DNA from: Gammaproteobacteria bacterium | Lineage (GTDB): Bacteria; Pseudomonadota; Gammaproteobacteria; Steroidobacterales; Woeseiaceae | Direction: 5' to 3' | NCBI GenBank assembly: GCA_029884165.1 | Contig: JAOUIH010000005.1 | Span: forward strand, 1-64,000 | Length of the DNA: 64,000 nucleotides | Shown: in pieces, positions 1 through 64,000 of the stretch | How positions within the stretch are numbered: position 1 is the first letter of the stretch | Layout: each line of letters opens with the position of its first letter | The notes under the pieces: model-generated | What the model was told of the DNA's origin: nothing | Databases searched by the model: none | What the model saw: the letters and a program-made list of their open reading frames with translations, nothing else | Made by a program: the position numbers and the translations under genes

Positions 1-166
1 TACAGGAAACTGGGGCGGAGTGCGGTTGCGGACTTCGAACCCTGTTCGACCGACGCAGTCGCGAAGCCACTTGAATCTCACCCTCTCCGGCAACTGATCA
101 GGCAGCGGGTATACTCATCGGTGGCCAGCCAGGCACGTATGCGGCATCCTGTGTACCTCACTCATA

Positions 167-904
167 GTGCTATTTTCGGGATTTGAAGAGCGTAGCAACC
201 AAGTGATTCGCTCCGGCCGCGATTTCTGGATATTCCACGTGACCTTCTGGGTGGCCGCAGCGATCGCCCTGTTTCTGTATGGCCTGACTTATGGGCACGT
301 AGCGGTTGCAGTCGTCCGCAACCTGTACAACCCGCTGGTAGGATTCGGCTTCTCGTATCTCATCAAGACGGTCTACGACAGCCGATTTCCGTCCGGATTC
401 GGGCGAAGGCTTCTCTTGATATCCGGTTTATCGTTTCTAGGCGCCCTTGTTTCAGCGCTCGTGGTCAATCCGATTACTTTCGGCCTGCTTGGCTACGAAA
501 TTGGTGACCTGCCGTTGCGCAATCTCTTGCAGGACGGACTGTATTTCGTATTACTGTACCTCGTGTGGAGCCTGTTGTACCTGCAATTGATGGGCCGATC
601 GTTGGTCCCCGCACCCGCAGATACGAGCGCGACGGGGACAATTAACGTCACGAAAGGCAACCAAGTCTTCAAGCTCGATCTTGCGAATATTACCTGCATC
701 AAGGCCTGTGGCGACTACGTAGAGCTTTGTACCGATTCCGAGAAGTACCTGAAGCACGGGACGATCAGTTCCTACGAGAAGGCACTGGCGGGTACGCCTC
801 GCCCGGGGCACACTGTCAGCTTTCGTGGTTCGGGAAATTCATGCAGCACATACACGGCTATTATTCTTCCAACGACCTGTACAACAGGATCATCGATGGG
901 CTGA
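167..904 (+). CDS. Membrane protein with truncated LytTR DNA-binding domain
   Basis: The GTG-started ORF encodes four to five hydrophobic segments (about residues 20-150), then a linker and the first half of a LytTR domain. The core IKACGDYVEL followed by YLKHGTISSYEKAL matches the strands and helix that open LytTR domains. LytTR domains are about 100 residues with a later F-V-x-V-H-R-S-Y segment. Here the match stops after about 50 residues, near base 790, and the rest (PRPGHTVSFRG onward) is unrelated low-complexity sequence. The ORF then overlaps the next gene by 64 bases. Membrane-LytTR proteins normally act as transcription regulators. This copy lacks the DNA-contacting half and is probably a broken gene. 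Bases 1-166 upstream show no gene. Confidence 0.55.
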   Translation: MLFSGFEERSNQVIRSGRDFWIFHVTFWVAAAIALFLYGLTYGHVAVAVVRNLYNPLVGFGFSYLIKTVYDSRFPSGFGRRLLLISGLSFLGALVSALVVNPITFGLLGYEIGDLPLRNLLQDGLYFVLLYLVWSLLYLQLMGRSLVPAPADTSATGTINVTKGNQVFKLDLANITCIKACGDYVELCTDSEKYLKHGTISSYEKALAGTPRPGHTVSFRGSGNSCSTYTAIILPTTCTTGSSMG

Positions 905-1665
905 GAATGTTGGGCAAGGATCTGTCGCAGGTTACGCCGGACGATCTTCAGCCCGTGGACGAGTTTCATATACGCGGTGATGTGGCCACGAGGGAACTGA
1001 TCGAGCTCTCCGGATTTACACCGGAAATGCATATCCTCGACGTCGGTTGCGGCATCGGTGGGTCGACGCGCCGCCTCTCGGCGCAGGCGGGCTGCCGCGT
1101 AACGGGCATCGATTTGAGTGAAGACTACATCGACACGGCGATACGCTTGACCGACTTGCTCAATATGCAGGATAGCGTCGATTTTCATGCGGCGAGCGCG
1201 CTCGAATTGCCATTCGACGACGATGCGTTCGGCGGAGTCTGGTCCCTGCAGATGAACATGAACGTCGAAGACAAGCTCGGTTGGTTACTGGAGACCTGTC
1301 GCGTGCTCAAACCCGGCGGGCGGGCCGTCCTGTACGAGGTATGCGGCAGCCGGAACGAGCCGCTCTATTTTCCCGTCCCGTGGGCGCAGGATGACTCGAT
1401 GAGCTACCTCGTGCCGCCGGCTGCATTCCGCGAGGTCATCGAGTCCGCCGGATTCGACGTCGAAGTCTGGAACGACAAGACGGACCTCGCCCGCCGTGCG
1501 TTCGCGGACGTGCAGGAGCCGACAGGGGACCCAGATCTCCCCGTCCTGGGCGTCTACATGCTGGTTGGCAATGACATCAAGACCAAGGCCTACAACCTGC
1601 GCCGGAACCTGGAGGAGGACCGCGTCAGCCTCATCGAGACCGTCGTCATCAAGCGCGGGACCTGA
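841..1665 (+). CDS. Class I SAM-dependent methyltransferase (UbiE/sterol-methyltransferase-like)
   Basis: A Rossmann-fold methyltransferase. Motif I is ILDVGCGIGGSTRRL, followed by the acidic ribose-binding loop GIDLSEDYI, the post-II region FDDDAFGGVWSLQMNMNV and the motif III-like LKPGGRAVLYEV. The frame is open from 727, but the family fold begins around the ATG at 841 (MQHIHGYYSSNDLYNRI), so that start is preferred; it leaves 274 residues. The closest families methylate small molecules such as glycine/sarcosine, quinones or sterols. The substrate cannot be read from the sequence. It follows the broken LytTR gene directly, and the junction between the two may be a deletion scar. Confidence 0.8.
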   Translation: MQHIHGYYSSNDLYNRIIDGLRMLGKDLSQVTPDDLQPVDEFHIRGDVATRELIELSGFTPEMHILDVGCGIGGSTRRLSAQAGCRVTGIDLSEDYIDTAIRLTDLLNMQDSVDFHAASALELPFDDDAFGGVWSLQMNMNVEDKLGWLLETCRVLKPGGRAVLYEVCGSRNEPLYFPVPWAQDDSMSYLVPPAAFREVIESAGFDVEVWNDKTDLARRAFADVQEPTGDPDLPVLGVYMLVGNDIKTKAYNLRRNLEEDRVSLIETVVIKRGT

Positions 1666-1693
1666 GGGGCGAGGGCCCTGGCGGGCGCTCGAA

Positions 1694-3403
1694 TCAGTCC
1701 GTCACGCAGGTAAAATTGCCTGCCCTGTCCGGATCGCCCTCGCCATCGTAGCGGGGCCACGCGGGATACCGGCACACCGGCCGCGTCCGGCCCGCGGTGG
1801 CGTCGTTCGCATCAATCGCGAGCAACTCCCCGGGCGCGATACCGCGCTCCACCCAGGCCTCGAGCGCATCCAGCGTCGAAATGCGGGCGTTGAAGGGGCC
1901 AGTCGTGTGGCCCATGCCGGGAATCGTGTAAAAGCGCACGAACTCGTGGAGTGCGTCGGCCCGGTAACGCCGCTGCAGGCGCTCGAAGTACTGGATTGAG
2001 CTGTAGACCGGAATGAAGTCGTCGACGGCGCCGTGGAAAAAGATCAGCTTGCCGCCGCTGGCCTGGAAGCGGTCGAGGTCGACGCTGTTGGCGCTGATCA
2101 GCGTCACCAGGTCGGCGATCCGTCCCGCGTAATGCGTCGGGTCGAAATCGGCCAGCGTATCGAGCGCCAGGTTGCGGGCGATGCCGTAGCGGGGCGTAGC
2201 GTCGCCGGGCAGGAACTGAAGCGCCTGCTGCGGGCCATCGCCGCCCAGGTTCGGGAACCCGCCGTCGAAGAACGTCGAGCCCTCGAAGGGCGTCCACCTG
2301 GGAAACACACTGTTGCCTTCGTCGTCGGCGAATACGCTGAATCCCAGGTCGTAGCGCGCGTCCATGACCAACAGGGACTCGATTTGCCGGTCCGAAAGGC
2401 AGCCGGTGCCCGTGTCGGAGCCGCCGTCACAGCGCAACGGGTTAGCGGCATCCTGGCGCCGGAATGCCGCGGTCGCCTCGTAGCAGGAGCTTACGTTGCC
2501 GATGATTCCGTCTCCGATGCCATCGAGCGAGTCACAGGCCTCGTACACGGCGCTGACAAAAGTCCTGGCTTTCGCCGGGCTGATCCAGCCGGCGCCCTGA
2601 CCGGCATGCAGGGCCCTGGCGTAGCGGTTGGCCGACAGGTGCAGCATGACGAGATTGTGGGCCGGGTAACCGGCTACCGCGCCGTCGTAGTCGTCCGGAT
2701 AGCGCTGCACCGCGTCGAAAGCTTCGTGGCCCCCCTGCGAGCCTCCGACGAAATAACGAAAGCGTGGCGCCGCAGCGTAACGCACCTCGATGAGCCGCAG
2801 GGCGACGTCGTGCGTCTTCTTGATCTGTTCGTGGCCATAGTTCCGCAGCGCCTCGTCGTTCAGCATGAATCGGCCATCGAACGGAGTCGCCGACTGGTGA
2901 CCCGCGTCGCTGCCCAGGGTTACGTAGCCGCGCGCCAGCGGTGTTCTTTCCGACGCCGGCTGCTTCACGTAATGCGTGAGCCCGCTGACCAGCCGTCCGT
3001 TGAAACCGCCGCCGCCGAAATGCAGGGTCTTGCCGTTCCAGGCCGTCGGCAAGTTGACTTCGAAATTGATGTCCGGCGCCGTGTAGGACACGGGGCGGAT
3101 GGCGCCGAGTATCCTGCAGAACTCACCGTTTTCGTTACCGGCCGCAGCGGCGGACACGAGTTCTGCAGCCGTAATCATTGCGCCGCCGGTGGGCAGGCCG
3201 ATGACCTCTGCCGGAATCGAGTGGCCGGCCAGCGAGGTGCAGGCTTCGGCCGGTGAGCGGCCCGATACATCGGCCAAGCCGGGACCGGCCGCCGCGGCCT
3301 GCGGACCGAGGCCGGAGAGGCTTGCCAGCAGGAGCACCGCCCCGGCCGAGCGATGCCGATCGGTCGACTTGGGTTTGCGGATTGTTCCGGTATTCCTGTC
3401 CAT
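1694..3403 (-). CDS. Secreted tannase/feruloyl esterase family hydrolase
   Basis: A 569-residue serine esterase of the tannase/feruloyl esterase family, which cleaves ester bonds in plant phenolics or aromatic polyesters. The ATG at 3403 is chosen because an AGGAGC ribosome site precedes it and it opens an N-terminal signal sequence (GAVLLLASLSGLGPQAAAA). The open frame continues upstream to 3592, but without protein-like sequence. The nucleophile elbow is VGGSQGGHEAF (Ser at about 222). The calcium-loop-like CDSLDGIGDGIIGN and the C-terminal catalytic His in PGMGHTTG are all present, as are the paired cysteines typical of the family. Export to the periplasm or outside is inferred from the signal. 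The exact substrate is unknown. Confidence 0.85.
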   Translation of the reverse strand: MDRNTGTIRKPKSTDRHRSAGAVLLLASLSGLGPQAAAAGPGLADVSGRSPAEACTSLAGHSIPAEVIGLPTGGAMITAAELVSAAAAGNENGEFCRILGAIRPVSYTAPDINFEVNLPTAWNGKTLHFGGGGFNGRLVSGLTHYVKQPASERTPLARGYVTLGSDAGHQSATPFDGRFMLNDEALRNYGHEQIKKTHDVALRLIEVRYAAAPRFRYFVGGSQGGHEAFDAVQRYPDDYDGAVAGYPAHNLVMLHLSANRYARALHAGQGAGWISPAKARTFVSAVYEACDSLDGIGDGIIGNVSSCYEATAAFRRQDAANPLRCDGGSDTGTGCLSDRQIESLLVMDARYDLGFSVFADDEGNSVFPRWTPFEGSTFFDGGFPNLGGDGPQQALQFLPGDATPRYGIARNLALDTLADFDPTHYAGRIADLVTLISANSVDLDRFQASGGKLIFFHGAVDDFIPVYSSIQYFERLQRRYRADALHEFVRFYTIPGMGHTTGPFNARISTLDALEAWVERGIAPGELLAIDANDATAGRTRPVCRYPAWPRYDGEGDPDRAGNFTCVTD

Positions 3404-3591
3404 GCCAGGGGCTCCTGGAAGATCACGCTCCGCCGGTTGCCCGATGATTTGGATCGTGCGATTCCCGTGTGGCTCGACAGCTTGAGCGGTCGCCTGCAGC
3501 CGAGTAGTGGTAGTTTTCCGCATTGACAAGCACCGGTACGACGCTATTGTCCGGCTTGCGACGGCCAATGCAACACGGGACGATCTCGCCA

Positions 3592-4128
3592 ATGCGCGTA
3601 CTTCTGCTGTACTCGACGATAGACGGACATACTCGTGATATCTGCGCGCGGCTGAAGGAAATGATCGACTCCGCCGGGCATCGCGGAGTCCTGGCCGAGC
3701 TGAGTGACAAATCGGAAATCAACGTCGGCGAATTCGACGGTGTAATACTCGGCGCCAGCATCCGCTACGGCAGGCACCGCCCGGCGGTGGCACGCTTCAT
3801 CGACAGGCATACCGGTTTCCTGGAGTCGAGGCCTTGCGCGTTCTTTTCAGTCAACGCGGTCGCGCGCAAGCCGGAAAAACAGTCACGGGAAACCAACCCC
3901 TATGTCCGCAAATTTCTTCGATCCATTTCCTGGCGGCCGGGACACATAGGCATTTTCGGCGGGCTGATCGACTATCCGCGCTATGGTTTCATCGACCGGA
4001 ACATGATCCGGCTGATCATGTGGATCACCAAGGGACCGACGGATCCTGCCGGCACCTACGATTTCACTAATTGGGACGACGTGGAAACCTTCGGTGAGAA
4101 ATATCTGCAGATGCTGCAGTCCGCGTAG
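3592..4128 (+). CDS. hemG: Protoporphyrinogen oxidase HemG (flavodoxin-like, quinone-dependent)
   Basis: A flavodoxin-fold protein of 178 residues, the usual length for HemG. MRVLLLYSTIDGHT is the FMN phosphate loop. ILGASIRYGRH and the long-chain insert region GLIDYPRYGFIDRNMIRLIMWITKG are characteristic of HemG rather than of electron-transfer flavodoxins. HemG oxidises protoporphyrinogen IX to protoporphyrin IX in heme synthesis, passing electrons to menaquinone or ubiquinone at the inner membrane. The start at 3592 places the FMN loop at the N-terminus; an upstream ATG at 3568 is possible. It is divergent from the esterase and ends 9 bases from the convergent aminotransferase. Confidence 0.85.
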   Translation: MRVLLLYSTIDGHTRDICARLKEMIDSAGHRGVLAELSDKSEINVGEFDGVILGASIRYGRHRPAVARFIDRHTGFLESRPCAFFSVNAVARKPEKQSRETNPYVRKFLRSISWRPGHIGIFGGLIDYPRYGFIDRNMIRLIMWITKGPTDPAGTYDFTNWDDVETFGEKYLQMLQSA

Positions 4129-4137
4129 CGGACCGCG

Positions 4138-5574
4138 TTACGCCGAACGGAGGTACCCCTCCTCCCGGAGATCGTCGATCGTCAGCAGGATGGCCTGGCG
4201 GAGCTTGCTGACGATGTAATCGACGTCGTCCTTCGTCATCGTCAGCGACGGCGACAGCACATTGAGATCGACGACCGGGCGGACGATGAGCCCCAACGCC
4301 TCGGCGTGGTTGGAAATGCGCTTGCCGATCATGACCTCGGGCGGGAAGAACTCGCGCGTCTTTTTGTTCATCACATTGACGACGCACATCATGAACAGCC
4401 GCCCCCGGATGTCACCTACGATGGGCAGGTCGAGCAACGTTCGCAGTTGCTGCTCGAAATACGTGCCCACGTTACGTACGTTCTCGAACAGGTTCTCCCG
4501 CTCGAGAATCTCGATATTCTTGAGCGCCGCAGCACAACAAACGGGATGCGCGGAGTAGGTGAAGCCGGCCGTGAACCAACGATCGGCGTCGTCGCCGAGT
4601 GCGTCGTAAATCCGGTCGGATACGATCATGGCGCCGAGGGGCAGGTAACCTGACGTCAGTCCCTTGGCGCAGCAGATGATGTCCGGCTCTACGCCGAACA
4701 TGTCCTTCGACACGAACCAATGGCCAAGCCGGCCGAACCCGGTGACGACCTCGTCGGCGACGTAGAGGATGTCGTATTTCCGGCAAAGCTCCCAGGTTCG
4801 CCTGTTGTAGTCCTCAGGCGGCACGATGACGCCGCCGGACCCGAGTATGGGCTCGGCCCAGAAGGCCGCCACGTTTTCGGGCCCGAGTTCGAGAATCTTC
4901 TGCTCCATCTCGTCGACCAGGTAATCACAGAACGCGGCCGCGTCCATGCCGTCCGGCGCCCGGTAGAAGTTGGGGCTGGTCAGGTGATGGATGCCCTCGG
5001 TGATGTAGCGGAAGTCGGGCATGCGGTCCCCGGCTTTGCCGGACAGCGAGGCGGTCAGATAGGTCGTACCGTGGTACGCGTCGCGGCGGCACAGGACATG
5101 CGTTTTCTGCTTCTGGCCGCGCGCGCTCTGGTACATCTGGATCAGGCGGTAAGCGGAATCGTTCGCCGTCGACCCGCCGCAGGTGAAAAACACGTGGTTC
5201 AGGTCGCCCGGAGCCAGTTCGGCCAGCTTCGCCGCAAGCCGAGCGGCCGGCTCGTTCGACATGTCGGTGAACGGGTTGGCGTAGGCGAGACGCGTTACCT
5301 GCTCGGCGATTGCGTCGGCCATTTCCTGGCGGCCGAGGCCGATATTGGTGCACCACATGCCACCGACGGCGTCGAAGTACTTCTTGCCGTCGGAGTCCCG
5401 CAGCCAGGCACCTTCACCCCCGCTGATGATCAGGGAGCCGTGCTCGTTGTACGTCACGAAATTCTGATAGGGATGCAGATGGTGACGGCGGTCCTGCGAC
5501 CAGAGGTCCGTCTCGATCGTCTGGCGGGCGCCGCCTTTGGCTGGTGCACTCATATTCTTACCATAAACAAACAT
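4138..5574 (-). CDS. Class III PLP aminotransferase (putrescine/omega-amino acid:pyruvate type)
   Basis: A full-length 478-residue fold-type I class III aminotransferase. CGGSTANDSAYRL corresponds to the PLP phosphate-binding region, VADEVVTGFGRLG holds the cofactor-contacting Asp, and CCAKGLTSGYLPLGA contains the Schiff-base Lys. The N-terminal block HLHPYQNF with YFDAVGGMWC resembles SpuC/putrescine-pyruvate transaminases and other omega-transaminases. It probably moves an amino group from a polyamine or omega-amino acid to pyruvate. A second ATG 21 bases inside (5553) could be the real start. A glutathionylspermidine enzyme 5 kb away also uses polyamines, but no operon links the two. Confidence 0.85.
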   Translation of the reverse strand: MFVYGKNMSAPAKGGARQTIETDLWSQDRRHHLHPYQNFVTYNEHGSLIISGGEGAWLRDSDGKKYFDAVGGMWCTNIGLGRQEMADAIAEQVTRLAYANPFTDMSNEPAARLAAKLAELAPGDLNHVFFTCGGSTANDSAYRLIQMYQSARGQKQKTHVLCRRDAYHGTTYLTASLSGKAGDRMPDFRYITEGIHHLTSPNFYRAPDGMDAAAFCDYLVDEMEQKILELGPENVAAFWAEPILGSGGVIVPPEDYNRRTWELCRKYDILYVADEVVTGFGRLGHWFVSKDMFGVEPDIICCAKGLTSGYLPLGAMIVSDRIYDALGDDADRWFTAGFTYSAHPVCCAAALKNIEILERENLFENVRNVGTYFEQQLRTLLDLPIVGDIRGRLFMMCVVNVMNKKTREFFPPEVMIGKRISNHAEALGLIVRPVVDLNVLSPSLTMTKDDVDYIVSKLRQAILLTIDDLREEGYLRSA

Positions 5575-5792
5575 TTACCAACGGGTGAGATTGTATCCCA
5601 GGGCCCCGATCGGATGGCATGGCGGCGCACATGCTGAAACGACCGGTCCCGCCTGCGGCCTCCCCGGTCCTGCGAAAGGCCGGGGCAGGCTGTCGCGAAC
5701 TGCTGCCCGGGTCGTCACCGGCTCGCGTATCCGGATCACGACCCTATAATGCCGGCAGACCGGGCCTGTACCCGGCGGCAAGGGGGGGCGTG

Positions 5793-7835
5793 ATGGGACG
5801 AGCGGCACTATGGGTACTGGCGTGCGCCTGTACCGCCTGCGGGGACAATTCAGCTGACCAGGCGACCAACCGGGGGCCCGGCCTGCCGGCATCGGCGGTA
5901 GCAGCGCCGACCGGCAGCTGGCCGACGAACGGCGGCGACTGGTACAACCGCCGTTACTCGCCGCTCGAGCAAATCGACCGGAACAACGTTGCGAACCTGA
6001 AAGGTGTGTGGCGTGCGCGCTTGGACGGCTCCGGCCTGGGCACGAAATACTCCGGCGAGGCGCAGCCTATTGTCCTGGACGGCGTCATCTACATCGTCAC
6101 CGGCGCCGACGACGTGTTTGCGCTCAGCGTCGATACCGGCGAGAAGCTGTGGACGTACACGGCCGGCCTCGACGACGCGATCGACACCGTGTGCTGCGGA
6201 TGGACCAGCCGAGGCGTCGCCGTCGGCGACGGCAGGGTCTACGTCGGCCAGCTGGACAGCAAGCTCGTGGCGCTGGACCAGGCGACGGGGGACATCGCCT
6301 GGTCGGTCCAGGCAGAGCGCTGGGAGGAGGGCTACACCATAACCAGTGCGCCATTATTCTACGACGGTCTCGTCATCACCGGTTTCGCGGGTGCCGAATA
6401 CGGCATCCGGGGCCGCGTCAAGGCCTACAACGCGGCGGACGGGTCTCTGGCGTGGACGTTTTACACGATTCCGGGTCCGGGCGAAGTCGGGCACGACAGT
6501 TGGCCAGGGGACAACGATCTCTGGATGCACGGCGGCGCATCGGTCTGGCAGACGCCGGCCGTCGACCCGGAACTCGGCCTGGTCTATTTCTCGACCGGCA
6601 ACCCCGGCCCCGACTACAACGGCGCGGTACGCGCCGGTGACAACCTGTTTTCGGCGTCCATCGTCGCTGTCGATGCGAAGACCGGCGAGTACCGCTGGCA
6701 TTTCCAGCAAGTTCACCACGACATCTGGGACTTCGATGCGCCGAGCCCCGTGGTGCTGTTCGACATCGAAATCGACGGCGTGCTGCAGAAGGGGCTCGCC
6801 GAAGCGAGCAAGACCGGCTGGGTGTACGTTCTCGATCGCCGCAACGGCCAGCCGCTCATCGGCATCGAGGAGCGGCCGGTGCCGCAGGAGCCGCGCCAGG
6901 CGACGTCGCCGACGCAGCCGTATCCGGTCGGTGACGCCTTCGCGCCGCAGTCGCTCGAGATTGCGCCGGAGGGATACCGGCTGATCAACGGCGGACAGAT
7001 TTTCACGCCGTACTGGACGGACGAGATTGTCATCGCCAAGCCGGGCATCGGCGGCGGCGTCAACTGGCCGCCGAGTTCCTACGATCCGGCGAGCGGGTAC
7101 CTGTACGTGTGCTCGCAGGACACGATCGGCGCCTATCGAGCGGAGGAAATAGGCGACGAGCCCCCGCCGGAGGGCGAACTGTACGCGGCCGGGATGTTCG
7201 GCGGCACGCACATGCCCGATCACGGCATCTTCGCGGCCATGGACATGCATACGAACAGGATCGTGTGGCGCCAGCACTGGCCGGATCCCTGCTACAGCGG
7301 TTCGGTCGTGACCGCCGGCGGCCTGGTGTTCGTCGGCCGCAGTGACGGTCGCCTGACTGCGCTCGACTCGTCCAACGGCAACCGGCTCTGGACGTTCCAG
7401 ACCGGTGCCGGCATGAACGCCCCTGCCAGCGTGTTCGAGCATGAGGGCCGGCAGTACGTCGTCGCCTATTCGGCCGGGAATCTCTTTGCCGGCTCGCCCA
7501 AGGGCGACAGCGTCTGGCTGTTCGCGCTCCACGGTCTGCTGGACGAGGTACCGCCGGCGTCGACGATCATGACCTACGCGCCGGTCGAGGGCGGGCCGGA
7601 CCTCGCCGCGGGCAAGCTGGTATACGATTCGGCCTGCACGTTCTGCCATGGCGAGGCCGGGCAGGGCGGGCATGGCGGCGGGCCTGCGCTATCGGGAATG
7701 GATTCGCCCGCCCGGATCATGCAGGTGATCAGCGAGGGCCGCGGTGACATGCCGTCCTTCGGCGGCGCGCTCACGGCCGAACAGGCCCGCGATGTCAGTG
7801 CCTATGTCGCGGGGGAGCTGCTGGCGCCGCCTTAG
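5793..7835 (+). CDS. PQQ-dependent quinohemoprotein dehydrogenase, lipoprotein-like, with C-terminal cytochrome c
   Basis: A periplasmic alcohol/polyol-type dehydrogenase. The beta-propeller carries tryptophan-docking repeats (for example LVALDQATGDIAW and LTALDSSNGNRLWTF). It has the vicinal disulfide Cys134-Cys135 (DTVCCGWTSRG) that covers PQQ, and the catalytic-Asp motif QVHHDIWDFDAP. The last roughly 90 residues form a class I cytochrome c domain with CTFCH and a Met ligand in GRGDMPSFGG, so electrons pass from substrate through PQQ to heme. The start at 5793 has a purine-rich ribosome site and begins a short leader with a lipobox-like VLAC, suggesting membrane anchoring. The open frame back to 5619 has no protein-like character. 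Substrate unknown. Confidence 0.9.
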   Translation: MGRAALWVLACACTACGDNSADQATNRGPGLPASAVAAPTGSWPTNGGDWYNRRYSPLEQIDRNNVANLKGVWRARLDGSGLGTKYSGEAQPIVLDGVIYIVTGADDVFALSVDTGEKLWTYTAGLDDAIDTVCCGWTSRGVAVGDGRVYVGQLDSKLVALDQATGDIAWSVQAERWEEGYTITSAPLFYDGLVITGFAGAEYGIRGRVKAYNAADGSLAWTFYTIPGPGEVGHDSWPGDNDLWMHGGASVWQTPAVDPELGLVYFSTGNPGPDYNGAVRAGDNLFSASIVAVDAKTGEYRWHFQQVHHDIWDFDAPSPVVLFDIEIDGVLQKGLAEASKTGWVYVLDRRNGQPLIGIEERPVPQEPRQATSPTQPYPVGDAFAPQSLEIAPEGYRLINGGQIFTPYWTDEIVIAKPGIGGGVNWPPSSYDPASGYLYVCSQDTIGAYRAEEIGDEPPPEGELYAAGMFGGTHMPDHGIFAAMDMHTNRIVWRQHWPDPCYSGSVVTAGGLVFVGRSDGRLTALDSSNGNRLWTFQTGAGMNAPASVFEHEGRQYVVAYSAGNLFAGSPKGDSVWLFALHGLLDEVPPASTIMTYAPVEGGPDLAAGKLVYDSACTFCHGEAGQGGHGGGPALSGMDSPARIMQVISEGRGDMPSFGGALTAEQARDVSAYVAGELLAPP

Positions 7836-7870
7836 GCGCATCGCCACGGCGTGCAGGCCGGGCCTGGCTG

Positions 7871-9004
7871 TCAGGTGTCGACACCGCCCCAGATCGCTTC
7901 CGCCGTCCGGACGACGAGTTCGAGCTTCTTTTTCTGCTGGTCGGGCGTCAGCGAGTTGCCCTCCTCGGTGGAGGCGAAGCCGCACTGCGGTGCGATGCCG
8001 AGCTGGTCCAGATCCGCGTAGCGAGAGGCTTCGTCGAAACGCTTGCGGAGATCGTCGAGTGACTCGAGTTCGGGCGTCTTGGTCGTGATGAAGCCCGGCA
8101 TGACGCGCTGCTTGCCTTTCGGAAGCAGCCGCAGCGGTTCGAGACCTCCCGCGCGTTCCGTGTCGTATTCCATGAAGTACACGTCGACACCGGTCTGGTT
8201 GAATACGGCGTCGGCCGCCGGGTCGTAGGCGCCATCGGCCGCCCAGGTCGACTTGTAGTTGCCACGGCAAAGGTGCATCGCGATCACCAGGTCGTCGGGC
8301 CGCCCGTCGATGGCGTCGTGCATCATTTTCGCGTACTGCGTAATGAGCCAGTCCGGATCCACTCCCTGCGCTTTCTTCTCCTCACGATGTTTCGGGTCGC
8401 ACAGGTAGGCGAAGAAGATGTCGTCGAGCTGCAGGTAGCGGCAGCCGGCGTCGTAGAACGCCCGTACCGCTTTCCTGTATGCCCTCGCGATGTCGGCGAA
8501 CAGCACCTCCAGGTCGGCGTATTCGGGCGGATGTATGTCTGCCGGCGCCGTGCGGAAATGGCAGGCGCTCGGTCCGGGTATCGAAATCTTGGGCTGGACC
8601 CTCGCAATCGACGCGAGGTAGCGAAAATGCCCGAGCATCGGGTGATCGTCGGGAAAGTCGATCCTGCTCTTGATCGTCGGGAATATCGGGCGAAGCTTGA
8701 GCCCGTGGAACTGGACTCCGACATTACGTTCCTCGAGTTCCAGCCCGGTCAGCGCGCCCATGAAGTCGAAATGCCAGAACGACCGTCGGAACTCGCCGTC
8801 GGTAACCGTCTTCAGTCCGACGCTCTCCTGCATCCTGACCGCCTCGCGGATCGCCTCGTCTTCGATGACCTGAAGCTCGTCGCAGGTGCTGAACCCATCG
8901 GGCCCGAGCTTGTCGGCATGAAGACGGATGCGCGCCTTGTGAACCTTGTTCGGTCGCAGCAGGCTGCCGACATGGTCGGCGCGGAAGGGTGCGGTGGCGG
9001 CCAT
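7871..9004 (-). CDS. Cobalamin-independent methionine synthase-like protein (MetE C-terminal domain family)
   Basis: A 377-residue single-domain TIM-barrel of the MetE/UroD-like superfamily, the length of YxjG/YxjH-type proteins and half that of full MetE. It opens with FRADHVGSLLRP, a family signature. The zinc-ligand-like segments MHLCRGN and APQCGFAST correspond to the His/Cys sites that activate the thiol substrate in MetE. Family members transfer methyl groups to thiols, but many stand-alone members have no assigned acceptor. It lies 20 bases from the MATE gene upstream on the same strand and may be co-transcribed with it. Confidence 0.85.
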   Translation of the reverse strand: MAATAPFRADHVGSLLRPNKVHKARIRLHADKLGPDGFSTCDELQVIEDEAIREAVRMQESVGLKTVTDGEFRRSFWHFDFMGALTGLELEERNVGVQFHGLKLRPIFPTIKSRIDFPDDHPMLGHFRYLASIARVQPKISIPGPSACHFRTAPADIHPPEYADLEVLFADIARAYRKAVRAFYDAGCRYLQLDDIFFAYLCDPKHREEKKAQGVDPDWLITQYAKMMHDAIDGRPDDLVIAMHLCRGNYKSTWAADGAYDPAADAVFNQTGVDVYFMEYDTERAGGLEPLRLLPKGKQRVMPGFITTKTPELESLDDLRKRFDEASRYADLDQLGIAPQCGFASTEEGNSLTPDQQKKKLELVVRTAEAIWGGVDT

Positions 9005-9024
9005 GCTAAACCTCGCATTGTTGG

Positions 9025-10422
9025 TCAGGTGCTTATCCTAACATCCGGTTGCAGCAAGTCGGGCGAACGGGCATCGGCCGACGGCGGAAAATCCAGGCTG
9101 CGCCGGAACTCGCGCCGCAACAGGATGTAGCTGACGATGGCCTGCAAGGCCATGGTGGCCACCGACAGGAACCAGACATGCTCGATCAGGAAACCTTCCT
9201 GCCGTGCGGCCCACATGAGCGGCAGCGCGAAGCCGCCCAGTCGGACCGCCGTGCTGAACAACGCTGGCCAGGTATTGCCCAATGCCTGGAACATGCCCGA
9301 GCACGTGAAAATGATCGCGGAGGGCACGAAGTTCCAGGAAATGAAACGTAGAAAGGTCGCAGCCACGTCGATGACGGCTGCGTCGTCCGAAAAGCCGCGC
9401 ACCAGCGCGGACGGGCTTATCTGGCAAAGCAGGGTCAGGGCCGCCATCACCAGGCCGCTCATGACGGCCGTCCAGCGAAATGTCAGCCGCACCCGTGCCG
9501 CCTGCCGCGCACCGAAATTCTGCCCGGCGACGGCCGGCGCGGCGAATGCCAGCGCCATCGCCGGCAGGAAGATGGACTGCATGATGCGTTGGCCGAGTCC
9601 GAAGCCCGCCTGCGCCTCGGCGCCGAAGTCGCGAATCGACCAGTAAATGATCGCCATGAACGCGAAAATCAGGAAAAACTCGCCGCCCGCCGGAAGACCG
9701 ATCGCGAGCAGTCGGCGCCAGACGACCACGCGCGGCCGCCACAGGCCGGCATCCAGTCGGACATATTTCTCGAGGCGCCGGAAGTAAAACAGCAGCAACA
9801 GCACGCCGCACGCGACGGCAACGGACGTCGCGAGACCTGCGCCGGCGACGCCCATCGGGAGGCCGGTGCCCCAGCCTGCGATCAGCACCGGGGCGAGGAT
9901 GATGTTGACGATCACCGTCAGCAGCTGAACGGCCACCGTCGGCTTGACGATGCCGGTGCCCCTGAGGGCCGAACTCATCGCGATCAGGGCGAACTGCAGG
10001 GCCATGCCCGGCAGGAACCAGTAGAGGTAGGTGCGGCCGGCCTCCACCGTAACGGCGTCCGCGGCTATCGTGGCGAGATAGGCGTCCGTGAACGCATACC
10101 CCCCGATGAGGGTCGTCGCGCCGAGCAGCGCTGCCAGCAGCAGCGACTGGTTGAAAACGAGGTTTGCATCGTCGCGGTCTCTACGGCCCGTGGCGTGGGC
10201 GATCAGTGACACGGTGCCGACACCGAGTATCTGCGTGAGCGCCATGATCAGGAATGTGCTGCTTGCCGCTGCGCTCACACCGGCGAGTGCGGTGCCGCCG
10301 ATCTTGCCCACGAAGTAGAGGTCGACCAGGTAGTAGAGGGTCTGCACGATCATGCCGACAGCAAGCGGCACGGCCATGTCGACGATGTGGCGCGGAATCG
10401 AGCCTTCGGTGAGGTCTTTCAT
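9025..10422 (-). CDS. MATE family multidrug/metabolite efflux protein
   Basis: 465 residues with about 12 hydrophobic segments in two similar halves, typical of MATE (NorM/DinF-type) cation-coupled exporters of the inner membrane. Features include IVQTLYYLVDLYFVGKIGG near the N-terminus, PMGVAGAGLATSVA mid-protein and VAGQNFGARQAARV in the second half, matching the repeated Q-N-x-G-A-R motif. The family expels organic cations, drugs or redox-active metabolites; the substrate cannot be assigned. The gene probably leads a two-gene unit with the MetE-like gene. Confidence 0.88.
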   Translation of the reverse strand: MKDLTEGSIPRHIVDMAVPLAVGMIVQTLYYLVDLYFVGKIGGTALAGVSAAASSTFLIMALTQILGVGTVSLIAHATGRRDRDDANLVFNQSLLLAALLGATTLIGGYAFTDAYLATIAADAVTVEAGRTYLYWFLPGMALQFALIAMSSALRGTGIVKPTVAVQLLTVIVNIILAPVLIAGWGTGLPMGVAGAGLATSVAVACGVLLLLFYFRRLEKYVRLDAGLWRPRVVVWRRLLAIGLPAGGEFFLIFAFMAIIYWSIRDFGAEAQAGFGLGQRIMQSIFLPAMALAFAAPAVAGQNFGARQAARVRLTFRWTAVMSGLVMAALTLLCQISPSALVRGFSDDAAVIDVAATFLRFISWNFVPSAIIFTCSGMFQALGNTWPALFSTAVRLGGFALPLMWAARQEGFLIEHVWFLSVATMALQAIVSYILLRREFRRSLDFPPSADARSPDLLQPDVRIST

Positions 10423-10520
10423 CCCGATAGTCTGAGCGAATCGGCGGGACTAGTGTACGCGCGCAGAACCTGCGGGCACGAGCCCGCGCGAAGAGATATC
10501 CACCCGGTTGCCACTGCGGC

Positions 10521-10543
10521 GCCCGGAGCGCAAGGCTCCGGGC
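10521..10543 (-). terminator. Terminator-like perfect hairpin after gsp
   Basis: A perfect 9-bp stem (GCCCGGAGC / GCTCCGGGC) with a 5-base loop lies 11 bases beyond the stop of the glutathionylspermidine gene. No run of T follows on either strand, so intrinsic termination is uncertain. Confidence 0.4.
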
Positions 10544-10554
10544 GGGTGGCAGCC

Positions 10555-12465
10555 TTATCCGTGGTCCATGCGGGACATCAGGTCTTCGTCGTCGACGATC
10601 CGCAGGGCGATGCAATCGCTCTCCATGCGTATAACCGGCGATTCGTCCACGCGCGCGCAGCTGCCGGCATACCGGCCGCCGGCAGTGAACGTGCAGACCT
10701 GTGTGTAATAGTCGCCGAGCCTGGGCAGCCGATGCAGCTGCTGGTATATCTGCTGCTGTGCTTCGAATTTGCCCTGCGTTTCCGCCAGGACGCGTGCATT
10801 CCGGTCGACCATGCTTATGTTGGACCCGCCGCGTCCGACGATCGGCTTGACGACATAGCCGCGCGCAAGCAGTTCGTCGCTCAGTTCGTACGACGAATTC
10901 AACAGATAGGGGTGGTTCGGGAACAGCGTCCAGAGTACCGGCAGGATGGCCTTGTTGCTGGGTATCAGCGTCCAGAGCGGTTCGAATACCATGACCTCGC
11001 GACGCAGCAGCACGTCGACGAGGCGCGGCGGGCCATCGTGCACTTCGCCGGGTTCGTAGTTCTGCAGCTTTTCCTCGTCGTCCTCGCATTCCTCGCGAAT
11101 CTGGTCGAGGGCCGACTCCCAGGCCCAGGTCTTCCAGACCCAGCGGATCGGCACGCCCTCGCGATCCAGGATCGATCCGTCCGGGCCCCAGCTGAGCCCC
11201 GAGATACCGCGGATGATCTTGGTCCGGATGCCGGCCTTCTCGATAATGTCGCGCATATAGAGCGCGTGGTAGGTTTCTTCGAGATCCCGGTCCTGCATGA
11301 TGTGCAGCAGTCCATCTACTTCGCCGTGGCGCCAGGCGGCGAGAAGTTTTTCGGAAAGCTGCCTGCCGGCATCGTCGCCATCGTGGCAGCCGTAGTGTTC
11401 GGCCCACTTGCCCTGGACCTTGCCGGTCTCCATGTGGCACGAAGCGGAATCGCAGTTGTACTCGTATACCTTGACGCCCGCCTCGGTAACGGCGAAGTCG
11501 AAGCGGGCGGTGATCAGCTCGTTGCGGCGGTTGTCCCAGGATTGGTGGATCTTCGGCCACAGGCAGCGCGGAATATTGAACCGCTCCAGGCGGGAGTCGT
11601 CACGCAGCACATAGTCGGTCGCGTGCATGAACAGTGCGTGGAGCTCGTTGGTAGCACGACGCAGTTCTGCCTGCGCTGTGCGCGACACAGCAAAGTAGCG
11701 GTACCGGTCCGCCGGGTTCGCACTCAGCAGGTGGCCACCCATCATGTCCACATAGGCCGCCTCGTCGTCATTGGCGAGGTTCAGCCACTCGGACGAAGGT
11801 TCGGCGGCCGGGTGCAGCAGGCGTTCCTGGACACGAAACAGCGCCGGATCCGGATCGGATACGTCCTCGGCGTGGGTCGCGTCGTCAGTCCGCAGGACCC
11901 AGCCCAGGATACAGGCGTTGCCGAAGGTGCACTCGAGCCAGTAGTCGCCATGTTCGCCGACTCGGGCACGAATCTCGCGCGAATAGTCCCGGCCCGCCGG
12001 CCACGGACGGTTACCGACGTTCTGCTCGGCAACGCGCACATATCCCGGCGCCACCTCGGTGACGACCGCGACGTGGCCCGTCGTCTCGAATTCCCCGCCT
12101 TCGTCCCAGATCAGCAGGCAACCCGGTTCGGGATGGCGCTTCGAGCCGTTCCGGAATGAGTACAGCGGGAGGGCATGATCACCGCCGGGCGCGCGCACAT
12201 GCCTTAGCCGGAAGATGTCATAGGCCATCGGGATGTCGTCGAAGACATAGCCGTGGTTGAGATAGAGCCAGCGGCGTGCGAATTCGACGCACTGCCACTT
12301 GTAGCCCATGTAGATGCCATCGACGACACTGCGGTAAGCATGCCGGTCCGGTAGTTCGCGGTCGTCCGCGGTCTCGTAATCGCTGGAGTAGGCCGGCACG
12401 TTGCCCGGGGCGATGCCGAGCACGGAGCCGAAGCGGGCAGGCCCGTCCCTGGTCGTGTCGTTCAT
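10555..12465 (-). CDS. gsp: Bifunctional glutathionylspermidine synthetase/amidase
   Basis: 636 residues, close to E. coli Gsp (619) and collinear with it. The N-terminal CHAP amidase domain has the catalytic Cys59 in GYKWQCVEFARRWL, with a His in TGHVAVVTE. The C-terminal ATP-grasp synthetase domain carries EYNCDSASCHMETG, HIMQDRDLEETYHA, WKTWAWESALDQIRE and KPIVGRGGSNI. It joins glutathione to spermidine using ATP and hydrolyses the product, a cytosolic thiol-redox and polyamine storage system. The ATG at 12465 aligns with the start of E. coli Gsp; the frame upstream to 12561 looks non-coding. All catalytic regions look intact. Confidence 0.95.
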   Translation of the reverse strand: MNDTTRDGPARFGSVLGIAPGNVPAYSSDYETADDRELPDRHAYRSVVDGIYMGYKWQCVEFARRWLYLNHGYVFDDIPMAYDIFRLRHVRAPGGDHALPLYSFRNGSKRHPEPGCLLIWDEGGEFETTGHVAVVTEVAPGYVRVAEQNVGNRPWPAGRDYSREIRARVGEHGDYWLECTFGNACILGWVLRTDDATHAEDVSDPDPALFRVQERLLHPAAEPSSEWLNLANDDEAAYVDMMGGHLLSANPADRYRYFAVSRTAQAELRRATNELHALFMHATDYVLRDDSRLERFNIPRCLWPKIHQSWDNRRNELITARFDFAVTEAGVKVYEYNCDSASCHMETGKVQGKWAEHYGCHDGDDAGRQLSEKLLAAWRHGEVDGLLHIMQDRDLEETYHALYMRDIIEKAGIRTKIIRGISGLSWGPDGSILDREGVPIRWVWKTWAWESALDQIREECEDDEEKLQNYEPGEVHDGPPRLVDVLLRREVMVFEPLWTLIPSNKAILPVLWTLFPNHPYLLNSSYELSDELLARGYVVKPIVGRGGSNISMVDRNARVLAETQGKFEAQQQIYQQLHRLPRLGDYYTQVCTFTAGGRYAGSCARVDESPVIRMESDCIALRIVDDEDLMSRMDHG

Positions 12466-12587
12466 ATGGCGATGGTGCCGATCCTGTGGTGTAGGCGCCG
12501 CGGATTTCCCGTGGCAAGCCTCGGCGCGACTGGGCGCGGATGATAGGTCCGGGCGGGCCAATCACGCAACTGCTTGCCCGAGTCACG

Positions 12588-12618
12588 AAAAAGTACGGCC
12601 CCCTTGCGGGGGCCATAC
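12588..12618 (-). terminator. Rho-independent terminator
   Basis: On the minus strand a GC-rich hairpin (stem GGCCCCC/GGGGGCC with flanking GTA/TAC pairs, TTGC-type loop) is followed by CTTTTTC. It lies about 50 bases past the stop of the secreted-protein gene and separates it from gsp. Confidence 0.75.
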
Positions 12619-12666
12619 TCGGTTCGCAGGTACCCGTCCCGGCGGGCGGCCGGCAACGGGGCAATA

Positions 12667-13587
12667 CTAGCGTACGTCGACCGGCGCGACCGCGAACGAC
12701 GATGCGGTGGCGGCGCCGTCTTCCCAGCTTTCGACCCGTACATTCAGCGGGCAGCCGCCGACGTTCGCCCGGAACCGGTACGATCCCGTATTGGTTACCG
12801 GGTCCAGCTGCAGGGCCGTCGAGCCGAGCTGGATATTGTCGTCGTCGTCGAACACGACGGCCTGGCCGGCAAACAGCGTGCTTGATCCGCGCACCTCGAG
12901 GCGGCCGCGGTCGCAGCTGGCGCGGGTGATCGTGGTCGTGCCGCTGGCCGTGCTGATGATGTCCGCGTCGTCCGACTCGAATGCGAAGATGTGCAGGCTG
13001 CCGTCGAGTTCGCCGAAGTAGCCTTCCACCGCCGCGGAGTCGCCGGGAATGGCCGAGCAGGGGTAGATGTCGAACCCGGTCCCGTTGATGGCGGTGCCGG
13101 CCGGCATGCGCGAGTCGTCCGAGAATACCAGGGGCACGCCCTCGAGCGACATTTCGCACGAGAACATCCCGTCACTGTTAGCCACGCTCGTGATGACGCC
13201 GATCACGACGTTCTCGGCCGGTTCGACGAACAGATCGTCGGCGACAAAGCCGCCGAGCAGCGAACTCGAGCCATTGATGATTGCGGTACCGCCGATAAAG
13301 CCCGGTTCAGCGCGGCCCGGCAGACTGCCGGTCGCAAGCTGTGACGGACTGGTAATCGTTGCCGTAGGCGACGTCGCCAGGCCGCCGCTGAATACGGCGG
13401 CCGGGACGACTACATCGGCGCCCATGACGTTGACGGTGGCGCCGCCGAAGCCGTCCTCAGTGATGCTGATGATGCGGCCCTCGATTGCGGCCGGTACCTG
13501 GGCAGATGCGAGCCCGGGCAACATTGCGGCCGCACACAGCAGGGCGCACACCCAGCGCCGGCTAGGCATGTAAGAGATAAAGGTCAT
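12667..13587 (-). CDS. Secreted protein of unknown function, possible repeated beta domains
   Basis: A 306-residue exported protein. The ATG at 13587 has GGGAGCG upstream; the TTG at 13602 is a weaker alternative. A signal peptide (CALLCAAAMLPGLASA, cut before QVPAA) is clear. The mature part is rich in Gly, Ala, Ser, Thr and Asp. It contains weakly similar beta-rich blocks beginning AIEGRIISITEDG, AVEGYFGELDG and RGRLEVRG, reminiscent of small beta-barrel (DUF5666-like) repeats, though I cannot confirm this. Two Cys pairs could form periplasmic disulfides. Nothing identifies a ligand or activity. Its own terminator follows. Confidence 0.7.
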   Translation of the reverse strand: MTFISYMPSRRWVCALLCAAAMLPGLASAQVPAAIEGRIISITEDGFGGATVNVMGADVVVPAAVFSGGLATSPTATITSPSQLATGSLPGRAEPGFIGGTAIINGSSSLLGGFVADDLFVEPAENVVIGVITSVANSDGMFSCEMSLEGVPLVFSDDSRMPAGTAINGTGFDIYPCSAIPGDSAAVEGYFGELDGSLHIFAFESDDADIISTASGTTTITRASCDRGRLEVRGSSTLFAGQAVVFDDDDNIQLGSTALQLDPVTNTGSYRFRANVGGCPLNVRVESWEDGAATASSFAVAPVDVR

Positions 13588-13830
13588 TTGATTCGCTCCC
13601 AAATTGAAATGCAGGACAATTATTTTTCTAGTTTCTGGTCCCCGCGGGCAGCTTATACCGTGATTCCCGCAGCCGAAGTAACTGCCTCTCAGTTGCGATT
13701 TGACCTGATCGAAAGGTGGGGGTAACCCCGTCCGTCAGTTCGGTTGCCGGCTGAATCAATGAGGCCGGTCGCGCGCAGGGTTGCCCGACCGGTAATCTGT
13801 CCGCCGGCGGACCGTGCCCGCGAAACTGCG

Positions 13831-13836
13831 TATAAT
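13831..13836 (+). promoter_or_regulatory. Perfect -10 box
   Basis: TATAAT lies 34 bases before the ATG of the four-helix membrane protein, in the context TGCGTATAATCGCG (with an extended-type TG one base off). The -35 region is poor. The gap from 13588 to 13830 otherwise shows no gene. Confidence 0.45.
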
Positions 13837-13870
13837 CGCGTGGCGCATCGATGGCAACCGAGGGGCAGCA

Positions 13871-14323
13871 ATGGGGACTGACAAGAGGGGATCGCAGGCG
13901 GTTCGATCCAGCGAGTTCTCGCTCGGCGGCTTGCTGTTACGTTTCCTGGCTGCACTGTTGCTCGTGCTGGCTACGTACAATCCGACCGACCTGTCCTACT
14001 ACGACTGGGTCCGGATCGCGATGACGAACAGCGGGCTCGGGCCGGAGCACTATTTCGTCGGCGTCCTCATTCTCATCGGCTGGACCGTCTTCGTCGTTGC
14101 GAGCATTCGAGCCCTGGGCGTGCTGGGTATGGCGCTGGGAGTCGCCTTTTTCGCCACCCTGATATGGCTGCTGATCGACTTCGGCATCCTGGCCGCCGAC
14201 TCGGCCAAGGCGGTTACCTGGATAGCCCTGGTGTGCCTCGCCGGGCTGCTGGCGATCGGCGTGTCCTGGTCGCACGTCTGGCGGAAACTTACCGGCCAGT
14301 TCGAGGTAAGCGACGAGGACTAG
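13871..14323 (+). CDS. Four-helix inner-membrane protein (DUF6524-like)
   Basis: A 150-residue protein with four hydrophobic helices (about residues 19-35, 57-75, 80-102 and 110-130) and charged ends. The ATG at 13871 has GAGGGGC just upstream and a perfect -10 box 34 bases before it. The sequence LLLRFLAALLLVLATYNPT is typical of a small family of proteobacterial membrane proteins that I recall as DUF6524; its function is unknown. Its stop overlaps the stop of the convergent APC permease gene by 4 bases. Confidence 0.75.
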   Translation: MGTDKRGSQAVRSSEFSLGGLLLRFLAALLLVLATYNPTDLSYYDWVRIAMTNSGLGPEHYFVGVLILIGWTVFVVASIRALGVLGMALGVAFFATLIWLLIDFGILAADSAKAVTWIALVCLAGLLAIGVSWSHVWRKLTGQFEVSDED

Positions 14324-15630
14324 GTTTTCCGGGCGCGCAGCGTCACGAAGTAGAACAGCAAGCCGCTGGCGATCACGCCCAGGCCGAACAGCCCCTCGAC
14401 GGGTTTGCTCACCATTACGAACCACAGGGTCCAGGCGGTCAGCGACAGGTAGACGAGCGGCGTCAGCGGGTATGCGAACGTGCGGTACGGGCGCGGCAGG
14501 TCCGGCTGTCGCAGTCGCAGCACAAAGACCCCGGCGACCGTTACAAAGCTGTTCAGGGCCAGCGTGAAACCGGCGAACACGAGGATCGACTCGAAGGTCG
14601 AGGTCAGGATGAAGATCAGGGCCAGCGTCGACTGAAGATAGATGGCTATCGACGGAATGCCGTCCTCGTTGGTACGCGCCAGCAGGCGCAGTCCGTGGAA
14701 ATCTTCGCCGATCACCTGCAGGACGCGCGGTCCCGCCAGCGTCATGGCGCTCACGGTCGATACCAGCAGCAGTGCCAGAACGAAACCCGTGAAGCGGCCG
14801 CCGAAGTCGCCGAACGCAGCCTCGGCGGCGATGTAGCCGACCTCGACCTGTCCGGTCATCGCGTCCATGGGCGCGACCCGCAGGAACGTAAAATTGAGGG
14901 CGACGTACAGCGCCATCACGACGGTCGTGCCGACCAGCAGGATCCGGGGCAACGTCCTCTGCGGGTCCTCCAGCTCGCTGCTGAGGTAGGTCGCGGCGTT
15001 CCAGCCGGTGTATGCATAGCTCACGTAGATCAGTGAAATCGCAAATGCGCCGCTGGTCAGCAGGCTGGTGTCGCCGGCCGCCGGCAGGAAGCGCGTAGGC
15101 TGCGGCAGGTCGACCGCCACCAGGGCGGCCGAGCAAAAGGCTACGATCACGCCGATCTTGAGGATCGTGAATATCATCTGTAACCCGCCGCTGTTGCGGC
15201 GGCGGCCGGCATGGATGACCGTCAAAGTGATCAGGAGCGCAGATGCCAGCAGTTTGCGCACCCAGGGATCGCTTCCCTCCGGCAGGACGGACGTTGCGTA
15301 AGCGGCGAACGTAATCGCCGCAAGGGCCGTCGGGGCGGCGAATCCGATCGTTGCCGACACCCAGCCGGACACGAAGCCAGCGGCGGGATGGTAAATACGA
15401 GCCAGGAAGTTATATTCCCCGCCCGATCGGGGCAGAGCGGCACCGAGTTCCGCATAGGTCATAGCCCCACAGACCGCGGCGACGCCGCCGACGATCCACA
15501 GCATGAGCAGAACAAAGCCCGACCGGAGTTCGAGCAGCTGAAAGCCGAGACTGGTGAAGACGCCGGTGCCAACCATGTTGGCGATGACGACGGCAGTAAC
15601 GGTTGTATGACGGAACTTGGCGCTGGACAT
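14320..15630 (-). CDS. APC superfamily amino acid permease
   Basis: 436 residues with about 12 membrane helices. The first helix contains VIANMVGTGVFTSLGF, the unwound glycine-rich TM1 substrate site of APC transporters, and GGVAAVCGAMTYAELGAALPRSGGEYNF is the classic TM2/loop signature. The protein resembles the LAT-like/ethanolamine branch, importing or exchanging amino acids at the inner membrane. Substrate unassigned. It is tail-to-tail with the DUF6524-like gene. Confidence 0.88.
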   Translation of the reverse strand: MSSAKFRHTTVTAVVIANMVGTGVFTSLGFQLLELRSGFVLLMLWIVGGVAAVCGAMTYAELGAALPRSGGEYNFLARIYHPAAGFVSGWVSATIGFAAPTALAAITFAAYATSVLPEGSDPWVRKLLASALLITLTVIHAGRRRNSGGLQMIFTILKIGVIVAFCSAALVAVDLPQPTRFLPAAGDTSLLTSGAFAISLIYVSYAYTGWNAATYLSSELEDPQRTLPRILLVGTTVVMALYVALNFTFLRVAPMDAMTGQVEVGYIAAEAAFGDFGGRFTGFVLALLLVSTVSAMTLAGPRVLQVIGEDFHGLRLLARTNEDGIPSIAIYLQSTLALIFILTSTFESILVFAGFTLALNSFVTVAGVFVLRLRQPDLPRPYRTFAYPLTPLVYLSLTAWTLWFVMVSKPVEGLFGLGVIASGLLFYFVTLRARKT

Positions 15631-15812
15631 AAGTCGGGCGGTGGGCCAGGACGCGCCATTATGGTCCGGTATCCGGCGGCCAGTCCAACAGCCGTAGCAG
15701 AGACAGCGCTCCTGCCTGCGGCGACTGCGTATTCAAACCGGTGATCGGCACCGGCAACCTAGCTCACAGGGAGTCCGGCGCACCCAGAGGCGACTCGCTA
15801 CCGGGAGCAGGC

Positions 15813-18356
15813 TTGAAGATCGACTGGCTGAATGTGTACGAACGCGCGATCCTGCGTCATCCGGTCGCCGTGATCGCGGCTTGTGCCATCCTGCTGGCAG
15901 TCGCCGGCTGGTTCGCGCCACGTTTTGCGCTCGACGCGTCCGCTGACTCGCTGACGCTCGAGCATGACGAGGCGCTCAATTACTATCGTTTCGTCCGTGC
16001 GCGCTATGGTTCCGACGACTTCCTGATCGTCACATTTTCTCCCCGTAGCCGGCTTTTCTCCGAAGAGTCCTTGGCAGTGTTACGGGCATTGCGTGACGAA
16101 CTCGCTACGATCGAGGACGTCGAATCGGTCGTCAGTATCCTGGACGTACCCCTGATCTCCAGCCCGCCGCTGTCGCTAAAGGACCTGCCGGGCGGCATTC
16201 GCCGCCTCGAAGACCCGGCGACAAATCCCGAGCTGGCCCGGAAGGAGCTTACGGAGAGTCCGCTTTATGCAGATTACGTAATCAGCAGAAGCGGACAGAT
16301 TACGGCCCTCCGGATCGACTTCCGCCAGGACGAGCAATACCTGGATCTCAGGAACCGGCGCGACCAGCTGAGGGAGCGTCAGTTCGAGAACGACCTGTCG
16401 GACGAGGAGCGTCGTGCGCTGGCGGAAGCAGAGGCCCGATTCGACGACTACAGTCGGACACAGCTTGACCGAGAGCAGCGCAACATATCTTCAGTTCGCG
16501 GCGTGCTGGATCGCTACGCAGGGGCTGCGACGATGCACCTGGGTGGCGTGCCGATGATCGTCGCAGACTCGATAGATTTCATTCGCCACGACATCGTCGT
16601 TTTTGGGGTGGCCGTAATCCTGTTCCTGATCCTGATTCTCGGTACGGCCTTTCACAAGTTCCGTTGGATTGCGTTGCCGTTGCTCACCTGCCTGACGACC
16701 TGCGTTTCGATGGTTGGTTTGCTCGGGCTCCTGGACTGGCGCGTGACCGTCGTGTCGTCCAATTTCCTGTCACTGTTACTGATCCTGTGCCTCGCCCTGA
16801 CTTTGCATATCATCGTTCGTTACCGGGAATGCCATGTCCAGTCGCCCGATGCTCCGCAATACGAACTGGTCCGTGAAACAGTCAGGCGTATCGTCATACC
16901 CTGCCTTTACACGGTCCTGACGACGATGGTGGCTTTCGGCTCGCTACTCGTCAGCGGCATTCGGCCGGTGATCGATTTTGGCTGGATGATGGTGATCGGT
17001 CTCGCTATCGGTTTCGTATATTCGTTCACGCTGTTTCCGGCTGTACTGCTGCTGCTCGAGACCGGCGAGCCGAGACCCCAGCACGATATCACCGCAGCCA
17101 TAACGGCGTTCTTCGCCCGGCTCATCGAGCGCCATGGCCGCCTCGTCCTCATCGTTTTCGGTACATCGGTCGTACTGGGAATAGTCGGCATTACGCGGTT
17201 ATCCGTCGAAAACCGGTTCATCGACTATTACAGGGAATCCACTGAGATATCCCGCGGGATGCAGCTCATAGACCGTGAGCTCGGCGGAACGACGCCTCTC
17301 GACGTCATCATCGATGCACCGCGGGACCGGATGCCCGCTGAGATCGAAGGCAGTCCCGGCACTGACAATATCCTGGAGGAATTCGACGATATTTATGCCG
17401 AGGCGGACGCCGGCGAGGCAGGAATCACCGCGACCAGCTACTGGTTCAACAGCCGCCGCATTCCGACCGTTCTCGCCATGCACGATTACCTGGAGTCCCA
17501 GCCGGAGACCGGTAAGGTCATTTCCGTGGCGACGGCCGCGACCATGCTGCGACGGCTCGATCAGGACATCCTGGGGGACAACGTCGGCCTGTCGATCGTA
17601 TACCGCAAGCTGCCGACCGATGTCCGGGAGGCGCTGTTCGACCCCTACCTCTCGCCCGACGGCAACCAGCTGCGCTTCAGCATCCGGGTATTCGAGTCCG
17701 ATCCGACTCTCCGGCGCGGCCGGTTGCTGGAGCGGATCCAGCGGGACCTGGAGGAACGGTTCGGCGTGTCGAGCGAGCAGCTGCACATGAGCGGTATGCT
17801 GGTTCTGTACAACAACATGCTGGAGAGCCTGTTCCGGTCGCAGATCGCGACGATCGGTGCGGTCTTCCTTGCGATCCTTGCCATGTTCGTGGTCTTGTTC
17901 CGATCGCTCAGGCTGGCGTTGACCGGCATTGTCCCGAACGTCGCGTCGGCGACGCTCGTCCTCGGCATCATGGGCTGGTTGTCGATCCCCCTGGACCTGA
18001 TGACGATCACGATTGCGGCAATCACGATAGGCATAGCGGTGGACGACACCATCCACTATATCCACCGATTCGACCGGGAGTTCTCGAAGGACGAGAATTA
18101 CTGGGAGACGGTCAGGCGCTGTCACCGGACGATCGGGCGTGCAATGTACTACACCAGCATTACGATCATGCTCGGATTTTCGATACTCGCGTTGTCGCAG
18201 TTCGTCCCGACCGTGTATTTCGGGCTCCTGACGGGCTTCGCGATGCTGGTGGCACTGCTCGCCAATATGACGCTGCTGCCGCTGCTACTGGTGCTCTGGC
18301 ACGCCGAGGCCGGCCGTCGTCAGGTCCGCAGGGTGAAGTCGTCTGCGTCGGCATGA
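15813..18356 (+). CDS. RND/MMPL family exporter
   Basis: An approximately 847-residue RND permease of the MMPL/HpnN-like class. It has two repeats, each a periplasmic domain followed by five to six helices. The sterol-sensing-domain-like helices are around VFGVAVILFLILILGTAFHKF, and the second repeat holds GIAVDDTIHYIHRFDREF, the conserved Asp-pair motif of proton-driven transport. These pumps move lipids, hopanoids or hydrophobic compounds. The frame opens with GTG at 15741 without a ribosome site. TTG at 15813 has GGGAG five bases upstream and gives LKIDWLNVYERAILRHP, matching family starts, and is preferred. The 3' end overlaps the convergent omega-amidase gene by 37 bases. Confidence 0.88.
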   Translation: MKIDWLNVYERAILRHPVAVIAACAILLAVAGWFAPRFALDASADSLTLEHDEALNYYRFVRARYGSDDFLIVTFSPRSRLFSEESLAVLRALRDELATIEDVESVVSILDVPLISSPPLSLKDLPGGIRRLEDPATNPELARKELTESPLYADYVISRSGQITALRIDFRQDEQYLDLRNRRDQLRERQFENDLSDEERRALAEAEARFDDYSRTQLDREQRNISSVRGVLDRYAGAATMHLGGVPMIVADSIDFIRHDIVVFGVAVILFLILILGTAFHKFRWIALPLLTCLTTCVSMVGLLGLLDWRVTVVSSNFLSLLLILCLALTLHIIVRYRECHVQSPDAPQYELVRETVRRIVIPCLYTVLTTMVAFGSLLVSGIRPVIDFGWMMVIGLAIGFVYSFTLFPAVLLLLETGEPRPQHDITAAITAFFARLIERHGRLVLIVFGTSVVLGIVGITRLSVENRFIDYYRESTEISRGMQLIDRELGGTTPLDVIIDAPRDRMPAEIEGSPGTDNILEEFDDIYAEADAGEAGITATSYWFNSRRIPTVLAMHDYLESQPETGKVISVATAATMLRRLDQDILGDNVGLSIVYRKLPTDVREALFDPYLSPDGNQLRFSIRVFESDPTLRRGRLLERIQRDLEERFGVSSEQLHMSGMLVLYNNMLESLFRSQIATIGAVFLAILAMFVVLFRSLRLALTGIVPNVASATLVLGIMGWLSIPLDLMTITIAAITIGIAVDDTIHYIHRFDREFSKDENYWETVRRCHRTIGRAMYYTSITIMLGFSILALSQFVPTVYFGLLTGFAMLVALLANMTLLPLLLVLWHAEAGRRQVRRVKSSASA

Positions 18357-19096
18357 AACGGGAACCGATCCCTGAACTTCAACAGAGCCTCATAGTCCAG
18401 CGTAGCCGTGGCATAACCGGTTGCATCGCCCAGGCCGACCAGGTCCTGGCCGAGATAATCGATGACGGCGCTGCCGCCGGAGTAGGGCAGGTCATTGCCG
18501 TCTTCGCCGACCCGGTTGACGGCGGCCACGTATGCCAGGTTCTCGATCGCACGGGCGCGAACGAGCGTTTCCCAGGCGAGGTGGCGCCGGTTCGGCCAGT
18601 TGGCGACGTAGAGCAGGAGATCGTAATTGCCCCGGTTCCTGCTCCAGACGGGAAATCGCAGGTCGTAACAGATCATCGGGCAGATACGCCAGCCCTGTAA
18701 TGCGAATGTCGCCAGCCTGTCCCCTGCAACGTAATGTCTATCCTCGCCTGCCAGTCGGAACAAGTGGCGCTTGTCGTATGTGTGCAGGACGCCGTTCGGT
18801 TCGGCGCATACGAAGCGATTGAAGAACGAGCCATTTTCCCGAATGATTACGCTGCCGCATACGGCGGCTCCCGTACTGGCAGCCGTTTTGCGCAACCAGC
18901 CCACCGTCGCGCCGTCCATGGGTTCGGCGTGAGCTTCTGCATCCATCGTGAAACCGGTCGTGAACATCTCGGGAAGCACGACAAGATCCGTAGGATCTTC
19001 GATCCGGGCAATCAGCCGGCTGAACATGTCCCGATTTTCGTCCGCGTTGTGCCAGTGCAGTTCCGACTGCACGATTGTAACGTTCAAAGCTCGCAT
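18320..19096 (-). CDS. Omega-amidase (YafV-type nitrilase-superfamily amidohydrolase)
   Basis: A 258-residue carbon-nitrogen hydrolase with the Glu-Lys-Cys triad in LPEMFTTGF, YDKRHLF and ICYDLRFP. Its length and the motif NWPNRRHLAWETLVRARAIEN match YafV/MtnU-type omega-amidases, which hydrolyse 2-oxoglutaramate and 2-oxosuccinamate. The start overlaps the end of the aminotransferase gene by 13 bases, so the two are translationally coupled. The aminotransferase makes alpha-keto-glutaramate from glutamine while forming methionine, and this enzyme drains it, so the pair forms a methionine-salvage/glutamine-transamination unit. Confidence 0.9.
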   Translation of the reverse strand: MRALNVTIVQSELHWHNADENRDMFSRLIARIEDPTDLVVLPEMFTTGFTMDAEAHAEPMDGATVGWLRKTAASTGAAVCGSVIIRENGSFFNRFVCAEPNGVLHTYDKRHLFRLAGEDRHYVAGDRLATFALQGWRICPMICYDLRFPVWSRNRGNYDLLLYVANWPNRRHLAWETLVRARAIENLAYVAAVNRVGEDGNDLPYSGGSAVIDYLGQDLVGLGDATGYATATLDYEALLKFRDRFPFHADADDFTLRT

Positions 19097-20256
19097 AATA
19101 GTGTGGCCGCCTGTTTCAATACGTCGTCGTCCTTCGCAAAGCAGAAGCGTAGCGTTCGTGTCGGAGGATGGCTAGCGCAGAAAACGGAAACGGGGATCGA
19201 GGCCACGCCGATTTCCCGGGTCAGCCTGCGAGCGAAACCGATATCATCCTCTGCACTGATTGCGGAATAATCGAGCACCTGGAAATAGGTGCCCGCGGCC
19301 GGTACGAATCGAAACCTCGACTCCCTCATCAGCGCGCAAAATTGATCTCTCTTCTGCTGGTAGAAATCGGCGAGTCCGTCCGGGTAAGCGGGATCCAGTT
19401 GCATGAAGTCGGCCAGCGCATGCTGAATCGGGGATACCACACAAAAGCAATTGAACTGGTGCACTTTGCGGAATTCGGTGCTCAGCGCTTCTGGCGCAAC
19501 GCAATAGCCGACTTTCCATCCCGTCGCGTGATACGTCTTCCCGAATGACGAGATGACGAAAGCGCGCTGCCAGAGTTCGTCGTGGCGCAGTACGCTCAGG
19601 TGGCTGGCGCCGTCAAAGATGATGTGTTCGTAGACCTCGTCCGAAATGATCAGGATCCCGGTATCGCGCACAACCTCGGCGAGGGTGTCGAGATCACCTG
19701 GCCCCAGGACGGTGCCGGTCGGATTGTGCGGAAAATTCAGCATGACGACCCGGGTTCTGTCCGTGATCGCATCGCGCAGCCGCTGCCAATCGATATGCAG
19801 CTCGGGGCGCTCTGCGCTGCTCACCAGGGGCAGGTGCAGGGTCGCTCCACCGGCAAGCGTCACCGCGGGCTCGTACGAATCGTAGGCGGGGTCGAGTACT
19901 ATGACTTCGTCGCCCGGACGGACGACGGCATGAATCGCGCAGAACAGGGCCTCGGTGGCGCCTGCCGTGACGGTTACCTCGGCGTCCGCATCGACGCCCC
20001 GGTCGTACAGGCGGCCTGCCTTGGCCGCTATGGCCTGTCGCAGGGCAGGCACGCCGGTCATCGGGGCGTACTGATTGGCACCCGAGTGTAGACGTTGAGT
20101 GACCAGGTCCAGCAAACGCGCATCCGGCTCGAAGCTCGGAAAGCCCTGCGACAGGTTGATGGCCCCGCAGTCCTGCGCGAGCTGCGACATGACCGTGAAA
20201 ATCGTCGTTCCGACGTGCGGCAGCTTGCTGTCCATTCGAGGCCGGCCCGGTTGCAC
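19084..20256 (-). CDS. Methionine/aromatic aminotransferase (YbdL/MtnE type)
   Basis: 390 residues closely collinear with E. coli YbdL: SKLPHVGTTIFTVMSQLA near the start, INLSQGFPSFEP, the substrate region GANQYAPMTGV, FPHNPTGTV, ISDEVYEHI and the PLP Lys in SSFGKTYHATGWKVGY. It is a fold-type I aminotransferase using methionine, glutamine and aromatic amino acids. GTG at 20256 begins one base after the upstream gene's stop; ATG at 20235 fits family starts equally well. It sits in a three-gene row with the aldehyde dehydrogenase upstream and the omega-amidase downstream. Confidence 0.9.
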   Translation of the reverse strand: MQPGRPRMDSKLPHVGTTIFTVMSQLAQDCGAINLSQGFPSFEPDARLLDLVTQRLHSGANQYAPMTGVPALRQAIAAKAGRLYDRGVDADAEVTVTAGATEALFCAIHAVVRPGDEVIVLDPAYDSYEPAVTLAGGATLHLPLVSSAERPELHIDWQRLRDAITDRTRVVMLNFPHNPTGTVLGPGDLDTLAEVVRDTGILIISDEVYEHIIFDGASHLSVLRHDELWQRAFVISSFGKTYHATGWKVGYCVAPEALSTEFRKVHQFNCFCVVSPIQHALADFMQLDPAYPDGLADFYQQKRDQFCALMRESRFRFVPAAGTYFQVLDYSAISAEDDIGFARRLTREIGVASIPVSVFCASHPPTRTLRFCFAKDDDVLKQAATLLCEL

Positions 20257-21840
20257 CTAGGCGAGAGACGGCGTCGTCCAGGCTGCCGGCAGCGGCCCCT
20301 GGTCCATGATGATCTCCCGGTGACCACTCCACGTGCTGACGATGGCCTCCGGCGTACCAATGCCGGCCGCGCGCGGGTCGCCGCAGGGCCCGAACCAGTG
20401 GTTTTGCGGCGCGCCGGTCGTTCGTGCACGCATCCCGCAATAGGTCGTTCCGTTGACGGTAGCGGCCAGGACACGCTGCTGGAATAGCACGTCCGCGCTT
20501 ACCACCGCTGCGGTCAGGTGCTGGGACATTCTTTCCAGCACCCCGAGCACTCGTTCGAGATCATCGTCCCCGTACTCGACGACCACCTGGAAAGGCCCGA
20601 ACAACTCGGTGGTGACGAGGCCGAAGTGTTTGCCGGCCAGCGCCTCCAGCGGCACCTGCACGGCCGTCGGCTGAAGCGCCCCGTAGCAGGCGGGTATCAA
20701 GTGCCCGTCGAGCTTCTGGCCGCCGAACAGCAGTTTCGCGCCCGGCAAGCGGCAGACGGCCTCGATGTGAGCCTTCATCCGGTCGTTGGTCCAGCTGAGA
20801 ACGGGGCCGATCGACAGATCGTCGAGCCGTCTTCGCGCCGCCAGCTCGGCCAGTTTAGGCAGCAGCGCGGCACTCCAGTTGCGGTGCACGAGCAGGATGC
20901 TCTGTGCGGAGCACTTTTGGCCCGATGCGTTGTAGGCATCCTGGTCGGATTGCCATGCGACGTAGTCCAGCCATTCGGGATCGAAGTCCGGCCCGATAAT
21001 CTTCCAGTCGAAGCCGGCATCCTCCAGTCGAACGCAGCCGTTGACGAGCCCGGCGATGCGCTCCGCGACGTTACTGGATCCGGTGAACTGGATCAGCCGG
21101 ACATCATTGCGCGCGGCCTCCAGCAGGCGACCCATCGTGGAGCCGCGACAATGGATCAGGTCGAGGTCGGCAGGCGGCAGGCCGCTGTGAATCAACAGGC
21201 GCAGGAACTGTTCGAACACGACGCTGACCTTGGAATCGACCTTGACCAGCGGCCGGTTGCCCATGAACAGGGCACCGAGCACCTGCAGAGCCGGGATTTC
21301 CAGCGGAAAATTGAACGGCGCTACGACGACGACAGGGCCGTATGGCCAGCGATAGCCGCGCGACTCCTGGCCCGGGTGATCGCCGGGATTCGAAAACCCG
21401 CGCGCCAGGAACCGTACGCCGTCGCCAGCGAAGTTCTCGAGAAACACGCGTGTGACGGTCACCTCGCCCAGGCATTGCCCATCACTTTTCGGCATGACGC
21501 GCTGGATCAGCCGTGCGAAGAAAGCCTCGACATCGGGTGTCGCGAGCAGGGCCGCAGCGCGGGCGCATACCTGGCCCAGCAGGACATAGCGTTCCGGGCG
21601 ATACAGCGGGTTGTGCACGCCGAATCTCGGGCACGAACGGAGACCGGCGATAAACGGAGCATGATCCTGCGTATCCGGCACGTCGATGAAATGGCCACCG
21701 GTCAGGGGATCCGGGAGATCGTCGCGCGCGTCACCGCCGTCCGCCCAGCGGCCGGCGACGAGATTCCGAACCTTCGCGGGTTTCTGCGAAGTCATGCCGT
21801 TGAACGGATCGACCGTAGCGAAAACCGGCTCCTGGGCCAT
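20257..21840 (-). CDS. Aldehyde dehydrogenase, ALDH12-like (delta-1-pyrroline-5-carboxylate dehydrogenase type)
   Basis: 527 residues. The ATG at 21840 is preceded by an AGGAG site at ideal spacing. Catalytic Cys310 is in SGQKCSAQS and general-base Glu273 in RLEDAGFDWK; VVVVAPFNFPLEIPA is the NAD-binding loop. The block EDAGFDWKIIGPDF ... DYVAWQSDQDAYNASGQKCSAQSI matches the plant/protist ALDH12 P5C dehydrogenases much more than the bacterial PutA type, from recall of that family. It probably oxidises glutamate-gamma-semialdehyde from proline or ornithine to glutamate. It ends where the aminotransferase begins, so one operon is likely. Confidence 0.85.
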   Translation of the reverse strand: MAQEPVFATVDPFNGMTSQKPAKVRNLVAGRWADGGDARDDLPDPLTGGHFIDVPDTQDHAPFIAGLRSCPRFGVHNPLYRPERYVLLGQVCARAAALLATPDVEAFFARLIQRVMPKSDGQCLGEVTVTRVFLENFAGDGVRFLARGFSNPGDHPGQESRGYRWPYGPVVVVAPFNFPLEIPALQVLGALFMGNRPLVKVDSKVSVVFEQFLRLLIHSGLPPADLDLIHCRGSTMGRLLEAARNDVRLIQFTGSSNVAERIAGLVNGCVRLEDAGFDWKIIGPDFDPEWLDYVAWQSDQDAYNASGQKCSAQSILLVHRNWSAALLPKLAELAARRRLDDLSIGPVLSWTNDRMKAHIEAVCRLPGAKLLFGGQKLDGHLIPACYGALQPTAVQVPLEALAGKHFGLVTTELFGPFQVVVEYGDDDLERVLGVLERMSQHLTAAVVSADVLFQQRVLAATVNGTTYCGMRARTTGAPQNHWFGPCGDPRAAGIGTPEAIVSTWSGHREIIMDQGPLPAAWTTPSLA

Positions 21841-21962
21841 GGCAACTCCTGGCGTGCGCTGTAATTCGGCGACAGCATAGCAACCCGCGCCAGCCGGAAC
21901 CAACGCCGCCGCGCGTGCCGTGCCGTTTGTTTCTTTGGCCTCGCGCAGGGATAATCGCGCCC

Positions 21963-22071
21963 GGTCCGCGCCGGCGGCCCCGCGACGGTCAGCCGTGAAC
22001 CCCGTCAGGCCCGGAAGGGAGCAGCGGCAGCGGTCATACCGGGTGCCGGGGATGTGCTGGCGCGGGCCACC
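21963..22071 (+). ncRNA. ffs: Signal recognition particle 4.5S RNA
   Basis: The universally conserved SRP apical domain GTCAGGCCCGGAAGGGAGCA (GGAA tetraloop and asymmetric loop) lies at about 22004-22024. The ends pair perfectly over 13 positions: GGTCCGCGCCGGC at 21963 with GCTGGCGCGGGCC ending at 22068, allowing two G-U pairs. Internal helices CCCGTC/.../GGTGCCGGGGATG also match 4.5S RNA. The RNA binds Ffh and delivers nascent membrane proteins. Its location just upstream of dnaX is the classic gammaproteobacterial arrangement. CTCGACCCTTT follows; no strong terminator is visible. Confidence 0.93.
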
Positions 22072-22190
22072 TCGACCCTTTAACTACCGGATCCGGGGCC
22101 AGGACCCCTGCTTGTGCCGATTGCGGCATTCGCTAAACTGTCCAATTTGTCCCGGCAGCCCCGGCGACCGACGAAGCGGCAACCGACGCA

Positions 22191-23825
22191 ATGAGCTACC
22201 TCGTCCTGGCGCGTAAATGGCGCCCTAAAACCTTTGCCGACACCGTCGGCCAGGAACATGTGCTGAAGGCGCTGACCAACGCTTTGGACAGCCAGCGGCT
22301 GCACCATGCCTACCTTTTCACCGGTACCCGCGGTGTCGGCAAGACGACCATAGCCCGGATCCTCGCCAAGGCGCTGAACTGCGACAGCGGACCGACGTCC
22401 GCGCCCTGCGGGGAGTGCAGCGCATGCCGCGAGATCGACGAGGGGCGTTTCGTGGACCTGATCGAGGTCGACGCGGCCTCCAAGACCAAGGTCGACGACA
22501 CGCGTGAACTGCTGGACAACGTGCAGTTCGCACCGGCGCGAGGTCGCTTCAAGGTCTACCTGATCGACGAAGTGCACATGCTGACGAAACATTCGTTCAA
22601 TGCACTGCTGAAAACGCTCGAAGAGCCGCCTCCACACGTCAAATTCCTGCTGGCAACGACCGATCCGCAGAAGCTCCCGATTACGGTCCTGTCCCGATGC
22701 CTGCAATTCAATCTCAAGCGGCTGACACCGGGCCTGATCCGCGAGCGCCTGGAGTTCATCTGTGGTGAGGAGGGCATCGAGGCCGATCGGGGCGCGCTTG
22801 CGCTGATCGCCCGGGCCGCTGACGGGAGCCTGCGCGACGCGTTAAGCCTGCTGGACCAGGCGATCGCCTATTGCGGAGGCGCCCTGGCCGAAGAAGCCGT
22901 TGCCGGCATGCTCGGGACGATCGACCGGCAGCACGTCTCACACTTGCTGGCGCTGCTGGCAGAGGGCGATGCGGCCGGGCTGATGGCCGCAGTCGGCGAA
23001 ATCGACCAGCAGTATCCGGACTACGGCCAGCTGCTCGACGACCTGGCCCGTGCACTGCAGCGAACGGCTGTCTACCAGGTGGTCGGACCGGTCGACTCCG
23101 ACGACGAAGGGGCCGAATCGCAGATAGCCGACCTGGCGACGAGGCTGTCGCCCGAGGACCTGCAACTTTTCTATCAGACCGCCATCATGGGCCGGCGGGA
23201 CCTGAATCTCGCACCCGATCCGCGCAGCGGCGCCGAGATGACCTTGCTGCGCATGCTGGCATTTCGCCCCGAGACCCCGGACAGGCAGGGTTCGTCCGCA
23301 GGTAGTGCCGTGCGACGGCCGGCTGCGACGAGACCCGCGCCTCTGCAGGCCTCCTCGCCGCCGGAACCGCAGAAGCCAGCTGTGCAATCGAAGCCAGCTG
23401 TGCAATCGAAGCCAGCGGTGCAATCGAAGCCAGCGGCCTGGTCGGAGCCGGACTGGCCGGTACTGGTTGCCCGGCTGGATCTCAACGGTGCGAACAGGCT
23501 GCTTGCCGGGAACTGCGCGTATCTCGGTCGGAACGGCAACCTGATCCGACTCGGTCTCGACCAACGGTCGGAGTCGCTGCTGACGAAAAAGCGGCAGGAT
23601 GCGCTCGCCGAGGCGCTCAGCGGTCATTACGGAGAATCTCTGCGGGTAGAAATCGAGATCGGCGTGGCAGAAGCGGAAACGCCCATGCAGGCGGTTGCCC
23701 GCCGCGAGGATGAGGCAATACAGGCGGCGCGCGCTTCGCTCGAATCGGATCCGAACGTGCGGAAGCTGCAGGATATCTTCGGGGCAACGCTGAAACCCGA
23801 GACCGTCAGGACGATAGACAAGTAG
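22191..23825 (+). CDS. dnaX: DNA polymerase III subunit tau/gamma
   Basis: 544 residues. The AAA+ clamp-loader module includes Walker A GTRGVGKTT, the zinc-binding cysteines CDSGPTSAPCGECSAC, Walker B LIDEVHML and sensor 1 LLATTDPQKLP, followed by the lid and collar. Residues about 375-430 form a Pro/Ala/Lys-rich linker containing an 18-base tandem repeat. A C-terminal tau-specific domain follows. The protein loads the sliding clamp and ties polymerase cores to the helicase. It is shorter than E. coli tau (643) because the linker is shorter. ybaB and recR follow at close spacing in the usual operon. Confidence 0.96.
   Translation: MSYLVLARKWRPKTFADTVGQEHVLKALTNALDSQRLHHAYLFTGTRGVGKTTIARILAKALNCDSGPTSAPCGECSACREIDEGRFVDLIEVDAASKTKVDDTRELLDNVQFAPARGRFKVYLIDEVHMLTKHSFNALLKTLEEPPPHVKFLLATTDPQKLPITVLSRCLQFNLKRLTPGLIRERLEFICGEEGIEADRGALALIARAADGSLRDALSLLDQAIAYCGGALAEEAVAGMLGTIDRQHVSHLLALLAEGDAAGLMAAVGEIDQQYPDYGQLLDDLARALQRTAVYQVVGPVDSDDEGAESQIADLATRLSPEDLQLFYQTAIMGRRDLNLAPDPRSGAEMTLLRMLAFRPETPDRQGSSAGSAVRRPAATRPAPLQASSPPEPQKPAVQSKPAVQSKPAVQSKPAAWSEPDWPVLVARLDLNGANRLLAGNCAYLGRNGNLIRLGLDQRSESLLTKKRQDALAEALSGHYGESLRVEIEIGVAEAETPMQAVARREDEAIQAARASLESDPNVRKLQDIFGATLKPETVRTIDK
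23373..23435 (+). repeat. 18-bp tandem repeat inside dnaX
   Basis: Three full and one partial in-frame copies of an 18-base unit (first copy AAGCCAGCTGTGCAATCG) encode KPAVQS repeats in the disordered linker of DnaX. Copies differ by one base. Confidence 0.9.
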
Positions 23826-23848
23826 GTAAAACTGCCGAGGAGTAAGGC

Positions 23849-24172
23849 ATGAAAGGTGGAATTGGTCAGCTGATGCGGCAGGCTCAGCAGATGCAGGCCG
23901 AAATGCAAAAGGCCCAGGAGGAAATGGGCCGTACGACGGTGACAGGCGAATCTGGAGCAGGCATGGTCAGGTTGACGATGACTTGCCGCCACGAGGTGCG
24001 ATCGCTGGAGATCGACGATGCTCTGCTCCAGGACGACAAGGAAATGCTTGAAGACCTGGTCGTCGCCGCTTTCAACGACGCAGTGCGGCGGGTGGACGAA
24101 ACAGTCAAGGAAAAGTTTTCCGGCATGGCGGCTGGACTCGGCCTCCCTGGCGGCCTGAAGCTGCCGTTCTGA
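23849..24172 (+). CDS. ybaB: YbaB/EbfC family nucleoid-associated protein
   Basis: 107 residues. The helical start [20 protein letters not shown] and the body [20 protein letters not shown] match the YbaB/EbfC dimer fold. The protein binds DNA non-specifically and often sits between dnaX and recR, as here (23 bases after dnaX, 16 before recR). A purine-rich GAGGAG ribosome site precedes the ATG. The C-terminal glycine-rich tail [12 protein letters not shown] is typical. Confidence 0.95.
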
Positions 24173-24188
24173 ACGTCACTCGCGCTCC

Positions 24189-24788
24189 GTGTCCTACTCT
24201 CCGCTACTCGTACGCTTGATCGATTCCCTGCGCTGCATGCCAGGGGTTGGCCGAAAATCGGCGCAGCGTATCGCGTTTCACCTGTTGGAAAGAGACCGAG
24301 GCGGCGCGTCGCAGCTCGCGCGAGCCCTGGCCGAAGCGGTCGAGGGCATCGGGCATTGCAAGCGATGCCGGATGTTCAGCGAAGCCGAACTGTGTGCCAT
24401 CTGCGCCGCGAGCGGTCGTGACGATTCCCTGCTTTGCGTCGTCGAATCGCCCGCGGACGTGATGGCTATCGAGGACGCGACCGGTTTCAGGGGGCTTTAT
24501 TTCGTCCTGATGGGCCACCTGTCACCCCTGGATGGCATCGGTCCGGACGAGCTGGGGATGAACCTGCTCGAAGACCGATTGAAGTCGGGGGCTGTCCGAG
24601 AGCTTATCATTGCAACAAATCCGACGGTCGAAGGCGATGCAACGGCGCACTTGCTCGCGGAAATCGCGACGCGGGCCGGCATACAGGCGAGCCGAATTGC
24701 GCACGGCGTGCCGCTGGGCGGTGAGCTCGAGTACGTCGACGGAGGGACGCTGTCGCACGCATTCTTCGGGCGACGCGTGATTGATTGA
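24189..24788 (+). CDS. recR: Recombination mediator RecR
   Basis: 199 residues, standard length. The N-terminal helix-hairpin-helix is [20 protein letters not shown], the C4 zinc finger [16 protein letters not shown], and the Toprim domain starts [15 protein letters not shown] with the acidic DDS-like segment later. RecR works with RecF and RecO to load RecA on gapped DNA. Translation starts with GTG at 24189. It is the third gene of the dnaX-ybaB-recR operon. Confidence 0.95.
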
Positions 24789-24814
24789 ACCAACACAATC
24801 GGGGAGCCAGTCGC

Positions 24815-25165
24815 ATGAGCCAAACAGATTGCCTGTTCTGCAGGATCGTAGCGGGGGATATTCCGGCGGATATTATCTATGAATCGGACAGGGTGGTCGC
24901 TTTTCGCGATATTAATCCGCAGGCGCCAACGCATGTGCTGATCATTCCCCGTGCGCACGTCAGCACGATCAACGATATGACCGAGGATCATTCGCCAGAC
25001 TTCGCCGCATTGTTCCTTGCGGCCAGGCTAATCGCGCAGTCCGAAGGAATTGCTGACGACGGCTATCGAGTCGTAATGAACTGCAACGCCGGAGCGGGCC
25101 AGTCCGTTTTTCATGTGCACCTGCACCTGCTGGGCGGACGCCGTATGACCTGGCCTCCGGGCTGA
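24815..25165 (+). CDS. hinT: HIT family nucleotide-binding hydrolase (HinT-like)
   Basis: 116 residues. The HIT signature is HVHLHLLGGR; CLFCRIVAGDIPADIIYE and VVAFRDINPQAPTHVLIIP are typical of HinT. It hydrolyses purine nucleoside phosphoramidates, such as aminoacyl-AMP side products, in the cytosol. The ATG at 24815 has GGGGAGCC upstream. The longer TTG-started frame from 24785 adds only leader-like residues. It follows recR by 26 bases and converges with rsgA. Confidence 0.93.
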   Translation: MSQTDCLFCRIVAGDIPADIIYESDRVVAFRDINPQAPTHVLIIPRAHVSTINDMTEDHSPDFAALFLAARLIAQSEGIADDGYRVVMNCNAGAGQSVFHVHLHLLGGRRMTWPPG

Positions 25166-25168
25166 GCG

Positions 25169-26080
25169 TCAGTAGCGATTTTTGCCCAGCTTTTCCGTCA
25201 GGTGCAGTAACCGTTTGTAACTTTCGTAGCGCCTGGCGCTGATTAAGCCGGATTCCACAGCACCCTTGACCGCGCAGCCGGGTTCCCGCAGGTGCCGGCA
25301 ATTGGCGAACCGGCAGCGCAGTCCTGCATTGGCAATCTCCCGGAAGCCGGCCGCGACCTGGTCAGGAGACTCGAGCGCGGGAGCGTAATCCCGAACGCCG
25401 GGCGAGTCGATCACCGTGCCGCCGCCGGGCAGATCCAGCATCACCGAGTTGACCGTCGTGTGCCGGCCTTCGCCGCTCGACGGCGACACTACGGCCGTGC
25501 GCAGTACGCCTTCGTCGACGAGCCGGTTGATCAGGGTCGACTTACCGACGCCTGACTGCCCGACGACAATGCCCACCTCGTCCTTCAGCACATCGCAAAG
25601 TTCGTCCAGGCCACTACCGGTCTTTGCGCTGGTGCATAGCACCGTGTAGCCACTCCTCGCGTAGTCGTCGAGTACCGCGGTGGCTCCTGGTTGAGTCGGT
25701 TCCAGGTCCGCCTTGTTGAAGACGATGACGGCACGGACTCCCATGATGGCGGCCGCGGCAAGGTATCGATCGACGACGAACCAGTCCGGGCGCGGCGGGT
25801 CCGCCACGGTGACGACCAGCAAGCTCACGTTTGCCGCGAGCACCTCCCGGTTGCCGCGCGAGTCCGGCCGGGTTAATTCGGCCCGTCGGGGGTGGATGTC
25901 GGTAATCAGCCAGTCCGACTCGTTCTCGATCGGTTCGGCGACAACCCGGTCCCCGCATACGGGCTGCAGGCGCTTGCCCTTGATCCGGGCCGATACCTCG
26001 CGGCCATCGTCGAGCCGCAGATTCATTCGGCGGCTGAACGTGGCGATTACCTGTGCGTCCTGGCCGGATTTCGGCGACAT
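25169..26080 (-). CDS. rsgA: Ribosome small subunit-dependent GTPase RsgA
   Basis: A circularly permuted GTPase. The OB-fold N-terminus (ATFSRRMNLRLDDG) comes first, then G4 VFNKADLE before G1 GQSGVGKST and G3 DSPGVRDY. The zinc-binding C-terminus CRFANCRHLREPGC closes it. RsgA checks late 30S subunit assembly. The ATG at 26080 gives 303 residues; the frame upstream can only begin with TTG at 26134. It stands divergent from orn, the usual gammaproteobacterial neighbour. Confidence 0.95.
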   Translation of the reverse strand: MSPKSGQDAQVIATFSRRMNLRLDDGREVSARIKGKRLQPVCGDRVVAEPIENESDWLITDIHPRRAELTRPDSRGNREVLAANVSLLVVTVADPPRPDWFVVDRYLAAAAIMGVRAVIVFNKADLEPTQPGATAVLDDYARSGYTVLCTSAKTGSGLDELCDVLKDEVGIVVGQSGVGKSTLINRLVDEGVLRTAVVSPSSGEGRHTTVNSVMLDLPGGGTVIDSPGVRDYAPALESPDQVAAGFREIANAGLRCRFANCRHLREPGCAVKGAVESGLISARRYESYKRLLHLTEKLGKNRY

Positions 26081-26216
26081 CGTGGTGCGACCCTTTGACC
26101 ATGCGGCATAGGCTGTCGAGTATGCCGGTCCCAAAGGGTCCGTGCATCCCCGCCGGCTGTTAAACTAGCGGCACCCGGTCCTGCGGCGGCCGAAAAGTAA
26201 CGGGGTTTATTCCACC

Positions 26217-26780
26217 GTGCAGAGCTCAACAAACCTGATCTGGATCGATCTCGAGATGACCGGTCTGGATACTCAGAACGATCACATAATCGAAATCGCA
26301 ACGCTGATCACCAACGATCGGCTGGAAGAACTTGCCGAAGGTCCCGTGCTGGCGATAAGGCAGAGCAGGGCAGTCATGGGATCGATGGACGACTGGAATA
26401 CCCGCCAGCATGCGGCTTCGGGGCTCACAGAGAGAGTCCTGGCCAGTTCGACAACGCTGGTGGAGGCGGAGCGCGCGACGCTCGAATTCCTGATGCAATA
26501 CGTACCCGAACGTGCATCCCCGATGTGCGGCAACAGCGTATGCCAGGATCGACGTTTCCTCGCCCGCCTGATGCCGCGGCTGGAGTCATTCTTTCATTAT
26601 CGGAACCTGGACGTCAGTACCGTCAAGATTCTGGCCCAACGTTGGGCGCCACAAGTTGCAGCAGGTTTCCAGAAGGAGTCCAGGCACCGTGCGCTCGATG
26701 ACATACGCGATTCCGTCGCCGAGCTCGCCTATTACAGGCAGAACCTATTCGTGCCGGCAACGGCTGCGAACTGCCCGTGA
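26217..26780 (+). CDS. orn: Oligoribonuclease
   Basis: A 187-residue DEDDh exonuclease. [12 protein letters not shown] carries the first Asp-x-Glu, [13 protein letters not shown] the second Asp, and [13 protein letters not shown] the His and last Asp. It degrades 2-5-nt RNA and the linear dinucleotide pGpG from cyclic-di-GMP breakdown. This is relevant because a cyclic-di-GMP riboswitch candidate lies elsewhere in this window. It starts with GTG and overlaps the next gene by 4 bases (GTGA). Confidence 0.95.
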
Positions 26781-27418
26781 GCGACAAACCGTTTGCACCG
26801 GCTGCCAACAGGAACCGGGAGCCGATACTTGAGGTGCTGCGGTCGGAGTTTGCCGATCGTCACAGGGTTCTCGAGATCGGCTCCGGCACCGGGCAGCACG
26901 CCGTCTGGTTTGCGCATCACCTGCGACATTTGGCCTGGCAGACGAGCGACCTGCAGGACCGGCTCGCGGGAATCAGCGCCTGGGTGAGCTCCGCCGCACT
27001 CGCCAACCTGGCACAGCCCGTCGAACTCGACGTGATGAGTACGACGGACTTGCCCGGAAATTACGACGCTGTGTTTTCCGCGAACACGGCACACATAATG
27101 GATATCGATGCCGTGCGGGAGATGTTCCGCCTCGTGGGCCGCAGTCTTCCGGAGGGCGGGAAGTTCTTGCTCTACGGTCCGTTCAACATGCAGGGCCGGT
27201 TCACGAGCGAGAGCAATCAGGCATTCGACGCTTCGCTGCGGGCCCAGGACCCGTCAATGGGCATACGGGATATCGAGGTCCTTGACCGGTTTGGCAGCGA
27301 GGCAGGGCTCGCCCGGTCCGACTTGTACGCGATGCCGGCGAACAATTTTGTTGCCGTCTGGATCCGTGCAGGGCGTTCCGGTTTCCAGGGCGACGCGGCA
27401 GCCGATGCTGCGTCATGA
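26777..27418 (+). CDS. DUF938 SAM-dependent methyltransferase-like protein
   Basis: 213 residues with [17 protein letters not shown] at the start and the SAM motif [35 protein letters not shown] and [20 protein letters not shown] are hallmarks of DUF938. The fold is a class I methyltransferase; the substrate is unknown. Its GTG start lies within the stop of orn (4-base overlap), so the two are translationally coupled. Confidence 0.9.
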
Positions 27419-27493
27419 CTGTCGCTGATTGCCGACTGGTGCGAGGAAGTGGCTTCGCATATAGTGGCCGAATTCAGGTTTGGGCACTTGAAC

Positions 27494-28177
27494 ATGAATG
27501 AGCGATTGATTGGGTCAGCGCTGGCTGCGCTGTTGTGCTCGCTGCTTTTCGGGTCGCCGGTGTTGGCCGAAACGGCATGGGTCAGCGACCAATTCGAGAT
27601 CACGCTGAGGTCCGGCCCCAGCACGTCGAATGCCATACAGCTGATGATCAACTCCGGCACGGCGCTGGAAGTCCTGGAGCGCGATCCGGAAACCGGCTAC
27701 AGCAAGGTGCGGACGCAGGGTGGCACCGAGGGCTGGGTTCTCACCCGTTACCTGATGAACGAGCCCAGCGCGCGCGAGCAGCTGGAGTCTCTCAGTGCGC
27801 AGGTCAGCAGTGCGACCGAGCGCGGCACGTCGCTCGGTTCGCAGCTGAACGCGATTCGAAGCGAATACCAGGAGGCGACCAACAGGATTCGCTCGCTGGA
27901 GCGCGAGAAGGAACAGCTCCAGGCCGACCTGGACGAAATCAAGCGTACCGCCGCCAACGTGCTGGGGATCGACAGCCAGAACAAGTCACTGCAGCGGCAG
28001 CTGACCGACACCGAGATCCAGGTCAGTATCCTCGAAGAGGAAAACCGGCAACTAAAGGCCCAGTCCAACAGGACCTGGTTCCTGACAGGCGCCGGCGTTC
28101 TGTTCGGGGGCGTACTCCTCGGGCTGATACTGCCCCGCATGCGCTGGCAGCGACGGTCGCGTTACGACAGCTTCTGA
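27494..28177 (+). CDS. SH3-domain/coiled-coil membrane protein (TIGR04211, YgiM-like)
   Basis: 227 residues. A signal peptide (ALLCSLLFGSPVLA before ETAWV), a bacterial SH3 domain (ITLRSGPSTSNAIQLMINSG to GTEGWVLTRYLM), a coiled coil of about 100 residues and a C-terminal membrane helix (WFLTGAGVLFGGVLLGLILP) ending in Arg-rich residues. This exact architecture defines the TIGR04211/YgiM family, thought to act at the cell wall. The ATG at 27494 directly begins the signal peptide. It converges with ppsA; a GC-rich imperfect hairpin (28181-28216) lies between the stops. Confidence 0.9.
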   Translation: MNERLIGSALAALLCSLLFGSPVLAETAWVSDQFEITLRSGPSTSNAIQLMINSGTALEVLERDPETGYSKVRTQGGTEGWVLTRYLMNEPSAREQLESLSAQVSSATERGTSLGSQLNAIRSEYQEATNRIRSLEREKEQLQADLDEIKRTAANVLGIDSQNKSLQRQLTDTEIQVSILEEENRQLKAQSNRTWFLTGAGVLFGGVLLGLILPRMRWQRRSRYDSF

Positions 28178-28220
28178 GAACCGCTGCGGCACCCGGTCCG
28201 GCCCCGGCTGCCGCGGATGC

Positions 28221-30584
28221 TCAGACCTCCTGACCGGCCAGGAACAACCAGGTTTCGACGACCGTATCCGGGTTCAGGGACATACTCTCGATGCCCTCTG
28301 AGACCAGCCAGCGGGCCAGGTCCGGATGGTCGGAGGGTCCCTGGCCGCAGATACCGACGTACTTGCCGTGCCTGCGGCAGGCCTGGATCGTCATGGACAG
28401 CATGGCTTTGACGGCGTCGTCCCGCTCGTCGAACAGGTCGGCAATCAGCGCGGAATCGCGGTCCAGGCCGAGAACCAGCTGTGTCATGTCGTTCGATCCT
28501 ATCGACATGCCGTCGAAATGTTCCAGGAACTGGTCGGCCAGGATCGCGTTCGACGGCAGTTCGGACATCATCACGACCTTGAGACCGTGCTGGCCGCGCC
28601 GCAGTCCGTTTTCAGCCAGCAGGTCGACCACGGCCTTGCCCTGCGCCACGGTCCGGACGAAGGGGATCATTATCTGGACGTTGGTCAGTCCCATCTCGTC
28701 GCGTACCTTGCGCAACGCGCGGCACTCCAGTTCGAAGCACGGCTGGAAACTTTCCGATACGTATCGAGCCGCGCCACGGAAACCCAGCATCGGGTTCTCT
28801 TCTTTCGGCTCGTAAGCGTCGCCGCCGATGAGGTTCGCATATTCATTCGACTTGAAATCGGACAGGCGGACGATCACCGGTTCCGGCGCGAAAGCGGCAG
28901 CGATGGTGGCTACCCCTTCGGCGAGTTTGTCGACAAAAAAGGTGATCGGATCCGGATAGCCGGCCATCTGCTCATTGATTGCCTCGCGAGTGTCATCATC
29001 GAGCTTGTCATAGTCGAGCAGGGCATTCGGATGAACGCCGATCATGCGATTGATGATGAACTCCAGACGTGCGAGTCCAACACCGCAATTCGGGATGGCG
29101 GCGAAGGCGAACGCTCGGTCGGGGTTGCCGACATTCATCATGATCTTGACCGGAATCTGAGGCAATGAGTCCAGCTCGATCTCGCGCTCGTCGTAACGCA
29201 GCCGGCCCTCGTAGATATAACCCTCGTCGCCCTCCGCACAGCTGACGGTGACCTCGGTTCCGTCCAGGATGACTTCAGTCGCGTTGCCACAACCGACAAC
29301 AGCCGGGATGCCCAGCTCGCGCGCAATGATTGCCGCATGGCAGGTGCGCCCGCCACGGTTGGTGACGATGGCTGACGCCTTTTTCATGACGGGTTCCCAG
29401 TCGGGGTCGGTCATGTCGGAAACGAGCACGTCTCCCTCCTGGATCCGTGTCATCTCGCTCACGCTGGTGATGACCTTGGCGACCCCGGCGCCGATCTTCT
29501 GACCGATGCTGCGTCCCTTTGCTATTACGCTGGAGTGCTCTTTAAGCGTGAATTTCTCTATGGTGCGACCGCTGCGGCTCTGAACGGTCTCGGGCCGGGC
29601 CTGCAACAGGTAGAGTTTGCCATCCGTGCCATCCTTGCCCCACTCGATATCCATCGGCCGCTGGTAGTGGTTCTCTATTGTTACTGCCATGCGGGCGAGG
29701 CCGACTATCTCGGAGTCCGAAAGGGAAAAGCGCATGCTCTCTGCTTCGTCGACTTCCACCGTCTGGACTGTTTTGCCTGGCGTAGGGTCGTCGCTGAACG
29801 TCATCTTGACGGCCTTGCTGCCCATGTTCTTGCGCAGTATCGGGTGCAGGCCCTGCGCCAGCGCCGGCTTGTAGACGTAGAACTCGTCCGGGTTGACAGC
29901 GCCCTGCACGACAGTCTCGCCGAGACCATAGGATGACGTGATGAAGACGGCGTCGCGGAAACCGCTTTCGGTGTCGAGTGTGAACATGACGCCGGACGAA
30001 CCGAGGTCGCTCCGAACCATGTACTGCACGCCGACGGACAGTGCGACGAGCGAGTGGTCGAAGCCCTGGTGTACCCTGTACGCAATGGCCCGGTCCGTGA
30101 ACAAGGACGCGAATACCTTGTGCAGCGCGACAACCAGGTTGTCCAGGCCGCGGACATTCAGGAACGTCTCCTGCTGCCCGGCGAAGGAAGCGTCCGGGAG
30201 GTCCTCTGCGGTCGCCGAAGACCGAACGGCGACCGAGATATCCCGCCCGCCGGACATTGCCTGCCAGGCGGACTCGAGTTCCCTGGTCAGCCGATCCGGG
30301 AGCGGGGTATCGAGGACCCAGGAGCGAATCGTTTTTCCCGCCTGGGACAGGGCCGAAATATTGTCGACGTCCAGCGAGTCCAGGATTCCTCGTATTTTTT
30401 CGTCGAGCCCGTCGTGCCTGAGGAAATCCCGATAAGCGGCGGCCGTCGTGGCGAAGCCGCCCGGCACGGTCACTCCAAGTTCGCTGAGATTGCTGATCAT
30501 CTCTCCCAGCGAGGCATTCTTGCCTCCCACGGTCTCGACGTCCTTCATGCCAAGCTCGTTTAGCCCGATAATGTACGGCTCCAA
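28221..30584 (-). CDS. ppsA: Phosphoenolpyruvate synthase
   Basis: 787 residues. The N-terminal ATP-grasp domain starts [21 protein letters not shown]. The mobile domain has the phospho-His site [19 protein letters not shown] with the Thr that PpsR targets. The C-terminal PEP-binding barrel ends with [17 protein letters not shown]. It converts pyruvate and ATP to PEP, AMP and phosphate. The start is TTG at 30584, giving [12 protein letters not shown] as in homologues, with AGGGAG upstream; the upstream open frame to 30674 is non-homologous. It is divergent from its regulator ppsR. Confidence 0.96.
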
Positions 30585-30685
30585 GGTCAGCTCCCTTGTG
30601 TTAGGTCGTAGGAAGTGGACAATCGAGGCATGTTTCCGACAATGGTGATCGCACAAGCAGGAGCGGTCGCACATGAAGGTATTCG

Positions 30686-31510
30686 ATGAGCGAACGAACC
30701 GTATTCTTTCTTTCTGATCAAACCGGTGTCACTGCGGAAACACTGGGGCACAGTCTGCTTACCCAGTTCGACGGCCAGAAGTTTCGCCAAGTGACTTTGC
30801 CATTTATAGATACCGAAGACAAGGCGCGGGATGCGGTTCGAAAGATCGACAAATCCGCCGAGCGAGACGCACTCCGGCCCATCATTTTCTCGACGCTGGT
30901 CCAGGACGAATTGAGGTCCATCGTCAAGGATGCGAACGGTTTGCATCTCGATATATTCGATGTTTTCCTGGAGCCTCTCGAGGCCGAGCTCCAGCTCAAG
31001 TCGACGCACACGGCCGGTCGTGCGCACGGGATGAGTAACATCGAAACCTACATGAAGCGTATCGAGGCAACCAATTTTGCCCTTGCGAACGATGACGGGG
31101 GCATTACCCAGAATTACGAGGTTGCCGACGTAATCCTGGTCGGGGTTTCACGATCGGGCAAAACACCAACCTGTCTTTACCTGGCGCTGCAATACGGCGT
31201 CTATGCCGCGAACTTTCCTTTAACCGACGAAGAGTTCGACAGCGGAGCCCTGCCTGAGCTGTTGTTGAAACAGAGAGACAAATTGTTCGGTCTGACGATA
31301 TCGCCGACGCGCCTTCGGCAGATCAGGAAAGAGCGCCGTCCGCTTGGACAGTACTCGTCCGCGCAGCAGGTTCGCTACGAGATTCGCGAAGCGGAGAAGT
31401 TGTTCAGGCGCTATGACATACCGTTCGTCGATACGACCGAGTTCTCGATCGAAGAGATCGCCAGCAGGATACTGGACAGCAAGGGAGTCGAGCGACGCGT
31501 TCGGCCCTGA
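30686..31510 (+). CDS. ppsR: PEP synthase regulatory protein (pyruvate, phosphate/water dikinase kinase-phosphorylase)
   Basis: 274 residues of the DUF299/PSRP family: [20 protein letters not shown] at the start, the P-loop [17 protein letters not shown], and [18 protein letters not shown] near the end. It phosphorylates PEP synthase on a Thr with ADP and reverses this by phosphorolysis, setting gluconeogenic flux. The 100-base gap to ppsA must hold both divergent promoters. AAGGT before the ATG serves as a ribosome site. Confidence 0.95.
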
Positions 31511-31584
31511 ATCGGAGAAGTCTAGCCGTCTTTCTGGCGCAGTGGTACCCGTTTCGGTCACGGAATCACAACGTCCGGCTATGC

Positions 31585-31590
31585 TATAGT
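31585..31590 (+). promoter_or_regulatory. Candidate -10 box for a possibly leaderless gene
   Basis: TATAGT ends 6 bases before the ATG of the DUF1249 gene, so transcription would begin at or next to the start codon. No Shine-Dalgarno sequence is visible between them. The overlapping TATGCT (31580-31585) is an alternative. Confidence 0.4.
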
Positions 31591-31596
31591 CGATCC

Positions 31597-32052
31597 ATGT
31601 TATTTGATCACGAACTGGTTCCGCAGACGATAGCCAGGCCGGGAAGTTTCACCGGCCTCATGTCCGTCTATGAGAGCAATTTCCTGCGCTTGATGCAGGT
31701 CGTGCCGGAACTCGAGCGGCTCGACGGCTATTACCAGTCCAAGACCGCGGCAGACTGTACGCTGCACCTCGAAGTACTCGATCGCTCGAGATATACGATA
31801 ACCGTGTCTCTCTCGTACTTCTTCTATGAGGACGGGCGGCGCATCGCGGATCCGGATATGCGAATCCGCGTATACCTGGACGGGCAATTGGCAGAGGCCA
31901 TGAGCTTCAACGGCGACCACCGGCACGCAGAGCTGCGGCGCCTTTGGCGCGAGCATCGACGCGAGCTGGGCGCTCGATGGCGGCGCAATGTCGTGCTCAA
32001 CAAATGGCTCGACTACTTGCGTGACCAGGGTCACTTGATCCTCGAGCGCTGA
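31597..32052 (+). CDS. DUF1249 family protein (YqiB-like)
   Basis: 151 residues. GSFTGLMSVYESNFLRLMQV at the N-terminus and the motifs LEVLDRSRYTITVSLSYFF and RIRVYLDGQLAEAMS match DUF1249. C-terminal LNKWLDYLRDQGHLI is also typical. It is a soluble cytosolic protein of unknown function, common in gammaproteobacteria. There is no visible ribosome site; a -10-like TATAGT lies just upstream. Confidence 0.88.
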   Translation: MLFDHELVPQTIARPGSFTGLMSVYESNFLRLMQVVPELERLDGYYQSKTAADCTLHLEVLDRSRYTITVSLSYFFYEDGRRIADPDMRIRVYLDGQLAEAMSFNGDHRHAELRRLWREHRRELGARWRRNVVLNKWLDYLRDQGHLILER

Positions 32053-32174
32053 CGTCCCGCCTTGGGACGATTTTGTAAAACTGTCGACTGAATCAAGGTC
32101 TTGCGGGCGCCGCGCAGGGATTATCTCCGGAGAGGCGTCGGGCAGCCGGCGCGCATTATGTCAAGGAGCCCGAG

Positions 32175-33206
32175 TTGTCGAGTTTGCCTGCCATGTTTCG
32201 CAGTTCGCCGGAGCAACCCGCCGAGAACGAGAAACTGCTGCAGTTGTACTGGAATCGAAACGAGCTCAAGAAGGAGTTCGCTCGCCTCCAGAAGGAACAG
32301 CTTCGGCTCAAGGACAAGATCAAGCAGCAACATGGCAGTGCGGCCAGGCTGCAACAAAAGCTCGATTATCTCGAGGAATTGTTACTGGACCCGGAGTCAG
32401 CGCGCAACGTGCTCGTGCATTATCAGCTGCGTGGAATCGCGCTGCGATGCACGCAGAAACTCGAAAAATTTTCGGAACAGCTGAAACAGCAGAGGGAGCA
32501 GAAACTTCAAAGCAAGGCGATCGCGGAGTGGACCAGCCGGCAGTCCGAGGATGCCGCCGTTATCGAAGAACGCCTGTATGAGAACCGGCGAGTCATTGCA
32601 GGACTCGAGGCGCAGCTTGATGCCGCCCGCCAGATCCTGGAGTCGACTACCGGGATTTTCCGCTTCCTGCAGCGACGGCGCCTGCGTGCGACGATAGAGA
32701 GCTTCTGGGCACAGATTCAAGATAGCGAAGGGGCAGGGCAGTCGCTCCAGGCCGAGCTCGATGCGATCCTGGCGCAGACTCCGCCGGATGCGGCAGGCCT
32801 CGATATTTCCGCCAAGCGCTCGATCAATTTCATGATCCTGGCATTCGTGCAGCAGCTGGTTATCCAATTCGGAGACGACCAGCTGGTCGGCCTGGTCAAG
32901 GAAGCCGGGGACAAGAGCGTCGGGGCCGTAAATTACGGCAGCAAGTACGAGTGTGATCAGTTGATGCGCCGAATTCGCACGAGTTCGGCGACCATCGAGA
33001 AGGCCACCGAATTCGCGGACTTGTTGCAGAAACGGGCCCGATTGATCGGCGAAAATGCGATGTTCGACAGCAACGAGACGGCCGTGCCCATTCCGGGATC
33101 GGTTTCCACACTGTTCCGAATCGACGCAAACGGCGCCGTCAAAACGGCCGACGCCAACCTGCTCGGGGCCAACTACTGGGGTGTTTCAGAGGTGCTGAGC
33201 CGCTAG
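32175..33206 (+). CDS. Long coiled-coil protein of unknown function
   Basis: 343 residues, not recognised as a named family. The start is TTG at 32175 with AAGGAG seven bases upstream; ATG at 32193 is the alternative. Residues about 20-130 are strongly heptad-like and Gln/Lys/Glu-rich (LKKEFARLQKEQLRLKDKIK). A second coiled segment covers about 130-215, including the basic LQRRRLRATIESF. The C-terminal third is a more compact region, SINFMILAFVQQLVIQFGDDQ. There is no signal peptide or membrane helix. It could be a scaffold or cytoskeletal adaptor, but this is a guess from shape only. Confidence 0.65.
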   Translation: MSSLPAMFRSSPEQPAENEKLLQLYWNRNELKKEFARLQKEQLRLKDKIKQQHGSAARLQQKLDYLEELLLDPESARNVLVHYQLRGIALRCTQKLEKFSEQLKQQREQKLQSKAIAEWTSRQSEDAAVIEERLYENRRVIAGLEAQLDAARQILESTTGIFRFLQRRRLRATIESFWAQIQDSEGAGQSLQAELDAILAQTPPDAAGLDISAKRSINFMILAFVQQLVIQFGDDQLVGLVKEAGDKSVGAVNYGSKYECDQLMRRIRTSSATIEKATEFADLLQKRARLIGENAMFDSNETAVPIPGSVSTLFRIDANGAVKTADANLLGANYWGVSEVLSR

Positions 33207-33239
33207 CAGGCCTCGGCCAAACGACACCGGTCAAGCTGC

Positions 33240-33749
33240 TCAGATATCCGTTCGATACATCTGACGCTGGAAGCGTGGCGTCGGCAATTGCCGCTCCGCG
33301 TTCGACTCGGTGGTCTCAGTCAAGCTGTCGGCGACCGGGGGATGTTTCGCCTCGGCACTGATCGATTCCGGATTGTCGGACCGATCGGCTCCCGATCCGC
33401 TGTCGACAGCGACGGCGTCGAACACGTCTTTGACGATCAAGTCCAGCCTGGGTGCAAGGTAGAGCAGCGGGGACTGGGCCTCGGCATCGCGTCCTGACGC
33501 GTCGAAAGGAGCCGACATAGCCTCGGTGTCGCTCCCAACCGCGAGATCAACGATTTCCGTCGCGAGGGTGCCAGCCGCTACTTCAAGGCTCTGCAGGTCG
33601 CGCGCCATGCGGCCGCAGTCCGGTACGGCGTCGGTGGCGGCAAAACCGGTAACGTGGACTGCCATCGCCAGTAAGGCGAGCGCGCCTTTGACGGCGGATC
33701 GTGACTCTTGCGGTCTTAGAAGCGTTTCAAGTGCCGGCCTGGTTGCCAT
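33240..33749 (-). CDS. Small secreted protein of unknown function
   Basis: 169 residues. The ATG at 33749 has a strong GGAGGT site. An N-terminal hydrophobic stretch (AVKGALALLAMAVHVTGFAATDA) looks like a signal peptide with cleavage near FAA. The mature part is acidic and Asp/Ser/Ala-rich with one Cys and no known domain. The gene has its own promoter, which overlaps a perfect 12-bp inverted repeat, so it appears to be regulated separately from prc upstream. Confidence 0.6.
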   Translation of the reverse strand: MATRPALETLLRPQESRSAVKGALALLAMAVHVTGFAATDAVPDCGRMARDLQSLEVAAGTLATEIVDLAVGSDTEAMSAPFDASGRDAEAQSPLLYLAPRLDLIVKDVFDAVAVDSGSGADRSDNPESISAEAKHPPVADSLTETTESNAERQLPTPRFQRQMYRTDI

Positions 33750-33775
33750 TACGACCTCCGACAGGACCCCCGTGC

Positions 33776-33822
33776 CCAACGGGTGTTGTAGGCGAGTATA
33801 ACACCCGTTGGTCGGGGAGCAA
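33776..33822 (-). promoter_or_regulatory. Promoter overlapped by perfect 12-bp inverted repeat (operator candidate)
   Basis: The arms CCAACGGGTGTT (33776-33787) and AACACCCGTTGG (33800-33811) are perfect inverse copies with a 12-base spacer. On the minus strand a -35-like TTGCTC (33817-33822), a 16-base gap and -10 TATACT (33795-33800) sit across the repeat. One arm lies between the -35 and -10 and the other around the start of transcription, as expected for a dimeric repressor site. No T-run follows, so it is not a terminator. Confidence 0.6.
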
Positions 33823-33840
33823 GCCCGGAGCAAAAAAGGC

Positions 33841-35952
33841 TCAGGGCTGGACCTGTGCCGTCTGGGCCGGGGCGGTGCTGACCTGCCGCAGTTCGGCGAG
33901 ATCGGTAGCTATCGCAGCGGCCTGGTCCAGGTGCACATCCGGCGTATCGTCTTCTTCGAGCGCGTCGAGCGATTCGACCGGGGGCAGCTGCAGAGCCGTC
34001 CGGCGGGCATTCTCGCGCTGCAGCCGCCGTTCGAGCTCTGTTTCCCGTTCGGCGCGTCGTGCATCGATATTCAGGGAAACGGTCGAACGCGCCCGAGCCT
34101 GAGCGACGTCCTCGATGCCTTCGAGCAGGTAACGGAAGTCCGGGTCGTCCTTGCTCCGGCTCAGGTAATTGGCCGTTAGCGACGTGATCGTCTGGTCGAG
34201 CGGCTGGCCGGCCTTGAACTTGGTCGTTCGGATCGTATCCCATGGCAGGGCCGTTTCTCGCACGCTCTCGCCGACCTCGCTGGCGTCGATATGCGATGGG
34301 AGTTCGATGTCCGGACTGACGCCGCGGTGCTGCGTGCTTTCCCCGGTGACGCGATAGTACTTGCCTATCGTCAGGGTCAACTGTCCGAGGCCCTCGTCTT
34401 CGGCGCGTCGGACATACTGGTCGAGGGAATAAAGATTCTGGACCGTGCCCTTGCCGAAGGTCTGCTGCCCGACGATTACGCCTCTTGCATAGTCCTGGAT
34501 GGCCGCGGCGAAAATCTCGGAGGCTGACGCGCTGTAGCGATTTACCAGCACGGCCAACGGTCCGTCATAGGCTACCCGGGGGACCGGGTCGGGATCGTCG
34601 AGCCGGCTGATCCGGCCATTCGCGTTGCGCAGCTGCACAACGGGGCCGTTATCGATGAACAGGCCGGACAGCGCGGTCGCTTCTGTCAGGTGACCGCCGC
34701 CGTTATTGCGCAGGTCGATCACCAGGCCGTCGATGCCCTGTTCCAGCAGTTCGTCGATCAGGCGTTTAACGTCCTTGGTCGTGCTCGTGTAGTCCTTGTC
34801 GCCATTGCTGAGGGCCCGGTAATCGCGATAGAAGCTCGGGACGTCGATGACGCCAATTGACCATTCCCGGCCGTCGCGGGGAACGGTAATAACCTTGCTC
34901 TTCGCGGCCTGCTCCTCGAGCTTGACCTGGTTTCGTGTCAGGCTCAGCGTCTTTTCGGCCGTGCCGGGCAGCGCGCCGTCGGGAAGGACCTGCAGTCGGA
35001 CCACGGTATCGGCGGGTCCGCGTATTAACTGCACGACATCGTCGAGGCGCCAGCCGATCACGTCGACCATTTCGCCATCTTCGCCCTGGGCGACACCGGT
35101 AATACGGTCCTTCGGCTTGAGCTTGCCATCGATTGCCGCTGGTCCGCCCGGAATGATGTTCACCACGATGACGTAGTCCTCATCGGTCTGCAACGACGCG
35201 CCGATGCCGAAATACGACAAGCTCATCTGGATCCGGTACTCCTCCGAATTCCTGGGGGAGAGATAGCTCGAGTGGGGGTCCAGTGTGTGGGCGAACGCAT
35301 TCATGAATGTTTCGAACACGTCGTCATTCTTGATCTGGTCCAGCCGCTTTATGAAACGCTGGTATCTCTTACTCAGTACGTCCTGCGCCCCGGGCCAATC
35401 CTTGTCGGCCAGGACCAGGGTCAGCGCGTCGTTCTTGACCCGCTTACGCCAGATCTCGTCCAGGTCTGCCGTGGTCTCCGCCCAGGCTTGCTCCGCTCGC
35501 TCGAACTCGTATTCCTCGTCGACCGTGAAGTCCGGCTCAGTGTCCAGCAGACGCGTCGCGTAATCCATGCGCTCCCGGGCCCGGGTCCGATAGACTTCGA
35601 ACATTTCGAAAACGGGTGTCAGGGATGCGTCGCCGACCATATCGTCCAGCTGGAAGCGATACTTGTCGAATGCGTCGATGTCGCTCCTGAGGAAGTACAT
35701 CCTGTTCCCGTCGAGCGCCTCGATATACCCGTCGAGCACCGCGCTTGAAAGCTCGTCGTCGACCGACGCGTGGCTGTAATGGGATCGTTGCACGAACTCC
35801 TTGACGAGTTGCCCGATCCGCTCATGGCGGGCTTCCGGTGCAAGAGCGGCGTCGTCGAGAGTCGACGGCGTTGCCGCGAGCCCGGAGTATGCGACCAGCC
35901 CGAAAACGACAGCGGCAGCCGTTGCGCGGTAGCCATTCACTAGTTTGCTCAA
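33841..35952 (-). CDS. prc: Tail-specific (C-terminal processing) protease Prc
   Basis: 703 residues, the length of E. coli Prc/Tsp. A signal peptide (AAAVVFGLVAYSGLAA) leads to the N-terminal helical domain, the PDZ domain (YFGIGASLQTDEDYVIVVNIIPGGPA) and the S41 protease core. The catalytic dyad is Ser476 (NRYSASASE) and Lys501 (QQTFGKGTVQN), 25 residues apart as in the family. A C-terminal DUF3340-like region with a charged coil follows. It degrades periplasmic proteins, for example SpoT- or peptidoglycan-hydrolase-linked targets in relatives. Confidence 0.95.
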   Translation of the reverse strand: MSKLVNGYRATAAAVVFGLVAYSGLAATPSTLDDAALAPEARHERIGQLVKEFVQRSHYSHASVDDELSSAVLDGYIEALDGNRMYFLRSDIDAFDKYRFQLDDMVGDASLTPVFEMFEVYRTRARERMDYATRLLDTEPDFTVDEEYEFERAEQAWAETTADLDEIWRKRVKNDALTLVLADKDWPGAQDVLSKRYQRFIKRLDQIKNDDVFETFMNAFAHTLDPHSSYLSPRNSEEYRIQMSLSYFGIGASLQTDEDYVIVVNIIPGGPAAIDGKLKPKDRITGVAQGEDGEMVDVIGWRLDDVVQLIRGPADTVVRLQVLPDGALPGTAEKTLSLTRNQVKLEEQAAKSKVITVPRDGREWSIGVIDVPSFYRDYRALSNGDKDYTSTTKDVKRLIDELLEQGIDGLVIDLRNNGGGHLTEATALSGLFIDNGPVVQLRNANGRISRLDDPDPVPRVAYDGPLAVLVNRYSASASEIFAAAIQDYARGVIVGQQTFGKGTVQNLYSLDQYVRRAEDEGLGQLTLTIGKYYRVTGESTQHRGVSPDIELPSHIDASEVGESVRETALPWDTIRTTKFKAGQPLDQTITSLTANYLSRSKDDPDFRYLLEGIEDVAQARARSTVSLNIDARRAERETELERRLQRENARRTALQLPPVESLDALEEDDTPDVHLDQAAAIATDLAELRQVSTAPAQTAQVQP

Positions 35953-36104
35953 GCAGTCTCTCCGTCCAGATGCCCACGGTTTTGCATTTTTCCCAAGTGG
36001 GCTAGGCTAGTAGGCAACCGACCGCCGATCAAGGGCGGAATCGGCAATTTGGCCATATGGCAGCCCCCGAACAACGGTACGCCGGGGGCTCGGGAGCCGA
36101 ACCT

Positions 36105-36389
36105 ATGCGTCCTCTGACGGTCATCACGGGCATCGTGCTGGGATCCTGCCTGTCGATCAGCGCGGGGCTGGCGGCAGTGCTCGTCATCTTCCTGGTACTC
36201 GGAGACGAATATCCCCGGCTCCAGTACGAATTCCGGCCGCTGACGCAGAGCCTCGCGATCTTCACAGCTATGACCGTTATTTCGGCTCTGAGTTTCTACT
36301 GGCTGGTCGTGGAGCACAGGTGGCGGTTTGCCGCCCAGGCCGTATTGTGGCTGGCCCTGCTGGGCACGGGTTACTATTTCTGGCCCTAG
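36105..36389 (+). CDS. Small three-helix membrane protein
   Basis: 94 residues with three hydrophobic helices: VITGIVLGSCLSISAGLAAV through VIFLVLG, LAIFTAMTVISALSFYWLVV, and FAAQAVLWLALLGTGYYFWP at the C-terminus. The ATG at 36105 has GGGAG eight bases upstream. An in-frame ATG at 36057 lacks a site. No family recognised. It is divergent from prc and convergent with the DUF1232 gene. Confidence 0.6.
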   Translation: MRPLTVITGIVLGSCLSISAGLAAVLVIFLVLGDEYPRLQYEFRPLTQSLAIFTAMTVISALSFYWLVVEHRWRFAAQAVLWLALLGTGYYFWP

Positions 36390-36441
36390 GGTACGGTCGG
36401 GGGTACGCCACGACCCCTTATGTACAAAGCGTTGCGCGTAT

Positions 36442-37002
36442 TCAGAATAATTTCAGGCGCGGCTTGACCGTCTTCGAGTCGCGACCCTTGCGGCGGCGAT
36501 GCATCTTCTCCTGCAAATCCGCTCGCCGCGCGGCGAGCCAGTCGTCCCGCGTGATATCCGTGGTCCGGGCCTTCAGGCCGGACCGGGACCCTGCCCGAAA
36601 TGCGCAAAAATCCTTGTAGGCCTCGAGCTCATATTTGAGTTCACGGACGACCAGTTCGATCATGATCGCGTCGTCGAGAAACCCGAGGCCAGGAATGTGG
36701 TCCGGAATGAGGTCTTCGGGTTCCGCGAAATAGGCAAGGGCGTTGAGGACCCTGGCGGCGTCTTCCTCGGGCAGGCGCCACTCGTGATCGGAAAGCATAT
36801 CGATCATTGTCTTCAACGCGTCGAAACGCGTCCGAATAAATTCGGGAATCCTGCGTGTCGCGGCTTCGTCAAGAAGGCCCTGGGCTGCGGCGACTATATC
36901 CTCGGGGCGAGCGGCAGCCGAAGCCTGCCGGGCCTCCCGCATTATCAGCTGGAAATGACGGAGGTCGTCGTCCGAAAGATCGAATACGACACGAAGGTTC
37001 AT
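36442..37002 (-). CDS. YkvA-like DUF1232 protein
   Basis: 186 residues. The DUF1232 signature is ALAYFAEPEDLIPDHIPGLGFLDDAI, normally a short helical hairpin at the membrane. Here it is embedded in a larger helical protein with a conserved-looking N-terminus (MNLRVVFDLSDDDLRHF) and a basic C-terminal tail (MHRRRKGRDSKTVKPRLKL). Function unknown; no clear full membrane helix. Confidence 0.8.
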   Translation of the reverse strand: MNLRVVFDLSDDDLRHFQLIMREARQASAAARPEDIVAAAQGLLDEAATRRIPEFIRTRFDALKTMIDMLSDHEWRLPEEDAARVLNALAYFAEPEDLIPDHIPGLGFLDDAIMIELVVRELKYELEAYKDFCAFRAGSRSGLKARTTDITRDDWLAARRADLQEKMHRRRKGRDSKTVKPRLKLF

Positions 37003-37105
37003 GCACGAGGTTCCTGGGTTTCGGTGCCGCGGAGCGTAACGGGCGACAGGCGGCGCGTCAAAGGATGCGCCGGTCGGCGCCGCAACCGCTGAAAACGTGG
37101 CCGGG

Positions 37106-37480
37106 CTATTTTGGCCGACGGCTCCAGTTCCTGGAGCGGTCGAACTGGCCCGTATTGTATGGATCGAAACCCTTGCCGGAGTCCTCTTCGAGGCTGTCCT
37201 CGTCGATGATCGTCAATTTTTCGTGAGTGCCCGTGTCTTCCCGGATGTAGCGGTTCCGCATGAGAACGTTCTTGCCGGGACCGCCGTCTTCAATGCGGCC
37301 TTCGAGTTCCGGGCGAAAACTGACGCCGCCAGGCGACCCGGCCGGCGGTTTCGGTGCTTCCTGGGCCTTGGGCGGACGTGGGCGTGCGTGGGCGCCCGTG
37401 GCCCGGAGACGAGCTTCGGGTTTCGGCTTGCCTTCCCCGCGGAAGAATTTGAGTCCCAGCCATTTCATAAAGCGTTGCAT
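37106..37480 (-). CDS. Small basic, disordered protein of unknown function
   Basis: 124 residues from ATG 37480. An amphipathic start (MQRFMKWLGLKFFRGEGKP) is followed by a Pro/Lys/Arg-rich linker and an acidic segment (TIIDEDSLEEDSGKGFDPYNTG). The sharp charge layout and end motif DPYNTGQFDRSRNW argue for a real gene. Such short proteins with this ending occur in related gammaproteobacteria to my knowledge, with no function assigned. Confidence 0.55.
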   Translation of the reverse strand: MQRFMKWLGLKFFRGEGKPKPEARLRATGAHARPRPPKAQEAPKPPAGSPGGVSFRPELEGRIEDGGPGKNVLMRNRYIREDTGTHEKLTIIDEDSLEEDSGKGFDPYNTGQFDRSRNWSRRPK

Positions 37481-37640
37481 AGTCCTGAATTTATCCGCTG
37501 TCAGCTTCGTTTGGTCGTGGCGCCTCACTCGGCACGCCGCATTACATATTTTGTACGGATTGCGAAATAATTGCCGGGGAAATCACGAAATCTGTGAGTC
37601 GGGTCACATACCCGGGCATGCGTTGTTGCGCAGCCGGACG

Positions 37641-37979
37641 TCAGCGTGTTCGAGGCGCAGCCGGACGGTCGACCGCAAAGAAAAACCGGAAGGAAAATCG
37701 CAGGATCTGGCAGATAAGGTACGGGGACAGGACCAGGAACCAAACGACACCGTCCCCGGACCGGATGGCGGCATGAATCTGGCCGTAAAAGTCCTGAAAA
37801 CCTGCGCCCCCATAGTCGCCGAACACGAGCTGCCCGACAAAGAAGACGGCCATCGGCAGGAAAAGCATGCCGAGAAGGAGAAATCCGAGAAAAAGCGCCA
37901 GTTCTCGAAGCGCCTTGCCTTTCAGAGTCGTGTCAACCACCGTCGATGCTACGCCAGCGAGCCGCCCGTGGGCCCTCAT
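37641..37979 (-). CDS. Small two-helix membrane protein
   Basis: 112 residues with helices ALFLGFLLLGMLFLPMAVFF and VVWFLVLSPYLICQILRFSF, and Arg-rich ends. The hydrophobic pattern and codon use look coding. No family recognised. It is the second of three short minus-strand genes between the DUF1232 and FHA genes. Confidence 0.5.
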   Translation of the reverse strand: MRAHGRLAGVASTVVDTTLKGKALRELALFLGFLLLGMLFLPMAVFFVGQLVFGDYGGAGFQDFYGQIHAAIRSGDGVVWFLVLSPYLICQILRFSFRFFFAVDRPAAPRTR

Positions 37980-38057
37980 CCTTCAATATCCAGGGCCAGG
38001 GGTCAAGGAGCGCATTCCCGCTGCAGGCAGGACGCGGATTTCAGGCGCTGAACCCGA

Positions 38058-38357
38058 TCAGGAAGGCGGATCGACCGGCCGATTCCGGCGACGCTTGCGC
38101 AAGACCGATATGGCGAGGTGCAGGCAGGCTGCAGAGAAAAGTACGTAGTGCGGCAGTACCCAGAACCACTCGTTGATGTACAGGGTTGCAAAGAATGCGC
38201 CAAAACCGGCGGTCAGGTAGAAATACGGCAGGCAATCGTAAAGCAGCCGCGGTAGCCAGATCTTGCGCGTGAGGATGCTACGTGGTTTCCGGTCAGTTAT
38301 GCTGATCGTCTGGGTGGCGAGAAGGTCCGCTTCCGTTCTGGACGACATCTTGGTCAC
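38058..38357 (-). CDS. Small two-helix membrane protein
   Basis: 99 residues with a hydrophilic start, helices LLYDCLPYFYLTAGFGAFF and FWVLPHYVLFSAACLHLAI, and a strongly basic tail (RKRRRNRPVDPP) that would lie in the cytoplasm. The start is GTG at 38357 or ATG at 38348. No family recognised. Confidence 0.55.
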   Translation of the reverse strand: MTKMSSRTEADLLATQTISITDRKPRSILTRKIWLPRLLYDCLPYFYLTAGFGAFFATLYINEWFWVLPHYVLFSAACLHLAISVLRKRRRNRPVDPPS

Positions 38358-38458
38358 TGGCTGCCTGGTTGCCGCGTAAATATAAGCCTAACTGATCAAG
38401 CGGCGCCTTACCGTGATCACACTCACAGTACGCAAATCGAACCCGATCCTGCGGACTC

Positions 38459-40282
38459 CTAGCGCTTGTGACGTTCCTCGAACAGGAACTCGGCAGCACC
38501 AATCCGGACCTTGTCGCCATTCCGCAGGGCTTGTTCGGATATCCGGAAACCGTTGACATAAACGCCGTTCTTGCTACCCCAGTCGACGATTCGGGTTCCA
38601 CGCTCATCCGTCAGGATGACCGCATGGCGCCGACTGATGAACTGGGCGCCTAGCTGGATGTCGTTCTGAGCCGTGCGGCCCACAGTCAGCCGGTTCTTGA
38701 ATAACGGAAAACGCAGTTCCTGCCCATCGACGTTGCCGATTAGCAGGCGCGTCGTTCGATCACGCTCGCCCGGCGTTCGATCGCTTTCCGCGGATGCGAT
38801 CTGATCGTCCATTTCCCCGATTGCGATTTCGAGTTCACCCAGGGATTGACTCGTCCTGCTGCGACCCGACAATTCTGCAAGCAGGGCCGAAATAGCACCG
38901 TCCTTGTTTGCGATCTTGCGGTCGCGATCCTCCAGTTCCTGCTCGAGCGACCGAACTCGGCGCTCCAGTTTCTTCATCCTGTCGCCATGACTCTCCTCGA
39001 CGGCGGACAGTTGCTCCTCGAGGGCCTGCCGATAGGTCTTATTGTCTATCAGGTCGGAAGTCAGTTGCTCATTGATGCTCTGATGTCCGACGATTGTGTC
39101 CTGTGCCGAACTCAGTTCGAAGCGCAATTGCCGTACTTCCCTTTCGAATTCACTCTTCTGGGCAAGGTTCGACTGATGCAGCAATTCCAGCTCCCGATTC
39201 ACCGCCTCCAGCCTCTCCTCGAGACCGAGCGCCCGGACGCGTTCCTTGTCACAGGCTGACTGCAGCGCTTCATTGCGTGACCGGAACGGCTGCAACTGAT
39301 CGCGTTGTTCGTCTACCATCCTGCGCAGCTCGTCGGCGTGCTGCTCTGCCTGCCGAATGCGTTGCGAGAGCACTGCGACGTCCTGACGCGCCGTCGCAAG
39401 CTGGCCTGCCTGCTCGGCAATCTTCAGATCCCTGGCACGTACTTCGCCTTGTTCATAGTTGGCGAGTTCGGATGCCAGCTCCCGTCTTGCGCGGACCGCT
39501 TCCCGCAGTTCCTGGCGCAGTGACTTCAGTTCCGTCCGGAGTTCATCACGCATAGCGGCCGTGCTTGCGAGTTCCCCCCCCAACGATTCTCTCTCGCGTA
39601 GCGCGTCCTCTAGCTGCGCTCGAGTCGAGGTGAGCTCGGACTCACGTGCCGCGAGATCCGCTTCGAGTTTGTCCCAGGCCCCGCGCCGTCCGTCGATATA
39701 TGATTTGAGATCCTGCAGCTCGACCTGGAGCGACTCCACCTGGTTGGCTTGCTGTGGCGCCTCCGTTGGGGTGGCTGGTAGAGCCGTGTCGATAATGGTA
39801 TCGCTGAGTACCGGGACATCGTCTTCGAGCGACGCCGAATTTTCCTGATCGGTATCTGTCGACGTCGCCCGGCTTGGCGCCTGCGCGATTTGTGCTTCCA
39901 GAGCTTGCAGATCGTGGCGGCTCCTGCGCAGGTCGCGGTCGCGCGCCGCCAGGCTCTTGTGGGCTTCTTTTAGGTCTCTCTGCAGAATGGTGCCCAGTTC
40001 TGCGCGGGCGGCAATCTCCTTTTCGGCACCTGTGAGACGTGACTGCAGTTGCTCATTATCGAACAGCAATTGCTCGACCCTTTCTCGCTCACGCTTCAGT
40101 CGCGCACGCAGTGCCGCTTCGTCTTCGTTCGCAGTTTCTTCATCCGCGAACGGGAATGTATTGGCGTCGAGCTCGCATTCGGACTCGCGCAGCAACATGC
40201 TGTCCGTGAGGGCTTCAAGCTCGGATGTCGGCGCGTCGTCAGGGCGGGCCGAAATATTCTTGCTCTTGTTGTCGCCGGCCAT
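38459..40282 (-). CDS. Coiled-coil protein with C-terminal FHA domain
   Basis: 607 residues with no signal peptide. An acidic N-terminal region of about 50 residues precedes some 450 residues of nearly continuous coiled coil (for example ARLKRERERVEQLLFDNEQL). The C-terminal FHA domain has the conserved phosphothreonine-binding residues: LTVGRTAQNDIQL, FISRRHAVIL and DWGSKNGVYVNG. FHA domains bind phospho-Thr peptides or partners. A long rod with an FHA cap suggests a scaffold. The Ycf46-like ATPase gene lies just upstream on the same strand (about 100 bases away), so a joint role is plausible but unproven. Confidence 0.85.
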   Translation of the reverse strand: MAGDNKSKNISARPDDAPTSELEALTDSMLLRESECELDANTFPFADEETANEDEAALRARLKRERERVEQLLFDNEQLQSRLTGAEKEIAARAELGTILQRDLKEAHKSLAARDRDLRRSRHDLQALEAQIAQAPSRATSTDTDQENSASLEDDVPVLSDTIIDTALPATPTEAPQQANQVESLQVELQDLKSYIDGRRGAWDKLEADLAARESELTSTRAQLEDALRERESLGGELASTAAMRDELRTELKSLRQELREAVRARRELASELANYEQGEVRARDLKIAEQAGQLATARQDVAVLSQRIRQAEQHADELRRMVDEQRDQLQPFRSRNEALQSACDKERVRALGLEERLEAVNRELELLHQSNLAQKSEFEREVRQLRFELSSAQDTIVGHQSINEQLTSDLIDNKTYRQALEEQLSAVEESHGDRMKKLERRVRSLEQELEDRDRKIANKDGAISALLAELSGRSRTSQSLGELEIAIGEMDDQIASAESDRTPGERDRTTRLLIGNVDGQELRFPLFKNRLTVGRTAQNDIQLGAQFISRRHAVILTDERGTRIVDWGSKNGVYVNGFRISEQALRNGDKVRIGAAEFLFEERHKR

Positions 40283-40381
40283 GCGGCTGATTCTAACACG
40301 AAGACAATCCAGGCAGCCGATGTCGCTTCAGCGCGGACGGCTTGCCGGATTACGTAAAGTGAGACGCGATAGCAATCCTCA

Positions 40382-41872
40382 TCAGTCGGCGGCAACGGCT
40401 CTGCCTTGCGCCCAGAGACGAAGCGCTTCCATGTCCTCTCGCATGAGAACCGACAGGGGCTTGGTCTGCCGGATCTCCTGGGCCAGGTAGCGCGTGCCCA
40501 ATGCGTCGCCGGCAGCCCGGGCGCTGTAAAGCGCCGCAACCACGATTTGTTCGATTTCCGCGCCGGAGAATCCGGCCGTGATCTTCGCGAGTCCAGCCGT
40601 GTCGATACTGGCAAGGTCCTGGCCACGCTGGGTAAGGTGTATTTCGAAAATCGACTTGCGTACCGCAGCAGACGGCAGGTCGACGAAGAACACTTCGTCG
40701 AATCGGCCTTTGCGTACGAGTTCCGGCGGCAACGCCTTGATGTCGTTCGCGGTTGCAACGACGAAGACCTTGCGCGACTTCTCTGCCAGCCAGGTCAGAA
40801 AAGACCCGAGGACTCGCTGCGTCGTTCCGGTCTCGCCGCCACGCCCTGCCAGGCCCTTTTCGATTTCATCGATCCATAGGACGCAGGGAGCCATTGTGTC
40901 GGCGGTTCGAAGTGACGTCCTGAGGTTGCGTTCCGTTTCACCGTGGTACTTGTTATACAGCGCCGCGAAATCCAGTCGCAGCAGCGGAACCCCGAACACG
41001 CCGGCTGTAGCCTTCGCCGCCAGGCTCTTGCCGCAACCCTGCACGCCGAGGAGCAGGATACCCTTCGGGGCGTCGAGTGCATCGACGTCCGTTGCAGCCT
41101 CGAACGCCCCGCGTCGCTTCGACAACCAGGCCTTCAGCCTGCCGAACCCGCCGACGTCGCTGAACCGCGCCGTGTCGTACTCGTACTGCAGGATCCCGTC
41201 GCGGTTCAGCAGGCGGTATTTCGCCTCCATGACCGCCGGCAGATCGCTGTGTGCTATGGCCCCGTCCATGTAGACCGCATTGCGAGCGAGTCTTTCCGTA
41301 TCGCTGAAAGACAGTCCTGCCAGGTTTGAAGCCAGTAATTCCATCGCCCGTGGATCCACCTGAACCGGATGGCCCGGATGTTCCTGCGAGTAGTCGGCGA
41401 TAGTCTTCTCGATCATGGACATGCGCTCCTGCGGGGACGGCAGGGTCATCTCAAAGCGCGCAGCGTAGCTGTCGAGTTCACTCGGGAGCTCGATCCGGTG
41501 GCTGATCAGTATCAGTTGGCGTGAGATGTCCGTGAAGCGAATGCAGATGTCTTTCAGTAATCGGACCTTGACCGGGTCCTGCAGGTAGGGGTGAAAATCG
41601 AGCAGTACGTAGACGCCCGGTTTTGTGACGGCACGGATGTGCCGCAAGACCTCTTCCGGATCCGAGTTGTGCAGCTGCGGCTCGAGCGAGATGTCGAGGC
41701 GCTGCAACCCGTCGGTCACGGTCCAGCGGAACAACGGGACGTAATCCTGCCGGTTACGCTGCAGCGTCAGATCCATGATCATGTCGAGCACGCGGGCCTC
41801 GTCACCGGTCTCGATGACTACGATCGGCGTGCGCGATCGAAAGATCAGCTCCAGGTCCCGCTGCCTGTTCAT
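40382..41872 (-). CDS. Ycf46-like AAA+ ATPase
   Basis: 496 residues from ATG 41872, which has GCAGGGGC upstream and gives the family start MNRQRDLELIFRSRTPIVVI. The frame is open to 42085, but that part would overlap the divergent NlpC gene. The N-terminal half is a degenerate AAA-like module (YVLLDFHPYL). The C-terminal half is an active AAA+ module with Walker A GVQGCGKS (276-283), Walker B VLWIDEIEKG (331-340), the second-region-of-homology RKGRFDEVFF and a helical lid. Ycf46 relatives occur in cyanobacteria and plastids, with proposed roles in inorganic carbon use; bacterial targets are unknown. Confidence 0.88.
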   Translation of the reverse strand: MNRQRDLELIFRSRTPIVVIETGDEARVLDMIMDLTLQRNRQDYVPLFRWTVTDGLQRLDISLEPQLHNSDPEEVLRHIRAVTKPGVYVLLDFHPYLQDPVKVRLLKDICIRFTDISRQLILISHRIELPSELDSYAARFEMTLPSPQERMSMIEKTIADYSQEHPGHPVQVDPRAMELLASNLAGLSFSDTERLARNAVYMDGAIAHSDLPAVMEAKYRLLNRDGILQYEYDTARFSDVGGFGRLKAWLSKRRGAFEAATDVDALDAPKGILLLGVQGCGKSLAAKATAGVFGVPLLRLDFAALYNKYHGETERNLRTSLRTADTMAPCVLWIDEIEKGLAGRGGETGTTQRVLGSFLTWLAEKSRKVFVVATANDIKALPPELVRKGRFDEVFFVDLPSAAVRKSIFEIHLTQRGQDLASIDTAGLAKITAGFSGAEIEQIVVAALYSARAAGDALGTRYLAQEIRQTKPLSVLMREDMEALRLWAQGRAVAAD

Positions 41873-42069
41873 TGCCCCTGCTGCCATGCGTCTGCCCGAT
41901 GCCGCGGCCAATATTGCATAATCCTGACGCGTACGAAGGCCTTCGTCCTTGAGCTTCGTCACCAAATCGGCCCGAGGTTGGCGCCAATCGGGGGACCTGG
42001 GACACAGTTCCTGTGCCAGGCGGGCCGGCCCGGCTATGGTGAGGGCTCGCCGATACCGAGGTATTCCGA

Positions 42070-42579
42070 ATGCCTGCATGCTCATCCGGAATTCAGTTGG
42101 CGACGCTCCTGCTGGCCACGGTCATCTTGGCGGCGTGCGCCGGAGAGCCGCCAAGATCCGCACCCGCTGTGGCGCAGCCGGCCCCCCCTGCCGTCGGCAG
42201 CCGATCGCAAGGCGGCGTCAGCCGCAGGGCGGCACAGGTCGCGGTCAAGCAGGTCGGGGTCCCGTACCGCTACGGGGGGCACGGCGAAAGCGGCTTCGAC
42301 TGCTCAGGCCTGGTGCATTTCGCGTACTCGCGGGCGGGCAAGTCATTGCCCCGAACGACGCATGGCCTGTGGCGGGAACTGGAGCCGGTACCGAGCCGGG
42401 ATCTGCGCGTCGGCGACGTGCTGTTCTTCGACATCGAGGGCAAGGTGTCCCACGTCGGTTTGTACCTGGGAGCAAGTCGGTTCGTGCACGCGCCGTCATC
42501 CGGCCGGGAAGTATCGATCGCGAGCCTGGACTCGGATTTCTACCGCAGCGCTTTCGTGCGGGGAGGGCGTCCCCGCTAG
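42070..42579 (+). CDS. NlpC/P60 family lipoprotein (peptidoglycan endopeptidase)
   Basis: 169 residues. The lipoprotein signal ends in the lipobox LAAC, followed by a Pro-rich linker and an NlpC/P60 domain. The domain has catalytic Cys in GFDCSGLVHFAY, His in VSHVGLYLG and a third polar residue in FVHAPSSG; VGVPYRYGG is the family opening. It cleaves the D-Glu-meso-diaminopimelate link or a similar peptide bond in peptidoglycan, from the outer-membrane inner face. It is divergent from the AAA gene. A hairpin (GGCTGG/CCAGCC, 42586-42608) lies between its stop and the next convergent gene. Confidence 0.9.
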   Translation: MPACSSGIQLATLLLATVILAACAGEPPRSAPAVAQPAPPAVGSRSQGGVSRRAAQVAVKQVGVPYRYGGHGESGFDCSGLVHFAYSRAGKSLPRTTHGLWRELEPVPSRDLRVGDVLFFDIEGKVSHVGLYLGASRFVHAPSSGREVSIASLDSDFYRSAFVRGGRPR

Positions 42580-42613
42580 GCTCTCAGGCTGGCCATCGGC
42601 CGACCAGCCGGGG

Positions 42614-43306
42614 TCACACCGGGTCGTCGGCAATAAAGACCTTCAACTGGTCCGACAGGCCCTTGCAGGCACGTGACTGGGTGCGCGCGATCAGGGGAAT
42701 GGGCACGACGATGGCGGGCAGGAAAGAGGTGCCGCTGAAGTCCGCGCTCACCCTGCCGGCATCCTCGAGGCCGGCAAGGTCCCAGACAGAGGCCTCGTAG
42801 TTGGCATCGTTCTGCCACCACGCAAAACCGAAGCACCCGCCGCCGCCGGGGCCGGCCGCACAGGACAGGCTGCCACCGCCCGCGACGCGATCGGTATCGC
42901 CGTCGAGCCAGATGACGTAACGAACACCCTTGGAACGAATGATGTCGGCGACGCCGGGCCGGGACATCAGCTCCGGCAGTCCTTTCGTGTCGGCCGGCGC
43001 CGTGCGCGGCTCGAACCACGGGAACAGGGCATCGACGAATTCGCCCGTCGGTATCACGCGCAGGCCGGAGGAACCCCGGGATATCGCGTCACCGACACAA
43101 TTGATGAAGCCGCTCTCGGTTTCGTTCCCGAGGTGGTAGCTCTTGGCCATGATGACCACGCCTTCGCCTTCGCGGATGCCGGTCTCTCCGGTGCGGCTGT
43201 CCTCGATGCGGGAAGTCACACAGGCCGAGAGGGACAGCACGGCGACGACCAGCATTCCGGCGCGCCCGTAATTCCCGACAAGCCTGCTCTTACCCTGCGT
43301 CATCAT
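42614..43306 (-). CDS. Lipoprotein of unknown function
   Basis: 230 residues. A lipoprotein signal with lipobox LSAC follows the basic stretch SRLVGNYGRAG. The rest is a soluble domain with two Cys pairs and a glycine run (GPGGGGCFGFAWW). RVIPTGEFVDALFPWFEP and RYVIWLDGD look like conserved-core strands, but no family is recognised. A GGAGG site sits before the ATG, inside the end of the upstream lipoprotein gene (17-base overlap), so the two lipoproteins are probably made together. Confidence 0.7.
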   Translation of the reverse strand: MMTQGKSRLVGNYGRAGMLVVAVLSLSACVTSRIEDSRTGETGIREGEGVVIMAKSYHLGNETESGFINCVGDAISRGSSGLRVIPTGEFVDALFPWFEPRTAPADTKGLPELMSRPGVADIIRSKGVRYVIWLDGDTDRVAGGGSLSCAAGPGGGGCFGFAWWQNDANYEASVWDLAGLEDAGRVSADFSGTSFLPAIVVPIPLIARTQSRACKGLSDQLKVFIADDPV

Positions 43307-43961
43307 TCAATTCCTCCACGGCGGTCGTCTTGATGACGGAGTCGGAACCCGCATCCGACTGCGCGTTGGCCTTGGCCAGGCTGCTTATTCCAGTCGTCTT
43401 GTCCATCTGCATGATAATGAGCGCGGCGGCGTCACGCATTGCCAGCACTGCGGCCCGGCGCAGCGCCTCGTCACCGCCGAACGTGGATGTCTGGCTCTTG
43501 CCATAGGCGCTGATCGGCCAGTTCGCGATCTGGGTACCCTGCCGGTCGAAAATCTTGATCCGATACCTGATCCAGACCGCAAATGCATCGGTCTGGCTCT
43601 GCTCCGGCACCGAGAACTCGAACGCGTCGATCGAGGGTTCGATCAGTGCATCGACCCCGAAGGACGACGGATCGCCATCGCCCTGGACGACCTTGAAGTC
43701 CCGGAACATCGAAGCGAACAGCTTGTTGAACAGTAGCTTGTTCGACTGGCCGAGGTCGATCTGCCACTTCTCCTTGCCGATGACCTGTTCCTGGTGGATG
43801 AAATGGTCGAAGGCCTCGGGATAACGAGCGCCCACGGCGATTGGAATCTGTGGTACCAGCGGATCCGGAATCGTTGGGTCCCGGAGTGCGACATCGGTCG
43901 AGCAGCCTGCCAGCAAGGCCAGCAGGGCAGGGATCAGGATACGTTCAGGCCTGCGTGACAT
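43290..43961 (-). CDS. Lipoprotein of unknown function
   Basis: 223 residues with lipobox LLAGC after IPALLALLAG. The mature protein has an alpha/beta character (FSVPEQSQTDAFAVWIRYRIKIF, QIANWPISAYGKS) and a long C-terminal helix (ALRRAAVLAMRDAAALIIMQ). The layout recalls outer-membrane lipoproteins with an LptE- or DUF4136-like fold, but no assignment is safe. It is first of a two-gene lipoprotein unit. The 259-base gap upstream (43962-44220) shows no gene. Confidence 0.7.
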   Translation of the reverse strand: MSRRPERILIPALLALLAGCSTDVALRDPTIPDPLVPQIPIAVGARYPEAFDHFIHQEQVIGKEKWQIDLGQSNKLLFNKLFASMFRDFKVVQGDGDPSSFGVDALIEPSIDAFEFSVPEQSQTDAFAVWIRYRIKIFDRQGTQIANWPISAYGKSQTSTFGGDEALRRAAVLAMRDAAALIIMQMDKTTGISSLAKANAQSDAGSDSVIKTTAVEELNDDAG

Positions 43962-44220
43962 GTATTCGTCGTGTTCCCGGGGGCGGCGCGCGGCCCCGTC
44001 TCGTTCTCGTACTCAGAGCAATTCCGGGCGCCAGAGTTCCGCGATTCTGGCGGTGCAAGCTCGTCTCCGACTTTAGTGCGGCGGCAAGCGGAGTGCAACC
44101 GGACGGCGCTCGGCTGCGTGTCAACGTCGATCGGTCACGGTTCGTCATTCAGGTCGTTGAAATCGTCCGTATTTTCGGTATTCCGTTGCGACTTTTCCGA
44201 GGCCCGGACCAGGCTGCCAG

Positions 44221-45219
44221 TTAGGCGAACCAGGCGAGCGGAGGCTCCTCGGTCAGCGCGACCTGCTCACGCAGGGAGAGCAGGTGTTCCTCCCAGTAGC
44301 GCTGCGAGCCGAACCATGGAAACGCTGCCTCGAATGCCGGGTCATCCCTGCGCCGTGCCAGCCAGGCGGCATAGTGCATGATGCGCAAGGTCCGCAGCGC
44401 TTCAACGAGATTCAGTTCTCTGGCGTCAAAACGCCTGAATTCCTCGTACCCCTCGAGCAGGATCCCGAGCTGGCCGGTCTGCTCGTCCCGGTCTCCCGAG
44501 AGGAACATCCATAAGTCCTGGACCGCCGGCGCGCTGCGGCAGTCGTCCAGGTCGACGATGTGCAGCCTGTCCTCGTCGACGAGAACGTTGCCGATATGGA
44601 AGTCGCCGTGCAGGCGGATGTAACGTGTTCGTCCGGCGCGCTCGTAGCAGGCTTCCACATTGGCCAGCACATGTTTGGTAACGCCTCGGTAGACCTCCGC
44701 CAGCTCCGGCGGCATCAGTCCGCTGGCCAACAGGTACTCGCGCGATTCGTATCCATAACTGTCGATGTCGAGCGCAGGGCGATGCTGGAAGTCCCTTATT
44801 TCGCCGGTCAGGTGGAGCCTGGCCACCAGCCGCCCCAGCTGCCGCAACAACTGATGATCCTCCAGGTCCGGGGCCCGCCCACCCATGCAGGGTGAGACCG
44901 AGTACCGGAAGTCCTGGTAGACGTGCAGCGTGCGCCCCTCCGCCGGGAGCGGTGCGACGACCGGAAGGTCATTCGCTGCCAGTTCCGCGGCGAAGGCGTG
45001 TTCCTCGAGTATCGCGTCGTCCGACCAGCGACCGGGCCGATAGAATTTCGCTACGACCGCGTCGCCGTCATCGACGCCGACCCGATATACGCGGTTTTCG
45101 TAGCTGTTCAGCGTAAGCAGCCGCCCGTCGCAGCTATATCCAAGGTTTTCGAGCGCTGCCAGTATCTGCTCGGGCCCGAGACTTGCGTACGGATGGGGAG
45201 TGTCGCGGCCTGAACCCAT
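44221..45219 (-). CDS. srkA: Stress response kinase A (Ser/Thr kinase, APH fold)
   Basis: 332 residues, the length of E. coli SrkA/YihE. LTLNSYENRVYRVG and VAKFYRPGRWSDDAILEEH are family-specific. The catalytic loop is LHGDFHIGNVL and the metal-binding Asp lies in VDLDDCRSAPAVQDLWMFL. SrkA phosphorylates proteins and itself and counters stress-induced cell death in E. coli. It lies 37 bases downstream of typA on the same strand, so the two are probably co-transcribed. Confidence 0.92.
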   Translation of the reverse strand: MGSGRDTPHPYASLGPEQILAALENLGYSCDGRLLTLNSYENRVYRVGVDDGDAVVAKFYRPGRWSDDAILEEHAFAAELAANDLPVVAPLPAEGRTLHVYQDFRYSVSPCMGGRAPDLEDHQLLRQLGRLVARLHLTGEIRDFQHRPALDIDSYGYESREYLLASGLMPPELAEVYRGVTKHVLANVEACYERAGRTRYIRLHGDFHIGNVLVDEDRLHIVDLDDCRSAPAVQDLWMFLSGDRDEQTGQLGILLEGYEEFRRFDARELNLVEALRTLRIMHYAAWLARRRDDPAFEAAFPWFGSQRYWEEHLLSLREQVALTEEPPLAWFA

Positions 45220-45256
45220 CTTGCTGGACGATCGGCGCTGCTCCCCGGCCTTGCGC

Positions 45257-47080
<1,824 letters not shown>

Positions 47081-47227
47081 GGGTGCTGCGTGCAGGACGG
47101 AAAGAGGCGCGGATTATAGAGATGGGCAGGGTGAATTGATACGGGCGGAGAGATCGAGGTTTTCGAGGCCCTGCTGCCCCCGGGAACCGGCCCGGTGTAC
47201 CATGCGCTTCCTGCAGCGGGAAGGCCA

Positions 47228-48691
47228 ATGAAGCTATACGAGCACGTTACCCACGACGTCGACGACAGCCCGGCCGGGCCGGGCACGATCGCCTTTTTCG
47301 ACATGGACGGCACCCTGATTTTCGGGTATTCGATTCTGTCCATATTCCGCGAAAGCGTGCTGACCCGTCGGTTGGCGCCCGGCGACGCGCTGCGGCAGTT
47401 TTTCGCCCTGGTCAGCCAGGCCGTGGACGGGACCGATTACGGCAAGATGCTCGAAGAGGCAGCCGGCCTGCTGCGCGGGATGCCGGAGCAGGAATTCGTC
47501 GAGCTGGGCGAGTCGGTCTTCGACAAGTACGTCGCGGCGTCGATCTACCCGGAATCCAGGGCGCTGGTCCGGGCCCACCTTGCCCGGGGCCATACCGTTG
47601 CGATCGTCTCGTCGGCGACGATCTACCAGGTCGCCCCGGTCGCGCGCGAACTGGATATCGGGCACCAGCTGTGCAACCGCTTCCAGGTGCGTAACGGCAA
47701 GTTCACGGGAAGCGTGCAGCGACCGGTCTGCTATGGCACCGGCAAGCTCGACGCCGCGCGGCGGCTGGCGGCGGAGCGGGGCGCTGACCTGCCTTCCTGT
47801 TTTTTCTACACGGACGGACTCGAAGACTTGCCGCTGCTCGAAGAGGTCGGATACCCGCGACCTCTCAACCCGGATGCCAGCCTGGAAAGCGCGGCCCGCC
47901 GGCGCAACTGGCCGGTACGGCGCTTTTCGAGCCGCGGACTCCCAGGCATTAAGGAGTTCGTCCGCACCGGGCTCGTTTACGGCGCGTTCATGTCGGCTGC
48001 GCTGCAGATCATTCCGACCTGGATCCTGAACCAGTCACGCCGCGACGCCGTGAACCTGGCGGTCACCACCTGGGGAGAATTCGGCAGTGCGCTCGCGGGC
48101 ATACGGATCAAGATCCGTGGTGAGAACTACCTTTGGGAGCGGCGTCCGGCAGTCTTCCTGTTTAACCACCAGAGCGCTATCGACGTGCTCATCATCGCCA
48201 AGCTGCTGCGCCGGGACTTTACGGCTATTGCGAAGCAGGAGATTGCGACGAACCCGTTGGTCGGCCCGGTATTCCGGGTCGCGGACACGGTGTTCGTCGA
48301 TCGCAAGAATCACGAGAAGGCCCTCGAGGCGCTGAAGCCCGTGGTCCGGACCCTGAAGCAGGGCCTGTCCGTCGCGATCGCACCGGAGGGGACCCGCAGC
48401 CACGGCGATCGGCTGGGTCATTTCAAGAAGGGTCCCTTTCATGTCGCGATGCAGGCGAAGGTGCCGATCGTGCCGATCGTGATCCACAACGCCACCGACG
48501 TTCTTCCGAAGGGCGGCTTTTTCGTGCATCCGACGACCGTTTACGTGGACGTCCTTCCGCCGGTCATGACGGAGGCCTGGACGGCCGAATCCGTCGATCA
48601 GCACGTGGAGGACGTTCGCCGCAGCTACCTGGAGACGCTGGGGCAGCACGAGGAGCCCCCGACGCAGGCGAAGATCAAGCGCGTGAAATAG
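47228..48691 (+). CDS. HAD-IB phosphatase fused to 1-acylglycerol-3-phosphate acyltransferase
   Basis: 487 residues from ATG 47228 (GGGAAGG upstream). Residues about 15-235 form a HAD-IB domain: motif [10 protein letters not shown], motif II SSATIYQ, motif IV region [14 protein letters not shown]. Residues about 265-480 are a PlsC domain with the catalytic FNHQSAID (HX4D-like), [10 protein letters not shown], the substrate motif APEGTRS and the later [12 protein letters not shown] hydrophobic stretch ([13 protein letters not shown]) joins them. The acyltransferase would make phosphatidic acid. The HAD part could dephosphorylate a lipid or serine-like phosphate. Similar fusions are known, for example in mycobacteria. 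Confidence 0.9.
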
Positions 48692-48709
48692 CGGTCCGAG
48701 CGCGCCGCA

Positions 48710-49951
48710 TTACTCGAGTTCGAAACTCATGCCCGCGTTCTGCTGCAGGCGCTCGATCAGCCGCTGGCCCAGCGCGGAGGCGGGCGTCCAGAAACCGCCG
48801 GGGACCTCCAGGTCGTCGGCCGCGAGGCAGACGGCGCTTTCGGCCAGCATGCGGCTGGTCGCACCGTAGCCCGGGTCCCGATTGCCCTTCACCCGGGCCC
48901 GGAGTTCCTTTCCCGAGGCAGTCGTTCCGACCAGGATCATGTTGAAGAAACCGTTTTCGCGCGCCTCGCGATCCGGCCCCTCCCCGGGCTCGGGAAGCAG
49001 CCGCTGGACCAGGTACCGGCGCAGGAAATCGCTCGAGGCCGCGGCGACAAATCCTCCCAGCCCGGCGGTCATTGAGGCGGCTTTCAGCCAGCCGGCCGGT
49101 CCGCGCCCGGCGATCGTGGCTTCCGAGTAACGGAAGTCGCGTCCCCAGGGGTGGCCCATCAGGGCATTGCTGCGCCTGACGACCCGCATGTTGATCGTTG
49201 CCATGACAAAGGGAGCCGTCCAGACACCGAGTTCGTCGCTGAAGGCGACGCCGTACTGGTCACGGCCGTCCGGCCCCTGGCGCTCGCCGGCCGGGTTCAG
49301 GCTGTAGGGGTCGGTCATCGTCCGGGCGACGGCCCGGTCGCTGCGCGCCTCCTCGATAGCGTTCAGCATGCTGGCGACCGTGCCACCGCTCGCCCCGCCG
49401 CGCATCGCGCGCACCAGCAGCGTGACCTGCTTGCAGGGCTCGCCGAAGTGCTCGAGAGACTGCTGCTGCAGGAACAGCACGCCCAAGTCGGAGGGTATGG
49501 AGTCGAAGCCGCAGGCGTGCACGATCCGCGCGCCGCTGGCAGCGGCGTTTTCGTGGTATGCATCGATCATGCGGCGCATCCACTGGACTTCGCCAGCGAG
49601 GTCCACGTAATCGGTGGCACTTCGGACGCAGGCTTCGACCAGCGGGCTGCCGTATTTCGCGTACGGACCAACGGTCGTCAGCATTACGCGGGCGCGTCCG
49701 GCCAGCTCCGCCAGCGTCGACGGCGAATCGCTATCGGCCTGGAATTGCGGCACGCGACCCGGGTCGACGCCGATCTCGCTCATGACACTGCGCAGCTTGC
49801 CGGGTTTGCGCGCAGCCACGGCCCAGCGGAACTCCGGCGTATCACCGTAACGCTCATGCAGGTATTCCGCGACAAGGCGGCCGGTGAAGCCAGTCGCGCC
49901 GTAGACAACGACGTCGAAATCGCGGTTTTCTCGAGCAGCAGGCGGCGCCAT
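48710..49951 (-). CDS. Saccharopine dehydrogenase-like / trans-acting enoyl reductase family protein
   Basis: 413 residues. The NAD(P)-binding start is VVVYGATGFTGRLVAEYL. The blocks VMLTTVGPYAKYGSPLVEAC, YVDLAGEVQWMRRMI and HACGFDSIPSDLGVLFL define the family that includes saccharopine dehydrogenase-like oxidoreductases and mycobacterial trans-acting enoyl reductases. It probably reduces a lipid-like or keto substrate with NADPH; the true substrate is unknown. It converges with the HAD/PlsC lipid gene. Confidence 0.88.
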   Translation of the reverse strand: MAPPAARENRDFDVVVYGATGFTGRLVAEYLHERYGDTPEFRWAVAARKPGKLRSVMSEIGVDPGRVPQFQADSDSPSTLAELAGRARVMLTTVGPYAKYGSPLVEACVRSATDYVDLAGEVQWMRRMIDAYHENAAASGARIVHACGFDSIPSDLGVLFLQQQSLEHFGEPCKQVTLLVRAMRGGASGGTVASMLNAIEEARSDRAVARTMTDPYSLNPAGERQGPDGRDQYGVAFSDELGVWTAPFVMATINMRVVRRSNALMGHPWGRDFRYSEATIAGRGPAGWLKAASMTAGLGGFVAAASSDFLRRYLVQRLLPEPGEGPDREARENGFFNMILVGTTASGKELRARVKGNRDPGYGATSRMLAESAVCLAADDLEVPGGFWTPASALGQRLIERLQQNAGMSFELE

Positions 49952-50128
49952 GCGGGAAGCCTAGTACCACGGCGAGGACGGCACAACAGCATGTCGGCAT
50001 GCGAGGCCGTGTCGATAGCTATTGCCGTTGGTCGCCGGGTTGCGGATCATCGCTGATTCGGGCCCAACCCGCGCAGCGCCGGGCGGGGGTCCGGACCTGT
50101 TTCTGCCTGTGCCTGACCGAGAGTAGTC

Positions 50129-50656
50129 ATGACCAAAAAGAGCTTTATTATCCTTGCCCTCCTGTTTGCATTGCCGGCCCTGCCGCAGGAATTCGAGCAC
50201 GAACCGGTCGTCACGCTGGGTACGCCGCAGATCCTCAATGATGCATCGGTCCTGCCGGGCTCCGGCCTGGTGTCGACCGGGCAGCCGAATGCGGAGGTAC
50301 TCGAGGCGGCGGCAAAGGCCGGCTACGTGGCGGTCGTCGACATGCGCCTGCCGGAAGAGGATCGCGGGATCGACGAGCGCGCCGTTACCGAGAGGCTCGG
50401 CATGAGCTACGTGGCCTTTCCGATCGGCGCGCCGGACACGGTCACCTGGGAAAACGCGGCGGCGCTGGACGAGATTCTGGCCGGCTTCGACGGGCCGGTG
50501 CTGATGCACTGCGCGAGCGGCAACCGCGTCGGCGCACTGCTGGCGCTGCGCGCGAAAGCAAACGGTGCCAGCAGCGAGCAGGCGCTCGAGATCGGCAAGC
50601 AGGGCGGCCTGACGCGCTACGAGAAGGTCGTCCGGGAGCGCCTCGAGCTCGAATAG
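50129..50656 (+). CDS. Exported DUF442-type (beta-lactamase hydrolase-like) tyrosine phosphatase
   Basis: 175 residues. A signal peptide (SFIILALLFALPALPQ) leads to a small phosphatase domain. LVSTGQPNAEVLEAAAKAGY and VVDMRLPEED are the DUF442 start, and LMHCASGNRVGALLAL carries the Cys-x5-Arg phosphatase loop. Such domains resemble dual-specificity phosphatases; the substrate is unknown. A periplasmic location is inferred. It converges with the pirin gene, with 2 bases between the stops. Confidence 0.85.
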   Translation: MTKKSFIILALLFALPALPQEFEHEPVVTLGTPQILNDASVLPGSGLVSTGQPNAEVLEAAAKAGYVAVVDMRLPEEDRGIDERAVTERLGMSYVAFPIGAPDTVTWENAAALDEILAGFDGPVLMHCASGNRVGALLALRAKANGASSEQALEIGKQGGLTRYEKVVRERLELE

Positions 50657-50658
50657 GC

Positions 50659-51510
50659 CTAGAAACGGCCCGCCTGGTAGTCGAAGAAGGCGCGGCGCAG
50701 TTCTTCCTGCGTGTTCATCACGAACGGACCGCCGCGCGCGATCGGTTCTTTCAGTGCGCGAGCCGAGACGAGCAGGAAGCGGGCCTCGGCGGAAACGGAC
50801 TCCGCTTCGACGATCGACCCGTCACCCAGTACCGCGAGGCTGCCCTCGTCGACGCGGGTGCCGTTGATGTCGAGGCGGCCCTGCACGACGAACGCGAAGG
50901 CGTTGTGCATCTCCGGCAGGGGCTCGGCGAACACACGTCCCGCCGCCAGCCGTATATCCAGGTAGATCGGGGCCGTCGGCCGGCCGATAACCGGGCCTTC
51001 CGTCCCCAGCCGCGTCGTGCCGGCGATCACGGCGATTCGCTGGTCGCCGTCGCGGGTTTCCACGGGGATCTCGTCGGCCGGGTACTCGTGGTACGCGGGC
51101 GGCACCATCTTGTTGGCCGCCGGCAGATTGACCCAGAGCTGGGTGCCCCACATCAGCCCCTGGTCCTGCTCGGGCATCTCGGAATGGACGATGCCGCGGC
51201 CAGCCGTCATCCACTGGACACCACCGGGACGGATGATGCCCTCGTTTCCCGCGTTGTCCCGGTGGCGCATCTGGCCCGCGAACATGTAAGTCACGGTCTC
51301 GAACCCGCGGTGCGGATGGGGCGGGAAGCCGGCGATATAGTCGTCCGGATCGTCCGAGCGAAACACGTCGAACAGCAGGAAAGGGTCCAGGTGGTCCAGC
51401 GCATGTGTGCCGATGATCCGGGTCATGCGCACGCCGGCGCCGTCGGACGCCGGCAGGCCCGGCGTCACCAGGCGCACGGTCCGGACGGCGTTGTCGGATG
51501 TCGGTGTCAT
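50659..51510 (-). CDS. Pirin family protein
   Basis: A 283-residue bicupin. The metal-binding His residues are in GFPPHPHRGFETVTYMF and GIVHSEMP, followed by Glu in the strand after HNAFAFVVQG. The C-terminal region MNTQEELRRAFFDYQAGRF is the pirin end motif. Some pirins are quercetinases or redox-sensing co-regulators. The metal ligands look intact, but the role is not predictable. Confidence 0.92.
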   Translation of the reverse strand: MTPTSDNAVRTVRLVTPGLPASDGAGVRMTRIIGTHALDHLDPFLLFDVFRSDDPDDYIAGFPPHPHRGFETVTYMFAGQMRHRDNAGNEGIIRPGGVQWMTAGRGIVHSEMPEQDQGLMWGTQLWVNLPAANKMVPPAYHEYPADEIPVETRDGDQRIAVIAGTTRLGTEGPVIGRPTAPIYLDIRLAAGRVFAEPLPEMHNAFAFVVQGRLDINGTRVDEGSLAVLGDGSIVEAESVSAEARFLLVSARALKEPIARGGPFVMNTQEELRRAFFDYQAGRF

Positions 51511-51649
51511 GTCGGATTGCCGGACTGATCGGGGGGCCGCATTTTCAGATCATGCCCGTCGAATGGCAAGTACGAACGCTTATCGTCGCTCACCGGCACC
51601 GAGAAAGTCGTTTGCCTGACGACACGATTCACCCCCTGACGGGGTCGGC

Positions 51650-51988
51650 GGCGGTGACCTGGCTCCTGTCGCCGGGCGGGCATGGTTTCGCGACCGGAGG
51701 ACGGTTCTTGCTCCAGTCACCGGCACAATGCATTTTGGCGCAACAGACTCATTGGTCACCTGCCATTCTGTTCATTCGTCTTCGGCGGCAACATTGGAGC
51801 AACGGCTGAGAGCCTACAGAGCGCTAATTGACGACGACATAGCGCCGGAGTTATTGACACTAGTCCGCGACACGACCAATGCTTGCCGGGTACTGGGCAA
51901 CGAGCGATTCAAGGATCAGATCGAATCCACGCTCGGCCGATCTGTCCGGCCGGGAAAGCCGGGACCCCCGGCAAAGAATTCCGCCTGA
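51650..51988 (+). pseudogene. Decayed REP-associated tyrosine transposase (RAYT), C-terminal remnant
   Basis: Only the last third of a Y1-type transposase remains, split over three frames. DLAPV (a relic of ELNPV) is followed by a 2-base insertion, then RAGMVSRPED ... SSHRHNAF, then an extra T in a TTTT run at about 51733-51736, then GATDSLVTCHS ... LRAYRALIDDDI ... VLGNERFKDQIESTLGRSV and a normal stop. The order matches RAYT ends (NPVRAG-MV-RPEDYPWSS-G-YR-LF-LG-FK-QIE-LGRRV). The catalytic His-rich and Tyr motifs are gone, so it is inactive. Its stop directly abuts a REP-like repeat end. The piece upstream (51511-51649) shows no gene, only a weak match to the other repeat end at 51527. Confidence 0.75.
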
Positions 51989-52029
51989 AAAAGCCGTCTA
52001 TTCGCAAATCGCTGTTCGACCCTATTTTC
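51989..52029 (+). repeat. REP-like repeat end, copy C (right end only)
   Basis: The segment with GCAAATCGCTGTTCGACCC followed by TATTTTCC matches the right ends of the two longer repeats (TTTCCGGCAATCGCGGTTCG at 53145-53164 and TTTCCGCAAATCGCTGTCTG at 54174-54193). It immediately follows the RAYT remnant's stop, where REP elements normally sit. It lies just past the end of the secreted-protein gene on the other strand. Confidence 0.65.
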
Positions 52030-52030
52030 C

Positions 52031-52711
52031 TTATTGGTTGCATACTGGCGCGTTCGCGGCAAGCGCTACGCAAGCGTGCAGTTGATCCTCAGTCAGGTTG
52101 GGGATAAGTCGCAAATCGTAATCACCGATGGCTTCGTCTTGCCGGAGGAACTCGCAGGCACGATAAGGGTTATCATACTGGTCAGCGGTGATATATGCCT
52201 GCGCGTGCGTACGCCAGTCAGCGGTCGCGCAACCGCCATAAATCGCACACTCCTCGGTTGCCAACACGCTTAGCCCTGGCGTGATGTAGCACTGCGTGTA
52301 CCCCGCCGGGACCGAGTCCGTGTCGTTGTACCCGTCAATAGCCATTATCTCTTCCGGCGTGTAACAGGGACACTCGGATTGTTTGGGTACAACGCAGGGC
52401 ATCTCGGGGTCCGTAGATCCTTTTCGCTGGTTGTATTTCTCGAGGATCCGCCGCGCAGGGCCTCGTGCATCGAACAATGCCTGAATCTCCTCTTCCGTCA
52501 GCGGGACGCTCTCGGAAGAAATATCTTGTGCCTCGCAGTAGGCTACGCACAAGCCGTACAACGCCTGTGTCACGCCATCTGCTTGCAACGGGTCACAGAT
52601 GGACTCCTGCACCGGTGTTGTCTGGTCTGGCGACTGCGCCATTGCTGTGGACCCTGAAAGGGTAAGCGCGGCCAGGACGATACCGGAAACGCCCAGAATG
52701 ATGATGTTCAT
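52031..52711 (-). CDS. Cysteine-rich secreted protein under a cyclic-di-GMP riboswitch
   Basis: 226 residues from ATG 52711, with the ribosome site GGGGAG. A signal peptide (IVLAALTLSGSTAMA, cut before QSPDQ) leads to a mature protein with about 12 cysteines spread throughout (CDPLQADGVTQALYGLCVAYC, CPCYTPEEIMAI, CAIYGGC). The cysteines are probably disulfide-bonded outside the cytoplasm. The block GLCVAYCEAQD recurs in hypothetical proteins of aquatic bacteria, as far as I recall. No enzyme motif is visible. The open frame upstream to 52894 is riboswitch RNA, not protein. Function unknown; control by cyclic-di-GMP would fit surface or biofilm behaviour. Confidence 0.8.
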   Translation of the reverse strand: MNIIILGVSGIVLAALTLSGSTAMAQSPDQTTPVQESICDPLQADGVTQALYGLCVAYCEAQDISSESVPLTEEEIQALFDARGPARRILEKYNQRKGSTDPEMPCVVPKQSECPCYTPEEIMAIDGYNDTDSVPAGYTQCYITPGLSVLATEECAIYGGCATADWRTHAQAYITADQYDNPYRACEFLRQDEAIGDYDLRLIPNLTEDQLHACVALAANAPVCNQ

Positions 52712-52712
52712 A

Positions 52713-52722
52713 ATGACTCCCC
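52713..52722 (-). promoter_or_regulatory. Ribosome-binding site complementary to the riboswitch 3' strand
   Basis: On the minus strand GGGGAGTCAT, ending one base before the ATG, contains the Shine-Dalgarno sequence. It is perfectly complementary over 10 bases to ATGACTCCCC of the aptamer's 3' side (52771-52780). The two segments can pair, hiding the site, or stay apart when the aptamer folds. Confidence 0.65.
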
Positions 52723-52769
52723 ATTCACAATTTAACGATGAACGGTAGCTCGGCGGTCTTGGGGTCCTT

Positions 52770-52853
52770 CGGGGAGTCATCCATGGCTTCTCGGAGGAAG
52801 CGAGGACCCGTGGCTTTGCGTCACCGGCTTTCGCCGGATTTGCCTTTGGCGTG
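52770..52853 (-). promoter_or_regulatory. Cyclic-di-GMP-I (GEMM) riboswitch candidate
   Basis: On the minus strand the leader begins CACGCC, then AAAGGCAAAT, then the P2 hairpin CCGGC-GAAA-GCCGG, then the invariant TGACGCAAAGCC, then a P3 arm CGGGTCCTCG ... CGAGAAGCC and a closing ATGACTCCCC. Order and spacing match the GEMM-I consensus: GGCAAA, a stem with GAAA tetraloop, GACGCAAAGCC, and the receptor helix. The base before CAAA is G, as in cyclic-di-GMP aptamers (A in the cGAMP-sensing variant). Its 3' strand pairs with the ribosome site, implying translational control. A small hairpin (CTGACC/GGTCAG) lies just upstream. Confidence 0.8.
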
Positions 52854-52974
52854 TTTGTCTTTTGCGCCTGACCGCGAAGGTCAGCTATAAGCACAAATGC
52901 TTACGGAAACGGACCCGCCTGTCTGCTTCGGTAGACCTGGACCACGTCCAAACCGACGGCGGACTGATAAAGAG

Positions 52975-53168
52975 ATCGGGGTCGAACCGCGAATCATTTT
53001 GCTCGCGCAAGCGTGCGTGGAATCGTTAGCTCATCTTTCGAGACCGAAGCCATTGCTGATTGCACCGTCAACCCTGGAAATAGGCCGGTGCCGGTATTGA
53101 GTTATAGCTGACTGAAATAAATCAACACGGGCATAGCGGCTAATTTCCGGCAATCGCGGTTCGACCCT
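52975..53168 (+). repeat. MITE/REP-like repeat, copy A (about 193 bp)
   Basis: It begins GATCGGGGTCGAACCGCGAA and ends CAATCGCGGTTCGACCC. The end sequences GGGTCGAACCGCGA are inverted copies of each other. It aligns along its whole length with copy B at 54005-54197 in the same orientation, at roughly three-quarters identity by eye. It contains no ORF and fills the gap between the riboswitch leader and trmH. Probably a non-autonomous element. Confidence 0.75.
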
Positions 53169-53193
53169 ATTTTCCCGGCAAATCGCCCCGGCG

Positions 53194-53880
53194 TCACTCC
53201 TGCGCACTGACGGTCGATATGTCGATCAGCGGGTTCGCGGCGATCATGCCGTCAGCCGTGAGCTCGGGATAGGGTTTGCCCAGGGCACGGCAACGTTCGG
53301 CGATGTCGGGATACGACCACTCGAACAGCGTACGAGCACGCTCGTCGGGCGTTAGACGCGACTGGTCGTACAAACCTGCCGCGCGCCGCTGTCGCTCGGC
53401 CTCGAACAGAATGATGCCGACGACGACCGACACGGTCAGCGACGATCCGTGACCGTGCATCGGAATGGCGACGTGCTCGTCGGCCTCGGCGCGCGCAGCG
53501 TCGGTCAGGCCAACGAGTTCGCCCCCGACCATGATCGCCACCTTCTGTGTGTAATCGACATCGCGATAATCGCGCGATCTTTCACTACCGTACGCGGCCA
53601 CGAGCCGCCAGCCGTCGGCACGTAACGCCGTGAGTGCCGCGCGCGTCGAGCGGTGCGTCGTCACGGCGATCCAGTGCTTCGCGCCGCCCAGGCTCATGTA
53701 ATTACGACGCGCCAATTCGCCTGTGGAGATTGTGTGCACTTGCTGAATTCCGACGGCGTCGGCCGTGCGGATGATCGCAGAGACGTTGTGTGGTTTGGTT
53801 ACGGCGTCCATAAACACTGTAAGGTCGGGCTGGCGGGCGTCTAGGGCGCGCTGGTGGCTTGCGGTTGGATCGCGTGTCAT
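53194..53880 (-). CDS. trmH: tRNA (guanosine-18-2'-O)-methyltransferase
   Basis: 228 residues from ATG 53880 (AAGGAAC upstream). SpoU/TrmH knot motifs: KPHNVSAIIRTADAVGIQ (motif 1), MVGGELVGLTDAARAEAD (motif 2) and HVAIPMHGHGSSLTVSVV (motif 3). The C-terminal extension ARTLFEWSYPDIAERCRALGKPYP is typical of gammaproteobacterial TrmH. It methylates G18 in the D-loop of tRNAs. The gene is flanked by two direct repeats (copies A and B), which is unusual for a housekeeping gene. Confidence 0.94.
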   Translation of the reverse strand: MTRDPTASHQRALDARQPDLTVFMDAVTKPHNVSAIIRTADAVGIQQVHTISTGELARRNYMSLGGAKHWIAVTTHRSTRAALTALRADGWRLVAAYGSERSRDYRDVDYTQKVAIMVGGELVGLTDAARAEADEHVAIPMHGHGSSLTVSVVVGIILFEAERQRRAAGLYDQSRLTPDERARTLFEWSYPDIAERCRALGKPYPELTADGMIAANPLIDISTVSAQE

Positions 53881-54004
53881 CGGTGTTCCTTGGCGCACGT
53901 GTACGAACATCGTAGCAGTAGGCTACGTGCGCGAAACGGTACGGCTTCACAATCGCTCGCTTGTGCGTCGGTCCAGCGCTCCAGCTTATGTTTCAAACCA
54001 CACA

Positions 54005-54197
54005 GATCGGGGTCGAACCGCGAATTATTGCGCTCGCGCATGCCGGCGCGGGATCGTTCGCTGATATTTCGCGACCGAGGTCGTTGCTGAATTCCCTGTC
54101 AACCCGGGAAACAGGTCGATACTGGTGTTGAGCTATGCCGCACTGTAGTAAGTCACACCCGCACAGCGGCTCATTTCCGCAAATCGCTGTCTGACCC
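54005..54197 (+). repeat. MITE/REP-like repeat, copy B (about 193 bp)
   Basis: It begins GATCGGGGTCGAACCGCGAA, identical to copy A over 20 bases, and ends AAATCGCTGTCTGACCC. Its right end runs directly into the IS4-family element, sharing the AAATCG...GACCC bases with the IS terminal repeat. No ORF inside. The gap 53881-54004 shows no gene. Confidence 0.75.
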
Positions 54198-55487
54198 ACT
54201 GCTGTCCCATAGACTCACGTGAATGCCAGATGTGCCTGCGGGTTGGGCGGGTCTGGGACGGTCGGGTCGCCGCGCAGCAGGGCCATCAGATTTCGTCGGG
54301 CGAACAGGTTGAGTTGGAGTAAGCGGATCATTGTTTGTAGGGAGGCGTGAAGTTTCGATGCGTATTTGAGATAGGCGAGCATCAGGTACATGCAAAGCGC
54401 GATCCAGATTTGCGTCATCACGGCGTTTCGGCTGGTGCCCAGGAATGCCTTGATCTTCAGGTTTTGCTTGATCCACTTGAAGAAGAGTTCGATCTGCCAG
54501 CGCTGCCTGTAGCAGGCGGCGATGGTGCTCGCCGAGAGACCGAAGTGGTTGCTCAGAAAGACATAGCGGCGTCCGGTGTCCGCATCCCGGTAAACGACCC
54601 GACGCAGCGGGGCCAGTGCTTCACGGCGAGACTTGATGCCGGTTAACTCAATGGTTTGGTCGCAGATCAGACCCTGTGACTTGTCGACTTTGCGGCGCTC
54701 CACGACCTTGTAACGGGCATCGCGCTTCTGGCGCCCAATGAAGAAAACCCCTTGATTTGTCAGGGTGGTATACCAGCTGTAGTCATCGTATCCCTTGTCG
54801 AAGACGACGATACTGCCGCGCGGCAACGACAGCGAGCGGGCCACTTCGATGTCTGAGCGTCGTGGCTCGGTGAGCGTGGCGAAGGCCGGCAGATGTCCCC
54901 GGTGGTCGAGGCCCAGGTGCAACTTGATGGCGGCCTTGCTCAGCGCAAAATGCCCCCAGGGAAACAGCTTCAGCGACAGATCGATCAGCGAGGAGTCCAG
55001 CGAGTAGAGCGCGTTCTTGAAGCGAAAGCCATGGCCCGGCCGGTGCGTTCTGCAACGCTGGTACAGCGTGCCGAATAGCGCTTCGTAGAACGAGCAGGGC
55101 TGCTGTTCGTTCACCCGGGCCAGCGTCGAGCGGGTCACCCGCAAGGCACCGAGGTGATACCAGCGCGATCGCTGGGCATCGGCGTTGGCGACGACGTCGC
55201 GAAGACTGTGGCGTCCGGAGAGCTGGCCCATCGCCAGGGCGACAAACTGCGACCAGCGAGACGTTTTGCGGAATCGACGGCCGACATGGTGGCGCTCGGC
55301 GAGACCGTCAAATCGATGTCTCGGCACCATTTTCAACAATTGTGCGAATACCGTATTATGATGAGCCATAGGCTTGGTTCCTTCGTTTGATCAACAGGTT
55401 GTGTCGTAACTCCTATTGTATCGAACGACGTGAACCAGGCCTTTTTACTTGCACTTTATGGGACAGCAGTGGGTCTGACCCCGATTT
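54181..55487. mobile_element. IS4-family insertion sequence, intact
   Basis: The outer ends are inverted repeats. 54181-54211 (AAATCGCTGTCTGACCCACT...) and the reverse complement of 55457-55487 agree in 28 of 31 positions, with a perfect 19-base inner core GACCCACTGCTGTCCCATA. A single full-length transposase on the minus strand fills the element. A direct repeat GTCTGAC (54189-54195 and 55473-55479) flanks the narrower model 54196-55472, so the exact ends and target duplication are ambiguous because the ends resemble the local repeat. Confidence 0.85.
54215..55369 (-). CDS. IS4 family transposase
   Basis: 384 residues, complete. The N-terminus MAHHNTVFAQLLKMVPRH matches the DUF4372 domain found in one IS4 subgroup. 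DDE residues: Asp in YSLDSSLIDLSL, Asp in VVFDKGYDDYSWY, and Glu in the Y-(2)-R-(3)-E-(6)-K motif YRQRWQIELFFKWIKQNLK. No frameshift or stop interrupts it, so the element may still be active. It ends close to both inverted repeats of the IS. Confidence 0.93.
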   Translation of the reverse strand: MAHHNTVFAQLLKMVPRHRFDGLAERHHVGRRFRKTSRWSQFVALAMGQLSGRHSLRDVVANADAQRSRWYHLGALRVTRSTLARVNEQQPCSFYEALFGTLYQRCRTHRPGHGFRFKNALYSLDSSLIDLSLKLFPWGHFALSKAAIKLHLGLDHRGHLPAFATLTEPRRSDIEVARSLSLPRGSIVVFDKGYDDYSWYTTLTNQGVFFIGRQKRDARYKVVERRKVDKSQGLICDQTIELTGIKSRREALAPLRRVVYRDADTGRRYVFLSNHFGLSASTIAACYRQRWQIELFFKWIKQNLKIKAFLGTSRNAVMTQIWIALCMYLMLAYLKYASKLHASLQTMIRLLQLNLFARRNLMALLRGDPTVPDPPNPQAHLAFT

Positions 55488-55496
55488 CCCGATTTC

Positions 55497-56597
55497 TCAG
55501 GTGTGCGCTTTCCCGAGTGAGTGCGCCTTGCGCCCGCCTCGCGCGACTTTCTCCATTGGCGCCGTATCCAGCAGCCGCCGGGCCAGCTCGACACATCGCC
55601 CGGCGAGTGCGCCAGCACCGTCGTGCAGCTCTCGGGACGATTGCACCGTCGCGACGTTTTCCTCCATGTCCTCCGCGGTCCAGCCACGAGAGTGGCCAAT
55701 GAAAGGGAATTGCGGCAGGTGAAAGCCGAGCTCGCCGAAGAAGTTCAGCATCTGGCCGGCTACGCCCTGGACGTTGTCCTGGCCGCCGACGATGATGAAT
55801 CCTGCGACCTTGTTCCTGAGCAGCACTCTGTTGTGCGTGGTCACTTGATTCTGGATGCAGTTCAGGCGCTCGGCCATCTTGAAGTAGAGCGATGAAGGGG
55901 CTCCCCAGCGAATCGGGGTCGCGATCAGCGCCACGTCCGCCCAGTGCACCAGAGCTTCGTAAACGACCTCCAGCTCGTCTCCCCTGTGCATCTGCGTGAT
56001 CGAGCAGGGCCAGGTGCAAGCGCGTGCACTGCGGGAATAGTAACCTCGGCAGGCACTGAACCCGAGCGCATTCAGCCGGATCAGCTTCGCTTCGCACCCG
56101 TCGGTCTCTGCGGCCTTCAGAGCGGATGCGAGCAAGTCGTCCGAGCCCGAGTAGCGTGGGTTTTGTTCGTCCATTACTGTCGTCGAGATGCCGACTATCC
56201 GGACCGGTCCGGGCTGGCGGACGACCTTGCGGGCGAGCCGATGCGGTTTGTGGGGCGCCTTCTGCCGCTTCGTGCCCCGGGCCACGTTCACCAGCACGCG
56301 GCCGGCCTCGACCTTCACGGGGTAGGACGGTATGCAGTCGTCTTCGTAGCCCGGTTCGCCGGTCCCGGTCAGGCGGTGAAACTTCCACTGGTGCCATGGG
56401 CAAACGATGAACTCCCCGTCCAGTCGGCCCTCGCCGAGCGGCCCGCCGACATGATTGCAGGCATTAGACACGGCGCCGAACTCGCCGCCGACGCAGGACA
56501 GCGCGATGTTTACTTTGCCGGCATGAACCACCCGCAGCCCGGCACGCTGCAGCTCGTCGGCGCTGCCGACATCCACCCATTTTTCTGTTTGTTCCAT
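55497..56597 (-). CDS. Rieske [2Fe-2S] domain fused to NAD(P)H-dependent FMN reductase/flavodoxin domain
   Basis: 366 residues from ATG 56597 (ACGGAG upstream). Residues about 5-105 form a Rieske ferredoxin with the ligand pairs CNHVGGPLGEG and VCPWHQWKF. A basic linker follows. Residues about 130-330 are an NADPH-dependent FMN-reductase fold: VRIVGISTTV, ATPIRWGAPSSLYFKMAERL, and VAGFIIVGGQDNVQG. GFSACRGYYSRSARACTW recalls the cysteine-containing iron-sulfur flavoproteins. The fusion could pass electrons between NAD(P)H, FMN and the cluster. Its stop lies only about 10 bases from the IS end, so the native C-terminus may have been altered. Confidence 0.85.
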   Translation of the reverse strand: MEQTEKWVDVGSADELQRAGLRVVHAGKVNIALSCVGGEFGAVSNACNHVGGPLGEGRLDGEFIVCPWHQWKFHRLTGTGEPGYEDDCIPSYPVKVEAGRVLVNVARGTKRQKAPHKPHRLARKVVRQPGPVRIVGISTTVMDEQNPRYSGSDDLLASALKAAETDGCEAKLIRLNALGFSACRGYYSRSARACTWPCSITQMHRGDELEVVYEALVHWADVALIATPIRWGAPSSLYFKMAERLNCIQNQVTTHNRVLLRNKVAGFIIVGGQDNVQGVAGQMLNFFGELGFHLPQFPFIGHSRGWTAEDMEENVATVQSSRELHDGAGALAGRCVELARRLLDTAPMEKVARGGRKAHSLGKAHT

Positions 56598-56816
56598 GAC
56601 AGGCTCCGTCTGGCAGGGCACGAGAATACAACTTGTGCAATGGCAGTACAGCCCGGAAGAGTGCTTCAAACAGGGGTCCCAATTGCGACGGGGGAGGGAG
56701 CTGTTTGCGCGTTTCCGGCGCCTGGCGGCGAACCACCACGCCTATTTTCTGGTTGTCGGAGAGTAAGTTGGGCCTTCCAGTAACTTGCCCATAAGTTACC
56801 GGAAAACAGACATTAA

Positions 56817-56845
56817 TGGTGGGGAAGTGGGAATCGAACCACTTG
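56817..56845 (-). other. tRNA/tmRNA-like 3' end fragment (possible attachment-site scar)
   Basis: On the minus strand a T-arm-like GTGG-TTCGATT-CCCAC (one G short of a perfect stem) leads to CTTCCCC and ACCA. No D-arm, anticodon arm or matching 5' acceptor strand is found upstream, so it is not a functional tRNA. It shares GGTTCGATTCCC and the CCACCA end with the 3' end of ssrA 140 bases away. The rest of 56598-56984 shows no gene. Confidence 0.4.
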
Positions 56846-56952
56846 CGCCCGCGGTGTTGGTGGATGCGCCGCTCTCCGTAGCGCAAGTTGGGAGGTGGTG
56901 CCGATCGAGGTCGCTGACGTGTTACGCGGGAGTTCCCGGCGCCGCAAACGAC

Positions 56953-56977
56953 GAGGCCCCCGGAAGGGGGGGGCCTC
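56953..56977 (-). terminator. Hairpin terminator of ssrA
   Basis: The stem GAGGCCCCC/GGGGG(ggg)CCTC with a GGAA-type loop lies 8 bases past the 3' CCA of the tmRNA. On the minus strand it is followed by GTCGTTTGCG, a weak T-tract. Confidence 0.65.
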
Positions 56978-56984
56978 AGGCGTT

Positions 56985-57344
56985 TGGTGGAGGCGGCGGG
57001 AATCGAACCCGCGTCCGCAAGCCCTCTGCCCTGAGGTCTACATGCTTATCCCGGTCTTTGAGTCTCGCTGGCGGCTACCCGACGGGCAGGGAAGACCGAC
57101 AGCCAGCCCGGTACTTGTTTAGCGGTTCGGCCCCGGACGAGCCTCCCTCGCGATCTTGTGAGAGTCGACGCCTGATTCGGACGCACAAGCACGGCTCCGG
57201 TCAGACGGCACCCTACTGGGTTTTAGGCAGCGAGTGCGTAGTTGTCGTCGTTGGCAACTATGGTTTTACAGCTGGATTTACGAGGTAACTGTGCCTCGGC
57301 ATGCACCCAGAGTTTCGCGACCCACGTCGAAGCCAGTCGCCCCC
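56985..57344 (-). ncRNA. ssrA: Transfer-messenger RNA
   Basis: A 360-nt one-piece tmRNA. The 5' end GGGGGCGACTGGCTTCGACG pairs with CGCCTCC before the encoded A-CCA at the 3' end (7-bp acceptor stem). The T-arm is CGGGTTCGATTCCCG. The tag reading frame follows the resume signal: GCC AAC GAC GAC AAC TAC GCA CTC GCT GCC TAA, giving ANDDNYALAA. It rescues stalled ribosomes with SmpB, whose gene lies just upstream on the same strand. Confidence 0.96.
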
Positions 57345-57387
57345 GGATGTTCGTTCCGGCCCCGGCTTACGCCGGACCCGGACAGGT

Positions 57388-57415
57388 AGTGTAGGGGCAA
57401 TCCCGGGAAATACAA
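57388..57415 (-). promoter_or_regulatory. ssrA promoter
   Basis: On the minus strand -35 TTGTAT (57410-57415), a 16-base spacer and -10 TACACT (57388-57393) precede the tmRNA 5' end by about 43 bases, leaving a short leader for processing. The remaining smpB-ssrA gap (57416-57612) is unusually AT-rich near 57570-57610 and holds no gene. Confidence 0.55.
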
Positions 57416-57612
57416 TCGACCCGTAGTGTTTTTTCGCCAAACAGATGCTGCGACGCGGTCGACGGCAGGGTTGCCCGTTGCGGGCAGGGGGCGGCGAGGC
57501 TTGTCGACCCCGGCCGGCGCGGACGTGCCGTCTGCGCGGCTCGCGCCGCTGCCGGAAGCCACTTCACCGAAATGATAAAAAACTTTAATTAAGAAATATA
57601 AGCATTTGAAAA

Positions 57613-58095
57613 TTAACTGGTACCGTGCTTCATCAGGCGCGACTTCTGCAGCTGCCAGTCGCGGTCTTTCTGGGTGGCCCGCTTGTCGTGCGATTTCTTG
57701 CCGCGGGCCAGGCCGATCGACAGCTTCACGCGGCCTTTCGACCAGTGCAGGTCCAGCGGTACGAGCGTGTAGCCCTTGCGCTCGACCGCCCCGACCAGGC
57801 GATCCAGCTCGCGCCGGTGCATGAGCAGCTTCCTGGTTCGTGTGGGGTCGGCCTTGACGTGGGTCGAGACGGTGTTGAGCGGCGATATGTGCGAGCCGAT
57901 CAGCCAGGCCTCGCCGCCCTTCAGATTGACGTAGCTCTCGGCGATCTGCGCCTTACCGGCACGCAGGCTCTTGACCTCCCAGCCCCGCAGTTCGAGGCCG
58001 GCCTCGAAGGTCTCGTCAATGAAGTAGTCGTGACGGGCGCGACGGTTCTGCGCGATCTGCCTGTTCGCCTGGCTGCTGGCTGCCTGCTTGCTCAT
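57613..58095 (-). CDS. smpB: SsrA-binding protein
   Basis: 160 residues. [31 protein letters not shown] and [19 protein letters not shown] are the OB-fold core. The C-terminal tail [20 protein letters not shown] enters the mRNA channel. It binds tmRNA for trans-translation. The gene directly precedes ssrA on the same strand, an arrangement common in gammaproteobacteria. Confidence 0.96.
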
Positions 58096-58232
58096 CGCGC
58101 TGATGACGTATTTCGGTCCCCGGGGGCCGGCGATTATACGGAATTGCGGCGCCGGCGCACGGCTCGCGTCGTGTTGTCAGTACCCGGCAATTCATCCACA
58201 ATCGCGCCTTTCGCCGAGCCTAGAGAATAACA

Positions 58233-59612
58233 ATGCTGAGTCAGCAAGCCGGTGATTCCGGCCGCCGGGCATCCCTGCACGGCAACTGGTCTTCGCGCAT
58301 GGCATTCATCCTTGCCGTTACCGGCTCCGCCGTCGGCCTGGGCAATATCTGGAAATTTCCCTACATCGCCGGTGCGAACGGCGGCGGTGCGTTCGTCATC
58401 GTCTACCTGTTCTGCGTGTTCCTGATCGGCATGCCGGTGATGATGTCCGAGATCCTGATCGGCCGTCGCGGCCGGCGGAATCCCATAGCCACCATGGCCC
58501 TGCTCGGCGAGGAAGAGGGCAGTTCACGGCAATGGCAGTGGGTCGGCGTCCTCGGAGTCCTCGGGGGGATCCTGATCCTGTCGTATTACAGCGTCATCGC
58601 GGGCTGGACCCTGGCCTACGTGGAACGCAGCATTACCGGGCAATTCACCGGTGCTTCCGCTGCCGAGATCGGCGCACTGTTTGCCGAATTCACGGGCGAC
58701 TGGAAGCAGGTCGCCCTGGCTCACACGGTCTTCATGGCGCTCGCGACACTCGTTGTTGCGCGGGGTGTGGAGCGCGGCCTGGAGCAGGCGGTTCGCTTCA
58801 TGGTGCCGGCCCTGCTCGTCCTGATGCTCGCCTTGCTCGGTTACGCGATCAGTACCGGCTCGTTCGGGCGTGGGGTCGCCTTCCTGATCGAGCCTAATTT
58901 CGCCGCATTGACGTGGGACGGCGTGCTGGTCGCGATGGGGCAGGCGTTTTTCACGCTGAGCATCGGTATGGGGGCGGTCATGGCCTATGGTGCCTACCTC
59001 CCCGAAGAAACGTCGATCATGCATGCATCCGCAGCAGTGGTGATTGCCGACACGGGCATCGCTGTACTCGCAGGCATGGTGATCTTCCCCATCGTATTCG
59101 CGAACGGGCTGGATCCTGCCAGCGGGCCGGGGCTGGTATTCGAGACGCTGCCGCTGGCGTTCGGGCAAATGTCCGGCGGCGTCGTGTTTGCGACGATCTT
59201 CTTCATTCTGCTGGTCTTCGCCGCCTGGACATCGTCGCTCGGCCTCATGGAGCCGGCTGTCGCATGGCTGATCGAGCACCGCAACCGCACGCGTCGGCAG
59301 GCAGCCGTCATGGTCGGAATGCTCATATGGATCATCGGGTTCGGGACGGTGCTCTCGTTCAACGAACTGGAAGGCTTCAGGTTCCTGCGCGGCACTATCT
59401 ACGACAACGTGGACTACCTGACGAGCAACGTGATGTTGCCCCTCGGCGGCGTGTTCATCTCCATATTTGCCGCCTGGGTCATGTGCCGTAATTCCACCGC
59501 CGATGAACTGGGCGGCGCGGGCAATGCCTACCGCGCCTGGCGGTTCCTCGCGCGATTCGTTGCACCGATCGCGATCCTGTTCGTGTTTTTTCAGGCTGTC
59601 GGCGTAATTTAG
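58233..59612 (+). CDS. Sodium-dependent transporter, NSS (SNF) family
   Basis: 459 residues with 11-12 membrane helices. The start SRMAFILAVTGSAVGLGNIWKFPYIAGANGGGAF is the NSS TM1 signature with the sodium and substrate site. FFTLSIGMGAVMAYGAYLPEE (TM6) matches LeuT-like carriers. It imports amino acids or related small solutes with sodium at the inner membrane. Substrate not assignable. It is divergent from smpB. Confidence 0.9.
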   Translation: MLSQQAGDSGRRASLHGNWSSRMAFILAVTGSAVGLGNIWKFPYIAGANGGGAFVIVYLFCVFLIGMPVMMSEILIGRRGRRNPIATMALLGEEEGSSRQWQWVGVLGVLGGILILSYYSVIAGWTLAYVERSITGQFTGASAAEIGALFAEFTGDWKQVALAHTVFMALATLVVARGVERGLEQAVRFMVPALLVLMLALLGYAISTGSFGRGVAFLIEPNFAALTWDGVLVAMGQAFFTLSIGMGAVMAYGAYLPEETSIMHASAAVVIADTGIAVLAGMVIFPIVFANGLDPASGPGLVFETLPLAFGQMSGGVVFATIFFILLVFAAWTSSLGLMEPAVAWLIEHRNRTRRQAAVMVGMLIWIIGFGTVLSFNELEGFRFLRGTIYDNVDYLTSNVMLPLGGVFISIFAAWVMCRNSTADELGGAGNAYRAWRFLARFVAPIAILFVFFQAVGVI

Positions 59613-59668
59613 CCGGTTCCGATGGCGCCTGAAAAAGCATTGACGTTCTGCATGAAGGGTAGGCCGCC

Positions 59669-60106
59669 GTGCGACATGTAAACCGCAGCGCCCTCGTGCC
59701 CTACACGGCGCGAGTAATGTACGAGCTTGTAGACGACGTCGAGTCCTACCCGGAATTCCTGCCCTGGTGCAACGATGCTGCGGTCCGGAATCGCACCGAC
59801 ACTTCCGTCGAGGCGACCCTGGAGCTCCACAAGGGCTCCCTGAGCAACCATTTCACGACGCGCAATACGCTGCACAAGTTCGATGCGATCGATATCGCGC
59901 TGCTCGGCGGGCCGTTCCGTCATTTGCAGGGCGGCTGGCGGTTCCGGGATCTCGGGGACCAGGGCTGCAAGGTAAGCCTGGAGCTGGATTTCGAATTTTC
60001 GAGCAGGCTCGTCGACCTGATGTTCGGCGCTTTTTTCGAAGACACCTGCAATTCGCTGGTTGACGCTTTTACGAAGCGTGCCGCGGCGGTATTGGGGCGT
60101 CGCTGA
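59669..60106 (+). CDS. ratA: RatA/COQ10-like START-domain protein
   Basis: 145 residues with a GTG start. VPYTARVMYELVDDVESYPEFLPWC is the invariant opening of the polyketide-cyclase/COQ10 family, and FSSRLVDLMFGAFFEDTCNSLVDAF its C-terminal helix. E. coli RatA (PasT) was described as an anti-50S-association toxin; the family is also linked to ubiquinone handling, so either role is possible. rnfH follows 14 bases later, as in other gammaproteobacteria. Confidence 0.92.
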   Translation: MRHVNRSALVPYTARVMYELVDDVESYPEFLPWCNDAAVRNRTDTSVEATLELHKGSLSNHFTTRNTLHKFDAIDIALLGGPFRHLQGGWRFRDLGDQGCKVSLELDFEFSSRLVDLMFGAFFEDTCNSLVDAFTKRAAAVLGRR

Positions 60107-60120
60107 TCGATCGTCCGCCG

Positions 60121-60447
60121 ATGGCGTCCGGGACAGAGATCGAAGTCGAAGTCGTTTACGCGCTGCCGGGTCAGCAGGAACTGCTGAGCGTTGTCGTTCC
60201 TGCGGGCGCTTGTGTCGCCGATGCAATCCGGTTGTCGGGCATAGCCGAAAGATTCCCGGAGGAGCGCCTCGAGGCTTGTCCGACGGGAATCTGGGGGCGG
60301 CCCGCTGCGCGGGACGAGCCCCTGCAGGCCGGCGACCGGGTCGAACTCTACCGGCCGCTGCGGATGGACCCGCGCGAGGCGCGCCGGCAGCTCGCTGCCG
60401 CGGGTAAGACGATGGGCGGGCGGAGCACGCTCAAAGGTCGCGGCTGA
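60121..60447 (+). CDS. rnfH: RnfH family ubiquitin-fold protein
   Basis: 108 residues. IEVEVVYALPGQQELLSVVVPAGACVADAI and GIWGRPAARDEPLQAGDRVELYRPLRMDPREARR match RnfH, a beta-grasp protein. It usually pairs with ratA as here. Its exact role is unknown despite the link to the Rnf electron-transport name. It overlaps the 3' end of the convergent bamE by 17 bases. Confidence 0.92.
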   Translation: MASGTEIEVEVVYALPGQQELLSVVVPAGACVADAIRLSGIAERFPEERLEACPTGIWGRPAARDEPLQAGDRVELYRPLRMDPREARRQLAAAGKTMGGRSTLKGRG

Positions 60448-60757
60448 GTTCCTGGTCCTCGATTATCTCGACGACCCGATCGTCCTCGAACATCACGGTG
60501 ACCCAGCGTTTGGCCGTCGCGTCCTGCCGGCCGACCTTGACGTAGTACACGTAATCCCAGCGGCTGGCGTGGAAAGGGTCGTCGATCATCGGCGTTCCGA
60601 GCAGGAAACGCACCTGGCTGCGGGTCATGCCCACTTCGACCTGGTCAAGGTCCTCCTGCTTGATCAGGTTGCCCTGGGATATCGGGGCCACGAACACGCA
60701 GCCCGGCAGGCCGGTGATCGCCAGCAGGGCAATCGCGGGAATGATCAGTCTTCGCAT
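60431..60757 (-). CDS. bamE: Outer membrane assembly lipoprotein BamE
   Basis: 108 residues from ATG 60757. The lipobox LPGC (ending LAITGLPGC) is followed by the conserved region QGNLIKQEDLDQVEVGMTRSQVRFLLGTPMIDDPFHASRWDYVYYV. It is a component of the BAM complex that folds outer-membrane proteins. It is divergent from fur, the common arrangement. Confidence 0.95.
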   Translation of the reverse strand: MRRLIIPAIALLAITGLPGCVFVAPISQGNLIKQEDLDQVEVGMTRSQVRFLLGTPMIDDPFHASRWDYVYYVKVGRQDATAKRWVTVMFEDDRVVEIIEDQELSRDL

Positions 60758-60875
60758 AGGTCGACAGTCGGGTTTGCTGGCCCGCATCGGGCCGCCATCC
60801 GGGCAGGCCGCGACGAGGTTTGGATGCGCCGCGACTTGTGGTCCATAATCAGCCGCGAATCATACCTATTTGCGT

Positions 60876-60895
60876 TTCGCGGCGATAGCCGCGAA
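60876..60895. other. Perfect 8-bp hairpin in the fur leader
   Basis: TTCGCGGC and GCCGCGAA flank a GATA loop, 26 bases before the fur start codon and in the bamE-fur divergent region. It may be a transcript hairpin or a dimer-protein site. It does not resemble an AT-rich Fur box. Confidence 0.35.
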
Positions 60896-60920
60896 CCCTT
60901 TCGATAGCGGGGACAGCGAT

Positions 60921-61337
60921 ATGCAGCAGCGCGACGATCTACGCAAGGTTGGCCTGAAGGTCACGCTCCCGCGGCTGAAGATCCTCGAGATCCTGGAGGC
61001 CGATACGTCGCGGCACCTGAGCGCGGAGGACATCTACAAGGAGCTGCTGGACTCAGGTGAGGACATCGGGCTCGCCACCGTCTATCGCGTACTGACGCAG
61101 TTCGAAGCGGCGGGACTGGTCACCCGGCACAATTTCGAGGGCGGCCATTCCGTCTTCGAACTCGACGAAGGCGAACACCACGATCACATGGTGTGCGTGG
61201 ATTCCGGCGAAGTCGTGGAGTTCGTCGACGCGGAGATCGAGCGCCTGCAGCGCGAGATTGCGCGCAAGCACGATTTCGAGCTGATCGACCACAGCCTGGT
61301 GCTGTACGTCCGCCGCCGGAAGAAAAAGCCGGACTGA
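60921..61337 (+). CDS. fur: Ferric uptake regulator Fur
   Basis: 138 residues from ATG 60921. The winged-helix DNA-binding domain has VTLPRLKILEILE and AEDIYKELLDSGEDIGLATVYRVLTQFEAAGL. The metal site is GEHHDHMVCVDSGEVVEF. E. coli Fur has a CxxC here; in this protein the second Cys is Ser and no second CxxC pair follows, so it likely lacks the structural Cys4 zinc site, as in Pseudomonas-type Fur. It represses iron-uptake genes when iron is plentiful. Confidence 0.94.
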   Translation: MQQRDDLRKVGLKVTLPRLKILEILEADTSRHLSAEDIYKELLDSGEDIGLATVYRVLTQFEAAGLVTRHNFEGGHSVFELDEGEHHDHMVCVDSGEVVEFVDAEIERLQREIARKHDFELIDHSLVLYVRRRKKKPD

Positions 61338-61359
61338 GAACGGCCGGTCCGCCCATCAC

Positions 61360-63063
61360 TCAGCGTGTTGCCCGGGTCGCCTTGCCCGCCTTGCGGCCCC
61401 CGTGGGCCAGCATCTCTGCGGCGTGTTCCCGCGTGCGCTGGGTGATCTTCACGCCGCCCAGCATGCGGGCGAGCTCCTCGATGCGCTCGTCGCGATTGAG
61501 AACCGAGACCCCCGTGCGCGTTGTCTTTCCGTCCGTTATCTTGATGACCCGGATATGGTTGTCCGCCTGGCTGGCAACCTGTGGCAGGTGCGTGACGCAC
61601 AATACCTGCCGGTCCGCACCGAGTTCGCAGAGTCGTCGGCCGACCATCTCGGCGACACCACCGCCGACGCCGCTGTCGACTTCATCGAAAACCATCGTCG
61701 GAATCCTGCTCCCGCCGCTGGCTACAACCTGGATCGCAAGGCTCATGCGCGAGAGTTCACCGCCCGAGGCTATTCGGGCGAGCGGCTGCGGCGCCTGGCC
61801 TGGATTTGCGCTGATCAGGTAATCGATCCGGTCCATGCCCCAGGCCCTGGCATCCCGGATATCCCGGGTCTCGAAGGATATCTCGAACCGGCCACCGGGC
61901 ATGCCGAGCCCGGCCATCGCCGCCGTCACGTTGCTCGCGAAAGACTCCGCAGTCCTGCGTCTTGCTTCGGACAGCCTGCCGGCGAGGTCGCGATAATCGC
62001 GTTCCGCTGACTCCACGTCTTTGCCGAGGCGACCACTGCGCTCCTCGAAATTGCGCAGTTCGTCCAGCTGGTCCCTAAGCCTGCTCTGGATCTCGCCGAG
62101 ATTGTCGGCCTCGACCCGGTGCTTGCGGGCCAGCGACTGGATCGCGTCCAGGCGGTCTTCGACCCAGTCCCGGCGAGCGGGGTCCGCCTCGAGCGACTCG
62201 CCGTAGCGCCGCAGCTGCTCGACTGCCTCAGCGACCTGGATACTCGCCTCGTCGAGCAATTGCCGCGCAGGGTCCAGCGCGTCGTCGAAAGCGGCCAGGC
62301 CGGCGAGCGTCTGGCCGGTCCCCGCGAGTATTGCCTGGGCGGTGCTCTCGTCACCGTCGTAGAGAGCCTCGAGAACCCGGCCCACGCCGTCGGACAACCT
62401 GCCGAGATTTTGCAGGCGGTCCCTTTCGCCCCTCAGGGCTCTCAATTCATCGGGCTGCAGGTCCAGCGCATCGAGTTCCGAAACCTGGAACTGCAACAGC
62501 TCGAGCCGCGATTCGCGGTCGGACTGGCGGGCTTCCAGCTCCTCGAGATCCTGCCTGAGCGACTGCCAGCGCTCGAATGCGGCCGAGGCCTCCGTGCGCA
62601 GCGGCAGCAGCCCGCCATGAAAGTCCAGCAGGTCCCGTTGCACCGCCGGGCGGCCGAGCGACTGGTGGAAGTGCTGGCCGTGTATGTCGAGGATCAGCTC
62701 GCCCAGCGCTTTGAGGCTCTGCATCGATACGGCGTTGCCGTTGATGAACGCCCGCGATCGGCCGTCATCGCCGATGACGCGCCTGAGCACGCATTCGTCG
62801 TCCATCTCGAGCGCCTGGTCGACGAGCCACTGCCGGGCCTCGGTCTGGTCCGACAGGTCGAATTCGGCGCTGAACTCGGCCCGCTTGGCCCCTTCGCGCA
62901 GCAGCCCGGAGCCGCCGCGCTCGCCGAGCACGAGCCCGAGTGCGTCGACAAGGATCGATTTGCCCGCGCCGGTTTCCCCGGTCAGCACGGTCATGCCGGG
63001 GCCGAATTCCACGTCGACCTGGTCGATGATCGCGAAGTTCCTGACCTGGAGATTGCGCAGCAT
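61360..63063 (-). CDS. recN: DNA repair protein RecN
   Basis: 567 residues, an SMC-like ATPase. Walker A is TVLTGETGAGKSILVDAL, the long antiparallel coiled coil spans about residues 160-370, the ABC signature-like ARIASGGELSRMSLAI follows, and Walker B is MVFDEVDSGVGGGVAE. RecN helps hold broken DNA ends for recombination. The C-terminus ends GGRKAGKATRATR. It follows nadK by 10 bases on the same strand and converges with fur. Confidence 0.95.
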   Translation of the reverse strand: MLRNLQVRNFAIIDQVDVEFGPGMTVLTGETGAGKSILVDALGLVLGERGGSGLLREGAKRAEFSAEFDLSDQTEARQWLVDQALEMDDECVLRRVIGDDGRSRAFINGNAVSMQSLKALGELILDIHGQHFHQSLGRPAVQRDLLDFHGGLLPLRTEASAAFERWQSLRQDLEELEARQSDRESRLELLQFQVSELDALDLQPDELRALRGERDRLQNLGRLSDGVGRVLEALYDGDESTAQAILAGTGQTLAGLAAFDDALDPARQLLDEASIQVAEAVEQLRRYGESLEADPARRDWVEDRLDAIQSLARKHRVEADNLGEIQSRLRDQLDELRNFEERSGRLGKDVESAERDYRDLAGRLSEARRRTAESFASNVTAAMAGLGMPGGRFEISFETRDIRDARAWGMDRIDYLISANPGQAPQPLARIASGGELSRMSLAIQVVASGGSRIPTMVFDEVDSGVGGGVAEMVGRRLCELGADRQVLCVTHLPQVASQADNHIRVIKITDGKTTRTGVSVLNRDERIEELARMLGGVKITQRTREHAAEMLAHGGRKAGKATRATR

Positions 63064-63073
63064 GAGTGACGGT

Positions 63074-63982
63074 CTACCTGTCTTTATCCGGGTCCGGCAG
63101 TCCGGCGCGGAATCGGCTGTCGCGGCCCCAGTGCAGCTTGGTCCGCAGTATTTCGTAAAAATCGTAGCCGGGCGGGTGAATCAGCGTAATGCGGTTTTCT
63201 GCCTTGCAGATGAACAATCGGTCTTCTGCCGTCAGTTCGCCGATTGAACGTCCGTCGACAGCCACCTCTGCCTTGATGTCGGCACGGGGCAGCAGGGCGA
63301 CTTCGACCTCGTGCCCGGCCGGAATGACAATCGGCCGGTCACTCAGCGTGTGCGGGCAGACCGGCACGATGACGAGCGCGTCCAGCGAGGGGTCGATAAT
63401 CGGTCCGCCGCAGCTCAAGGCATAGGCCGTCGATCCGGTCGGCGTCGCGACAATCAAACCGTCACCGGAGTGCGTGTTGACGTAGCGGCCGGCAATACTC
63501 GTGCGCAGGTCGAGCATCCGGCCCGTTTCCTTGCGCTGCACGACGACGTCGTTCAACGCGATAGCCGCACTCAGGGTGCTTGTCCCGCGCAGGATGCGGG
63601 CCGAGACCAGCAGCCTCGATTCCTGCGTGTAATGCCCCTGCAGGACCTGGCCGACGCTGTCGAGCATCTCGTTCGGCGTGATGTCCGCGAGGAAGCCGAG
63701 TCGGCCCCGGTTGACGCCCAGCAGCGGTACGCCCTGGCTCTGCGCGAGCCCCGCCGCATAGAGCATGGTGCCGTCGCCGCCGACCGCGATGATCAGTTCG
63801 GCGTGGCGGGAGATCGTCTTCTCGGAAACCTGTCGCGCGGGCAGTTCCGCTGCTATGTCGCGGACGGCGATGACGTCGACGCCGGCGGCGGACATGTGCT
63901 CGGCCAGGAGCGACATCGGCTCCGCGACGCGGGGATCGTCATTGCGGCCGACGATCGCGATCGTTTTGAACATCAGGCTCAT
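63074..63982 (-). CDS. nadK: NAD kinase
   Basis: 302 residues. The GGDG motif is AVGGDGTMLYAA and the NAD-binding regions are GVNRGRLGFLAD and VNTHSGDGLIVATPTGSTAYALSCGGPI. It phosphorylates NAD to NADP with ATP. The start may be ATG 63982 or ATG 63973 (MFKTIAIVG), the latter aligning with homologues. It forms an operon with recN. The last 18 bases of the window (63983-64000) lie upstream. Confidence 0.95.
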   Translation of the reverse strand: MSLMFKTIAIVGRNDDPRVAEPMSLLAEHMSAAGVDVIAVRDIAAELPARQVSEKTISRHAELIIAVGGDGTMLYAAGLAQSQGVPLLGVNRGRLGFLADITPNEMLDSVGQVLQGHYTQESRLLVSARILRGTSTLSAAIALNDVVVQRKETGRMLDLRTSIAGRYVNTHSGDGLIVATPTGSTAYALSCGGPIIDPSLDALVIVPVCPHTLSDRPIVIPAGHEVEVALLPRADIKAEVAVDGRSIGELTAEDRLFICKAENRITLIHPPGYDFYEILRTKLHWGRDSRFRAGLPDPDKDR

Positions 63983-64000
63983 TACGGGGTTGAACTCAGT

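Follow-up and report, generated by a model that had tools for sequence, protein, structure and literature searches.

An apparently distinct c-di-GMP-I riboswitch sub-family with a conserved P3 extension upstream of mostly exported proteins in Woeseiaceae and related Gammaproteobacteria

Introduction

The bases that contact the ligand in c-di-GMP-I (GEMM-I) riboswitches are, in the Vc2 RNA of Vibrio cholerae, G20, A47 and C92 (PMC4744006), a role that is also given to the G20 equivalent in PMC6274999, and mutations in another GEMM-I RNA indicate that the adenines of the P2 loop matter for binding (PMC9262584). According to work cited in PMC9262584, Vc2 controls translation by masking the ribosome site. 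Another V. cholerae element, Vc1, is a c-di-GMP-I ON element that lies in a 225-nt leader before the single gene of a secreted surface protein, GbpA, and controls it positively; a conserved P3 extension comparable to the one reported below is not described for it (PMC4744006). The cGAMP riboswitches, which are GEMM-I RNAs with A20, are built on the same scaffold. In another family, c-di-GMP-I-GGC (RF03167), the P3 loop is short and the consensus base at the A47 position is G.

Here we analyse a riboswitch in a stretch of 64,000 nucleotides of DNA (the window), and the set of about 145 copies with a long P3 to which it belongs. These copies share with GEMM-I (RF01051) the core, the P2/P3 junction, G20, A47 and C92, the interhelical C-G pair and the position in the 5' leader, but differ in having an insertion in P3, an NAAA loop on P2, no UCUA-type receptor in P3, a shorter distance to the start codon and a strong Shine-Dalgarno (SD) sequence. 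Like Vc2 they probably act on translation, but there control runs through P1, whereas the long-P3 RNAs carry an anti-SD in P3. What is new is apparently the long-P3 sub-family with its extension, while the aptamer class itself is already known. We found no description of the sub-family in the open literature searched.

Woeseiales, which make up 1-22% of 16S sequences, are among the commonest marine-sediment bacteria (PMC7082342); little is known of the particular ecological niches that they occupy.

Results and discussion

A canonical c-di-GMP-I aptamer in the window

A cmscan search places a c-di-GMP-I aptamer at 52853-52740 of the minus strand, with 59.8 bits for RF03167 (E 1.3e-11), a slim margin over the cut-off of 59 bits. 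The covariance-model scan with RF01051 that the earlier note had called for gives 58.2 bits at the same locus in the search of the own genome, above the cut-off of 35 bits, and a model of our own, R1, made from 19 long-form copies, gives 127.7 bits to the window copy, which is itself part of the R1 alignment. All the core elements listed in that note, GGCAAA, a GAAA-capped P2, GACGCAAAGCC and P3, are found in that order, and the identity of the element as a riboswitch is confirmed. The features of the locus are as follows (column counts refer to 131 aligned copies).

52740-52853 (-): c-di-GMP-I (GEMM-I) aptamer, long-P3 form (RF03167, RF01051, R1)
52844 (-): G20-equivalent ligand contact, first G of GGCAAA (column 11: G 125, A 6)
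52823-52838 (-): P2 hairpin with GAAA loop, NAAA in the family (both-side changes in all 6 pairs)
52817 (-): A47-equivalent ligand contact (column 38: A in 130 of 131)
52805-52809 (-): P3 5' strand GGGUC (partner 52758-52752, or AGGACCC in the extension)
52759-52804 (-): P3 extension, near-invariant in the family except at its tip (pairwise identities)
52793-52798 (-): UCCUCC, conserved anti-SD-like segment (UCCUC intact in 106 of 131 copies)
52771-52780 (-): locus-specific complement of the SD region, ATGACTCCCC / AUGACUCCCC (perfect match)
52752-52758 (-): P3 3' strand GACCGCC, including the G of the interhelical C-G pair (P3 pairs 96% kept)
52745 (-): C92-equivalent ligand contact (column 116: C 124, T 5, G 2)
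52713-52722 (-): SD region of the target gene, GGGGAGTCAT / GGGGAGUCAU (complementary to ATGACTCCCC)
52031-52711 (-): target gene, exported 226-aa protein with 12 cysteines and no family match (Pfam/NCBIfam search; signal peptide by eye)

The earlier note had derived the ligand specificity from the G that precedes CAAA. The G20 equivalent is indeed present, but as the first G of GGCAAA; the G next to CAAA is G21, the pairing partner of C46. Since position 20 is G, the locus does not have the A20 of the cGAMP type, which occurs in 6 of the 131 long-P3 copies. RF03167 is the top Rfam match for the window copy and for most long-P3 copies tested, and it has in common with them a P3 pair in its G-C form; for the ordinary short copies in L012, too, it is the best-scoring model. 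The "GGC" in its name presumably refers to the G at the A47 position. The locus has A at this position, as do almost all long-P3 copies, which in addition carry the extension in place of the short P3 loop; the locus is therefore canonical there, the GGC label reflects a marginal profile preference, and an assignment to the GGC variant was rejected. With its canonical core the aptamer should, judging from these bases, bind c-di-GMP. The own genome codes 18 GGDEF domains, which makes c-di-GMP signalling plausible in this organism.

Size, distribution and structure of the long-P3 family

When the leader was compared by BLAST with 149 related genomes, matches were obtained in 82 of them, in several families and often in multiple copies per genome. 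The best matches span the whole aptamer region and the insertion, with at most 92% identity, and essentially end at the aptamer bounds (about positions 20-128 of the 171 of the query); the weakest are short matches to ordinary copies. The R1 search, whose lower-scoring matches are likewise ordinary copies, puts the number of long-P3 copies in the order (Woeseiaceae and neighbours) at about 145, spread over about 45 genomes, with up to about 20 in a single genome. The hosts of the insertion pattern are Woeseiaceae, Chromatiales and unclassified gammaproteobacterial or proteobacterial MAGs, and outside the order a single genome (G159) among about 360 others of the class has a long-P3 copy. This copy (L277, G159:C83:212-327), in a genome of another order, has A20 and precedes a lipoprotein-like gene, a hint of horizontal spread. 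In the own genome there are one long-P3 copy and seven ordinary c-di-GMP-I matches, eight in all; two same-strand c-di-GMP-I matches in it lie about 230 nt apart and form a possible tandem (G000:C144:27628-27713 and 27947-28031).

From 140 long-P3 copies taken with their flanks, 131 were aligned, and 95.0% of the cells in this alignment are paired, against 19-40% in slid controls, with 211 both-side changes observed and 60.8 in shuffles. Compensatory changes occur in all six P2 pairs and in the G21-C46 pair, and the interhelical C-G pair (columns 35-107) is paired in 95.4% of copies, so that the aptamer structure is strongly supported for the family. We conclude that the long-P3 RNAs are apparently a distinct and undescribed c-di-GMP-I sub-family of marine-sediment bacteria, Woeseiaceae and related Gammaproteobacteria.

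A few copies deviate at the contact bases. A20 is present in L138, L170, L187, L205, L251 and L256, and U92 in L137, L140, L162, L221 and L270; judged by these substitutions, such copies could favour a cyclic dinucleotide that contains adenine. Three of the U92 copies, L137, L140 and L162, control related proteins.

The P3 extension

At the locus, a 46-nt insertion (52804-52759, minus strand) separates the P3 strands GGGUC and GACCGCC, and in the family the extension is usually 35-50 nt long. The family insertion, GGGUCCUCGCUUCCUCCG...GAAGGACCC, is nearly invariant except for its variable tip, while P2 covaries freely. The P2 stem has a mean pairwise identity of 0.59; the values are 0.95 in the P3 5' strand, 0.91 in the ligand junction, 0.89 in the CGCUUCCU block of the insertion, 0.85 around GAAGGACCC and 0.55 at the insertion tip, in a set collected with a model and a query of the long-P3 kind, which may therefore lack the most divergent members. 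Constraint at the base of the insertion is thus similar to that at the ligand junction. The tip varies in both sequence and length, and in the short-tip copies L225, L256, L258, L269 and L273 compensatory hairpins can be seen by eye.

In ordinary c-di-GMP-I copies of this order P2 is capped by GAAA, and P3 contains GGUCUA...CUANGACAGCG, similar in appearance to the tetraloop receptor that a GEMM-I RNA should have. In the long-P3 copies the P2 loop is NAAA (C 62, G 41, A 14 and T 14 among 131 copies) and the UCUA-type P3 motif is absent; the window copy retains GAAA and also lacks this motif in P3. The joint loss of the GAAA loop and the UCUA-type motif suggests that the extension supplies a new contact.

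The UCCUC of the insertion is complementary to GGAG(GA). An anti-SD alone does not need a near-invariant extension, which therefore probably does more. GGGUCCU and AGGACCC are complementary at 6 or more of 7 pairs in 98% of copies, but as a proven alternative helix this pairing was rejected, because deviant strands pair no better than random partners. A CUUC/GAAG pairing inside the insertion was likewise discarded, being broken in many copies by eye, as was a leader peptide across the insertion (ATGGATGACTCCCCG..., MDDSPKDPK...), since other copies show 1-nt indels and loss of the ATG.

Shine-Dalgarno sequences and mode of control

The earlier note had placed a perfect complement of the ribosome site in the 3' strand of the aptamer. 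The perfect 10-nt complementarity between ATGACTCCCC and GGGGAGTCAT stands, but the former sits in the P3 insertion. The two sites are the only matches in the 64 kb, where 0.10 are expected, and the match returns in 1.8% of trials when the leader is shuffled with GGGGAG kept; on its own it is weak evidence. A locus-specific anti-SD was also rejected as a general rule, since matches of at least 8 nt number 5 in the family, against 5.7 after permutation.

In 80% of long-P3 targets a GGAG is found no more than 20 nt from the start, as compared with 32% of 161 control genes; the two sets also differ in SD length (p 7e-13), with a start-site picker that scores SD strength in both alike. Of 128 long-P3 leaders shorter than 120 nt, 107 carry a GGAG close to the start, whereas 15 are expected from shuffles, and its median position, 7 nt before the start, is that of a normal SD. 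The distance from aptamer to start has a median of 36.5 nt in long-P3 copies (quartiles 30-58) and of 130 nt in ordinary ones. Intrinsic terminators are few in both leader classes and were rejected as the expression platform. A strong GGAG-type SD about 20-40 nt past the aptamer makes control most likely translational, and the near start, the conserved UCCUC and the scarce terminators together favour control by SD masking.

Direction of the switch and alternative readings

Nested folding of this locus gives a minimum free energy of -46.5 kcal/mol with the SD paired in the insertion, and -37.5 kcal/mol with the aptamer enforced and the SD released, which is one of the two options of the earlier note, that the bound fold frees the site. 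With the Vienna programs, SD accessibility at the window locus rises from 0.008 to 0.36 (SD:insert pairing 0.99); over 94 loci it goes from 0.28 free to 0.45 with the aptamer enforced, increasing in 82% of them, although part of this rise is trivial because the enforced aptamer occupies other bases. SD:insert pairing in nested folds is modestly above that with shuffled inserts (0.22 vs 0.15, p 0.045). These folds make ON likelier than OFF, with the proviso that nested folding programs are blind to pseudoknots, and a pseudoknot would make the switch OFF.

We consider, with a probability of roughly 0.55, that the long-P3 RNAs are a c-di-GMP-I sub-family with a canonical core, a generic anti-SD in P3 and a translational ON switch. 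In this mechanism, the near-invariant P3 extension with its UCCUCC would replace the GAAA-loop/UCUA-type receptor pair; without ligand, the extension would pair with the SD at the expense of P3 and mask it, whereas binding of c-di-GMP would stabilise the aptamer P3 and free the SD, turning translation ON. The extra 10-nt match would strengthen the masked state at this locus. An ON element before a secreted protein has a precedent in Vc1 and GbpA (PMC4744006). The data show membership in the class, conservation of both structure and extension, strong SDs close by and targets that are mostly exported; the ligand, the SD:anti-SD pairing in the cell and the ON direction are what we infer here. It counts against this reading that strong SDs could simply mark highly expressed genes, and that this genome has a single long-P3 copy.

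The main competitor, considerably less probable, is a pseudoknot OFF switch, in which the single-stranded UCCUCC (or CUCCCC) of the bound aptamer pairs with the SD, so that c-di-GMP represses translation. A conserved, preorganised anti-SD would fit a pseudoknot, the UCCUC positions are largely unpaired in the isolated extension (0.49-0.80), and Vc2 is a precedent for a translational OFF c-di-GMP-I switch, as cited in PMC9262584; yet the nested folds at this and most other loci favour masking of the SD in the ligand-free state, and in most loci the pseudoknot would have only 4-6 generic base pairs. Somewhat less probable still is that the extension is mainly a structural or protein-binding module, either a receptor for the NAAA loop or the site of an RNA-binding protein, to which the SD match is secondary. 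This would account for an extension gained together with the loss of the GAAA loop and the UCUA-type receptor, for a conservation beyond what an anti-SD needs and for the maintained GGGUCCU/AGGACCC complementarity, but this helix lacks covariation beyond conservation, and a purely structural role does not predict the strong SDs, which are specific to long-P3 leaders.

It is very improbable that the family is a dispersed mobile repeat that only resembles a riboswitch. Many near-identical copies per genome and a MITE-like element adjoining the window copy would be expected of one, but conservation stops at the aptamer boundaries, the P2 and junction pairs covary with compensatory changes, nearly all copies lie directly upstream of genes, and relatives that have the riboswitch lack the MITE. 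No copies were matched in viral contigs or plasmids, and on that basis we also rejected the idea that the riboswitch belongs to a mobile element or to a gene of a phage or plasmid.

Returning to the translational ON switch, a generic anti-SD in P3 would make it independent of the gene controlled. A near-invariant graft in P3, with the classic loop/receptor lost and a generic anti-SD gained, is an unusual expression-platform design. Tentatively, and with less confidence than in the switch itself, we propose that the module replaces the tetraloop/receptor, docking the aptamer and at the same time serving as a universal, gene-independent anti-SD, which would make the family a portable translational c-di-GMP switch and a separate sub-class.

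Target genes

The aptamer ends 28 nt upstream of the 12-cysteine protein gene, whose product has no Pfam or NCBIfam match and, as the earlier note had it, is exported, cysteine-rich and of no known family. The family to which it belongs (CDxLQ..LYGLCVAFCEA...NYNRKK..DPxMPC) has a patchy occurrence across several gammaproteobacterial families and is covered by neither a Pfam nor an NCBIfam model; a paralog is present in the own genome (G000:C138:32296-32979; L011, L048). No riboswitch was found at the paralog or at the homolog loci in other families, and a link of the riboswitch to this protein family was rejected.

The genes downstream of the 140 long-P3 copies form 93 clusters (about 90 unrelated families), with starts set by a simple score that may be wrong in individual cases. 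A strongly hydrophobic N-terminus is present in 75% of these targets and in 46% of controls (p 3e-7), and 29 targets have a lipobox-like motif; the targets of ordinary c-di-GMP-I copies are likewise mostly exported. Scattered Pfam matches include subtilase, papain-type protease, pullulanase domains, Kelch, FG-GAP, SLH, Calx-beta, surface Ig-like and PagL. As this locus is one of about 145 long-P3 RNAs before so many unrelated families, it is the extension and the regulon that are special, and not this protein. The interpretation of the earlier note is thus partly supported, and the finding is more interesting than first stated, comprising a sub-family, a P3 module, a generic anti-SD and a mostly exported regulon. 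The RNA tag on these families would also provide a candidate list of c-di-GMP-controlled surface and extracellular proteins.

Neighbourhood of the riboswitch

Just upstream of the riboswitch, and near an insertion sequence, lie two copies, 78% alike, of a MITE-like element of about 205 nt (window 52967-53175 and 54004-54205), which ends in 14-nt perfect terminal inverted repeats (GGGTCGAACCGCGA). The element was not found in the other relatives searched, and solo ends are present at 52007-52030 and at G000:C248:12273-12296. The insertion sequence (54176-55492) codes for a DUF4372/DDE_Tnp_1 transposase (54215-55369) and has 36-nt inverted ends similar to those of the MITE. The window also contains a small SRP RNA at 21969-22065 (plus strand) and a tmRNA with the tag ANDDNYALAA at 56985-57344 (minus strand).
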